Shown piece by piece: positions 1 through 64,000 of a stretch of 64,000 nt of DNA (its first letter is position 1; every line of letters starts with the position of its first letter). The position numbers and the translations under genes were made by a program. The stretch is from Hymenolepis diminuta (Eukaryota; Platyhelminthes; Cestoda; Cyclophyllidea; Hymenolepididae). A model generated the notes under the pieces. It was not told the origin of the DNA, searched no databases, and saw only the letters and a list, made by a program, of their open reading frames with translations. The stretch is taken from assembly GCA_900708905.1 (NCBI GenBank), contig CAADRB010000020.1, forward strand, positions 2,116,550 through 2,180,549. The letters are read 5' to 3'.

Positions 1-569
1 TAACAGAGGGTGATAAATCATCTTAGTAATGAATTATTAAACTTGATGCACCGATAGAGTTAGGTTAAATATTTCAAAATGAAACATTGTATAGTAAGAA
101 ATAGCCTTTGATAAGTGGACCGCTTATAGTGAAATTAATAATTTTTGAGGTATAAACAATTTTTTACGTTAGATATTCACCTGAGATAAAAATCGAGGAC
201 AATCTCTCACTTAATTCACTAAATGATATTCAGGTTCGAATTTTATTGGTAAATATTATTCATTTTCCGAAAGTAAAAAGAACACAACAAATTACAAATT
301 ATATTATATTTATAAAGATTACATTAATGAACTCCTGCAGCCAATGCATGTGATAACCAACTACACTTAAGAAATTTAAGCTAGTAAAATCCGTTTAAAT
401 ACTAATAAATTGCTGCATATAAATTATACAAAATTTATCTTTTTACAAAATCAATTTGATCGACTTTTACTTTATGAATACTGAATATTCACACTATCAC
501 ATCGTATCTTATCTAATATTAATATCAATGTGATCTGCATATTCAAACTTGACCTTGTCGCGAAGTACT
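1..569. other. Upstream flank of the ZNRD2-like gene
   Basis: AT-rich DNA with no convincing exon on either strand. It must contain the promoter and 5' UTR of the gene starting at 570, but I see no clear TATA box or initiator. A B-box-like stretch near 233 (ggttcgaatt) has no matching A box, so it is not called a tRNA. Confidence 0.5.
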
Positions 570-3500
570 ATGAGTGATGTTTCTAGCGAAGTTCTTGCTG
601 AAAGAGATTTAAGACGTCAGCGATCTAATAAAATTTCCGAGTTAATGGGACAATGTCTTCTCAAAGGTTGGCGAATGCTGGAAAGTATCTGTCCCGTTTG
701 CGATGTAGGTTTTGATTGGCATTTAAACAATCAATTCCTAAATTTTAACTAACCTTTTAAATATTTTTAGACCATTTTATTTATGAAGCCAGATGGTAAT
801 ACTTACTGTGTCGCTTGCAGTGAGATTGACAAAACAATCAACTCAAAAGATCAGCCAGCTGCAAGTGTAGAATCATGCCCGAATAATTCTTGTGGTGATA
901 TTCCTTCAAGATCTGCGAACGGTGATCCTGTCGATAGTCCAAAAGATTCATTTGAAATTATTTATACAGAGACGCGTACAAAACTGGATGAGGAGATCGA
1001 GAAATCACTTATTACTAATCGCTCTTTTGATCCTAGTGTTCTCAAGGGTCCGAAGGCCCTACTAAATCGCTGTTTGCACTGTCAAGTAGGTTTTTTTTTC
1101 AAAAATTCGTTTTTTAGACTAATTTAATCCTAACTGAAGAAGGACTTCCATACTGTGTTCTCTGTGGAGATGCTGATAAAATTCATTTGAAAAAATCTAA
1201 AACAATGTGGGACGATCTCCCAATTGAAGTTAAAATCAATTCTATCAAGACACAACACCCCTTGATAGAATCGATAGCATCTGAAACGACTGACTTGCCG
1301 GCTAAAAGGCTAAACCAGAGACCCGATATGATATCTGGATACCTTTTCAAAGGATGGCGAATGGGAGAAAAATGTTGTATTGTTTGTAATGTATGTCCAC
1401 TTTTATCGAATCGTTTGAATAGCCGTTTAGATGCAGCAGTGAACAATGTTTTTAGAATAACTAGATTGTAGCAGAATATGACGCCTAGTATAACTAAAAG
1501 GAAGGCGAAATTGTTGTCCGGAAGGAGTTGAAGGCGAGGTTAAGGTCATCTGAATTGAACTTATTGAATGATTTAAGAGAGTAGTAGAGGGAAAACTGAG
1601 GATTATAGATTATCTAATTGGGTCAAGCTGACTCAGTGTTTGACACTTTCTGGTGTCAACGTAATTTATTCAAGTGAGGTAGTAAGATGTCTTAAGTAAT
1701 GAGTCGCTAACTCACAACGAGATGATGTGATTGGAATTCAGTCTGGATATTTACCCTCCAGATCTATTTCTCGTGAAAGCAGTTTTTATTGTTTCTGCAA
1801 AATTGTAACTTTTAAACGGGGAGCATCTTAAAAGATAAATGAAAAGCAGAAGAGGAATGGATCGAGTCTAAGTTGAAAACACTCTACTGAGCTCATTCAT
1901 ATGGATTCATAAGTTTTTCTTCAGAAGATCTAATCTCCCTAAGTTCTTGAATGATTACTTTTATTCACTGTGTTTGGGACTTATTGATCGGGCATGCCAT
2001 CTTGATGCGTCTGTCTTTTAACTACAAACTACTGTTATGCATTATGATACAATCAAGTTCTTAAATATGTACAAATTGATGCTCTTCTGCCATTCTTTAG
2101 GTGCTTATTGTTTTTACGTCCTTCAGGCTGTAATGTTTTCAAGCCCAGGTGGAGATGTGCGTTGTATTTTCTGCAATGAGGTTGACAAAAAGGAGAAGCA
2201 GGCATCTGCGAAAATGCCGAAGAACATTTCAGCAGAAGCTTTCACAGAAAGGGAAAGACAGTGTCAGCGATCAGACGACATCTCTCAGATAATGGGCCAA
2301 TATCTGCTCAGAGGGTGGCGAATGTTGGATAAGTGCTGTTCTACCTGTGATGTAAGTTAATTTGTATATAAATATACCCTTTGAGTTTCTCTTTTGTGAA
2401 GGTAATTGGTCATTTGAGGTGCCAGTGCTAGTCTGATAAGTCAGAGGTCACGATATCAGTGCATATTGGTGATTTGGATGGCTAGCAGTACTAGTTAACA
2501 GGTAGGATGATAGAATACTTGTTTCTTATAAGGGCAACTCTGGAATACCTTCCCTCTAGACATGTTTATTTTTGCGAACGCTTTCCATAGTGGGCTTGGG
2601 ATATTTAAATAAGTCAAAGATGCAAGCCCTCACTTTAGTATTTACTGTTTTACATCAATGGTTTAAGCAGTGAAAATGAATTTTTTGTAAGTCACAGGCC
2701 ATGAGTTCTATTCTTTTCGGTAGATACCCTGTGAACGGAATGACTAAACGCCCTGGTTACTATGGCCTGGGTAGAGTGGCGGTTTCCATTTAGAAAGACT
2801 CTTCTCAATACACTTTTCGAAAATGGGAAGCCGTGATATAGTTTGCATTCCAAAAGTGTAGAGATTTGTTGCCATTTTATCTTTTTAGATTTAGCCTTAT
2901 TCATCTATTACCGCTAGGTCAATGATGGTTTTAATTCTAGCCACTCACCCAGTCCTGAGATTCTATGAAGGGAGAAGAGATTGAACCGCAGATTGTATAG
3001 ATGATCGGGGACGAGGAATTCAGCTATTTGGGTCTTTATTCATAAAGAACGGGGCTGTCTAAAAGTTGATAGCATTGTCTGAGAAAGTCACCAACCACCG
3101 TAAAGGTATCATCAACCCTATCAACGATAATTACCATTATCTTGAGCACTACCTGCGTATGTCGTGTTCTCATCGACTTCTATGATTAAATGATAGTTTA
3201 GAACTGCAACCCTCGGATTAATAGGGATATATTTCCTTTCGTTCTATCCATACCATGAACCGATTCTTGAATAAATACAGTTACGCTAATATTCTTGAAT
3301 ACATAGCGATATAGTCACTTTAAGTGGTGGATATTTCCTATTTCAGGTTGCAGTGATAACTACTGTAAGTTGCCTGACCAGAATGGGAGTTTGACGGAGA
3401 TAAGTTACACAATGTAATGGGATGCAAGTGCCTGATGAACGTCAATAGTGGGAGAGAGGAGGAAGGGAGCACGAATATAGCAGATGTCCCACACAACTTG

Positions 3501-4760
3501 TGTGCACTTGGTCCCTTATTTAGACTCCGTGATTCTTCTTTCGAGCAGGGAGGAGGCACTCATAAATATTAGAAGCTAATCGGTCCTTCTAATTGACTCT
3601 TGCCTGTCATGACGGCCTCCATACATGTCGCTGGTGCTACTTTATAAGCCTTAAGCGAATTAGATGTAGGTTAGCTACCTTGCTGCTAGCAATCTACTAC
3701 ATGCCTGCACGTAAAGTAGATCAATGGAGAAACCAAACTGGGGGCTATATTAGGCTACATGATTAACAGTCGCTGTCGCTAGTGGTGGAAATTGGCTTGT
3801 TTGGGAGAAAATGGTTGCCTGCTCTCACAATTTGCGATCTTTGGGCTTCTTGGTCCTTATTTCCATCTTTCATACATGTTACAGACTATGCTATTTCATA
3901 TTTACTTGCCTTATCTATATAATATATATATCTTAGTAAAGATCTAAATAAAGGTATACCACGCTACCTACAGTTTGATGGGAATTTAATTATATGATTC
4001 CAACAAACAAAGCTCAAAGCCACGGAGTTTATGTTTTGTGTCGGGATGAGGAATTCCCGCAGGTTTTCGCTAAGCCGTCTATCGTCGTTTTCATTATGCG
4101 GGTGCACGTCACTCCTGACAGCTTGACAATTAAAACGGAAAAAGGACCGTCATGTGTTCGGTGGTATCTCCATGTTTGAACGTCATTAATATGAAAACGA
4201 CATATTTTCACATATATTAATCTTTAGTAAATTAACGGTGTCTTGGACTGACTTCTATCTTATCTCTCTATAGGTTGAGTCAATTGACTAACTTAGCAAT
4301 ATCTGGTGGAATTCTAGGTCACAACGGCAAAAAAACCGGCCTTGCAAAATGAAGCCTACTGGATCCATTTTTTTGTGATCTAATTGCGTCATTTTTTTGT
4401 GTCTTTCAGACAATTTTGATGTTAAATCGAGAAGGCAAACAGTATTGCATCGGCTGTAGTGAAGTTGACAATAAGGATAAGCAAGAACTTGAACCAAAAT
4501 CTATGCAGAATCAACCCAACAACGGCGAAACTACTAAGCAAACACAACATCAACCAATTGTTGATTACTCTAAATTCCTAAGAACCATGAAATATGATGC
4601 CAGTTTGAGTGAAACTCAATCCACTATAATGAATGCCATCCATACATGTTCCCAACGCGTCATCTGTTCCTCCTTGCCTATGGATGCCGAACGATATGCC
4701 AACGCTGCCAAATTCCTTTCTGAAGCCCTCCTTAATGTTCAAAAGTTTTCGTCTACGTAA
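570..4760 (+). CDS. ZNRD2: ZNRD2/SSSCA1-like protein with four zinc ribbons (5 exons)
   Basis: Exons 570-704, 771-1085, 1118-1390, 2127-2351 and 4410-4760 join in phase 0 throughout and encode 432 residues. Each junction falls between the two CxxC knuckles of a zinc ribbon: CPVC/CVAC, CLHC/CVLC, CIVC/CIFC and CSTC/CIGC, all spaced CxxC-x13-CxxC. Modules 1, 3 and 4 carry the ZNRD2 (Auto_anti-p27 family) lead-in helix, seen as SELMGQCLLKGWRML, DMISGYLFKGWRMG and QIMGQYLLRGWRML; in module 2 it is degenerate. The last exon ends with a ZNRD2-like C-terminal helix (SEALLNVQKF). Vertebrate ZNRD2 is about 200 residues with one ribbon, so this protein is roughly double in length with the core domain multiplied. 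The ATG at 570 is chosen because the N-terminus then matches family length; the upstream in-frame TTG is not used. The family's role is poorly known (autoantigen p27, linked to mitosis). Identity is firm, function unknown. Confidence 0.85.
1086..1117 (+). other. 32-bp intron in the ZNRD2-like gene
   Basis: GTAGGT donor, T-rich middle and TTTTTAG acceptor. Removing it restores the second zinc ribbon with the same 13-residue spacing as the other three, which is the main support for so short an intron. Confidence 0.8.
2352..4409 (+). other. Last intron of the ZNRD2-like gene, repeat-bearing
   Basis: Donor GTAAGT and acceptor TCTTTCAG. The interior looks less AT-rich than its surroundings and has pieces resembling dispersed repeats elsewhere, for example 2425-2560 and 3780-3900. 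Short ORFs (2692-2904 and 3338-3559 minus, 3994-4179 plus) have no recognisable domain or good splice context, so none is called a gene. Confidence 0.55.
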
Positions 4761-4796
4761 ATTGTAACATTATTGGTATTATTTTTGTGAATACCC

Positions 4797-4802
4797 ATTA
4801 AA
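4797..4802 (+). promoter_or_regulatory. Candidate poly(A) signal ATTAAA
   Basis: ATTAAA lies 37 bases after the stop codon of the ZNRD2-like gene, a normal distance for the common variant of AATAAA. Confidence 0.45.
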
Positions 4803-4863
4803 TATAAAATATGGTCTACCTAAGTTGTTTTTTATAGTGGAAAGCAGTACACGGTATGTATAA

Positions 4864-5118
4864 TGTAGAGAAATCATTGTTTCAAAAGGAGATGTGTACA
4901 GTAGGGAGAGAAAGAGGATTGAAAGTTTTACTGATAACGGGGATAGTTTGGATGTTGTTGATTCCGGGTTTGTTGCTGGTAACTTCCCCTTATATTTGGA
5001 TGCTGAAATGGAAAGAAAAGAGGAAAAGGACGCAGTGGATTATTATCTGAGTAAACTAACTATTGTATGCACTCCCTCAAAAAGTAACCAAAACACAAAC
5101 GACAAAACCAAGCCTTAG
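4864..5118 (+). other. Unassigned exon-like ORF, plus strand
   Basis: Open for 84 codons to a stop at 5118, about 100 bases beyond the ZNRD2-like stop. The translation has protein-like composition, including DSLDVVDSGFVAGNFPLYLD and then an acidic, lysine-rich stretch. No Kozak-like start or strong acceptor decides a beginning. It could be an alternative 3' exon of the upstream gene, the last exon of another gene, a decayed insertion, or chance. I do not recognise it. Confidence 0.25.
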
Positions 5119-6695
5119 ATCAGCGCATTGAAAGAAAGTAACTTCGTCTGGCATAGTACTCACTCAATTCAGGTCTCCGGTTTGTAAAATTTGTAACAAT
5201 ACACGGCAAATAAAACTTTATAGTTCGTCCGTATTGTAGTAAACAAACTACCGGGACTCGATTTGTACAAACTTTAAATCTTTGTCTCAAAAAGAGGAAA
5301 GAAATGAGTACCAAGTTAAATGTATTGAAGGTAAGACAGAGAATTACGCTTATACATGTATAGCAGCTAAGACTCTACCATAGAGAAAGACCCAACTACA
5401 CAAACTCCGCCATCACACAATAGGAAAGGAAGAAGAAGCAATGACTAAGTAGCATAGCAAAGTTCAAAATAAAGGTATAAGGAAGCGGGGAAATGGAGTT
5501 GTGTGCAGGACGAAGTTAAGGAGATAGGAAACAGGCAAAAAACAATAAGTAAATCAAGTCACTACAAATGCATGAATTGGAGCCACACATCACTGTTTGT
5601 ATATCACTTATTTGTAGCGAAACAGTTAAGAAATCGAGAGGATAAGATTGACGCAAAAGTCCGCTTGCATACAGTAAGAAAATCGATACGAAAACACAGA
5701 CGGATCTGTATTTATTGAGAACACATTCAGAAACGAGATTGAATATAAATAAAGTCTACCCAAATGGGGATGCTAATGTATATTGCAAAATTACATCAAG
5801 AATTTACATTGCTGTACCAAATTATCATTCTGTGCAACTAAGAAAAAGGAAGTGGTGCCACTAATCAATTTCCTAATCTAGTGTGATTCCAGATATACGG
5901 TTTTTTTCTACCAGATAAATTAAAACTGGTTTTTGAATACATAGAAACAAGCATATAACATTGTATATCTACATTCGCGAAAAGCCGGCATTCAATGCGC
6001 TTTTCAACTCAAGAACGCTAAATCAAACTTGAAGATTTTACATATTTTAAGCCAAGGTCCTCAATATCATTAATTTGCAGGACTAAAACTGTCAAACTTC
6101 ACTCTTTTCTTCAAATGTGTCTAATGTTGACAGCTATATATAATCTTCATCCAACTTACATTTTGTATACGGACTTTAAATCTGATATTTTAAGAATAAA
6201 CGGTCAAACGAGGGTAAATAACATTGAGTAACACAGTGAACAAATGGGAAGAAATTACCAACCGCTTCCGCCATGAGTGTTATATAGACACGTGTATGCC
6301 CATGCTATCTTCAAACCTAAATAGATTCACTAATACTGCTCGAGTTAAATGCTGGATATCTAGATGAGCTAGTTTTATATTATGGTCTCCAGGTGGATTT
6401 CGTCTGTCATATCAAGGAGAAATGTCTTATCAAAAGTTTTAGACCACTTAGAAAAAGCTATAGTCGTCAATCCTCAACTGGAGACATCAGGATCGATGAA
6501 TAAACGTGTGGTCCTTTGAACTATTTCACTTATGCAAATGACTTGACTTGTTCCTTTAGTATATTAGGCTGGTCCATATGACTTCTAGCCTAATCAATTT
6601 GAAAACAAAAAGTAAAACAGTTGAGCGCCAAATGAAAATAACCAGATGATAACAAAACACTTTTGAAACTCGGAACAGGTTAATTTGATTCTCAC

Positions 6696-6936
6696 GATTG
6701 GCCGATCAAACCAATGATCATAGTTTACGAAATCTTCACTTAATTGGAAAGTCAGACTGCATTCATTTGTCAGAGGAGGAGGCATCATTTCAAAAAGATC
6801 ACCCATTTCCATTGAATATGACTCTTCGTAATCGGGGCTCTTGTATTCACAACCGGAAAAACCATGAGAAGTATTAGCATTTACATTTGTTAGACAAAAT
6901 TGGATCATAACTTTCGTAAATGAACCATCAAAAGTC
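6696..6936 (-). other. Unassigned exon-like ORF with splice signals, minus strand
   Basis: A TTTTTGTTGCATTATTTTAG acceptor precedes it and a GTGAGA donor follows. In the open frame (one base completing a codon, then 80 codons) it encodes a mixed sequence including SEDFVNYDHWFDRPI. It lies downstream of the CDK8-like gene on the same strand, but its entry phase (2) does not fit CDK8 exon 8 (phase 0), and it does not look like CDK8. It may belong to an unrecognised gene. Confidence 0.3.
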
Positions 6937-7074
6937 CTAAAATAATGCAACAAAAACCATCAAATGAAGTTCAACTTTAAGCTGTTGAAGGAAGATTTTT
7001 TTTGCAACACTCATCTTGGGTATTTTAGAGCCTCCAATGAGAAAATTGTATTTAATTGTCCCTTTTTGATCACT

Positions 7075-7330
7075 TTTAACCATGCCATTCACTGACTATC
7101 TCGTGACCTCCGATCCGAAGGACGTACACGTCGAACATTAAGTCATCAAATTGAATAACTAAGCCATTACTCACAAGTCCATTGATGAAAGCATTTTCCA
7201 GCAAAAATTACCATTACCAAGTCTCGAAACTCGAATTCTGCCACCTCCCATTATTAGCTAATTTAACCACTCCCTCACCGATTGTACGCTGATGAACATC
7301 AATCTCGTAACCTCCGGCTTCACAGACGAG
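7075..7330. repeat. Diverged dispersed repeat (ATTCTGC family), copy 1
   Basis: By eye, 7218-7330 (AACTCGAATTCTGCC, then ATCAATCTCGTAACCTCCGG and CACGTTAACT) aligns with 38370-38480 and 19737-19870. A partial second unit (CTCGTGACCTCCGATC) sits just upstream at about 7100. Old and diverged, no coding capacity, element class unknown. Confidence 0.5.
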
Positions 7331-7454
7331 CACGTTAACTGCTGCGCAATCGGTGCGCTAAAGCGCAAATGCTTTCCAGAACCGTTTTTAGAGAGAGGGA
7401 AGCCAAGGTGGAACCATTTGGCCTTACCCTTTTGGACATGCATTGATAAGAACG

Positions 7455-10400
7455 TTAATCATTCAAAACACAGAATATGCATAGGTAGGTTTCGACTTCA
7501 CGATAATGTGCTGCAATGACCGGGTGCGTATTTGACTTACAAAAAGTATGGGTTTGAAATCTACCCACTGTTTGAATTGAATGTTCAAATAGTTCCCCAA
7601 TAAGAAAGACAATACTATTATTAGGAGTTAACGTTCTTATTAAAAACAAAACTAACCGCTGATCTTTTAAAATATGGCGAAAACAACAAACTACAGCAAA
7701 CCAAACCAAGGTGAGCAAAAATTATTGAAAAAGAGGGAAAAACAGGCATACACGAAAACTCACAAACTGCAAAAATAACCCAAACACAGTCTTACCGCAT
7801 AAGGCTGATGAATAGTGCTTTCTTGAGGGAAATACTGATAACAAGAGAGATCAAAATATGGTCGAATATTTTTTGAAGCGCAGTAAAGCACAATAAGCAG
7901 CAATGAGGCAAATTAATCAATAAAATTTAATTTAACCCTAAAGTGCACATACAGACACATTTAGAAAACACATAAGGGGGAGGAAAAAGCCAAGAAAAAC
8001 CAACTAACAAACAACAAAAAGGTGGTATATCTACTGAATTTGAAATCAGTGATCGAATCAGAAAAAAAGGGATCAAATTCATTAACTTGTCTTACCGTGG
8101 GTTGACCATGACCAGCCTGAGGAGCGTAATACTATACACAGAGGAGAAAAAGAAATCAAAGTCCAAAGTTCCCACTCAAATTTTGATAAGTAGAACGAAT
8201 TTTAAGCTACTGAAATGAAATTAAACAGGTGAGAGAGTGAGCTTACCATGGGAGGTTGAACTTGGGCAGAGGGATAGTGTGGAACTGTGTGCTGTTGATT
8301 TGGGGGAGGAGGACCTTGTTGCTGGGGTACCTTAGCTTGCTGTTGAGGAGCCTGTGGAGGTGGAGGCTGCTGCTGAGCTACCGCACCGCCTTTTGCTCCA
8401 CCTTGTTGTTGTTTATTGTCGTCCTGGTCGTCATCAGTAATAAACTCACGTTTGGGATAGGGGATCGGCATTCCACCAAACACGCTGCACAAATCAAGGG
8501 AGATTATGCTAACAACTAGTCTTTTCTATGTGAGCCACTTGATGGATAAGTAAATAAAATAGCCATTCTCTTTGAATAAGGAACGAGAACTGGACGTACC
8601 AAAAGCTGTATATTCCAATTATGTTATATATAAATATGAAGTAAAAATGGAAAACCTGATTATTTCATACTAATGCGCAGTTGTCATAACTAGCACCTGG
8701 CAAGAAACAAGAGCAAGTGATATGTCACTCACAATATTTGTGGCGATCCTCGAATTGGTAAGACTTGTATCTCGTCTTAAGCCTAGAACTCAGAGTTTGT
8801 CCTAGAAACTCCCCTTAGTTTTTTTGGTTGTCTATTAAAACTATGTGAAAAAGATGCCTTCAAGGCCTTTTTGTAAATAAATAGAATATACGTATTCAGA
8901 TACTTGCCAGCCTTCTGACATGGGGTGGTTGAATGTGCTACCATCCCAGATATAATATTTAATAGCTTATTACTGGGAGGCATCCTAAAACCAGTAAAAG
9001 CTCTAATCATGTTCTTCGGCATAAGAGGAATAACTAATTCACACAAATTAGTAAAAAAAAATAGTTACGCCGACGGAAAACATACTCTTCATTAGGTTTA
9101 TCTCCCGTTCTGAAGTAATCGTGTTGTAAAGCTTCTTCTGCAGAAGGTCGTTTGGTTGGATCCATAGTGAGCAACGATTTAAGCTATTGAAAGCGAGATG
9201 AAGAAACGAATCACAAATTGGAGTTTTACAACAGCAGCTTGAATTACAGAATTAAGATCTACTCACGAGAGAAATTTCATTCTGACCCATGTGAACCTTC
9301 TTTTCCATCAGGTATCCCTCGAGATAATACTTTCCATAGGCCTTCCGGGTTATTGAATCGCGACTTAACTGAGGATAGTCCGGCATAGTCCGCATCTCGG
9401 GCCATGTCTCCTCTTCACAGAAACCAAAAGCATGGTGATTTAATTCATTAATACTGAAATAGATGCTAATAAAACCAAAGTAGGGTAGATACATGATACT
9501 ATGTAGACAAAGCCATGAAATAGTAATCAAAAATGGGTATGTAAAATGAGGGAAAATAAATATAGATTCAAATGATATGGATATAAAGGAATTGAGTCCA
9601 ACCCTCTCATAGTGTTAAAAGATACTGAGAATGAGAAAAGGTATCAAAACCCTATTTCAAGTCCTAAGAAGGCAAAGTTGTTTGAAAGGCAATATATCAA
9701 AATTTCATCCTCAACTTTGACATCAGATTTAATGGAAATCTCCTCAAAGAGTCTTTTAAAAAAAGGAACACCACACATTCTTCTGAGTAGCGGAGTAAAA
9801 CCACCTACCATGTGGAATAAATCTTCCTACTCTCCCCAAACTATATACTTAAACCTACGCATTTTTTTGTCCGAATGGTATAATCCACATCACTTTTTAT
9901 ACAAAAACTGACATAATATTAATACACAAACGATGCGCCCATTTGTACAAATTATCATATAACATACACTATCCTAAAAGCTGAATGCTCACATAACTGG
10001 ACTTCTTAATATAAGAACTAATTTAAGTTATCTTTCTTAAAGAAATCATTTGAGTAAGATATAAACTAAGATCTGCACATAATCACACATATATTTATTT
10101 AAAAGTTAAAAACTAAGAGTACTCCTAAAAGAAATATTCGTGCAAACCAAAACAGTGATATTGGATTGGAAATTTACAGGAAATGAGTATAACAAACCGC
10201 TAAACCAAGTCTTTGAATTCCATAAATTAAAAAATTTTCGCTGAACTGAACCATATCAATCCATTAAAGAAGTGGAAAGGACGAAGCCAGATATCAACAA
10301 TAACTCTGATAAAACCCATAAGCAACTAAGCTGATGGCCTATAAGAGACTGAACAAAGGCTAGTTTATTTAAGACAACGTCGACAAAGACTATACGACAC

Positions 10401-11484
10401 TAAATTTTGACGAATATATGAATTTACCTAGTTAAATCTCCGTTGTTTGATAATTACACTGGAAATCAGAACGATGAAGCATTAAACGTAATAAACAATA
10501 CTTCCGGAATCATATAGTAATAATGGAACAGATTCTATACGACATGTATTATATATCACATGGTAAAATAAATATAATTTGTATAGGTCAGTAAGAAGTG
10601 CTAGACTTACCCGAAGGATAGCCCATAACTCGAAAGATCCTCTCCAACTGTTCCTTATGATACGGTGTGCTGGTCTTGATATCCTCTTGTCGACAATGGA
10701 AAATTGGTTCATAGGTTAAGAGTTCAGCAAATATGCATCCAATAGCCCATACATCAATCGCTTTGTTATAATGTCGAGCACCTAATAACAACTCCGGTGC
10801 ACGATACCAGAAAGTAACAACAACGGGATCTAAATCCGCGAGAGGTTTGAGAGGAGAATAGAAGATCCTAGAAAACCCCAAATCGCCAATCTTGACACAA
10901 CCGCGTTCAGGCCCCTCACCCATGACGACAATATTTGCCGGTTTCTAGATGAAAACGATCATTATCGAAAATCAGTCAATAACTTACCAAGTCACGATGG
11001 AGAACCCAGCATGAGTGAATGTAGTGGATTCCATTTAAAATCTGATACATAAGACTCTTCACCATATTCTGAGAAACAGCAAAAAAGGATTTGTTGGCTT
11101 TTGCCGTTCGATGGAATTTGATAATATGCCAGAGATCGTACTCAGCATAATCGAAGAGGAGCCATATCTTTCGAGTGGTGTGGTTGAGAAATATTCGATG
11201 CAGTGTCATGACATTTCGATGTTTTAACTCTCTCAAGAGCTGGAAAAAGTTGAAATAGGTAAAAAGGAGAAACCTACTCCAATTTCACGACAGGAAGACA
11301 TTGAGAGACCAGTGCCTTCAATCTGTTTGAGAGCGTACTCTCTTTCATCTGAACCGTCTTTCCGCTTTGCTTTGAATACACTGCCGTAGGTACCACGACC
11401 GACTTTGCAGCCTTCAAAGTTAAATATATCCTCAACGCGTTCACGTTTTGCATCTAATTCGCGTTTGAAGTTGATATCTACCAT
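7455..11484 (-). CDS. CDK8: Cyclin-dependent kinase 8/19, Mediator kinase module (8-9 exons)
   Basis: Exons in coding order: 11484-11278, 11239-10988, 10944-10611, 9412-9267, 9183-9086, 8484-8247, 8131-8096, 7834-7796 and, tentatively, 7535-7455. Phases agree at all junctions, giving about 476 residues (human CDK8 is 464). Visible are the glycine loop GRGTYG (29-34), catalytic Lys53, the CDK8-type cyclin C helix SMSSCRE (61-67), HRDLKPAN (150-157), DLG (174-176, where vertebrate CDK8 has DMG), and [13 protein letters not shown]. After the kinase fold comes the CDK8 hallmark IPYPKREF, then a Q/P-rich tail. CDK8 with cyclin C, MED12 and MED13 phosphorylates transcription factors and RNA polymerase II in the nucleus. 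The ATG at 11484 aligns with the family N-terminus and lies six bases after a TTTACAG acceptor. The kinase is secure; the last exon is a guess. Confidence 0.93.
7796..8131 (-). other. Two tiny in-frame tail exons of CDK8 (36 and 39 nt)
   Basis: Exon 8131-8096 encodes [12 protein letters not shown] and exon 7834-7796 encodes [13 protein letters not shown]. Both are flanked by AG and GTAAGA, both are phase 0 and multiples of three, and they begin alike. They extend the low-complexity tail that follows the Q/P-rich exon 8484-8247. Confidence 0.65.
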
Positions 11485-13139
11485 TTTATCCTGTAAATGA
11501 TTAAATAAGTAAGAATAAATGAAGTACGCTATTAATGAATTTACGACGCATAACATAACTATAGCATTAAAACCGCAAACTAAATAATGAATCTGAGGGC
11601 TAAAATCAAATTTAGACTTATAATTTTTCACATTTAGGCGCGATATTAACCAATGTAACTTATATTTAATACCTGGAATTATAAATTAGAACAGTCGTCT
11701 CTCACCAAAATTTATTTAGTGCGACAAAAGTAGACAAACGATTCTCAAGGTTGTTAAAGGTCGAGTTATAATAGGCTTAATACGAAGTTTTTAATTGACC
11801 ATCTACGAAGCAGAATATTATAGCATTTGTTATAATGGCATATATTAATAATTTTGTCTTGATTAAAATTCTCTCCTAAGAATATGATCATGACAAAGAC
11901 CTTTATTTTTATGTACTTTGCCATCGAATAGGCTAAACCCCTGGTTACCTTTCAGGACGTCAAAAGTACCAGTGTCGTTTATTATCCATTTGGTTTAAAG
12001 GTTTAAACATTAAAGGTTTGGTTTAAATGTTCAATAGCACACTATCTTCTCAACTTAATTATCTGTGATGTTTAATATACCTTTCATCACACTTGTGGGC
12101 TTTTTCTGTTATTTCTCCTTCTTTGGATATTTAAAGAAACACTACCTTATTCATTATTTCTACAAATTAAGTTACGCCCTAAATTGTATTCTTGAAGCAT
12201 CATACGCCAATTCACAAACATTCTCCAATAACGCAAATATTTTTGGAAGATAAATCCACAGAACTATTTGTGTATCTATCAAAAGATGTCAAAGCCAATT
12301 TAGGAACACGAATAAGTGGTTTTACTAATGATGATAGATATTTTTCAATCATTAATAATTCACTTCGATCTTTTTTATTATAGATAGTGATGTAAATTCT
12401 AAAAATTCGTTAGATAAGCATATCACTTTTCTTGTGACATAGCTGTCTGCCAGTCGTTATTCGGTTTAAATGTATTTTTGAATAACAGGAACTTATCTAA
12501 ACGAATCCAATAATGCTCCCCGTTTTATTGTAATTTGGATTGGTAATTTCAGTGATATCAAGGTCAGATTTATAGATGTTGACACGAGACCATGATCTAT
12601 AAGAAAAATAATATAGTGAAAAGTCGGAACATTGTAATAATGGCATGGCAAATGATATCTAGATTTATTCTTAATTATTTTCGTCCTGGTAAAAATAATT
12701 ATAGATGATATAAATTGAATTTTAAATTTCAATTTCATTTACGTCAAAACATACATTTCATTAAATTATTTGTTAGAAATAATATCTTATTGGCAATTTT
12801 TCATCTTTGTTTGGAATTGGAGAACAAAGAATGTGTTCCGGTTCCAGTATAAACAACCAAGAATTAGCGTATTCAGTTAGAAGACGTTGTTGTCGTCACT
12901 TTGTTGAAATATTATAATAATATGTATTTTTGCCTTAAGATTCAGAAAATTATTTATTCAGACTTGAATTTGACAAGTAATTTATATTCATCACCGTTAT
13001 AATCTTTTCTTCTCTGTGGGATACCGTAACTGACTCAGATTATCCATAAAATGGTACCAGCTACAGATACAGTCCTGCTACCCCAAAATACGAAATGACT
13101 CAAACCACCACGTCAAAGTAAGACTTTCGTATCGACAGG

Positions 13140-13170
<31 letters not shown>

Positions 13171-14430
13171 ACTATGAGGAATTTGCAGTAGTAATGTAAA
13201 TAAATTCATTATAATGAAAGAGACTTAAAAGGTGCAGATTAAAGAATGTTGCATAAAAATTATTTTGGAAGAAAATATTATTTTCTTATACGTAACAATA
13301 AACATTTAAGTCATGAAGCTAATACCATTTAATTACCATCGATTCAGAGTGATATGAAATCGGCTGACGTTAACAATAGAATCCACATTGAAGTTTGGTG
13401 TGTACATAGGGACTCGCAGAGGAGCCACTCAATACGCAGAGATATCAATGATTGAATAAAATCGATGACTAGGGAAGAAATATTTGAGTACAAACTTAAT
13501 ATTTTTATCAATAAAGTTGGTGGCTTTCCCGGCTACTTCCAAATTGTTCCAGTAACTTGATCTATTCCTTTGCCGCGACCTTGATTTACATTATAACAGA
13601 AACCAATAAGGGCACGCTGATGTATGTGAGGATCTCAAAAGTACTCAGTTTTTCCATACGTGATTTATATATGCATGCGGTGAGGCCATCACACAATCGA
13701 GTAACTGGTGCTTGGATTACTCTAACTATCAACTGATGATTAGTGTTTATAATCACTTCATCAAATGATTAAAAGACCATTTGGAACAAAATACTCAACT
13801 AGTTTATTTTTTCGGTTACCTCCGTACTTCTTCACCTCTCCCTCACTTCGTCTCTTAAGTCTACTCAGCTCCCAGCTTTAAAATATCTGGGAAAAGTTAT
13901 TATCCACTTGATAAGCTTCTGATATGCTGTGTGGCATAGTACGACTATTTTTTGCTTGAACTACGGTCTAATTTCCATACCAAACCTTTTAACGTCGAGT
14001 GTGTTATAAAAATTGCAAAAATATGCCTATTTTTCAATCATCGATAATAATTTTGAAAAGATTGCATATTCGTTTCATATATCGTGAAATGATATGCAAA
14101 TACAGATAACAGTTTTGAATAGATGGTGGAGAGTTATACTACCTGAAATTCCACTTCCATTATAGGGGTTTAATAGGCCCCAAAAAGTTTGCAAAATATG
14201 ACTGGGAAAACAAAGATAGATACCATTCCTATCACCAGATATGTATTTGGTTGAAAGATTAAAAAAGATACAAATCATAAGTAAAGATATTATCAGCATG
14301 CCACGCAATAAGATAAGAGAGGGAACAGTGAAAAGTAATTAAATAACATTAGAAACACGGACGGGTAGTGTATTAAGCAGAAAGTAAGAAGGCAAAGTGA
14401 ATGGACTTGAATTGTGGATCACATTTCCCA
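11485..14430. other. Intergenic region between DYNC1I and CDK8
   Basis: About 2.9 kb of AT-rich DNA between two minus-strand genes: the CDK8 upstream region and the 3' end of the dynein gene. Directly upstream of the CDK8 ATG the minus strand reads ATTTACAG/GATAAAATG, an acceptor for either a 5' UTR exon or a trans-spliced leader. A TTTAAA-rich repetitive patch lies near 11990-12030 and a TA tract at 13141. No gene recognised. Confidence 0.55.
13141..13163. repeat. (TA)n microsatellite
   Basis: An uninterrupted run of about eleven TA units, followed by a short TATG variant stretch. Confidence 0.9.
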
Positions 14431-17400
14431 TTAAATGTCAGAGAAAGCAAAGTCACGCATAAGAGAATCAGTTTTCTGTTCACGAAACGCTGCATCTTTG
14501 AGCTGGCGTAATTGTTGCTCAAGCATTGTCCATTCATCACCCCGGGGTAATGCGATTTTCTAAGTGAAAAAGACGGCAGTTTCTTCAGGACAGTTTTAAA
14601 TCGCTTTGTGAGAACAAAAATATTATAAATCGATTTTAATAAAAATAGAGAAAGACTAAGATATATTCATTCGTTCCTTTCGCTTAAAAAAAGAGATTCA
14701 CATAATAATAATTATAGGAGAAATATCAGTTTTCAAGGATTTAACATGAAAGAAACTGAACGACTTTACGAATTAATAAGACTATCTTATCATAAAAGAT
14801 ATCATAACGTTACAACGTTATGCCTGTAACAATGCCTGCAAGAACATTTTCTTAATAAAACCAAGTTTCATTAAATAACTAAACAACAAAATGCAAATTA
14901 ATTTATAAAATGATCAAATTCGATTTATTCACCATGAAAAATAAAATGCTTAAAACCCATCAGGAATGAAATTCACAATTTTAATTTTTTCAGAAATTAT
15001 ATCAACAAAACTCTTTCAATTGATAAACTGGTTGAGCGTATAGTAAGTTCTATTCTAACTTTCATAAGGGTTAAATTTTGCCGAATGTAAATACTTACAG
15101 ATAATACACGAAAATTAAATTTACTTCCACATGAATTTAAGACACGAAAGTTGTTAAAACACATTACAATTAGGAGCCGAACATCTAGTTAGATTAAGTT
15201 TTGGTCTATAAAGGTCAATATAAATGAAGATTACTTAAATACGATTATTGGATAAAACATAGACGCGAAGGAATATGCATCAATCACTCCTTCTCTACAA
15301 AAATTATCCTAGGGCAAATCAATACATATCCACTCCCGGATATTTCTTAATTCCAGGTTCGAGGTAAATGGAAAATGATATTGCTATTTTAGCGGAAGAA
15401 GCAAGGAGCAAATGATTAAAAAGCCGCGGTTCAAACAATTTTCCAAATTTTTTTATATTAAATAATTTAGCCCAGTTATTAAGCAATGGAAACAAATATA
15501 AAAGCTTTTGAGGAAAATGGGAACTAATAATCCCTAGTAGCGTAAATCAAACGCATCAGATTTGAATGTCATGCTCACGACAGGAGATTATAAAATGATT
15601 CCATAATAAATAGTAACTTCTGTCAGTGATTCATTCGAATCAGAATTAATATAAAATAGGAAGATAATCATTGGAACTAAGCATGATCGTGTAGTGCCCT
15701 GATAGCAGATCCTCATTATGAGTCTTCGTCTTCATTTGCAATCCGAATACGTTACCACTGAGGAATTGTGCTGTATCTAAAACACTGATACCCCAGCCCC
15801 GAAAGAAGGATGCCATCGCGAAAACTTATTACAGCTCAATGATTATGAATATGTACAGCGCATATAACAGTTCAGTTAGTTTATATAAACAATATAAAGG
15901 TTTAGTGTTTTAATAAAATGGGAAGAAAATACAAAATAAAAATTTGTCAGTGAAGTATATTTAATAATTTTTCGAATAGATTCTACTTAGCAAATTGGCA
16001 TTAGGCCAAGACAGAAACCTCATGATCAAGCGGACCAACGTAGACCCACAGTAGACAAAGGAGAAGCTAGAACTCGAGTTATACTCGATTACAGTCCCAT
16101 GTCCCTGGAGACGGAGGTAGCCCTTGTGACAAGATGGTTGCTTTCTCACACTCTTGTACTCCCTAATACCTCTTAATGTGCTCTTATATATTTTTACTCT
16201 CGCAGACGTTTACATTTATCCACAAGATGCTCTATCATAAATTCTCATTCAGACCATGCTTCCTACAAATAATAAATTAAAATTTATTTAGTTTCCCATA
16301 CATGTGCTATTCTCCTCTTACTCCCACAGATTGTTTGACCATTGTTAGGCTATCGTTTAACTGGTGTTTCATACTAATTGAAACTAAATAAGTGATATTT
16401 ATGGAAGGGTTTTGAAAAAAAATTTTACCATCTAGTCAAATAAATCCCAAGTTGGAATAAATAGCACCTATCACTTTGTCCAATGAATGAATATCATTAC
16501 GATAAACAATGTAGCAACATATAAAACCTAAAAAAATCTTGTTAATATAACAGGAAAAAATATAATTAGCTTTGAAAGAGGTGAGTAGATAGTAGAGAAA
16601 AAAACTTACATCATTAATGGCAAAAATTCGAGTTCGTCCACTGTCATCGCCGACGGCAATATGGGAGCCCTTCTTTTCAAATTTGCAACAGTTGGGGGCA
16701 GCTTCATTGCTCAGTACTGTTGAGGCTGTTGGAATCTAATAATTTATCAAGAGGATAACTTTAAATGAATCCATTAATAGGCAAAAGATACATCCACTCA
16801 TTATTCTAATGCATATGCATGCTTTTAATGTAACGGACTATTCAAGACCGTCATTCTGGCATTAATAGGTGCCCAGTGAAGCAAATTATTTTGGCCAGGT
16901 AGAAAAAAGACTGAAGATCCATAAGTCAAACTACGGCCTAATTATTATTATTGAAATTCAAATGATTATATGGCTCTGGATACCCGAGGTTGATCAGTTG
17001 CCTGATGAACTAGTAACGTAGTAGTAATGAGACCTCATCTCCTGGCACGAGCATGAATTACAACAATCGAAAAAAACCCAGTGCTCAATGGATATAATAA
17101 ATAAAGAATAGATAATATTGTTATTTCGGCACTATCTAATTAAGCTCACATTCAACCATTACACTTTTCTTTGATTAAAGAGTACCAATGGAGGGAAGAG
17201 CATTATTCTTTCCAAATGAATAACATCCCAAACAGTAAGAAAATTCGTAAACAGGTCAGTAGTTGATTAACCAGTCACTACTGACCAATCAATTTAATGT
17301 TTTCTTCATAAGTGCTAATCATTGAGTCGATCTGCAGCAGCTATGTCTATACTATTGTGTTAGCCATTAATGAATAATTTGTAATAGGTGATACAGAAAC

Positions 17401-20400
17401 CTCCGATTAAGAACATAATTTTTAAATTAGATATTAAACATCACCTGTTCAATTATTCGAAGCACAAATCAGATTAATAAAATTAAAGAAATACTCTACT
17501 AACCAGTCATTCGACTAGCATATTTTTTAAACACGCTCTTTCGAGATCATTACGTAACCCTTACCCGCCAACTTTTACTGTCCCCATTGTCTGAAAGTAG
17601 CAATATGCTAAACATTTTTCACTTTCCCCTTTACTTTAATTGAATTCCCTCGCCTATTGCCCTTATAATGGTAGATGCTGTGGTCACCTAAAGGTAATAT
17701 TTCCTTAAAAAAGTCCATTTATTTGGCTTTAATTCTTCGAAAAAGTAGCGTTCTAGAAATATAATATAATAATAAAACGGAAGTCACTAATTATGATTAT
17801 AATTGACTCTGTTTAATATAAAATTATGATCTAAAGTATAAAGCTGCTTATTTATTCAAATCTCTATTATCCTAATTACAATTAGCCTCTAAATCGTACT
17901 GTCAATTAAAGACAAATTTGTCTCACTGGGGTACGAAAAGCGAACTTTGTCATGGATACGGTGACAAAAAAATTATATAAGAGGGAATCTACCTTTTTCT
18001 CTGAAATTTGGCTAATAATTAGGTAAAGAATAAAGTTCCATTTGCTTTCCGCAATTTTTTCTTAAATTATAAGATATATTTTGAAGAATTTTTTTATAAT
18101 CAAATTATTGCCGCTTATCCTGGATCTCTTAAAAAGGCATTCCGGTTATTTACCAAATTTAATTTGATGAAAATTTGATCTGAAATCAACAAATAATATT
18201 GTAACACAATACATATTTTAAAAAGTTTATTATATATAGAATTTAATGGATGGAGGAGGCCCTAGTTAAAGGCTAAAGTATATTTTCATTCAATGGCTAA
18301 TAAACTAATCACTAGATTCTAGGGTAATTCATATTCACTTAAAAGTTATATTTAAAGATGCCTCCATTAATAGAGTTTAACTTGACTTAATCCTAGTGAG
18401 TTATGCTAGGCTAAAACACTAGGTGACATTAAGAGACATGTATCAAGATGACTTGCAAACGACTCAATTAAACTAACTGTTCAGTAAGTTCTAAACATTA
18501 CAAATATAAACTCACTTGGAAACCAAAAATCTGGAGCTTTAAATGTCGGAACATAACAAAACACAGCGAACTATACCAAACGAGTATAAAGCGAACAACC
18601 TGATGAATCCTTAAAACTCTTTTAACCTATTGCGTTTATCCTCTACTTCTATTCAACCTCTCTTCCTTCAGTCTTTATTAGACTTGATTGCTGGTACTAG
18701 TGTTTAGATTATTTATTCAATAGCAATTTCTGTTAAAGTATCTACTCCTAGCTTTAATGAAATGTATTTTTAATTAAGAGCTAACCAATACTCAAAATTC
18801 TAACTAACCTCACTATTCATATTAAGATTCCAGATATCAAGCTGACCACTGAGGTCAACTGTTGCAAACAGAGCAGGATGCGAGGGTGACCAATCACAAT
18901 TGAGGATGTAATCACTGCGCTCCTCGAAGGAGACAAGTGGAAGACGTTCATTTCGCGACCAGAGCTTCGCTGTGCAGTCCATTGAAGTTGTCAGGTAGAT
19001 GTTTCTATCGTTCAGGGGGTCCTCTGCGTTCGGTACTGCAATGGCCGTCACTGGAGCTTGATGATGACCTTCAAATTGAATGTTCACTCCAGGTTCACTG
19101 CAAATAGATTGAAGCAAAAGTTAATTCAAGTAATGTTAACCCAAGCCCGTATTGAAAAAATCGGTTATATACCATCGTTGAAGATTGCAAGATATAATGG
19201 GGACCTCCCTTCACATACAGGTCATTTTTATTCTATATGAACAGATATTTGCTTAATTTAAGCCATACATTTCAGGGTTTGAAAAATCGATATTCAGTTT
19301 AGCATGTTTACTATTCACGACATGGATTGAAGAGAGAGTAAAAATGAATGTGTCCATCTTTAACAAACAAGAGGGTCGTATTTCGTTTGATTTATGGATT
19401 ATTCATGTTGGAATATTCTAACATTCATTGCAGAATTTGACTCCAAGATTACTGAGCGAATTCACGTCCGTAATGTTCATGTCTTATCAACCACTTGATG
19501 ACCAGTTCAATACACTCATCTCTTCTAACAGACAAGAGTAACTAATTAAAGTCTGAAGACTAATCTTACTTAGTGTTCGATAATGATAAGAGAACAAAGA
19601 CTAATGCTGTTGAAATTAAGTTAAATTTGAATAAATGTTAAAGGATGAGCCTTAAATATTAACCTAATCTCAGATTTAAAAGAAATGCATTGGCAAGTGC
19701 AACCACCAAATCGAAAACTAAATTGCAACTTTTTTCTTATGGGGAACTCAAATTCTGCCGTGCCATTTCTATTAGCAACACTTAATCAGTACGACCGATT
19801 ATTCTGCTCCCTGGGCGTGATTGAACTCATGGTCGGAGGGACCATGAGTTCACAGACGGCTCCGAGCGCGCCGTAACTCTTTTTTACTGAGCGACCAATA
19901 AAGAGTAATCGCCTGACACTTTCAAAGTTGAGCCGAATTCTGATTAAATCTTAAAGAATAAAATCCAACATTTGAAGGAACTCTCCTTTATCTAAATCCC
20001 AGACTTCAGCAAATCCAATTGACTAACTACGGTTAACTATCTTTGTTAATAAACAGATCCGTTTATCATTTTATTAAAGAAGCCCCTGCAATAGTGAAGC
20101 AGTCTTTCACTAATCATATTCAGAATCCTGCATAAATTGTTTGACGCTCGTTTTTATTTGCCTGTCCAATTATTCAATAATGGCAAGCGTATTTTGATAT
20201 TTGAAATCTACACAGCGACATTTCCAATTCAGCTAGGGAGGCTGTTTCAAGATATTTCCCAGCAATGGAATTGAGCGTATCATTGGAACGAAGTTGGAAT
20301 TTATATATTGTATTTAAGAATAAAACATTTTATTTGTAATAACGTATCTATCCATACGTTCTATCACAATTAACAAACAATTTTCAACTGCATTTTAAAA

Positions 20401-23400
20401 GAATTAAATGAAAATAACGCAACATTTTGACTTCAAAGTAAATATTAAAAACAGTATTTCTTCAGCCTAAATAATACAAATGGGTAATAAACAGGAACTC
20501 TTATGCTTACTTCCCATTTCGTGAGCCCAAATAAACATATCCATCTTGGGCACCAATCAGGAAGCTATCATCAAAATCACGGACAAACGCCACAGACGAG
20601 GGAATCACAGTCTTTGCTTGTTTGTAAACAAGTTCCATAGTTTGAGTCGGTTGAGCAAGCATGTCCAAGCTCCAGGCGCACATTCGACCATCAGTGCCGA
20701 CACTTACAAGATTATTGGCATTGTGGTCACCTGTCACCGCCAGAGCCCTGATTGGCTCCCAGTGGCCTGTGTTTCCAGCCGGACCAGTCCTCTGGATAGG
20801 AGTCTGACGATTAACTCTATACAGAAGTGGAAAATAACACTTGAACACAAAATGGGTCAATACTACCAATTAATAATTTTGGTAGCCTAACTTACCGCGT
20901 ATCCCATATGACTATCTGACCAACATAAGTTCCGCCGATAATGAGATTCGGATGAAAGTCAGAGAATATCGCTGTGGTAATAGGAGCTTGGCAGGTAAAT
21001 ATCGAATCCGGACCAGATTCAGACTTCTTTGATTTGAGGTTCCAGAGAAGACAGACTCCATCAGCGGTCGCAGCCGCCGCATAGAGGTCGACAGGAGTCA
21101 AGGCCATTTCATCTTTCTGAACTGCAGAATAGGCTGCTAAGATGATTTCTGGATGATTGAGTGACCAGTCAAGAGCTGTTACCGCTCTTTTGGCGGTCCA
21201 GACTTCATCGAAAAAGGCACGATCTTCAATCAGCAATTGTTGGGCTTTCGCTAACCTGTTAACCAATTAAATCTCACCGGTAATCGACGCCAACCAATGA
21301 TAGCTTAATTCAATTGTCTGAATCAGGTATGCTTTAACCGATAAAGGAAGTAAAACTGAAGCTGTAAGATATACGCATGAGTAATCACCGATGAACACCA
21401 GGGATATGCAAATGGAATACGCATGTATTAAGCTACATTGTGCATGCAGTTTAAACGTGTTTGAGCAAGAGGCCACCTTGAAACAGCCAATCAATGTAGA
21501 ACGACAGAGCGTGTGAACGGCACTTGCTGTATAGTTAATAAAATCTACTTGGAGAAACAAAACCTAACAAAAGTTATGTTTTTAAAGATCTAAGAATGCA
21601 TATTCTGTTGCAATTACAGAAAGCTTACTGATTTGTGAATCTTCGGAATTTTTAGATTATGAGGGACAGATGTGTCAGTGGTGTAGTAATATCGACCTTT
21701 TAAAATTTGGTCCAAATACTTTGATTCGATTTTAATGAGTGTGTGAAAGAGCTAACGGAAGACAGTAGCCTTTACACAAATAAGTTCAAGATTTGAGTGA
21801 GACCACAAGTACATTGAATATCCACAAGGAAGAAGAAAGAAGCACGATAGGAACTGAAATTTGAAGAACAAGGAATAAGCGTCATTGTGGTGTGTGCAAA
21901 CTGGGTTGTGGCACATATCATCCACTGAGTTGGGTTCGCTATTTACATTCTTTGCTATTTATACAAGTAACCAGTGAAGAGCCGTTACGAGAAAACTTGA
22001 ACCTAGCAGTGATATGGGTCAGCTTTTGCTTATTTGTCTTTGCAGAGACATAACAGATACGTTGATAATACTCGTTGGCTAATTTGCACCAGTAAAAAGG
22101 GGGATAGCCACATGAAAGTTTCTCATCTAGAAACTCATGAAAACGGCACTAATCAACCCAAATTAAGTATGGACGAGAAATTGGGTTCTCTTTATTTACT
22201 TCAGGTGTGTACAAGTGGCATAGTGGTCAAAGTGCCAAGCCAGAGATCACAAGTTCGATACTCACTAGGAAACGTTCAGTTAATAAAATAACTGCACTAG
22301 TTTAAGGAGGCATTTCAGAAAGCGAGGTTACCATAGGAGAGACCCTAAGATGATACTTCTCTACCTCAAAAAGAATATTAGAAGACAATCTCCTCAATGA
22401 AATTGAAAAGTATAATTATTCCTTAAACTGTTGGCTAATCTGCTGGACTTCGGTAATTAAGTTGCAGTAAAGAATGTAATTGGCCTAAGCAAATACCTAA
22501 AATAAAAATGGTGGATTACATTATTTTAAGCAGGACCAACTCAATGACATTCTCACTTGCTAATATGAAGACTAGAGAAACGCTAAGACTGACAATTTAC
22601 AATAAAACATCGAGTTTGCTTAGTTTGCCAATGCAGACATATGGATGATTTAATGGTGTATTGAAACACAAATAAAGGGAGACTTACTCATCTTCCTTGT
22701 CCGCTCCACTATAATCGAAAAATATGTCTCTTTCATCTTCTTCTAGAGCACTTTCGACAAGTGTTGAAGTTCGGAATAAAAATTCCTGGAAGTTTTCAGA
22801 TGCTTGAATATTCTCTTTATCTTCTTCAGTTAATTCTTTGACTTAATAGAGAATAAAGTCAGCACTATGATTACGAAATACGTACAAAATTAAAAATATT
22901 TCGAAATTAATATTTAACCTGATGGTCTAATGGTGGCGGCCATATCATCAATTCTAACACGTTTTTCGATATCAAAATTATTTATAATTGGTGGAACGTC
23001 CTGTTCTGTTAAAGGTTCATCTTCATCTACTAAAATAAATATATTTCAATATTTAGAAAACAGATGTTCCAAATTACCTGGAAGTAAGTCATCCCACTCC
23101 AAACTTATGAGAGCTCTGGGAATTGTTCCATTTGCACCAGAAGGCGTTTCAGGCCAAGTATCGGTAGCGATTGCTAGAAGAATTAAAAGTTAAAAAAAAC
23201 TTTACATGGGGTTTCACATTTCATTTCGGCTATAGTCTGAGTCTCTTTGGAATATTGTTCCCCAATTACTGGATCGAATGAATATTCGTTAAATTCAGAT
23301 ATTGTGAGGGCGGGATTTTTTGGTTGGGAAAGTCTTAACAAAATATTGAAATAGGCAAATTGAACATACCTCAGGTCTAAGGCAGCTGAGCTATTTGACC

Positions 23401-23629
23401 TAGCCAAATCGGGAGTTAATCTATTTGGTGTAATTTTTCCATCGATTCCGATACCTAGATCACCTAAGATTTGTTCAGTGTCAACAGCTTTAACAACTGG
23501 AACGTGATGAATTTCTGTTGTCAGTTCTCCACGTTTTTTTTTAGCCTCCCTTTGTATTCTTTCTTCACGTAATGCCGCGAGTTTAGCCTTCTTTATTTCA
23601 AGTTCTTCTTTCCTGCTCAAACTAGACAT
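14431..23629 (-). CDS. DYNC1I: Cytoplasmic dynein 1 intermediate chain (10 exons)
   Basis: Exons in order: 23629-23370, 23333-23206, 23173-23078, 23029-22919, 22841-22688, 21255-20896, 20816-20511, 19097-18809, 16735-16610, 14559-14431. Phases match at all nine junctions, giving 652 residues, the usual family length (about 610-650). The N-terminus is a charged coiled coil (EELEIKKAKLAALREER), the dynactin p150Glued-binding region. A perfect LC8 motif KETQT lies at 116-120. The segment ELTEEDKENI to IFFDYSG matches the conserved block before the propeller. WD repeats follow: VTALDWSLNHPE, FHPNLIIGGTYVGQIVIWDTR, VSVGTDGRMCAWSLDML, TSMDCTAKLWSR, WSPSHPALFATVDLSGQLDIW and IAVGDDSGRTRIF. The chain scaffolds dynein light chains and binds the heavy-chain tail for retrograde transport. 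The first four introns are 32-77 bp and most later ones are 1.4-2.1 kb. The weakest site is the GTTAAA donor after 22919. Confidence 0.95.
16041..16200. repeat. Diverged dispersed repeat in a dynein intron
   Basis: By eye the stretch GGAGACGGAGGTAGCC..TTGTGACAAGATGG..TTTCTCACACTCTTGTACTC matches 34610-34770 with scattered substitutions, and more weakly 3780-3900. No ORF; probably an old SINE-like or fragmentary element. Confidence 0.5.
19735..19870. repeat. Diverged dispersed repeat (ATTCTGC family), copy 2
   Basis: Shares CTTATGGGGAACTCAAATTC and flanking positions with copies at 38370 and 7218. It lies in the dynein intron 19098-20510 and contains the hairpin at 19822-19852. Confidence 0.5.
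19822..19852. other. Perfect 13-bp inverted repeat, 5-base loop
   Basis: TGAACTCATGGTC, loop GGAGG, then GACCATGAGTTCA. The arms are fully complementary. It is intronic and inside a repeat copy, so it may be an element's terminal or structural feature rather than a regulatory site. Confidence 0.8.
22214..22262 (+). repeat. tRNA-derived SINE-like fragment
   Basis: TAGTGGTCAAAG resembles a polymerase III A box and AAGTTCGATACT, about 20 bases later, a B box. It cannot fold as an intact tRNA by inspection, so I call it a tRNA-related repeat head rather than a tRNA gene. It lies in the dynein intron 21256-22687. Confidence 0.4.
23334..23369 (-). other. 36-bp in-frame intron of DYNC1I
   Basis: GTATGT donor and TTGTTAAG acceptor. 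It is 36 bases long with no in-frame stop, so an unspliced transcript stays open and adds twelve residues (YVQFAYFNILLR). Removing it joins DLR to LSQPKNP. I treat it as an intron because its hydrophobic translation does not suit this charged linker. Confidence 0.7.
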
Positions 23630-25808
23630 AATGTAAAGTCAAGAACAAAATTTATCCAAATAGGAAGACCGTTATTATTTCAGCCAGAAATTTCCGAAAA
23701 CCGACATAACGCAATTGACCTTATATTAGGTAACTTAAATAATCTTGTGAAATCAGATGTTTAATGAATAAAATTATTCTTCAATATCTACTGATAAATT
23801 TAATACTTTATTTAACTTATTTTATTTTAAATTGCTATTATCATAGGTACACTGATTATGTGACGAAAATTCCGCGGTGAATTATAAAGCATTTCCAAGA
23901 AATTTAATAAGCCGCATTTTTCTATTAAAATTACTAACTATGCTTTTGTAACTTTTCATCAAGTACTGCAGTGACGGTGATATTTGTCCATGCTTTGAAT
24001 GTCCATGCTTTCGTTTACATTGCTAATACTTTATATTAAAATCGTTCTGTGTTCTTTTAGCAATATGATTTTTTCACAAATTTCTGATCATTGAAGTTGA
24101 ATCATTGGGAATACGCATACTGTGGCTTGACTCCAGATTTACGTGGAAAATTTTCGGTCAGTTTTTGGATACATCGAATAGCCTCATACGAATCTTCCAT
24201 TATGATGCATTTTTTGCAAATTAAAATCTCATTTCATTGTTAGCAATGCTGAAATATTCCAAAGACTTGTTCATGTGTTTATCTTTAAAGCAAATGGTTA
24301 TACAGCTTATGAATGGCTGTGAATGGTGATTGAAAACGTAAAATGAAAATCACCACTTATATTTTTAGTAAAATTTGCTAAGCCTCTTCCGCTTAATCTC
24401 AACTATGTGTCATCATTTGACTGTAAATGATGAAATTACTGCTATAGCCAGTAGATGTCTATCAACACATAGCGATTAAAAATAATAAACTGGCGATAAG
24501 GTCTTCACTATAGTGTCCGCAGGCGGTACCACTGTGTGCTTGCGTGTCTGCACATAGATACCTAAACGGGCGTCTATCATCACACCGAGACTTCGAAAAG
24601 ACATAACTGACGTCCATCGAAGAAACTTTTTGCCTATATAATTTACTAATTAGTAAATTAGGGTGGCTCGTTTGCCACCTCCGAATTGATCTGACGCCAT
24701 GAGTGACTTGACTTATTCCATCTATTCGGTCAATGTAGTCCCGATAGATCTTTCAATGTTATTACAGACTGAAAACTAGCATATAAATTTTTTGCAGTAT
24801 TGTTGCATTGACGTTTAGATTTGATGGACTATTGTTTTCTGACTTCTTATAATTTCATGAAAAATGCGAGTGGGAGAATAAATAGGGAATTAAGCAATTA
24901 AGATGAGTCTGTAATTAATGAGAGTGAATGGTTTAATATGACCATGTTTCATGACCATTGGACAACTTTCTGCATGGAATACATGATATACTGGTCTGCT
25001 ATCAGTTGATTCACGATTACTGCTACTTTTTCGTTTTGATTTATTTGATATCTGAGATGACCGTCTAAAAGAACACAAATTTAGGTCTCTCCTATTTTGA
25101 TCCTAATAATAATAGCTATAGATTTAAGTTCTTTAAGTCGGGTTTAGAAAAAAATTATTGAACTCCTATTTAAGCGCTGCTACAACGTGTCTCAATAAAT
25201 AAATATTCAAAAATGGATAGGCCATATGAAGTATGATTTAAAACTTAGTAATCTTATATATTTCAACTTACACATGACAAACCTTTACAAAATTTCGTTA
25301 TTTAATAATGTCAAGCATCATTACTAGTTATTTTGCTAAAAATGATAACAAAACGAACTTTCATAATTCACGTGTATTCCCTTCCGAGTTTTCCTACTAT
25401 TGTGATAGTTAATATCTGCTATATACAGAATGAATTGGAGTGGAAGTGAAATTAAATACAACTAATATATTACTCGAATTAAATTGAATACTTGAACAGC
25501 TGAATAAAATGTAATCTTCATTGAAGTATTTTAAATATTGATCAATTCAAGGCATGATTATCACGTAGAGAGTACTTTGAATTCGCACTGTTGGTAATTC
25601 GTTCTCAAAAAGTGTTTTTTATAATATTATGCTGCATCAGTATATATAACTTACCGTCTAAAATATAATATTTATGTGTATGAATTAATATCTTTTATTT
25701 TGATATATTATGTGGGATATTTTCTCATTCAACATCTAATAATGTGGATCTAGACAGACTGCACTCTATCTGTGCATTCGAGGGCGGCTATTTCGTAATT
25801 GCGTGAAT
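23630..25808. other. Divergent intergenic region between DYNC1I and SNRPD1
   Basis: About 2.2 kb separating two genes transcribed away from each other, so both promoters probably lie here. I see no clear core promoter motif. One exon-like ORF on the minus strand (24890-25064) is listed separately. Confidence 0.5.
24890..25064 (-). other. Unassigned exon-like ORF, minus strand
   Basis: A TTGTGTTCTTTTAG acceptor is followed by an open frame to a stop at 24890. It begins with a serine/lysine-rich stretch (SSQISNKSKRKSSSNRES) and continues through VYHVFHAESCPMVMKHGH. It could be the last exon of an unseen minus-strand gene, but no upstream partner was found before SNRPD1. Confidence 0.25.
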
Positions 25809-26294
25809 ATGAAGTTGGTTAGGTATGTATTTTTCGTAATTAAACGATATACTTTCCGAAATTCAATATTTATTTTACACTTATTTTCAGATTTCTTATG
25901 AAGTTGAATCACGAGACAGTGACAATAGAGCTCAAAAATGGTACACAAGTTCATGGTACCATCGCTTGTGTCGATGTCTCCATGAATACACATTTGCGAT
26001 CAGTTAAACTTACCCTGAAGAATCAAGAGACCATCAATATGGACACACTCACTGTTCGCGGCAATAACATTCGCTACTTCATTCTTCCTGACACGCTTCC
26101 TTTGGACACATTACTGATAGACGAAGGACCGACTAAGCGCAAACCCAAGAAGGAAAGCAGTAAGTTTTCGACTTTTACTTATAACTCCGTCTCTAGTTTT
26201 AAATTCGACGCGCGGTCGTCGTGGTCCCTTGGTTCGTGGAAGAGGCAGAGGCGGACCACGTGGTCGTGGACGCGGTGGTCCAATGCGTAGATAA
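25809..26294 (+). CDS. SNRPD1: Small nuclear ribonucleoprotein Sm D1 (3 exons)
   Basis: Exons 25809-25822, 25891-26159 and 26197-26294 give 126 residues (human 119). The first exon encodes only MKLV plus part of Arg5, as expected for MKLVRFLMKL. The Sm1 motif ([25 protein letters not shown]) and Sm2 motif ([13 protein letters not shown]) are almost identical to the animal protein. The third exon encodes the Arg-Gly tail (GRGRGG repeats, ending GGPMRR), the part that in animals carries symmetric dimethylarginine for SMN binding. Sm D1 forms the heptameric ring on U1, U2, U4 and U5 snRNAs. Introns are 68 and 37 bp. The third-exon acceptor (CTCTAG) was chosen because it restores the RG frame. 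Confidence 0.95.
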
Positions 26295-29200
26295 ATATGG
26301 CGTCGAATTTTTTAATCGTCCACTTTTGTACAAAAATAAAATGCCATACCATTTATAATAAAACACTTTGTTCAGCTTGTGTTGTGAACGTATACTGCAG
26401 CTATTTTTTCTTGTATTGTAAAGTCATTTAAAAACCTCATTTTTTACTATTCTTTGATGCTTTCTAGTCAATGTTTCGTTCGAGCTTTTCTTGAGCAATG
26501 TTAAGTAATTAATTTTCACATTTGGGTAGTGTTATTTTAAGCATCCTTGAGGTTAACTTGCGATTTTATTCCCTTAACGAAATGAATTAATTTCATAGTT
26601 TTCTCCGCATTTCCAGAAACTGAAACTGTCTACTACATATTAACTGAAAGGCTTTTTATGAAAATATGCATATTTTGTTCGCTGATTCATGGAGGCTTTT
26701 TTTGTATGATCATGCGTAGTTGATACGTGTTAATATTTTGGTGTTATATAGCAATTTACTGAATGAAACCTCGACGTTGTACCTCTTCAGATTATTTTAT
26801 GATATATACGTATATATAGATTGATCGGAATGGATGTTAGGTGTCTGGATGTGTTCAGTTTTGAATTTTTGTCCTTTTTTAATTAATGACTAAATGAGTT
26901 TGATCTCGACGAGTGTAGTAAGATCGGATCCGCTGATTCTCATTTAGTTTGACCAAATCTAATGACAAACTACCGATCGGGGAGGCTTCAAAATTTCCTT
27001 CTGATACGGCGCAGGTGATTAATCGGAGTTGATGAGAACATGATAGGCTCATTTGTCAATGCTTAAGATGCTAGTTTTTAGGACCGATTGCGTTGAGTGT
27101 GTTCCTTACCATTCATAAATATGAGCGTTTCGTTATTCTACGTATAATTTCGTTCTTTGTAAAGTAAGAAAAAGTGGTCGGACTCCTGAACTCAATCTCT
27201 CACCATCAGTAATCAAGCCCATCTTCCCTTTTGTAAATCCAGGTTGGTAGAACTAAGGTAGTTGCTGACTTAGCGTCATTGGTGACGCAAAGTCCAAAAT
27301 TGATCACCACTGTTCAAAATAACTGCTTGAGAATATTGGTTTTGTTTGGTCAATTATTATTTTTAAGCATATTTAACCGAATTTTAAGGAGGATCCAGCG
27401 GGAGATTATGACTCTTTTAAAGTGAGACTCGTAACATAATTGGTGACTGTTATAACGTTTAGCCAAAATGTGAAAGGTGGTTAGCTCCTCGCTACGAGGT
27501 ATAATACACTCTCTCAGACCCCAAAGAGAGGGAGAGATTAATCTGAAGAGACGTTATCTGACTGAATTATGGGGTTATTAATTTGATATTGGGTTTTGTC
27601 CCGATAGTGATTGACTGGAGAAAATTGAACTAACTGTCCAATCGATGAATGGTAGTTGACCTGGTCATGCCGTTTCCTCCCATCTCTTAGAAGGATTTAG
27701 CGCCCCTTGGTGATTTTAAGTTTTAACTCTGACAATCCATCATGCTCAAGGGAAGGAATCCAATGATGGTGGTATTTGGCAGTTGTTAAATTGCGCAGCT
27801 CTCAAACACTCAAAGAGGTATAAGGACACAAGGGATACGATCAATTATCTTTTTCTTTTCCGAGATTTGATATTTTTAGTGGGTAAACAGACAAAACCTG
27901 TTTCTAAGCAAAGGCTATTGGAGCTAGCAAGCTATCGATAGTATGACATTATTTGCTAGTTTTCCATAGACCGTGTTGAAATTTCTGGTTATCAGATGCC
28001 TTATTTTGGTAGCAGACACCAATAAAAATTCAAACTCACAGATAAGACAAGCGAAGTCCTTAATTTGACAAGCCTTTCATACCTCATTAAAGCAATGCTT
28101 GAAAAATCAAATGATGTTTGCTGGCAAATGCTTATTGAAAGGAAAATAGTGCTCTTAAGTTATCAAAGAGATCACTGCTCAGCAACCATAATGAACACCA
28201 AGGAACAAAGTTGTCTAATTTTTCTGTTTAAGTCTTACAAAATCAAGTGTTTATGACGGCATCTATCAGAATGCCATTCTCATTCCTGATGTAAAATGGG
28301 ACGAAATTTTTCAGGAGGTACACACTTAATTTGATGGATGCAAATAGGAAAAAAGCAAATATTTGAACATCGCCACAAACATCATCACATATTCCTTTCG
28401 TGAGTTACGATTGTTAAAATTGCGGAGGGAAGACAATGTTTTATGTAAATGGAAACAGAGAGGTCGGTCACAGGGGCGACCATAAAACAGCTCCTCTTTT
28501 CTTCCTCTCTAGGCCTGAATAGGTGACTAGAACTGAGCTGACCACTTTTAGTTCAACAATAATCCATTTTTTTCAAAAGGTCTTATCAAAATACTACTTA
28601 GTCATAAGAGTATTTTGAGCTTTCACTATAACATCTACTGAGTGGAGAGAAAAGTGAAAGTGGAAGACCTCGGTCTTCAAAATAATATTTCTATATAGCT
28701 TAAACTGCTATTGGTAGCACTTTTTATTAAAAGTACACATTAATGTTCGATTGGAGGTTAGCTTTGAAGACAGTTGTTCGCCAGTTGTACTAGATATCAG
28801 ATTCCAGGGACGAATCCTCGATTTTATAAGCGTCTTCGTAACCCATGATTTTAAAAATCAGTGCCAATTCTTCAAAAAATAGAGGAACCTGAAAACCTGG
28901 AATCGAATAAGCGATAAGGTAATGATTGTCACCTCCATCTTTTTAATTACGGAGCTATTATATAGTAAATAAGCTGCGACTTACATTTAGCAAAAAATCT
29001 AATTAATTCAATTCAACTCAGCCTTACTTTATATTCCGGTAGAAAGCAATTTAATTACTGGTTATGACAAGCTCACATACCACCGTTATGCATACTATTT
29101 GAAGAAAGCACATTTTTTACTTCCACTAATATTTCAGTTCAGTTTTATTAATGATCATCTGAGGAATTTGAAAAAAATGGGACCAAGGAAGGGCATGAAA

Positions 29201-29365
29201 GAAAGGGGAAAGAGAAAGAAACAAAATCAAATAGGGGGATGCATATAAGTTTGTGTATACAAAGGTGGGTCCAGCTATAAGACTTTCTGATGTGCTACTA
29301 AATTTTTATCAGTAGTAAGGGTAGTTTGGTACGTAGAAAACAACATTTCCATCTAGACTTTGAAT
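26295..29365. other. Convergent intergenic region, no gene seen
   Basis: About 3 kb between the 3' ends of SNRPD1 and the acyltransferase-like gene. Only short ORFs without domains (for example 28065-28256). A minus-strand AATAAA at 29149-29144, about 220 bases after the acyltransferase-like stop, could be its poly(A) signal. Confidence 0.55.
26335..26340 (+). promoter_or_regulatory. Candidate poly(A) signal AATAAA for SNRPD1
   Basis: A canonical hexamer 41 bases after the Sm D1 stop codon. Confidence 0.7.
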
Positions 29366-32300
29366 TCAGTTATCTTCAGTCGCAAAACGGACTTGAGATC
29401 TTCTTGGCGCTGGTGAAGGTAATTTCGGTGGTGGGTGTTTTTTCGACTAAATTAGAACAAAAAATGTAAACATGAGTAATAATACCAAAAATTAAATAAT
29501 ATAAATAATAGGGACATAACAGAAAAATAAAATTACCCCAACATTTAAACAGACCTTTTTGGAGATTCCCAAACGTCGTTGCTTTTTCGCATGCTTGGAC
29601 TTCCCGTTAGACCCAAGGCTTTCACTGGTTCGCTTTCTTTTACTTTGCTCATCAACTTCCGTTTCCGTAGGAACAACGGAGGAGGAACTTTTAAGAATGG
29701 GAACAAGTTTTGAAGTCGAAGTTGGCTCTTCATTCGAAGTTTCTTCAACAGCTACGGGCTCATTACTATGGCGCTTTTGGGTTTTTCGTAGAGAAGACTT
29801 CCGCAGGCTTGAACTAAGTGGTGGAAAATTGTATTTCAAGAACTGGTTTTCATTCCATTCAATCTAGAAGAAAGGGAATGAAGACATAGTAATGATAAAT
29901 TTTAATACACCATTCATCACGTTTATTGTGGTTTCTCAAATTGACATTTTTACAAAATCTCTTAAATGTAGGACTCAGGGAGGGATCTTGCTAACTCACT
30001 TCTGTTCTAACAGACGTTATAAATTTGTCAGGGTGATTCTATACTCATGAACAATTATTCAATATTTTCTCTTGACGAAATTAATACTCTATTTTATGTC
30101 TTCTTCCCATTATCATTGAGAATGACACTTGTCCCTTCAATTATTTATGGAGAAAATTATGAATTGTGCAATATTGTTCATAGTTTGAATTGAACTGTAA
30201 TAAGTTTTTGCTAATAACAACGAGAACTTAGGTTTTTCATCCTTCTGGTTAGGATAATGGTTTGATGATTGTAAGAAATTATCATCTGAAACTGAGATAA
30301 ACAAATCCTCAGAAACACAGTCTCACTCTTGCATTTATCAAATAAGCATCGCACTCTATCTTTTCTGATTTACGAATTGGGTCCCATTGGGACTGATTGT
30401 TAAGGTACTCTCGATTAGCATCTTAATGTTGTCGAAATCCCAGTTGGCGGTAAGAACTGTCAACCGTATACTATAATAACGACGACATTAAGAGACAAAT
30501 TACAAAATGAATCTTAGATTAATGAGCTCTTTCTGTGGATTTATTTTAGAGAGGATTTGGTGCTTCGAATAAATCTTCCAATACATTTGCTGATGTATGT
30601 TAGATGTCTTAGGATTTATACGAATTCCAAGCTAACATAAAATGTATAAAAATGTGCAGACAATACAGTTCTTTTGGTAGCAGTAATTTTTAGAAGTAAG
30701 CGTCATAAGCCATCTCATAAAACGGAACTCAAATTGTAACAGGAGGAAGAATCGAACATTTTACGTAGTCTGGACAGGAAAAATTAAATCCGCTCCTAGA
30801 GCCCTGGGTCATTTGATAACTTTTCTAACGTGTTAGCGTTTGGAAGTTATTGGCTAACCAGGCAGCCAGTAAATCCAGTGTATTCTAATTTATATGAAGC
30901 CATCATTGAGCTGAAGGTGCGATGTTTCCTTCCTTTTGACTATCTCAACTATTCTAAACTGAGATTGTGTAAATTGCGTAATATCATGGAAAATCATTCT
31001 GTTTTCTTAATCTTTGGAAAAAAATATATGATTTGAAGTGACAAGACAAATTATCATTATTAGACTGCTAGTCAACAAGCGCTGAGTGTCGTAGATAAGA
31101 ATTTCCTCAGCAATCCATAGGAAAAATCATGAAATATGAATTTTGAAACTTGAGTAAATATAATAAAACTTTAATCCAAAAATCAAGTGAAGTAGGACTC
31201 TTTGATACCTTGACATTATTCTCAACATCTTTTGGATCCACTTCCTGTTATCACTTATTGAAATCACTGTTAACCGGTTTCAGTTGCCCTCTCAAAATAA
31301 AAAGGTCATAAAACTTATCTGCCTTGCTATTGGTTGCCATAATGATGCTTTCTTCCTACTGTGACCGAACAATTTTACACAAGGTATGTCTCTAGGGCAG
31401 TTTAGATCATATCAACGAATACGTATTGTTATATCAAACTGAATACAAATGTTTTCAAAAGGCATTTGTCATGTTTTCTAAGCTTCTCAATTCGATACAC
31501 CGAATTTGAAAAGTTCTAAATACAATTAATAGCAAATGATCATAAATAGAACAGTAATTTTCCTGCATTAAATATAATTTACAGACTTTAAGGTATTAAA
31601 ATATTTAATCAACTAAACTAACATTATGAAAAAAACCCCATTGCAATAAGTTAATCGAAGGGATATGAGAGATTAACTCTTAAATTTCAAGTTTAAATAT
31701 CTGTTTCAAGACCTACATATCAGCAAAAAACTTAATTAGCAGGAGTAATTTAAAATACCTAAGTTCAATTTACCATTGTTAAATTTTTTTCCAAACACGC
31801 AGGATTAAATAAAAGTTTATTTTTATGGATTCGACTCCCATTATACGATTTCTCAAGTTAAATATCCTTGTTTAAATTACAGGCTACTTAAAAGAGTAAG
31901 TAGGCAAATATATCACGCACCAATTCCCCTTCAATCATTATATCAGGGCTGTGAGATTCCCGAATAGTTGTCGAGGGCAACTGAGGAGAAATCGTGGAAG
32001 TTGATGGACGTTTTTGAGTTCTTGGCGACCCCTGAATAACTCGCATTCGAACACTAGACGACCCAGCCCCCGAGACAAGATGGAAACGTCTTCTTGGTGC
32101 ATAGATCACCGGTTTGGCTGGAAATCTACTGTCTATAAGCTTGTAGAGGTTGTTTAACTAAAATAGTGACACAACATTATTAAGATAGCTCTCTTGAAGG
32201 ACCAAAAATGGTTTTAATAGGTCAATCTCACCTGCTTAAGCATAGTATTAAGAATGAGATCTAATCCAGGCTTTCCATCCATTTGACAATTGGCGGTGAC

Positions 32301-35300
32301 TCCGACGGTTAGATGACTGCCATAGACACAAGTGACAACTGCCAGATCTCGGCACATTGACTTTTTTTCATCTCCATATTCGGCCACAGAAGAGCTGGAA
32401 GAATTTGAGGGCAGGGATTCATTAATCGAAGATGCATCTCGATGGTTGGCCAACCAAGCTTCAATTCGAACGATTGGAACACCACCTGAGAGGTATATTA
32501 GATCTAGATTTCGTTCGTTGGAAGGACTCCCCTCGTAGACTGAAGAATTTGAGGAATCATTGAGTGAATTTGGACGATTTACTAGCCTTAGAGCTTGTGA
32601 AATATCCATCTTTAGAGAACTCTGATTTGCCATTCCTCTGCGTGACTGACGCCTCAATTTCGGCTTCCTTCTGCTACCTTTAAATAAAAACATAACAGAT
32701 ATATGAAAAGGACCGCATTAATTTTGTGCTATACGTGTTTTAGCCTTTGGATTTTTGTAGGGAAGAGGGTAAATTAAAATAGGAATTTCTTCGTAGTTTT
32801 CTCATTTTTTGGACATTTAAAACTAGAGTTCTCTTGAATATTAATTCCTCATAGCTAAATACATGAAAAATAGGCTTAATTAGAAAGATTTTCCCTTAGT
32901 AATTCTTTTTGAAATGCGGAAGCATTTTTATTTTTCTCAATAACCCTAACAGCGATTAGAGAGAAATCAAATTAATTAGTTTGTACCAAGTAAAAAAGTG
33001 CAAAACAACTACCTGGTTCGGTATCACTAAAAATAATTAATAATTATTGTAATAATCAAACAGATATCAATGCCAATTCTTATGTTTCCACTTCTATCAT
33101 GTTTTTATCAAAGGTATCTACTTTGAGTAAACCCTGATGAGCTCTGTTATGTTGTTTTAATACTTCACTAGCGTAGATTCTAAGGACGAAAGCAGCATCG
33201 CCTCTCAACCATGTTAAAACGGGGGTGTACGCTTTCTCAAATCAGATTGATTTGAACTGGATGAGATTGAGAAAAAGATGATATATGCAAACTTCCGACT
33301 TTGCAACCTAATACCTACTACAATTTTCACCACTTACCCTGGAGTTTAAGATTTAATTAAGTGCTCTCAAAAATCTCAAGGAGTGAAGTTTTAGGGACAA
33401 AGAAGTCATAACTGAAACTGACGTAACGTGAAAATCTTGGTTCAGAACCAAAATGCCCCCATTTGCCATGCATGGTAATTATGTACCCATATCCGAATTG
33501 TATCTAGATACATCTGTTTGTTTAAATGGACTAAGCATATGGAGACATGTGTCAGTCAAAGTGCACGTATGGGAATCACGAAATGGATGATCGTCCGTCA
33601 GTGGACGGCTAATCGCGCTGTAAAATTCTGATTAATATAATAGACGGTAAGATGCATTTTTTGTCATGCTATTCTCCTAATTCAAGTATTGCTAACTTCC
33701 ACAGTGGCTTCGAAAATTTCTACACGGATTGAACTGTAAATGGCAAATTCACATTCTAATTACGAAACTTGAACATATTTATAAATATTTAAAAATCGAT
33801 ATATTCGAAAATCTACAGTGCCAAATTCTAATGCTTTTATGTATTTCTATATAGTAAACCTCGAAGAAGGAACATTTTGTCAATCGACAAATCAATAAAC
33901 TACGAAGATCGCAGAAGAGAACTCACTCAGGAACATAGGGGTCGAATCCTGACATCTAAATTCAAGGCATTTTGACCTAAATCGTACCCATTAAGTTAGA
34001 AGTTCACAGCCTAATGTGAAACCAGAGGATCTAGTTTTACTGCCCTTTTTCCCTTAAAATGAAAGCCATATTTTTCATTGTGGAGTTCGTGAATTAGTTA
34101 GCTCACAGTTCGTGTTCAAAATAACCGGTGAACAATAAATCATAAGGAATTTAAAAATAGATTTAGAGGAGAGAGACGAGAGTGAAATTTGAAGATTTCG
34201 GAATTCAAAATGTGAAAGACCTTTTAGATCTTGAGTGACAATCACCACCTTTTATCTTTAAAACTAATGTGCTAAAAATATTAGAATACATTACTTTTCG
34301 AACTTAGTTGTGAGGACTGTATAAAGTTGGCTTCATTTAACATTAAAAAATCGGTTACAAATAGTTTGACAGTAGTAAAGATTGCATTCATCTTGAACAG
34401 CACAGATTTAAAGGATTAAACAATGTCGTCCGCCCCATTTTCATAGTTATGGAGTAAAGATTTGCAGCTAGAACGATTTAAATCAACCAATAAATGTTGT
34501 TACCGTGGAAAGTGAAAGTGGGTTAAGCAGGTAACCTTAAAAGGCAGTACAGAGGCACATGCCAATATTCAGACTAACTTGATCAACATTAAAGAACAGT
34601 GTCCAGTAAAAATTTAGGATACCCAGATATACTTATCCTTAGGTCTCATGAAGCTAGAGAGGGCGGTGGCCATTGTGGCAAGACACTAGCTTCCTCTCAC
34701 CTTTGTACTCTTTAATAATCCTGTCTTTCGTACTCTTTCATTCCATATTGCCTAATCAATAATTTGTTCTTATGCTCACAGGAATGAATTAGTTGATTCA
34801 AGATTCATTAGACAAATAAATGGATATATAGATAAAATCGACTCAGAACTGATCAAATTACATGAGCGTTCAGAAGTATGTTCCTGCATGATATAATTTT
34901 AAAATGATAAAATCCAAACGCACCAGATTTTGATCGTTTTCCCAGAACCGAGTTGCTGGATCCCTCAACATTACCCGTATTTTCCAGCGAAACCTCCGCA
35001 AAAGTGACGCTGCACTTTGACGCACCTCCGAGAAGTAAACTATCCGCCCTCAGGGCCAACCAATGCGGAAGGAGAAGATGTAGAAGATCTCTGATCCACT
35101 CCAAGGTCACAGCCAGAGCAGTTCTATGAAGCATCGTAACTCGTTGATGGACTCTCCAAAGCCTTGGAATCATGCCCTCTTCACTTAGTGGCAACTGCAT
35201 CAGTGTGTAGATACAATGTGCCGGGGGTCCATTGACAATATCACTCAGAGCTGTGACAGCTTCATTATGGTCCGGTTCTTGTGCTTCTATATCACTTTCG

Positions 35301-38300
35301 GCGGCATCCCTCTGATAATTTGGTTGAGTCAACCTCTCAGAACACATCTCAAAGTTAGGGGTGGGAGTACAGGTCCGTATTAACAAATCTGGCGGTTTCT
35401 TCATACCTGACATCTAAACCAATCAAAATACGCAAGCGAGCACGATTAGTACAATCATAATATCCTCGCCATCCGAAACCGAAAACATCATAACAAATTT
35501 TGGAAAAAGTGGAGGAAGTAGAATGAAATTTAACACACTGACAGGGACAAAGAGGTGTACACACTTGGTGTGTCCAAACTGTTGAAAGTCGCCAAGTTTG
35601 ATTGCTGCCGATTCTTCTGACAGACATACTTATATTGCATTTACATCGCTATGTAGATCAATGTAGTGGGAATTAAATTATTCGCTCCTGGTTGTATTTA
35701 AAATTAATAATCCAGAGTTGCCTATTTTTTCTCATGAGTTATGCTTGACCGGAAATTGCAATTGAACTATACCCGTCGAATTAAATTGATCATTTATTAA
35801 GTCCTTTGAAGTGCAAATTAAAATACATAGTTACATTCTGTAATAAGTATGCAACTCTGCTGCCTATGAATTTATTTTTCTATTAATTAGTTAAATGAAA
35901 TCCAAAAAGGTGATCGATATTTTCTCAACCCCCAATCTTCCAAATAGAATATAAATCCAATTTATAAAAATCGTTTACATTACAAACCCTTAATGCTTAG
36001 TAATTAATTAAACAAATTACTAATTAAACTAACGTTGTTTACCTTATAAACTATATCTAACTAGCAAATGAAATTTATATCCATCCACTAATAAGCTGCT
36101 ATCCTTCGAATTCTATTTTTATTTCATTATGTCATCATGATAACTCACAAAAGGGCTAAAATTTAGATTTTCATCGTGGAAAAACACCTAAAATTGGATA
36201 ACAGTAAATTCTATTGAAATATAGAGATTGAAAAGATGTCGATAATAAAGTCAGAGTATAAAAATGTCTAATCACATTCTTTTTTGGGATTCAGCTTACA
36301 CAATATTTGCCTGGTAATTAGTGGACAGCTTCACATTCCACAATTCCAATTCAATGATGCATTCCTTAGATTAATAAGCAAATTCTTGCATATCATGTGC
36401 AGTGCTCATTAATCAGTTGAATAAATAGAATAGCTGGTCTTACAACTTCTAACTTCATTTACAACAAGCAGCGAATGTAGGACTGTAACGTGAAGATGAG
36501 CAATTGGAAAAATCAAGAATACGTTCAGCGGAGATAATAAGGATAAGTTTGGTAAATTTAAATTTAGATTTACAATCAACAATCGCTAGAATATCATCGT
36601 CAGATCGATCGCATCAGATTATGATGAAAAGTTTACCATAGGAGAAACCGAATAAAGCCAAAGATATTGAGATAACATGACTAACTAGACAATTTATGAG
36701 CTGATGAATAAGCTCTAAATGTCGTGGACTTGAATTCACACAAGAACCTAGGAGAGCCATATTCGAATTTAAAAATTCCAATAGGACAGAAAGCAGTGAA
36801 TTATACTTCATTAAGTAAAAAGCATAAAAAATAATGAAATCGATATTCAAATTTAACGGGACTATCTTAATGTCCTGACATTTTATAGCTACTTCTTATC
36901 GATCTCTCATTCCACTCACCCGTCTAGAACTGCCATACTTTTCCGTGTTTTGGCGATTTCTCATTATTAAGTGTCAATCATCGAATGATTCGACTATCAG
37001 TTCTGAATTACAATTCTGATGACAGCATTAAATGTTAGATTTAAATTAAGTTGATTATTTTCTTAAATTTTGTGTATTGGTGTCAATCATCAACTGCCCA
37101 GCTGAAATGATTATAAATGTTCATTCAGTTTAATTTGGCACTATCGATACATAGGTGACAATTTGTTTCAAGGATGCAGATATAAACAACTACTTTCAAC
37201 CCTGAGGTATTTAAAAACAAGCATCTCATCGGTTAGACAAGATTAAGAAACTTGTAATTATAATACTTGCCTTTTCGAAAAGTATTTTGAGCGGTTCCTA
37301 TTCCATTCTCACAGCTTTATTTATCGATCGAACGCTCCCTTATTTGACACCTGTTAAATGAACTTTACTCAGAGACTTAGTGGCATTTCAGCTTACTATC
37401 TTCGGGACTGATGCTTTCTCTCTGTTCTTTCCAATGATGATGTTGCGCAATTACCTCTATTGTAGTGTGATTTACAGAAATTGAGATGAAAAAAATAGCA
37501 AATGTTTTTTTTATTGCAGCCACTGAGAAGTTATCTTTTAATGATAGATATGAGAAGAATAAATAAATTTTAAAGGCAAGGAGTTTGGTTGCATCTTAAT
37601 TTCCTATTCTACCATTTTCATCATCCTCATGAAAAGGCATGCCTCATCCAAGTGAAGCATGGCATGATTTTCTATAAAAACAAGCAGAAGAAAAAAAGTG
37701 ACTACACAACTAAATTTTCCGAAGTTTGGATTAGACCAAGTAAAGTTAGAATTTCTTTCATTCTTCCCTATTAATCATCTTTACGCAAAGCGCGCAGGAT
37801 TAGAATTCTGTGAGGCACGTTTACATATTTTATATATCATCCTTATTATTGGTTGGCTGATTTACCCACATTTAAGACTGACTTCCCTCCTATTGTCATT
37901 TGCGTCTTATTTGTCCATCTAAACAACTGTTATTACCACAATACACTTAGATGCGGTCTAGTCAATATAAAAAGAAATTTTAAACAAATGTAATAAAATA
38001 TCACTTATTAAAAGTTGTTTTTAATAAATTAGGACAATATAGTCAGAAATTATAATAGTACTCATAACTTTGGAAAAGATAATAATAAGAAATTTGGAGA
38101 GAATGGCAATATGGATGTCAGTCTGCACTTGTCACTCAACTGATTGATAATGACCCAGGTAGCATGCCTTGTAAGTTGCCACAGCAACATCCAACTAATT
38201 CAAATAAACAGATGTGGAATTTGGCTAATAGTTGAGTAAGTTAATATTTGAATTCGTCCAATAGCAGATTATTAAACTTATATCCAAAAGTGGAACATCC

Positions 38301-41300
38301 ATTCCCAAGTCGGTTATAGTAAGTGCTAACAGCATTCAACTTGGATAGACCATGGGCATCCTGAAACTTCTCTTATGGAGAACTCGCATTCTGCAGGCCC
38401 ACTTGTAGAGTTAACCAGTGTGATTGGACATCAACGTCTCTAAACGTGCAACTCTGACGTGGAAGACGTGTACATTAACTGGCCTTTAGAATTAACAAAA
38501 TAATTGATTAACTAGCAGCTAAATATCTGATCATTACAAGTATGAAATCAGTCATAAACAATAGGTATAAATCCCAAAGATTGATCTTGGTAAGATTGGG
38601 ACGCTTTAAAATTAGTTGTATTCATTGAGTAGTTAAGCAGCAGTCTGATAAATCCAGAATGCAAATGAAGTGAGACTCTTTCGATGGTTTATGTTCACCG
38701 ATTCTACTCAATCTCTACCCTTACCTCTTCTATTGAACTATTTTACAATTCTCCCTGTATAGATGGCTTCTCCAGATTAAAAATTGTAAAATTTCTGCTT
38801 CGTCACAGGTAATATGGTGATATTGCAATAAAGTGATTTCATTAATATTAGTTATTCTAATACATACGATGCTTACAAATAACTCCGATTAGCAACTAAG
38901 AGAATTATTAAATTCGTGAAATTAATCGATAAGTAGAAACTCGCGATGATGAATAACAGCAGTACGAAGTAAGGAAAAGTTTTACACTGTGTAAAAGCTT
39001 TAATCAACAATGTGTTTGGTGAAATGTTTTATGCATATGAAATGAATAAATTTACCTGTTGATAAGCTCTAAGAGCTCCCGACAGTAGACTCATTGAAAT
39101 CTCCGATAAGCTAGCTTTGGTAACCTTCTGAACATGCAACAATTTGTCAAGTGGCAGTTGAATACGCCGATATACATGTTTCTGAAGGACCGAGGTAGCA
39201 GTTTCGAATTCACTAGGAGTCTGTTGTACCAAGGAAGGCAGGAGTCCCAGATCAGCAGGTACCATCATGAGATTATGGAGCATTAGAAAGGGACCCAGAA
39301 GCAGGGCTCGCATAACCTCTCGTCGAACAGCGTTGATTTCACGTAGCCAGTCACAGAAAAATGTGGAGTATGTTCGTAGAGGTGTCGGCTGATTAGCTGC
39401 TGCGAAGGGAGGTTTTTCAGGGTGATCTTGCCATTCAAAAGAGGATTCTGATATTCGTACTTTAAAACCTGTGGAAGACCGTTTTTTGTCCAATTTGTCA
39501 TCTTTAAAAGTAAGAGGAACGTCTTAAAAATCGCCTAATTGACAGTGGCTAGGTACATGTATGCAAATATCCTATTTTCATGGTGGAAATATTATTTTAA
39601 TGTGAAAAAATAACATTTTCGTTATTTATGCCTGTTATATTTCCATTAACATTATATAATCAGCCTGTTTCAAGGCTATAATTAAATTGATGTTATGCCT
39701 AACTAACTTTGTGTGTTCATTCTCACCTCTCTTTTTGGAAACTGGGACATCGGACTTGTGGATCGTAAGTTATCGGGTTTTTAATATAACAGTATTAATT
39801 TTATAATACGAACAATTTGATAATCAAACTCTGGAATCCACTAATATGAAAATTTAAAAACTACAAAGTTTGTTTGATAACTAGAAAAAAATTATTACAG
39901 ATAATCTTGTACCATTTAAGGCATTGACTAACGCCTAGGTTGGCTGAAAATCGGAACAAGTATGAAGCTGCACAATAAATCTCAATTAAGTCCGAAAATT
40001 AATAGATGATAATAGTTTTTTAGCTTAGATCCAGAATTATTAAACAGTGGGAGCGCATAGTTACCAGAATCTTTAGTCATTATAATAAACACAAATATTG
40101 TTTAACCCGGCTGGCACGTAGTAATTATAACGGTTATTGGAGATTTTACAGTTATATTTCCCTTTGATGTTTTGTGTTCTCTTATTGAAAAACCATTTTT
40201 ATAGTTACAAATACAAACAAATGAAAATATAAAAAGAATGATATATGGGGTCATGCGGGTAAGAAGAAGCAGGACACAGAATAACCTAGCATTCGAAGAT
40301 ATTATACATGGACAGGTGTTTTTTGACGTGAAATATTTGTAAATAGGATTCGAGATAAAAAAGATTATAGAAGATGAAAATAAGAAAACAGAGTTCTGGA
40401 AAGGAAGAAATAATTGTTGAATCAGTAGTATCATAGGTACATCCTGACCATTACCATTATTTATATTTCTAATCCTTGAAAAGTATCCGAACACAGGAAA
40501 CATTAAATTTATCCAATAAGTGGGCAAGAATTAAGGTTGCATAAAAGTGAAGAATGAAGCTAGAGAATCAAGAGGGTCATACTTCGTTTGAAGTACAAGT
40601 TTATCAAGTTCGCATTTTTACTTAATGCGAATTTTTGGTCGCATCATGTCCTAATATTTTAAAGTTCATTTTTCCAGATTTTATCAATAGGTTCCTATGA
40701 GTTCGTATCTGCAATTTTCGAAGTTTATTGAACAGCTGGTTATATGAGGCCGGTGGTCATGTCACCTTGACATATCAGTAGCTAATAACAGCAAGATTAT
40801 GCTAGGTAAAATTTTTTAGCATAACAAAACTGTATATGAATCCTAAAAAATTGTATACTCATGTTATGGGTCATCTTATACCTTTTCGCCTGAATAAGAT
40901 TTTTTAAAATTCTTTCTAAAAGTGTTGAAATAAAATTTTTAAACAATAACCAACGACATTTTTATAATTTGCTCAAACTGGCATCGATCAGATTAAAAAT
41001 TCGGAATTGCTCACTTATATCAAACGCAGTTTAGTGTATTTTATTGTCGAAACTGAATTTTTTCTAGAACTGAATGGTCAAATTTAACGTCATCAGTGTT
41101 TCCGCGGTAAAAGAAAAAAACGGTTACACAGACCTATAACTTCATACAGTTTCAAAATTCAACTTTTCGAGGTAGTGATTTTCAAGCTGATGTGGAGCGG
41201 ACGTTTAAATATATCCTTTAATTGAATCCCTCCGAGGAATTTCCAAGGCTTGAATAAAAAAGCAGAGCCAAAAATCGAAAAAAAAATGTGCGAGAATCTA

Positions 41301-44300
41301 CATCTTAATGCTTAGTGAAAAATTCCTGCAGTGTTATTCTAATAATTACACTATGATATATTTTCAGTAAAGCTAAAACAACTTTTCGAGCAAGAAATAT
41401 CTTCAATCTGAAAGGAAAGTCTTCGCCAGTAGAAAAAACATCCCTTAGCTTCACATTCTTCATAAAAGAACTTATTCAATTTTCTGTCATATAATATTTA
41501 AATAGATTAAAGGTGCTGAATTTTTGCTTCAAATGATAATAACTGGTTATTGATAGTAAGAAAAACCTTACTAAGCTTCTGTTAACGACATCGCAAAGAT
41601 GAGAGTGGCACAACCACAATCTTTCAAATTTCTTTAATTCAGGTGCTTGCTATTTGTAATCAGACAAATTCTAACTGAATGAGATCAAGGATATGCAGAG
41701 CATCAAAATACAAATCCTCTTTCTTGATAGTCCACAACTACTACAATTTTCTCCCGTTTATATTGAAAGCTAAAATTCAGCTCATTGTCCAAAAAATCTC
41801 AAGGAATGAAGGGTTTAAGAACAAAGAAATCCTAAGCACGACTGGAGCAATGTAGAACTTCCACTAATTTTTTCATTCAAAGTTATGTATCCTTTGCCCA
41901 AATTGTATCTTTGACACAATCCAGTTCAAATGGGCTGATATAATAGGGATAGCTTTTCGTTATTGACCTTGAGCTATTTTGAGTTGAACTTGATGCTAAT
42001 TACGGCTTGTTAACTCTAAAATGGAAATGAAATCGCCACCCAATCTTTTAAGCTTGATCAATCCGAATTTTTTCCCAATTGTTTTCTAGACTGAGGTCCA
42101 ACCATATAGAATGCTGTAAAAATCTTAGTTCACTCGCATTTGGAACTATAGAGAAATCGTGATTCGCTGAATTCCACTTACTCCTCTCCATAGTAAAGCC
42201 ATGATATTAAAAGCCGTATTTCCCACCGTCGAACTAATATCTTAGTTTAAGTCTGATCAAATGGCCTGGATAGTAAACAAATCGAAATAGAATCAATCTA
42301 TTTAGGGGAAACGAAGGAATGGGTTATTTTGAGATTCTCCTTGCAGTGGGGAATACATTTCAGATCTCGCACGACTACCTCCGAACGGGTATTCATGCGC
42401 GGATCCACAGTATTAATCCCGTACGCACAATCGACAGCGAACGAAAAGGCAGGTTAGCAGGTATTCCCAAGCAGGAAGCCCAAGCAAGAATGTGTGCCAA
42501 TAATGTAAGATATGTGTGTGCAGCACTGCTAGGCAGCACGAAATCGCGTATCGGGTTGTAGCAGCACATACAAAATGAATTCCCAAAATAAACTATCTGA
42601 GCCTTTCCCCATTTCCACCCTACCCCTACTACACCTTTTTCTCTCTCCACTCTCTTCTCTCTCAGTCTTTCATGCCGAATTTACCCTTTCTCTCCTTTTA
42701 ACTGACTGTCTGCTACTAATTATGTCATAAATAGACAAATTTTGAAAGTATGTGTGCTTGTACAAATTCTTCATTCTAGCTTCGTATTGGACTTCTGGCA
42801 AAATTGGCGATCGATACTAAATAGTAATCATTAGACGAGCAAAAATCAATACACTGACAGGGGAGATTATTAACGAAATATACGTGATTTGAACGACTAA
42901 AACAAAGTAAAAAATGAGATATTTCGTGATAAAATCACGAAAGGTGGTTGGGTATCTCTTTAAAGAAATGGTTTTTGTACTACTATATTTACTAAAATAA
43001 TTAACTCAATTTAAAAATTTCTTTTCATTTGGTTGTAAAATCAAGAGAGAAGTTTTACGCATGATGAAACTAGCTTTGAAGTCACAAAACCGCAGTCCTC
43101 ATTCGATTGGTGAAGTTAGCCCTTGCCATGCGACCTTGTGAACTGGTGACCGCACGCAGACATCCTTGCACCAGAAATGGTAGCCTCTTATTGGTTGCAG
43201 CACATGTGCAAATAAAATTGGGTATTTCGGCAACAATCAGATAGACTTCTGGTTGAAATCAGGAAAAAAATGTGGAACATTTGAAAAGCTTTGTATCTTG
43301 TTGTAATGGGTTTAAATATGTTATTTAATTTCAAATTCAAATTCAAATATTTTGAAAAGATTAGAGAAGCGTGCTACAAAGCTCTAGAAGCCTGTAAATA
43401 TTTCTCAATCTTAGTCATGAATAAAAATTAAAATTTAGACTTTTCTTTGGCCAAACTAATAAAAAACGCCCTGACTGAATGGTCTAAAAAACTTGAACTT
43501 AATGCATACAAAATTCTATAAAGAAGGGGAAACTTCAAATTGATTAATTCTTTTCAGATGTTAATTAAAAAACGCACTTGTTTCCACGCGAATATCGAAT
43601 CCCGTTCAACTGATTTCTCACTTATCGTTAACTGCGCCTACTAGGAAATTTCTTTTTCATTTTGTGTTTTGTGAATAACTATTCATTTGATTTCTTGCTC
43701 AATTCTAATTCAAAACATGTGCACACGCACCCATGGATTCGAATAATCAGTAAACTTGATTCCATAATCGTCGTTCGAAATCAGCCAATTTAGAACAGCT
43801 TATTTACTTTCGAGTGTTTTGGTAAATAAGTGCGCGATTTGGGTAATTACATCCGTGTTTTATGGGCTTACATCTATTAGTCATTTTGTGGCATTCGCCC
43901 GCAGGTACAGTAGAAATCCACATTCATGCCCTGACTATGATCTGCTGCACAAATCCCCATTTAACGGCCACATTTGTGCTTACTTAGATGATTACCAAAT
44001 ATAACATAACTTGTGTGAATATTTAAGAAAAGCACGTCACTTCGATCTACTTAAAAATCCATAAAAGTTTTGTCATTGAGGCTATATTTAATAATAAATA
44101 TTGATTTTTGTCTAAATGAGGTATCAAATTACATTTGGCCTACGGCGTAAGCGTGGGAAAATCGATGGGCTTAGTAATATTAAGGAAAAAGATATTGTCG
44201 GTGCAGTATGCCAACGTTAAACCTTTTTTATTATAAGTTGGAGATGAAAAGATTTCAAAAATTCATACGAAATGATCATCATGTTATGTTTTATCTGAAC

Positions 44301-47300
44301 TGAGCAATCCAAAAAATTTCAAGCTAAGAAGGACTAAAGAATAGAAGGATCTACCTCTTCCTATACTAAGGAGAAAAATTTACCTTTCGAATGAGATCTT
44401 CAATTTTCACTCTCTTCCCTCTGAAACAGTTCAAATAAGAAAGCTTTATGTTTTAATACAAAATTTAACCGATCAATTTTAATTAAATTTAATAACCAAT
44501 AGGGTAAATAGTCGGTGTCGTACTGCGCAAAAAATTTTACGGATACTGTAAAAACAAATATTCTCATATACACTTAATTTAATTAACGTATATGAAAATT
44601 CCAAAAGCTGAAATTAGGCAAGATCACTTAATAGAACTACTAATTGTATACTTCGCATGTGTTTAGAGTGTACTGACACTAACTATAAGATTTAATTACA
44701 AATGAAACAGAAAATGAAAAGAAAACTTGTCTGTTGGCTTGTTCCCACTTAAATGAGGTCAAAATTTTACGATGCGGTAGAAATACTGCAACCAAGGTCA
44801 GTCTATAAGGTCAAGTAGGTCTTATACACTTTTCCCTCTGTACTTTTCACAAACCACATTTTTTCGGATTTAATGCATATGTGTCCTAGGACAGATTGCT
44901 TTTTATTAAAAATACATTAAAATTAGACCGTCTATTGAAGTGACCGAATTCTCTACCCTGTGTATTCTCTGAAAATCTGTCATCTGCTGGATTACTTGCA
45001 CGGTTTTAACACTTCTCGCTGCATTTCAGAATAGCAACTAAGGTCTCCCCCTTTGAAGAGAAGGGAGGCAGAGCAGAGGAAGGAAGGGCGGAGACTTATT
45101 ATTGAAAGTGAGAGGTACAGAATTTATAAAAAACAGTAAATGAACGCAACAATGAAATGAAAGAAGATGTTAGAATTAAGGTATAAATAATGACTATAAT
45201 CTGGTGGTCTTTTTACTGACTCCTACTATGTAGAACCTAAGCATTACTTCGATATTTATTTAAACTGAATCACTAGCATTAGTAATCCATTTCAACTAAC
45301 ATATTTTTCGGTGGAGGTCAAAGCGATTACATATGTGTTAAACAAAGGTAAGAAATTATCAATAATCACATCTGACCACTGACATCATCAATTTGAGAAC
45401 AGCTCTACATACCCCTGACGGACTGGCGCTTTTCTGACTGACTTTACAATTAAACAGAAAGTACTCTTATAAGATGAAAAACAGGGAAATTTGAAAGACT
45501 CGAATCCATTAGGTAAAAAAATACGAAATAAGGCTAGTGTGCTAGAGTGCAAGTTGATGCGAAAATAACTTAAATATGAATACAAGAAAGATAGATAAAA
45601 AACATTCCTTTTAGAAGTCCATTGTTTTACTAACAATCATCAGTGTTACTTGAAAGTGATCAAAAAGGTAATTAATATTGTTGTAATCATTTTAGGTTCA
45701 CTGATAGCAAAATAAGTCAATTTTCTTCATTTTGAACGATAAATACTCTCAAAAAAGAATGGCACCAGGTTAGAGTATATGAAATTTGATCATGAGTACA
45801 GATTTATATAAACGATATAATCAACTGATCAATAAGATCTAAACAGTGAGAGAACAATTATCATTCAGAAATCTAGAGGTCAAATCCTGAAATTTAAATT
45901 AGAGCTGGGGTAACGATCTATTTACATTAGCAAAAAGTTTATAATCTGCTGGATCAGGAACTCAACTGAAGTAAAAATGTCCAATTCTTGGATATTTTTC
46001 GCCACTTCCAATCTCCCTCCACCTATGATTCACCCTTTATTGGACAAATTTACCGTTTCTTGAGTTTGGCTTAATGCACCTTGAATAAGTGAGACGAAAA
46101 CCAAAATACTCTCTAAAATGCTTCCATTCATCTTGATAAACTTATTAAAATAAACATAGATAGGTTTGACCTTAGTACTGTCATTTTACCTTCTCCAATT
46201 TTCGATGTTCCTGATTCCTGAGGGTTAACAGTTGGACTCTTAGTTTCTTCATCAAACGCTCCCTCTGAGAGTAGGATTGTTAAAAACTCCACCAAGCTCT
46301 GGGCATCATCCGTGATGGCCGAATGCACTCGGAAGACGATCAAGCTACCCGTCGGTGTGGAAGTTAGACGACTTGTAGAGTTTGTTCCAGTAATACTGAG
46401 ACTACTGTACACCGAAGAGCCTGGCGACGCACGAGAGTAGGTTCTAAGGCAGTCAGCCGATGTCACGCTCATTGCATCATTTGCTGGAGAAGTGCTTGGA
46501 CGACTGTTTCGCCAGGGAGCCAAGAAGTCCTTTTCTTGCCAACTTGAAGGTGAAAAGGGGGAATCCATTCGTCGAACAGTGAGAGCATCTTTCTATAATC
46601 GTAAAATACAACCATATGTAAATTAAGCACTTATAACAATTTGAATATTATTAAACGAGAAGAAAGTACATATGCCACTTTGTGTGTTTTAATAATGCAG
46701 CAATTAAAAACATACCAGAGTTTAACGTAAATGCATTTTGACGAGTGAAGTAATGCAAAAAATAGGCCAAGATTTAGATAAGTACCAAGAGGGGCGGCTG
46801 AATAACGTTAAATAGCTATTAACATAATACATCTGCTGACAAATGGCTTAGGAGGGAGAGAGAAGATCTGTGGCTCAAATTATATTTTATTAAGAAAGTA
46901 TAGTTGTTTCTATTTAAATACCTGGGATTGATCTGCTTCGAGATAATTTGGAAGTGATGTGACTTCATTTACGGATATGAGCGCGGAAGAATAGTGCCCA
47001 AGGAGCAAATTTTGTTCTCAAAATGTTAAGGAATAAATTTTAAAGGGCAAATAGACTCTAGTAACAGCTGCAGCTATATAGAAGTCCTGGTTTCAAGACT
47101 GAAGTCTCCCTATTTGTTTTTCTCCTCTCCGCTAATATTGTATTGAAAGCTATGTACCCTAAGTTCACATCTACCTAAGAAACGATCATTTGGTTAAATG
47201 AACTAATTGACGATAGTGCTTCTAGTTACTCTTCAATGAAATTGCACAATAAATATTTCCTCAAATAGTTTGTTGAGAGGCGTCTCAGTTTGATGTCTGT

Positions 47301-50300
47301 TGATTTATGTATCAAATTATCGATAATCTTGCTAAAAACGATTTATCAGTAGCACAAATTTTAAACCTAATTTAACAATAGCAAACTAACTTTTCAAATT
47401 AATGTCAAATATCTATTTACTTGTTGTAATAACTTGCATATTTCATTTTGCAATATTTTGTTATTTTCATGAAGAAGTATTTCCTAATAAATCCAAAATA
47501 TTAAAAGACATTTCGGACTGTTAAAAAACTTTCATTTCGGAACTACTTCTAGTTAAAAAAATTTAACTACACATTTTTTTCATTTCTCTCCCTTTTAAAC
47601 ATAAAATTACATTGTTTAACAAGAACGGAACGCTGATTTAGTTACGTATTTTTGGAAGTGATAACTTTTTTGTGTCCCTAGAAGCAAATTTAATAGGTTG
47701 GATAATAAATAGAGAAGTTGAGTGGAGAAAAATTAGCATGAATACGTGCAATAACGAAGAAAGAAAAAAACATCGAGTGTACAAATTTATAATTGTTGAA
47801 GTGGGGTTGCCTGCAATCAAAGGAGTCATTTATGTCGATTAATTAAATTCTATTTTTCTGACTGGTTCATCACATTAGACGTAACCTACCCCAAAAATTT
47901 AATAACCGACTAAGGTAAATTTTGAGAAAAAAATTCAAGGGAAAAAAATTGAAGAACTATTTTGTTTTCGTGAGGAAAATTTTAAAATGTATCAACTACT
48001 CGCTCTGTAATCCTGTAGTTACACAGCATAAGATGCATTCATTCTTCTCCTTCTAACAAAAGTATTTAAAACGATTTGTGTAAAAATAAAAAAAATTGAT
48101 TTCCAGTGAGGATATTCATATAAAAACCCTCAAAAGGGCTCCGATATAAGATAATCTCAAGGAAATCTTACTTATATTACTTTTTGGAAACGAAATCATC
48201 AAATTTCAATTCCATATTTATAATTCTGAGAGGTATACATATATGTTTTGTCTATACAATGAATCGCAGCTCATTTTTTATTTGAGAAAATTTTTTCTTC
48301 TAGTAAAATGATTAGTTATCAGATACATAATGCCGTCGGTGTTTCATCAGTAATGCTTTTTATAGAAAAAATTTCTGTTAATTTCAATCGGTGAAAACAC
48401 ATTTCTAAATTAATCATTAGGGCATTTTTTGAAAATTACAACTAATTGTTAATTTGATGTGATGACTTCAGATTTAAACCATGAAAAGTGGTAGGGGCCT
48501 CAATTCAGACATTAAAAGATTTTAGACGTATGTTATTTCACAATTTCAAAAGATTAAATATTCAACTCTACCCACAGTTCACTACAAGTTAATGTTATTG
48601 AGGAATAGAATGCAATATGGATATACGTATGTCATTCATTACAACTTACAGATTTTATATGAAACATTATTTTGTTTAATACTTTTTAAACGTTCCTGAA
48701 ACTTTGTCCGAAATTAAGGGTGAGAAGTGATAAAACTTATTACTGCTGCAGAAGGGAACAATTTTCTGTCTTAAACCATTCTTTGGGCAAATAGCAAACG
48801 ACTTATTTATTTAAAATAACAAAATGAATAAGACAGGTTGGAGGATTTTCGTACCCTAATTAATATCGTAAACCTTGGGTTTCTATTGAAAATTGAATTC
48901 TTTATTTCTGTGTGCCCCATATATTCAACTTCTTCCCTGTTATTTGATTTATCTCCAGGAGACCATGTAGCTTTCATTTTTACTGGGTAACTCCACTCGC
49001 CACGTGATTGCCTTTATTCCTCGCGTCCATCTATATATGTGCCAGCTGAGTGTGCTCAGGTGACTTATCCGTATCCCTACTAACTATTTAATGAGTATAT
49101 TCTATTCCACATATAATGAAATAGGTTAGTGCAAGTGTCACTATTTGAATCCCGATTTACAATGCGATCATTCTGACACTAGCCTCAATTCATTCTTGAG
49201 TTTTAGCGTACCTCAAGGCATCCTCTGCATACTTAAAATATCTGGGACCCTATTCCATTGTTTAAGAAATATGTGATTCCTATACTACTGTACCTGAGAT
49301 TATAGGCGAAAGAAGATTCAACGTATTTTAATCTATCTCTGATATACTTCAGAATCTAAATTCATATCTAATTATGAATCAACCAAAAAGGTAATATTTT
49401 GTGAATGTGAACTTCTCACACAAAATAGGACATTTACTTCCCCTCTAAACTAAATCCACACTAGCTATTTGTTAGCCTGAAATTAAAATTTGCAAAATCT
49501 CATTTTCTGATAGTCATTCAGTTGGTCATTTTTCTCGCTCTGGAGAAGAAAGAGAGATAATTTAAAAATTCCAGATTTATATTTAGCACCAAAGAGGAAG
49601 TATACCTCTTATCGAAACGGAAATAAAGTCACCGGCTCTCACAATACGGCTGCATTCCACATTAAGGGACACAGCATGAAAAAGGCAAGGACAATTGTGG
49701 CTATCGTCAACCATTTCTTACCACTGGGTCTATTTTAGGATACAAATGGAGATATATAATTTCATTTATTTCCAAATTGTTATCTAAAAAGAACAGTATA
49801 TAAAACTCCGGAAATAATTCAGATTACTGGTTAATACTGCGAAAATTTCGTAATGGTCGATATACGATTTCAAAGTAATATTATTTGGCACATCACGTTA
49901 TACTTGGGGTATGTGTGTACAAATATCGATTTATTGATCTATAATCGGCCTCCCACTGAGTGTTTTTTAAAACTCTTGTTGCTAGTAGTAAATATACTTA
50001 TGCATACTGTTTGGCTGCTTGGTCGTTCGAATCTTTTGTGTAAAGCTTATTCATCACTTTCAAAATTTTCCGATTGTTTGGACCCTATCCTACTAAAAAG
50101 GAATTAAAAATCTTTTATTAAAACCGTAATAAAACCAAACGGTAAAAAACTTCAATCAATCTGGCAGTAGGGGTTCCAAATTCAGCAATGTGTCTATATG
50201 GATATATCACTAAATTTTATATAAAATTATGAGTAATATATTAAGATAATGACATTGGTTGAATGACACTGAGAGAATACATTAAAAATTTATTTTCTAA

Positions 50301-53300
50301 TCCCTTTGAAGTGAAGCGTTTTCCAACATTCATTTTGAATAGAGTTAAGGTATCCTGGTTCCCCTTTGAATGAAAAAATCCAATTCCTCCATGTTGATTA
50401 GTCTTAACTAGTATGAGTAATCATACTGAATTTGAGACCAGTGAGTATCTAACCTAACCTCTAGGCCAAAGGCGTTTTCAAAACATTATTTTTTGCTCAC
50501 CTTGACTAAACATAACTAGAAAGGTTAAAAAGGTTTCAAAGGTGTAAAATACGTAAAATCGTAAAATACGTGATCATAAAGCTACAAGAGAATTCAAACC
50601 TCCGTTCATGAAAATCAGCGCAGTTGTCCAAAATTGTCTTGAAACCTGTTCCTCAATAGAAAAGAACTACTTACGTATCCTGAAGATGATAAGAACAAAG
50701 GGGCGCAAATTGAAACTCAAGATATATCCTTATATTTCAAGAAATACAAATTTTGCCTTCCACCTTATTTGGTAACTAAAATATTTACAGTTATATACCA
50801 TTACTTTCATATCGTATTTGTAACACGAACATTAAATAATCATATTTTGATCATATGGACTTAATTAAACATTTATATGTGCTTAAAATGAGTTATAGTG
50901 TAACTTCGTTGGAAACAGTTGATTCAAATATTGTTTTCGAAAAAAGAAAATCCTACAAAGAGTTATGCATGACGGATTTTCCGATTGCTGCTCTTCCAAG
51001 CTTATGTCTGAGAATGTAGTCTTGTCACTGGTTAACCAGATAGACAAAATGTCCCTGACCCTTAATTAGACAGTATCTAAAAGTGCTGATAAAAACGATT
51101 CAAGCAATGTCAGAGAGTTTTGGGGTAAGTTAAGTATCAAAGCATAACTGGATCTGGACTCTGAAATCGTCAGGTTGTCTGTATTTTAATTTCCTTCCAT
51201 GCTTTAAAATATTCCTTCCCGTCGCTATATTGGAATACTAGGTGGCGTGCCTTCAAATGATTTCACACAGTTCTTGTAAAAGCCATCAACTGGGCAAGAA
51301 ATTCTATCAGTTTGTGCAATGTCTGCGTTTCGATGATGGTCTGTTCGCATGCGTCTTCTCATCTCACATGCGTTTGCAAAAAGTCGGTGACACCGAGTGT
51401 CCACGCAGACTATTTCCCTTTTTCTCACACTTTTTTTATTTGTGGCTGGTGTTATAGTTCTGCATCCAAACCACACCCTCATTCTCACCGAATACCTGCT
51501 TCACAACTGCACTGAGCTGCCCAAGCCAGTTCTTCGTATGAGAAATGGATTTTCCCAATTTAGGTAATTGGGAATTCAATAACAGTTTACCAACTGTATC
51601 GCCTTTTTGTACAAACTTGCCCAGAGACTAAGCCTACGCTCCCGTAATTGTGCGGCGAGATTTCTCAGAGGAACTCCTTCTGTCAGCACTCCAGCACTCA
51701 TTTGCCGTCTGCTGTGCAAGTCCAGCATAATCCACCCACCTATTTTCTGAACAGTCTTTACTTTGTTATCATTTATTATGTACTTTCGATCTTAGAGCTG
51801 GCCAAAGCATCACTAGTTATCTTTGCCCTTCATGATATTATCATTCACAGGACAGCCAGAATATGTGAAGAGGAACAAACTTGATTAATTCTGCGTTCAT
51901 TTAATTTAAGATATGATTTTTCCAAATCTGAGCCTGCGTAATCCGAACTGTTCTTTTCTTCAAACACCATTTAAATGCATCCATGTCCAGTATAAAATTT
52001 GTATCTCCTTCGAAGTTTCCAACATGCTCCGTTGAATTAACAACAGGACATAATTTATCTCCATATTCCAAACGCCCCAGTAACCACTCGCATTCTGCAA
52101 AACTCAAGAGTCTAACTTTTAATTCCCCAGAGGTTGCATAGACTTCCTCCAATATCAGCTTGAATAAGTGTTGTTAATGAATTTTATTGTTATACCGATA
52201 AAATTAGGATACTTTAGGAATTTCTTTATCTACACGTGATTTGTCATTTTCCTCTTTCAGATCTTTCATTGCTCTAGAATATCAGAGTATAAGAAATTTA
52301 TATAAGTATATTTGTAATGGAAAAAAAATTATTTGCCTTAATAAAAACCAATGGCTTCGAAAATGTTGAAATTTGTGGTCGCAAATTAGTCAAATGTACT
52401 TTTCTTAATCAAATTACATACATGATATTTTTCATTGATATGCTTTGCTTTACACTGTGGTCGAGTCTGCGATGTTCTAAAAAGGACATTTAATTTGGTC
52501 CAGGTACCGCTGGCAACAACAGGTGGTGGAACTAATGACGCCAAAAATTCAATTGTTTAATTTTTGCATGTGTGTATTTCCAACAGCAATTTGAATTTCA
52601 GTGAATATTTGTTTTTTAATTTTCATAAAAGTTTGCTTAATTAACACGTCACAGTCTAGAAAAGTCAAATATTACTTGGAAATATAGTGCTGCATTGAAG
52701 AAGTATCAAATAGTTCACTCTATTTTCATTTTCACTCAGTTCTTTCCATAATTAACCTTCCATCCATTAAGCCCTTTTATCAATTATTCCAGCAATTCTC
52801 ATTTCATTTGCTGAATTTCTATGTGTACTAAACCTGCAATTTTTTCATTATTGTTGACCAAATCACAGGACGCCTTCTTTGTTCTGGCTTGAAAAAATTT
52901 TTTCTCGCTTTCCTATTTTGATCGCAGACCAAGAAGTGTAGAATTCCTATACCATACATTGGTTATTCTTTGTAGAATTTCCCGTTTCGGTCAGAATTTC
53001 TGCCAAAAAAATTTCCAAATGCAACAAATAAACCTTTAGGAATGCCAACCATACAATTATCTTGAAACCAGATGAAAGAACTCCTCCTTACATGTTAGGG
53101 TTTATCAATTTTTGTGATCTTTAGAAATGCTTCTAGCAAACGATTTAGTTCCAACCCACTGGTTTCAAGTATAAATCAAAATGTACTTGAATTTCATTTT
53201 AATGAGCTACATCCAAAGCAAATTTCAATTCTTTAAATTGTAATTTAGCCACTCACTGTAAAAGATATAATAACACGATTTTAAATTAACAACTTTTTTG

Positions 53301-56300
53301 GGGTTGAAAAGCATTCAAACATCATTTTTGTACGTTGATGCGTTTGGATTCCTATTATTTCAGTATGAACAGGAGTTTCATAATCGGTTCAACCACGCAC
53401 AGCTTCTTTTATGGAACAAATTTTTCATAATAAAACCTCTTTTTAAACATTTTTCCTCCCTTGAGAATTTCCAGACAATTAGAGTTTTGGATAATAAAAT
53501 GTACCCTAGAGAAATCATGTAAGCAATGAATTTTCAAACAAACTGTTTAATGACATATGGTTACAACAACAAGGCAGAATCCCAACCCAACCGAGTCACA
53601 TGTGCTTGCACAGATAAAACTGCGTTAGTGAGAAGGTGGGAGTGAGAAATTAACAAGTGTGTTTGCGTTTAACGAAAGGCGATATACGTCAAAGTTCTTT
53701 GCTGACACCATAAAACTGATTCGAAATATTTGATCGTTATCGTTGTAATATGAAAGCTCTAAACATAAAGGCAGAGTCTGAATTTTGTGAAAACAAAAAA
53801 TCGATGGTACAAATGTTTTTTTTTAAGTCAACACGCGCTTCTTTAGTACTTGTGTAATGAACTAGGACGACCAATCGAATAATTTTCTTCTTAAAAGTCT
53901 TAAAATCGACCAATAGATTTCAGGATAGAGGAAACGTATGAAGCTAATGCTCTCTGAATATTTACGAACTTTACTATCATAAGATAGTAAGGGACGAGGA
54001 TGGGGACAGACCATTTTTAAGGATAGAACGGAGAGCATACATCAATTTCCTAACTGAAAAACTGAAAATGTAACTAATATGCAAGGTAAAGCTTAATGTA
54101 AAAGAATAGGATTATTTGAAAATCGATGAAATCGCCAAGAGATGAGTAGTAGATAGAACGAAATAAAGGTGGTAAAAATGGATGAAACAGATAAACAGCA
54201 ACAAGGACACTTTGTAGTCAGCATTCATTTTACTACACGCTTCTAAACTTGGAGGGAAGGTAAGGAGAATTTGGTCTATGAAGCTTGAGGTATTCACTTG
54301 ATCATTACTCACGTTTTAAAATTCCATTAAAATTTTTGGAAAACTGTTAAGGTCACCCAAATGATTCCTTTAAGTTACCTCATTGGTTCCTATTTCCGGT
54401 CACTGGAAAATTTAAAGTAAAACATCACCTTTAAATTATCCAAATAATTTATTGGAAACAATGTCTTCAATTCGCGTAGAACTTAATTTATTCTTCTCCA
54501 AATTTTAAAATATTCGCCAATGAGATTTCATTGTCTAAAGTTGTAAAACTTGTTCTCATGACATATTTATTGTCCACTTCAATGCGATGCCGAGATGATA
54601 ACTATTTATGTGGACGCAATCGAATTTCATCAGAACTAATGACATAGCCCACCTGTCGTCTATTAGATTGAGAACAGTGGAAGATAAAAGACTTGAAGGT
54701 TCAGTTATAATTTTCCTAATTTCTTATGTAGAGTTAAAGAATCTCATTGGTGTAAAATCCTAAAATCTGCGATAAATGTGACAGAATGAGTCCGAAATAA
54801 ATTTTTTATTAACGAATTTTTTACATTGCGTTTGATGTAGAGAGAAGGAAGTCATACTGTAGCCGCTCTGATAAATAGCTACACATTTTATTTACCCTCT
54901 TGTTGACCAGAATTAGCCAAAGAAGCTAGATATTCAAAGTAAGTGAGCATATGAGCATCGATCTCATGAAATGTGGCATGGCGAACATATGCGTTGACCA
55001 CAGTGCCATTGTCAAGCACTTCTATTCTATTTATCTTCTTCAATATATACATTTTCTTCATTGGGATTGAAATAAGCATAAAGCCGAAAAATCGTAGATT
55101 CAGAGAGAAAATATTTCAAATCTATTATTGTGCCAGTGATTTTAAAATGAATTTAAATCATTTATTGCTCTGTTAAAGAATGAGAATTCTTCAATGGCAT
55201 GAGTTTCGATTTGCTATTTACAACTCTTCCCAAGTTAATTACTGAAATTTACTTTTGTTCATCATATTATTGTACTGGTTAGGATGAAAAGGAAAGTTTT
55301 TGAACATACGAATTATTCAGAAACACTGTTATAATGAAATGGGTAATCGGTAATGGGTAAGTAAGTGGTTGAAGATTTATTCCTCGATAGCAAATTATTA
55401 CGCAGTTTTTAGCATCAATTACAAACTTCAATACAAAAGTACTATTCAAATATTTATACCGGAAAGAGCAACACCGTAAATATTTATATGTTCATTTATC
55501 CAGTAATCAACAAAAATTAGTAAGAACCGTTGTTCAGTCACTACTACCGATTTTTCTTCTGCCTAGCGAAGTTTGCAATACGACATCCTTTGAATTTGAA
55601 GCTATTCATCGATTTTTCCTCGTTTTGCCTGATTCTATCACGTGAAGCCTCATTCCGCAACTTAGTCACATGTTCACTTTTCCAGCCAGGAGACAGATGT
55701 ATTTTCCTTCTTTTCTTTTAAAAATATTCTGTCACCATCTCTGTTCTTTTTCAATTTTGTAGTACAAAAATTGGAAAAGTTGGTAAGACGCCATAAAGGG
55801 AAAGTTTTCTAAGCCCTAAATTGACGTCTCCTAATCTCGATCATTTTTAAAACAGAATGATCAAATATTTGACGATTTAATCTCTTGAGAAACTACATGA
55901 TCTAGCGTCAAAATGCCAACTCATACACAAGCATAAATGTGACTTACAGTATCATGATAATCTTCAACCAGATGGACTTGCCAAAGCGGTCGGTCAAGAG
56001 GAAGTCCAACAGCAGCTAACTGGCCCACCAACATCTCAACAGGATCCTTGTCTGATTCCACCATGCCTTCCTCTTCTGGGGGTCGTTTATTTGGTGAAAG
56101 ACGTCGTCCGTAGCTTGGTCGATTCTGTCCGACGAGATAAGCTGGTACAACATGTTCGTCGATATTAACCGATGCACATCTAGAGAAGAAAACAATCGTT
56201 TGGTTGAAATTAAATAAAGTAATTTATTATCATTAAAGCGAAAATATTATGCAAAATATTGCCTCTTAGAATGAATTTCAGTATGTCTCTACAATAGATA

Positions 56301-59300
56301 TTTGTTGGCATATTCATAATCAATGTGCAAATTTCTCGGCTTATTCTTTGACTTTTCCCCATCCACACCACCAACCATAATTCTTCTCTCTAGAGACCGA
56401 GAAAAGAAAAAGCGCGAATTTGGAAGTAAATAGTTCTTAGAACCTCTTAGCGCTATTACATTTGTTTATTATAATTTCATGGCTGTGAAAATATCAACTC
56501 AACGTGTGTTGGATGAAATAGAATTATAACCGAGAAACAAATAGAAAAAAACCATTCAAGTACTGAGTATCGGAGGAAGTTGGATGCTGATCAAATAGAC
56601 CTAAATTTAGTCTTTAACCAATTTCGAGCAAAAACCTTCAAAATGACAAGGTTTAATCGGAAAACACTCAGTTTTCGCTTTTTTATAAGAAATGTTTAGT
56701 TTTGAACAGTTGTCATTTTTCGAAAGAACTTTACGATCAAATGCAAACTAACTAAAATGTTTAATCACTAAAACGATAGAGGAAGGATTAATTGAATGTT
56801 TATGCAAGACTTTTAGGGTATAAGCTGTGGGAACGTTTGTCCAAATCTCTTTAAAAAATTTATAGTTGAAAATGCTTAAACATGGGTTAAAGTGTGTCCG
56901 AGTGCGACCTTGAGGTCAAATGTATTAATCAGCTATGGTGCTTTTAAAGTGTTTTTTAAAAGCAGACAAACGCAAAAGTTATTTTTTAAGAAATCTCAAC
57001 TTCGTTATTGTCGTACCTGAAAATTTGTTTACTTAGAAACAAATCTGAAGCTCAGTAGTCTCAATCAGTCAATCTTCATATCAAGACCATAAAAATATAC
57101 ATGAAATTTATTAACTTTCCAGTCATCTCCACACTGCTCTGCTACTTCACCTAACATTTTGGGTATTTTATTTTTTCTTTCTGGAAGGGCACTAACAGAT
57201 GGTAAAAGCTGAAGTGATTTCAACGTAGTAGAGCTCAAGAGAGTTCACTCTAGGTAAACGCTGGTATTAACAAACTCTAACCATTATATAATTAAGCCAG
57301 CATATTGTCTTTAGGTTCTGTTTAACTTATATTCCAGTATTCGGCTGATTAAGAAGTTTCCAGCAATTAACCGCAACTTAAATAATACTGAAGTTTGTTG
57401 CGATCAGAGTCTAGTTTTGTTATCTGATGTTAGCACACCAAGTATCATTATATGAATCGACAGTTATAATGTTATGATTGTAAGTAACTGGATTTTAAAC
57501 CTGCTAAGCCAGTAGGGCCTTACCTTGCGAATAAGTTTCCTTCCGGCGATAAGGCAATAAAACTTTCCCAACCAGGGAACGAAATGATTATTACTGTTAT
57601 TAATCGTGATAAAGTAGAAGTTAATCATATTCAGCCATGGGAAAGTATTTAGACATGGGAAAAATGTAATGTCTTTCAAATAAGGAGTAAAAGAGAGGAA
57701 AGTAAAAAGAAAGGATTGTTTAACGTGGTTTGAATTTCAGATTCATTTGATTGCGTAGCTGATTTATGCCATAGGGCCTCAAAGTTGGAACTTTTGAAAT
57801 TGATCCATAGATTTCCTTGAGTGCTGGTTCACTTCAACAGTATTCAGAATTGATTAAATAGAGCTTAGTCATGTTCCTTCTGACAACCAAGTGGCTGCTA
57901 GCGAATATTAAAATAGATCATTTCAAAATAGCATGGCTTAAACAAGTTTGCTGAAAGTTTAACATATTCTACTGTTATTTCATATTTAAAAAATCTGGCG
58001 CTGTAAAGATAGGAGAGGTGCCACCACCCAATCTTTTAAACATGGTCGATTTGGGTGTGCGATTTCTTCTGCAACCTGAATTAGATGTGAAATGCGCTAT
58101 TACAAAAATGCAATGAACACAAAACCTTGTCCCTGAAAACTAATATTCATAAGCTTACACACCCACCTTGAAAGCTAGGCTGCAATCAACTTTCTCAAAA
58201 GTCTATTTTTAAGGAAAAAGAATTAGGTAGAAATATTAGTTTCAAGACAGAAATTCCCCAAAATACTTTTATCCAACACTCAGTAAATATTACTTTCAAA
58301 GCCATGAACTCTCTGTCCGATATCAATACGATTTTTTGTTCAAATGGACTAAATAAATAGTTTTAGATCATATAATGCTGAGTGCTAATTGCATTAAATT
58401 AAGATCGTGATAAATAAAAATAAGGATATGAGTTCAGTAACAGAGAGGGAGGACCGCCGATATCTTTGCTAATCTTCATAAAATATTTCCGGTTAACAAT
58501 TTATTCAGCAACAAATTTAACTCAGTATCTCAAAGCGACTTTTTAAGAGATAAATTTGTGCGGACTACACACGCACACACATATATATATATATATATAT
58601 CAACACAAGATCATTCGTTTTTTGAATATTCGGCGGAATGCATTTTTAAAGTTAGCCTGCCATCATTTGGCCTCTCTGTTTGATGAAATTTAAATAATCT
58701 GCTGATAATTGCGTCAAAGAGAAGATGTGGGAAAGGAAATAGATAGTCGGTTTTTTCTACATATCGGAGAAGGTTTTTCCATTTCTTGGTGTCTCCCTTT
58801 CCGCAAGACCTTGATTTGAAGTATTTGAAGGCGTTAAGGTTGAATGGAGCTTATTTTGAAGGATTTATATGTGGGTATCGTAAAATGTAGATTTTGATTT
58901 ATTAATATTTACAAAACGGTCTAATTTGTTTAAAAGCAAGAGAAACTAAAACTTTCCAAGTTTAAATGATCAAACGGTGGTGCCCTGTCTTCCTGTTTTC
59001 ATAGCTGCGAAGCGGTTAATTATTAAAAGCACAGATGGAAAATCAAGTAATTTAACTAATTTTTAATATTTTTAACAGAAGGCATATTTTGCACCTTTCA
59101 GCAGTTCCAGAACTAATGTTTCATTAACTGTGGTTTTAAAGGTGACAAATGCTTTTTCTCCTATTTTGCCTCCATAATTGTACCTTTAAGGGAAATCTTG
59201 ATAGAATATCTCATATAATACGAGATTCACACATTAATTACTGTGCCTAATATTTATAGTTCCAGAATTTTAGAATCATATAATATAGTTTAAATGATAA

Positions 59301-61025
59301 AATAACATTTTCTTGCTCTGTAATTGCAAGTTAAGTTGAACAGTTCACAAGATTCACAGTAACCTCAATTCAAGTGTTGGGTTGGATATATAGAAAGTAA
59401 ATTAAAAGAATTTTAAATTTGTCAAAATAAAAAAGCTTTTAGCCATAAAATTTCACTCTGATTAACTCCAGAGGATCAGCATTTAAAATGGAAAATCAGC
59501 ATAAAAATAAAGGAACAGTTTGGTTTTTATCTTTAAAGTAGAAAGATATTAAACACAAAAATTTAAAAAAGTACTGCTTCACAAAATACTTTTTTTCGTT
59601 TGATTAATTAGGATTTATGTCCATTGAAATCTAGTGAGCTCTAATGTGTTAAAACCATTGGTAGGTTATTTTTTATCAGAAAAGATGAATTGATCAAAAT
59701 GCCTTGAAGAGCCATTCAATTCAATCTTCCGACAAATAGGTGGATAAAAACTTGCAAGATAACTAGAGATCAAATCTTGTGAACCATGCGCATAAAGTCA
59801 AAATTACTCAACTTACTGAATCCATTAATCAATAGGCATTTTACCGTTCCAATTGTTACGATGCTTTCTCGAGCATGATAATTGTAAATTTTTTTATTTT
59901 TAATACGAAAATGGCAACTGAACATGATGCCATTGGATTTATTCATATAATTTTAATAAGCTATATGGTGAATATATCATGTCCAATTTGTGAAAGTCTA
60001 AATATTAGGCGAGCTAACTTTTCACTTTAAAAGTATTGCTTTCAGCGACTGGAGTAATTGTTTAAACTTATTTATTAACCCACTTGTTCATTACCGCTGA
60101 ACTGATTTAAATAAGTGTTAAATTTATGGTAAAGTGTGCTAGAAGCATAATAAATACATATTGAAAAATGAGATTTGTCCATTTAGTAGATCAAATCCGA
60201 ATTTTCTCCCATTGTGCAAAAACTGGATGATTCCCAGTCGAAAAATTAGGCCAGCAACCCCAAAAATATTTTGTTTAAAAGTACACTTCCTTCATGCGGA
60301 AAAATTATCGCCAATCCTCTCATCCAGTAAGTAGTTATGTCTTCAGTTTAAATGAGCAAATAGGATTTGAACTAACCTCTGCCAGGCATATCCAGTCGGT
60401 AAGGGCACTACAGTCTGTTGAAGTCGTTCAGCAAACCACCTTTCCATGCCCTTAGATCCACAATTTCTCCGTTGATGAGTGCTATTTGGTGTGGGTGGAG
60501 CTGAGAAAATCCGCCTGACTAGAAGCTTCTTCAGTGCTGCGATCTTTATCCCCGGGGCACCAAGATAGATAACTACCACAATATTCCTTCCAGCATCTTC
60601 GCCATGAAGGTAATGGAGTGAGAGGGAAGACAGGGTTTCAACTAAACTAGATCGTCTATGTTGGGCAAGAAGAAGGCCAATTTGTCGAATGCAATAGGAT
60701 ATACAGAAAGCAGGGAGAAGGAGAATTAAAAAAGTAGTCCCAGCTATGTAGGAAACTATGAGGAGGCTGGAGTGGAAGACACATATGGTGACACGAAAGA
60801 CATCCTGACGAAGATTTGAGGTGTTCGCGGGAAGAGCTTGTGAGGAGGAGAGAATCTTACCACCCCCTCCAGCTTGAGAGTGAGATGAGGCAGAAGAAGA
60901 TGGTGCGGAAGTCTCTTGATGAGATTTATGTTCGTCGATAAGACGAGGCCGGTGAATTGGTCGAGGTGGAGGCTCTCCACGAGAATTTCGCTTCTGAGCT
61001 GGCGCTTTCACTGAGTGGGAACGGA
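29366..61025 (-). CDS. WS/DGAT (WSD1)-like acyltransferase relative, membrane-anchored, 5' end missing (9 exons seen)
   Basis: Exons in order: 61025-60377, 56179-55948, 46592-46190, 39501-39056, 35413-34924, 32677-32232, 32157-31921, 29863-29555, 29446-29366. All phases agree, giving 1,096 residues plus an unseen start. A proline/serine-rich lead precedes one long or two close membrane helices (about residues 75-120). Family motifs follow: NIDEHVV, then LPLDRPLWQVHLVED (PLW at 280-282), SLIVFRVHSAITDDAQSLVE at the HHxxxDG position, and LPLDKL..LSEISMSLLSGALRAY at the ND block. The C-terminal half (DUF1298-type) ends with LTVGVTANCQ. The last two exons are a Lys/Arg/Ser-rich tail. WS/DGAT enzymes esterify fatty acyl-CoA to alcohols or diacylglycerol; here the catalytic second His is Ser and ND is SE, so activity is doubtful. 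Exon 61025 begins at an acceptor (CGTTTTAG) with no upstream ATG in frame. The protein might alternatively end at the stop at 31888 if the GTGCGT donor is not used. Confidence 0.82.
29864..31920 (-). other. Intron 7 of the acyltransferase-like gene
   Basis: 2.1 kb, AT-rich. One plus-strand ORF (30830-31036) has no domain. Nothing else supported. Confidence 0.5.
31888..32157 (-). other. Exon 7 with two possible ends
   Basis: Reading through the GTGCGT donor after 31921 reaches a stop at 31888, ten residues later. Using the donor joins phase 0 to 29863 and adds the basic tail. The same GTGCGT donor ends exon 5, which supports its use. Confidence 0.5.
33235..33545. repeat. Dispersed repeat family R1, copy 1
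   Basis: By eye it is collinear with 41650-41945: shared CTACTACAATTTTC, AATCTCAAGGA.TGAAG, ACAAAGAA, CCGAATTGTATCT or CCAAATTGTATCT, and finally AAATGGACTAA. Non-coding and strongly diverged. Confidence 0.6.
33855..34010. repeat. Dispersed repeat R3, copy 1 (B-box-bearing)
   Basis: GGGGTCGAATCCTGACATCT and flanks align with 45810-45960 (AGGTCAAATCCTGAAATTT). The GGTCGAATCC core resembles a polymerase III B box, so this may be a decayed tRNA-type SINE. Confidence 0.5.
34610..34770. repeat. Dispersed repeat R4, copy 2
   Basis: GAGGGCGGTGGCCATTGTGG and the following CTTCCTCTCACCTTTGTACT match 16041-16200 with substitutions. Lies in intron 5 of the acyltransferase-like gene. Confidence 0.5.
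35414..39055 (-). other. Intron 4 of the acyltransferase-like gene
   Basis: 3.6 kb, very AT-rich, holding one diverged repeat (38370-38480). The minus ORF 35355-35627 overlaps the exon-5 acceptor and is not supported as coding. Confidence 0.5.
38370..38480. repeat. Dispersed repeat (ATTCTGC family), copy 3
   Basis: CTTATGGAGAACTCGCATTC aligns with 19737, and ATCAACGTCTCTAAACGTGC through ACATTAACTGG aligns with 7290-7330. Confidence 0.5.
40102..40503 (-). other. Intronic ORF of 133 codons, hydrophobic
   Basis: Open from the ATG at 40503. Two hydrophobic stretches are visible (FLFSSSIIFFISNPI and PYIILFIFSFVCICN). No family recognised. In AT-rich DNA T-runs give hydrophobic translations by chance, and about one ORF of this length is not surprising in 64 kb. 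Confidence 0.15.
41650..41945. repeat. Dispersed repeat family R1, copy 2
   Basis: The best match to copy 1 at 33235-33545, in the same order and orientation. The core AAAAATCTCAAGGAATGAAG lies near 41795. Confidence 0.6.
42035..42090. repeat. Dispersed repeat family R2, copy 1
   Basis: CCACCCAATCTTTTAAGCTT then GATCAATCCGAATTTTTTCC matches 58016-58060 and, in its second half, 60185-60230. Confidence 0.5.
45810..45960. repeat. Dispersed repeat R3, copy 2
   Basis: AATCTAGAGGTCAAATCCTG with flanks collinear to copy 1 at 33855-34010. Confidence 0.5.
47015..47205. repeat. Dispersed repeat family R1, copy 3
   Basis: TTCTCAAAATGTTAAGGAAT, ATTGAAAGCTATGTACCCT and GGTTAAATGAACTAA align with the other R1 copies. 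Confidence 0.45.
51901..52271 (-). CDS. Candidate 3' exons of an unidentified intronic gene
   Basis: Two exons read well: 52271-52213 and 52158-51901, separated by a 54-bp intron (GTATCC donor, TTATTCAAG acceptor) in phase 0. The first encodes MKDLKEENDKSRVDKEIPK; the second runs 85 codons to a stop and includes KVRLLSFAECEWLLGRLEYG and ILDMDAFKWCLKKRTVRI. The upstream acceptor (TTCTAGAG) accepts phase 1, which fits the donor after 54896. I recognise no family. It may be a gene nested in intron 2 of the acyltransferase-like gene, or an alternative 3' end of that gene. Length and residue mix argue against chance, but there is no homology support. Confidence 0.4.
54896..55037 (-). other. Candidate exon upstream of 51901-52271
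   Basis: Open frame ending at a GTAAAT donor in phase 1, containing NGTVVNAYVRHATFHEIDAH and then a hydrophobic/aromatic stretch. It splices in frame to 52271. Its own 5' boundary is unclear: AAG acceptors near 55038 are weak. It could belong to a nested gene. Confidence 0.35.
57524..57628 (-). other. Candidate exon with strong donor
   Basis: ATG at 57628, 35 codons, then a strong GTAAGG donor in phase 0. It encodes HFVPWLGKFYCLIAGRKLIR near its end. It would fit in phase to the candidate exon at 55037, but acyltransferase exon 56179-55948 lies between them on the same strand, which makes a simple nested gene awkward. Confidence 0.2.
58016..58060. repeat. Dispersed repeat family R2, copy 2
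   Basis: CCACCCAATCTTTTAAACATGGTCGATTTG aligned by eye with 42035-42090. Confidence 0.45.
58210..58355. repeat. Dispersed repeat family R1, copy 4
   Basis: Ends with TTTGTTCAAATGGACTAAAT, matching the 3' part of the other R1 copies; the 5' part is weaker. Confidence 0.45.
58567..58600. repeat. Compound (CA)n(TA)n microsatellite
   Basis: ACACACGCACACACA followed by about ten TA units. Confidence 0.9.
60185..60230. repeat. Dispersed repeat family R2, copy 3 (partial)
   Basis: GATCAAATCCGAATTTTCTC..ATTGTGCAAAAACTGGA matches the second half of 42035-42090. Confidence 0.4.
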
Positions 61026-64000
61026 CTAAAACGAAGTTGATGGATTTTCATTTACTGGAATGTCAGAAATATTTCAAATTTGTATAAAAATATTGGTATT
61101 AAGGTACTTTTGACTAAATAGTGGTTCATATCGCAAAAGGTCGGTGGTTAAATAAAATTACCACTAGATATTTTTACTGAATGTAGCTGAACAAGAATTA
61201 CCTTTATTTTTTTAACTAACTGAATTACTTTATTTTATCCAATTTGGTTTCCTCAGAAATATATCTGAAAATCGTTCTTCTTTTTCTTTACATTCATGGG
61301 TTGGAGTCCAGGATTAATTTAAAATATTATGAGCCATAACCAAATCATCTAATTATGAAAATCCCCATAAGAGCCTATCCCAGAGAAAAAAGGCCAACGC
61401 ACAAAAATGCCCACGATTTTACACACCCACATATCTAACAGAGGACAATACTGAACTAAGCCAGTCCTAATTATGCCAAGTAGCTGGGAGTGCCATTAAT
61501 AGAAAAGAAATACGGGTTAGGCAAATAGTGAAATGGCACCTGTCTTTAAAACGAAATCATACTTAACATTTAAATGTTGGAGGTAAAGCCAGTGGGAGTT
61601 ATGACAGTGTCATAAACCACAGTTGGAATTTAGTTGTTTCGTTTGTAATCCCAGCAAACATGTAGTAACCATAGTTTGAGAAAAAATATTTCAAATGCGA
61701 GACTCCATTCTTCAGTCTGTTTACTTCCATTTAAAAGGGTTGGTTTCCCTTGATTTGACTTTAAGGTGTTTGGCTCTTACAAACTCTCTTTTAAATTTCT
61801 TCATTCTAATTTAGAGTTATTAGTTCCCCAATCTGACCTCATTTTGTTGTAGATCCACCGTTGCATACGCTGTTATCATTATTATTGTCAACAGTAATGT
61901 ACAAAATTTTAAATTTTTAATTATAGAAAGAAACCAATATCAAATAACGGTAAGTCTAACAAATGATAAAAGGGAGGGGATCAACAAGGTACAAAAGGCA
62001 ACTTCAATGTATCAGAGTCGAACTTTAATTTTTAGATTCGGCTTGTACAATATTTGTGAAATGATCAATTTACGTTCCAAAATTCAAATTTCACGAATCC
62101 TACCCTGAATTGCACCAAATGCACGTCTGCGATGTTCAGTATTTATTTACCGGTATTATTCAATCTAGAAGGGTCAGTCTTAACGCTTCAAATTGTTATT
62201 TCCAATGGTTGAGAAGGCAAATAATCTTACATGATATTCCGCAGTTTACAGTCTTTACATAGCAGAGATGAGATAGCTAAATATTTTAAGTCAGCAGAGC
62301 TCTGTAGGTTGTGTCCACTCAAGGTGAAGTCAAAAACAGAAAGATTAATTATGCTCAGTATTAGAAGAGAGCAAAGAATTTTTGTGCGATTGAGCAGTTT
62401 TCTACCAATCATTTAGTGAATTTTCACCAAGATAAATATGCATTAGACATGTTTAGCATCCGAACCATTAACGTATGCATTTTGACCTCACAAGATATTA
62501 GGATCCGATTATTTAGAAGCCACAAAATATAAGGACTTTTTCCAAACAAGTGATTCGGCATAAGAATTTACAGACTTAAATTTTCAAGGGGATGTCAAGT
62601 TTTCGACATACTATACAGTCTGAAATTAATTGTTCGATTGCAAATATGATAATGAATTATTGCAGATTTGCACGTACAGAATGACGCAAAGAGCTGTCTA
62701 GCAAACCTCAAATCCACAGATGCTATTGTGGAGTTCCGAATCTGTATGATTTTAAATTCAAATAAAGTCTAAGGATATGTATGTTTTTCTCCTATATCTT
62801 TTCATAAAAAACTGACCATTAATTTAATTAAATAACTTTTAAAATTGAAAGATTTTTCCCTGCCATTCCGTGGTTCTCTGCAAAGAAGTGAACGCAATAG
62901 GTGACGCAAGATGATTTGTCTCTTAAGGGAATGAGAGCTTAATAATAACACCAAATCATGATGCTCAACAGTCTAATAAGCGCTCGTGTATGACGTCTTA
63001 ACATTTAGAGATGTAATTTCAAGAACGTGGCTAACTCATTCCTGAAGTAAATGTAAAAATGGGAATAATTTTATAAATCACATAATTAAGATAATTATGT
63101 TTTTCAAAATTGGCCTTTGCCAACCTTACCACTAGCACAAGTTTAAAACAGCTTCACCTGAGCTCACTTACTGGTAATTTACATCAAAATGTTCATTACT
63201 TAGCTCTTTTTAAGTTCGAAACAATTTTCAGCATATATGTTTAAAATCAGGCAGAACTGCCCTAGTAGAGATAAAACTATCGGTGGTATATTGTTAAAGG
63301 TTTGTATAGTAGTAAAAATACGATATTTCCCCATTATCCTTAGTTAAATAGGATAAATTGCAGCTCTACAAAAAAATTTCGCATAATCCATTAGTGTGTT
63401 GAGAATTCCAATTGAAAGAACTCAAGTGAACCTCGTCCACCTACCCATGGCTATATGAAGAAGCAAATACATAAAAGTGACAAAATCAACTGGTCAGAGA
63501 TCCCTGAATATCGTGGACGTGAAATTAATCAGAAACCCGAGGATCAAATAATAAAAATTTTTCCATTATTATCCATTATTCCATTATCAGAAATTGAATT
63601 ACATTTCATACGGAAAGGTGAACAACTCAATTCCTTTAGAATTCGAACGACTATTGACATTCTGAGTTCATCATAAATTTGATCTCTGAATGTTTTGCCA
63701 TTCCGCGTGTTCAAATGCTATTCCTCCGATAAAAGTTGTTAATGTTTTCTTTGCTTCGTCATGGAAAATAATAATCCCTATTGCATATTAACTATGACTG
63801 ATATTCAAAATATAGAAAGTATCAAAATCTCCGGACCTATATAAGTATTTTCGAGATAATTTTATAGTGATACATTACAAATGCTGGAATTAGAGCTTGC
63901 ATTTTTGTGCCTTTAATTATTGCACAATTTGTTGCTTGTTTCTGATTGATTAAAACCAGTTCCTATATAAGGCGAAGATTGCAATACCTGGATAATACAT
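61026..64000. other. Upstream of the acyltransferase-like gene; start exon not found
   Basis: The minus strand here should hold the missing 5' exon, unless it lies beyond the window. It needs a donor in phase 1. The ORF at 62412-62227 has a signal-peptide-like start and a GTAAGA donor, but in phase 2, so it does not fit. A plus-strand ORF at 63416-63676 is listed separately. The rest is AT-rich with no support for genes. Confidence 0.45.
63416..63676 (+). other. Unassigned exon-like ORF at the window edge, plus strand
   Basis: Open for 86 codons to a stop at 63676, with an internal ATG at 63455. It includes KINWSEIPEYRGREINQKPE and then FPLLSIIPLSEIELHF. Composition looks protein-like, but no family, acceptor or promoter is evident. 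It could be a last exon, a single-exon small gene or a relic. Confidence 0.3.

Follow-up and report, generated by a model that had tools for sequence, protein, structure and literature searches.

Is the locus at positions 570-4760 of this 64,000-nucleotide stretch of Hymenolepis diminuta DNA (the window) one gene encoding four zinc ribbons, and how did a protein usually described as having one zinc domain and a mass of 15-25 kDa (excerpt of PMC7070046) come to carry four? That description names a typical rather than a defining trait, and the H. diminuta product does not match it.

One ZNRD2 gene encodes four identically spaced ribbons

The gene comprises five exons (stop codon included) and encodes 432 residues (Table 1). 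All exon lengths are divisible by three, and the four introns, all GT...AG, all in phase 0 and 66, 32, 736 and 2,058 nt long, each start one codon past the second cysteine of a first CxxC, so that exon lengths and splice sites agree with the original prediction of four phase-0 introns one residue past the first CxxC. Exon 1 is supported by an upstream in-frame stop close before position 534 and by a start codon that aligns with those of the relatives P0002-P0006. Downstream lies an ATTAAA, a possible poly(A) signal. Five neighbouring open frames, out of seven listed, were compared with Pfam, and none matched at 0.01.

Table 1. Features of the H. diminuta ZNRD2 gene, in window coordinates
Feature	Coordinates	Strand	Basis or remark
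Exon 1: start codon, lead-in helix, ribbon 1 front half (residues 1-45)	570..704	+	splicing model
Module 1 lead-in helix (residues 6-31), holds part of the CCT-contact set	585..662	+	AlphaFold2, residue comparison
Intron 1, phase 0, 66 nt, within ribbon 1	705..770	+	splicing model
Exon 2, symmetric: ribbon 1 back half, linker 1, ribbon 2 front half (residues 46-150)	771..1085	+	
Module 2 lead-in remnant (residues 134-145)	1035..1070	+	alignment
Intron 2, phase 0, 32 nt, within ribbon 2	1086..1117	+	splicing model
Exon 3, symmetric: ribbon 2 back half, linker 2, lead-in helix, ribbon 3 front half (residues 151-241)	1118..1390	+	
Intron 3, phase 0, 736 nt, within ribbon 3	1391..2126	+	splicing model
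Exon 4, symmetric: ribbon 3 back half, linker 3, lead-in helix, ribbon 4 front half (residues 242-316)	2127..2351	+	
Intron 4, phase 0, 2,058 nt, within ribbon 4; contains dispersed repeat	2352..4409	+	
Exon 5: ribbon 4 back half, linker, C-terminal two-helix domain, stop (residues 317-432)	4410..4760	+	
C-terminal two-helix domain (residues 382-431), single copy	4605..4754	+	AlphaFold2; aligned with P0002-P0006
ATTAAA, candidate poly(A) signal	4797..4802	+	starts 37 nt past stop codon

The ribbons, C-x2-C-x13-C-x2-C with the identical spacing that had been predicted, fall at residues 41-61, 146-166, 237-257 and 312-332, and by this Cys4 spacing are putative zinc sites. Among 20,000 shuffles of the protein, 59 contained one such motif and none contained more. 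The spliced product equals P0001, an annotated H. diminuta protein, at 432 of 432 residues; the four-ribbon gene had thus been annotated before, under a ZNRD2-type name. The Pfam family PF06677 (Auto_anti-p27) matches three stretches, with 106.1 bits for the whole protein against a cut-off of 24.1, and human ZNRD2 (6hcz) is the best PDB match in sequence (3e-14 with the last module) as well as in fold (TM to target 0.85 and 0.94). Together with the identity to P0001, these matches bear out the proposed ZNRD2-like identity. The Pfam match, suggested beforehand as a check, holds separately above the cut-off for modules 1, 3 and 4 but not for module 2, which has no PF06677 match up to an E value of 10 and a weak match to A2L_zn_ribbon (0.15).

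When the last module and tail were used to search the complete 170.6-Mb genome, five pieces were returned, all exons of this gene, and PF06677 was found at two places, both inside it; neither search turned up another ZNRD2 gene or a further module. In the introns, half-module words matched only at two stray CxxC, both in intron 4. The product is ZNRD2/SSSCA1, and the gene is the sole one of its kind in this genome.

In the AlphaFold2 model, helices precede the ribbons in modules 1 (pLDDT about 84-93), 3 (residues 212-227) and 4, and two tail helices (residues 382-402 and 406-431; about 88-96) appear once only. Modules 1 and 4 and the tail are confident and module 3 fairly so, with module 2 low (about 55-62 in the ribbon, below 50 before it). 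The whole-protein pTM is 0.27, with no confident packing between modules. Like other animal ZNRD2 proteins (PF06677, 6hcz), the H. diminuta protein combines a lead-in helix and Cys4 ribbon spacing with a disordered linker and a two-helix tail. Unlike them, it has four ribbons in 432 residues rather than one in usually about 170-250, with three helix-bearing modules and one lacking the usual helix sequence.

The four-ribbon array is shared by hymenolepidids

Relatives were collected by a profile search with an eight-row alignment, using the best 120 of 392 matches; a search with the last module and tail as query returned one fragment. Protein searches, as proposed with the original prediction, recovered the annotated H. 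diminuta protein and a hymenolepidid four-ribbon array. Four ribbons are present in all five full-length hymenolepidid-type proteins (P0001-P0005), each of which retains the Cys4 sets and spacings of all four; P0007, the sixth sequence of this type, is a fragment from exon 5 and contains no complete ribbon. Anoplocephala perfoliata (P0006) has three ribbons, and the retrieved taeniids, diphyllobothriids and flukes (P0012-P0017, P0019-P0021) have one, among the matches listed. A single ribbon, assumed from the start to be the ZNRD2 norm, is indeed the rule in 115 of 126 retrieved proteins, among the matches listed. Of the flatworm proteins retrieved, only those of hymenolepidids (four ribbons) and Anoplocephala (three) carry an array.

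One of these relatives bears directly on whether the modules share an mRNA. The four-ribbon P0005 lies on a contig of 1,389 bases, of which its open reading frame takes 1,299, leaving 90. Such a contig is too short for four introns, so the P0005 modules share one mRNA, which argues against separate transcripts per module. It also bears on the idea that the array is an artefact of assembly or gene modelling, in which adjacent genes or copied exons were fused by mistake. Many gene models are made automatically, and two sturgeon models with repeated half-ribbons (P0008 and P0018) look artefactual, but the same array recurs in five proteins, of which the four besides that of H. diminuta are 68-86% identical to it and one lies on this transcript-length contig; moreover, the H. 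diminuta exons differ from one another, the introns show no similarity to each other, and the genome searches found a single locus. We give this explanation almost no credence.

Titles and abstracts of open-licence literature contained no description of a multi-ribbon ZNRD2, among the matches listed. With its four ribbons, this ZNRD2 is a familiar protein in a new layout.

The array probably grew on symmetric exons within a split ribbon

Each of exons 2-4 completes one ribbon and opens another, supplying the back half of the former and the front half of the latter. All eight combinations of these exons, from none to all three left out, remain open with intact ribbons, and exons 1 and 5 alone give an ordinary one-ribbon ZNRD2 of 161 residues. 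The layout of the single-ribbon proteins of three taeniids (P0012-P0014, 168-177 residues) corresponds to these two exons; they resemble H. diminuta in their tail and in lacking the N-terminal motif WxPP, but have no exon 2-4 equivalents and no KDxP motif. An ordinary two-exon ZNRD2 (exons 1 and 5) is shown to surround three symmetric phase-0 exons, and the predicted repeat unit, running from intron to intron, stands, as omission of any of exons 2-4 spares frame and ribbons.

This layout could alternatively reflect splicing, with exons 2-4 as optional cassettes yielding proteins of one to four ribbons, hybrid ribbons among them, and binding strength tuned by stage or tissue. All seven omissions spare the frame and the ribbons, down to the 161-residue form, and every ribbon is split into front and back at the identical point. 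Frame-keeping is automatic with symmetric exons, however, and is no evidence of actual skipping, and P0005, the sole four-ribbon relative on a transcript-length contig, has all four ribbons. We therefore regard cassette splicing as improbable.

Several observations bear on the age of the array. In the two sturgeon gene models, the repeated blocks end or start exactly at the ribbon-splitting intron site; because they do so at the same place, this intron looks old. DNA self-comparison of positions 1-6500 showed similarity between front halves, aligning exon 1 with exon 4 at 74% identity over 97 nt (2263-2358 vs 616-711) and exon 1 with exon 3 over 21 nt, and gave a 30-nt match between exons 4 and 5, and a 25-nt pair between intron 4 and sequence downstream of the gene. 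It found no intron-intron matches; the duplication event is accordingly old, with breakpoints that can no longer be read. In a tree of the modules with single-module ZNRD2 proteins (54 columns; 15 of 37 inner branches open), modules 2, 3 and 4 each form one clade over the five four-ribbon proteins (100/100, 100/100 and 98/99), placing those duplications before the divergence of the five species. This tree, proposed with the original prediction, thus settles modules 2-4, but neither module 1, which is not a single clade, nor the Anoplocephala modules, which have no firm placement.

The Anoplocephala protein (358 residues) is likewise a tandem array with three PF06677 stretches, and by eye shares linker 1 and the last-module lead-in with the hymenolepidids. 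It differs in having one module fewer and no specialised module 2, though its gene model may miss an exon; its middle module is identical to hymenolepidid modules 2 and 3 at 16-17 of 54 positions and to modules 1 and 4 at 27-32. Three further proteins (P0009-P0011, 245-251 residues) have two ribbons and resemble H. diminuta in placing a second helix-plus-ribbon module after a short linker, with one tail; what sets them apart is that WxPP persists at the N-terminus and KDxP follows their first ribbon. In the module tree, P0009 and P0010 cluster with non-flatworm animals, so the two-ribbon proteins probably arose separately, which suggests that ribbon duplication happened at least twice.

As for the pathway itself, we infer that in the ancestor a single phase-0 intron interrupted the ribbon, that a fused back-plus-front exon arose within this intron, and that the fused exon was then duplicated there, once the taeniids had diverged.

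Modules 1 and 4 keep the chaperonin-contact residues and module 2 is constrained

Human ZNRD2 is an adaptor that passes unassembled chaperonin (CCT) subunits to HERC2, and mutation of any of its residues L42, L43, M48 and I59 abolished CCT4 binding (excerpt of PMC10501995). In all five four-ribbon proteins, modules 1 and 4 have LLMI at the equivalent positions, a further likeness of the H. diminuta protein to animal ZNRD2; the 15 single-ribbon flatworm proteins tabulated all share it. Module 3 matches in part (LFMV, LFMI or IFIL), and its contact residues have changed furthest in R. nana, H. microstoma and P0005. No other ribbon is as poorly conserved as that of module 3, with 10 of 21 columns invariant in five proteins; multivalence may thus reduce to two modules. 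Module 2 has VLAN (as in H. diminuta) or ILAN at these positions.

The module 2 core (residues 134-166) is nonetheless the most conserved part of the four-ribbon proteins, with 28 of 33 columns invariant across the five, compared with 225 of 399 elsewhere (Fisher p 0.0014, for a stretch chosen after viewing the alignment). Residues 134-145 form a gapless counterpart of LLRGYRMLGET without the usual helix sequence, and 11 of these 12 columns are invariant. The lead-in of module 2 had been read as decayed, and the decay as a sign of specialisation. Specialisation fits these counts but simple decay does not, as module 2 has lost most CCT residues yet is most conserved.

Conservation also weighs on a neutral account, in which exon duplication left modules 2 and 3 as tolerated extras and function rests solely with modules 1 and 4. 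The weakly conserved ribbon and drifting contact residues of module 3 would fit, as would Anoplocephala with its three modules; all five full-length proteins, however, keep four Cys4 sets with their spacings, and module 2 is the most conserved stretch, making drift quite unlikely.

Rather than binding CCT, the extra modules may serve as a scaffold or for self-pairing: modules 1 and 4 could contact each other inside a single chain, and module 2 could hold a lineage-specific partner. The human domain ran as a dimer and formed an antiparallel dimer in the crystal, mainly through the lead-in helices (excerpt of PMC7070046). Modules 1, 3 and 4 have predicted helices, and module 2 is strongly constrained despite the loss of most of its CCT surface. 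Against this, the low pTM comes with no confident module packing, and retained CCT binding better accounts for the full LLMI set of modules 1 and 4. On balance we consider a scaffold unlikely.

The HERC2-contact motif is mostly missing from flatworm ZNRD2

Another predicted CCT contact, human W13, has a counterpart in none of 21 flatworm proteins; its N-terminal motif, WxPP, occurs in 0 of 21 flatworm and 96 of 104 other proteins, among the matches listed. KDxP, which includes K82 and D83 of the human HERC2-contact set (D79, K82, D83), is found in 103 of 104 proteins that carry no flatworm name and in 2 of 21 from flatworms, among the matches listed. Both flatworm cases, H. diminuta and H. weldensis, carry it only after ribbon 1, where a HERC2 site may have been retained or re-acquired. 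The H. diminuta protein thus differs from animal ZNRD2 in lacking the W13-type motif and in having the HERC2-contact motif only after ribbon 1.

The genome was also searched for the domains of HERC2, and we do not claim that HERC2 is missing from it. MIB_HERC2 was found at one place, in an open frame with two matched stretches of that one family, which resembles mind bomb. The Cul7/CPH family gave no match in the genome, but neither did its control, so this blank carries no weight. HECT and RCC1 matched several loci, one of which (C6) has both on one strand and is presumably HERC4-like; for two RCC1 frames compared with the PDB, HERC2 was not separable from other propellers.

A probable multivalent, rewired adaptor

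Our best reading, with a probability of about 0.72 and a function judged from sequence, is a single ZNRD2/SSSCA1 gene enlarged to four ribbons, whose product is multivalent and rewired. The protein probably handles unassembled chaperonin parts. It would be a flexible string of independent domains with one two-helix tail at its end, as suggested by a pTM of 0.27 combined with high confidence for the tail and for modules 1 and 4, and fair confidence for module 3. CCT binding would fall to modules 1 and 4, and more weakly to module 3, which would grip the exposed hydrophobic patch of unassembled CCT subunits as in human, allowing one ZNRD2 molecule to hold several subunits, or one more tightly; module 2 may have abandoned the CCT surface to serve another conserved partner. 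Delivery to a ubiquitin ligase probably takes another path than the human one through HERC2, given that most of the ZNRD2 proteins retrieved from parasitic flatworms lack the HERC2-contact motif.

A more speculative extension, which we consider very unlikely, would make the array a cyclophyllidean valency dial: with the HERC2 handle lost, cassette choice would set one to four ribbons, some partly hybrid, the CCT-gripping module having multiplied on symmetric exons while module 2 brings in another ligase or client to replace HERC2.

With human ZNRD2 recently shown to be a CCT-to-HERC2 adaptor (excerpt of PMC10501995), the enlarged multivalent gene offers a natural experiment on which adaptor parts can be rewired: the grip module is multiplied, one copy is rebuilt under strong constraint, and the ligase motif is mostly gone. 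It is also a clean, datable example of a domain array growing by way of an intron that splits the domain itself.

Gene structure and product

The five-exon gene of the original prediction was borne out: its introns are all GT...AG and phase 0, and the spliced product of 432 residues is identical over its full length to the annotated H. diminuta protein (P0001). Each intron (66, 32, 736 and 2,058 nt, in order) starts one codon past the first CxxC of its ribbon. The product carries four C-x2-C-x13-C-x2-C ribbons, a motif that appeared once in 59 of 20,000 shuffles of the protein and more than once in none. We refer to the four successive units of lead-in and ribbon as modules 1–4 and to the C-terminal two-helix domain as the tail. 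Searches with the Pfam family PF06677 (Auto_anti-p27) and with the last module plus tail found a single ZNRD2-like locus in the 170.6 Mb genome.

Features located in the window
Feature	Position	Strand	Remark
ZNRD2 gene, exon 1	570-704		
ZNRD2 gene, exon 2	771-1085		
ZNRD2 gene, exon 3	1118-1390		
ZNRD2 gene, exon 4	2127-2351		
ZNRD2 gene, exon 5	4410-4760		
Dispersed repeat in intron 4	about 3642-4166		unclassified
Open frame	11233-11685	minus	presumed likeness to start of CDK8/19
Open frame	23183-23638	minus	presumed likeness to start of cytoplasmic dynein intermediate chain

Parts of the intron 4 repeat match at least 39 other genomic places at 69–91% identity (40 of 408 candidates scored). 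The two minus-strand frames gave no match in a Pfam search at 0.01, and the likenesses tabulated for them are our assumption.

Identity, fold and probable expression as one mRNA in a relative

Against PF06677 the full-length protein scores 106.1 bits, in agreement with the proposed ZNRD2 identity. Modules 1, 3 and 4 pass its cut-off separately, and a PF06677 search with module 2 alone gave no match. Human SSSCA1/ZNRD2 (6hcz) is the solved structure nearest in sequence to the last module (3e-14). A Foldseek comparison of an AlphaFold2 model, for which 28 retrieved sequences were aligned, likewise put 6hcz first, with E values of 5.1e-4 and 1.4e-3 and TM scores to target of 0.85 and 0.94. In this model, confidence is good for the helix-plus-ribbon domains of modules 1 and 4 and for the pair of long C-terminal helices, and somewhat lower for module 3; the ribbon of module 2 is doubtful, and the domains lack a fixed mutual arrangement (mean pLDDT 68.8, pTM 0.27).

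A four-ribbon relative, P0005, is encoded on a 1,389-base contig, of which 1,299 bases are coding and 90 remain. Because four introns at the smallest size seen in the H. diminuta gene (32 nt) would take 128 nt, this contig is most likely a spliced transcript; we read "lgn" in its record as an assembly of sequencing runs. The original prediction had named separate transcripts per module as evidence against itself, and the contig argues against such transcripts in the relative, but not in H. diminuta itself.

Distribution of the array

A first protein search, restricted to lengths of 0.55–1.75 times 432 residues, returned six proteins: four ribbons are present in those of H. diminuta, H. weldensis, Rodentolepis nana and H. 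microstoma and in P0005, and three in that of Anoplocephala perfoliata. An alignment-based search for shorter relatives matched 392 proteins, 120 of which were listed and used. Among the matches listed, one ribbon is the rule, as had been supposed (115 of 126 proteins by both motif definitions); four occur in five proteins, two in three and three in one, while another has one ribbon by the strict definition and two by the loose, and an exon-5 fragment (P0007) has none. Also among the matches listed, single ribbons characterize Hydatigera, Taenia and Echinococcus (168–177 residues), Sparganum and Dibothriocephalus (192–196 residues), and flukes. As far as sampling goes at present, the origin of the array falls later than the divergence of taeniids from the line leading to Anoplocephala and the hymenolepidids, a dating that rests on a branching order we take to be correct.

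The two-ribbon proteins (P0009–P0011) are encoded on contigs of 1,261–1,315 bases. All three retain the WxPP motif of animals together with a KDxP, and two of them entered our tree, where they grouped with non-flatworm animals. Their source is probably a non-flatworm animal, and ribbon duplication in ZNRD2 therefore probably occurred at least two separate times. These proteins were absent from the first search results although inside its length range; since our searches depend on shared five-residue words, further multi-ribbon proteins may be missed.

Growth of the array

As predicted, the repeated unit runs from intron to intron, with exons 2–4 each comprising the back half of a ribbon and the front half of the one after it, joined by a linker. 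The frame stays open and the ribbons intact whichever of the seven possible combinations of these exons is omitted. Exons 1 and 5 joined encode 161 residues with one ribbon, similar in size and layout to taeniid ZNRD2, and are thus taken as the old gene.

Two Acipenser sinensis gene models bear on the age of the splitting intron. P0008 repeats the ribbon front half three times, each copy stopping exactly at CEECS, and P0018 repeats the back half twice, each copy beginning at TILM. Although both models are probably annotation or assembly artefacts, the edges of their repeated blocks still indicate exon boundaries; because these edges coincide with the site of the tapeworm introns, the intron is probably older still than the old gene. 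The duplication itself is old, as DNA self-similarity within the gene is confined to exon halves (best between exons 1 and 4, 74% over 97 nt), with none between its introns.

In a tree of the modules, which the original prediction had called for, modules 2, 3 and 4 of the five four-ribbon proteins each grouped as a single clade; module 1 did not, and the Anoplocephala modules were unplaced. The middle module of Anoplocephala shows no special closeness to module 2 or 3 of the hymenolepidids, so the inner modules of the two families may or may not share a common descent.

CCT-contact residues and the probable specialization of module 2

In human cells, ZNRD2 connects orphan CCT subunits with the ubiquitin ligase HERC2; in the predicted structure L42, L43, M48 and I59 face CCT4 and D79, K82 and D83 face HERC2, and mutants at these positions abolish CCT4 binding and sharply impair HERC2 binding, respectively (PMC10501995). 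Alignment without gaps places the equivalent of the first set, LLMI, in modules 1 and 4 of all five four-ribbon proteins and in all 15 single-ribbon flatworm proteins tabulated. The corresponding residues are VLAN or ILAN in module 2 and LFMV, LFMI or IFIL in module 3; Anoplocephala has LLMI in modules 1 and 3 and LLKV in module 2.

The lead-in helix of module 2 had been described as decayed, suggesting specialization. The contact residues of this module are changed, yet its residues 134–166 form the most conserved stretch across the five proteins, 28 of 33 columns being invariant there and 225 of 399 in the rest of the protein (p 0.0014 by Fisher's test, a flattering value, as the stretch was picked after viewing the alignment). 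Judged by sequence, module 2 is better called specialized than decayed, and it may serve a new partner.

The HERC2-contact motif and a proposed reading of the enlarged ZNRD2

We scored KDxP, the motif that holds the HERC2-contact residues K82 and D83, within 24 residues past a ribbon in the 125 ribbon-bearing proteins retrieved (P0007 excluded). The flatworm group (21) was defined by names, plus P0005 by similarity; the other 104 are mostly vertebrate, and no free-living flatworm is named in the set. Among the matches listed, KDxP occurs in 2 of 21 flatworm versus 103 of 104 other proteins, and WxPP, the motif containing human W13, in 0 of 21 versus 96 of 104. Among these matches the two flatworm carriers of KDxP, H. 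diminuta and H. weldensis, have it behind ribbon 1, and the sole KDxP-less protein of the 104 (P0095) itself reads like flatworm sequence.

The gene is not new, as its protein is already public under a ZNRD2-type name. ZNRD2 homologues are described as 15–25 kDa, with the domain predominantly a single motif (PMC7070046), and no tandem form is described in the titles and abstracts of the papers listed by our literature searches. We give a probability of about 0.7 to the whole reading of an enlarged four-ribbon ZNRD2 with its proposed function; we are almost sure of the identity and architecture and far less confident of the functional half. The directly observed part consists of the structure of the gene, the array's conservation, kept and lost contact residues and one relative's transcript-sized contig. 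The ribbons would bind zinc, modules 1 and 4 would bind CCT, and multivalence could raise the grip or the number of clients. The ligase step may also be altered: with KDxP nearly absent from the retrieved flatworm proteins, parasitic flatworms appear, from these comparisons, to have changed how ZNRD2 hands on its cargo.
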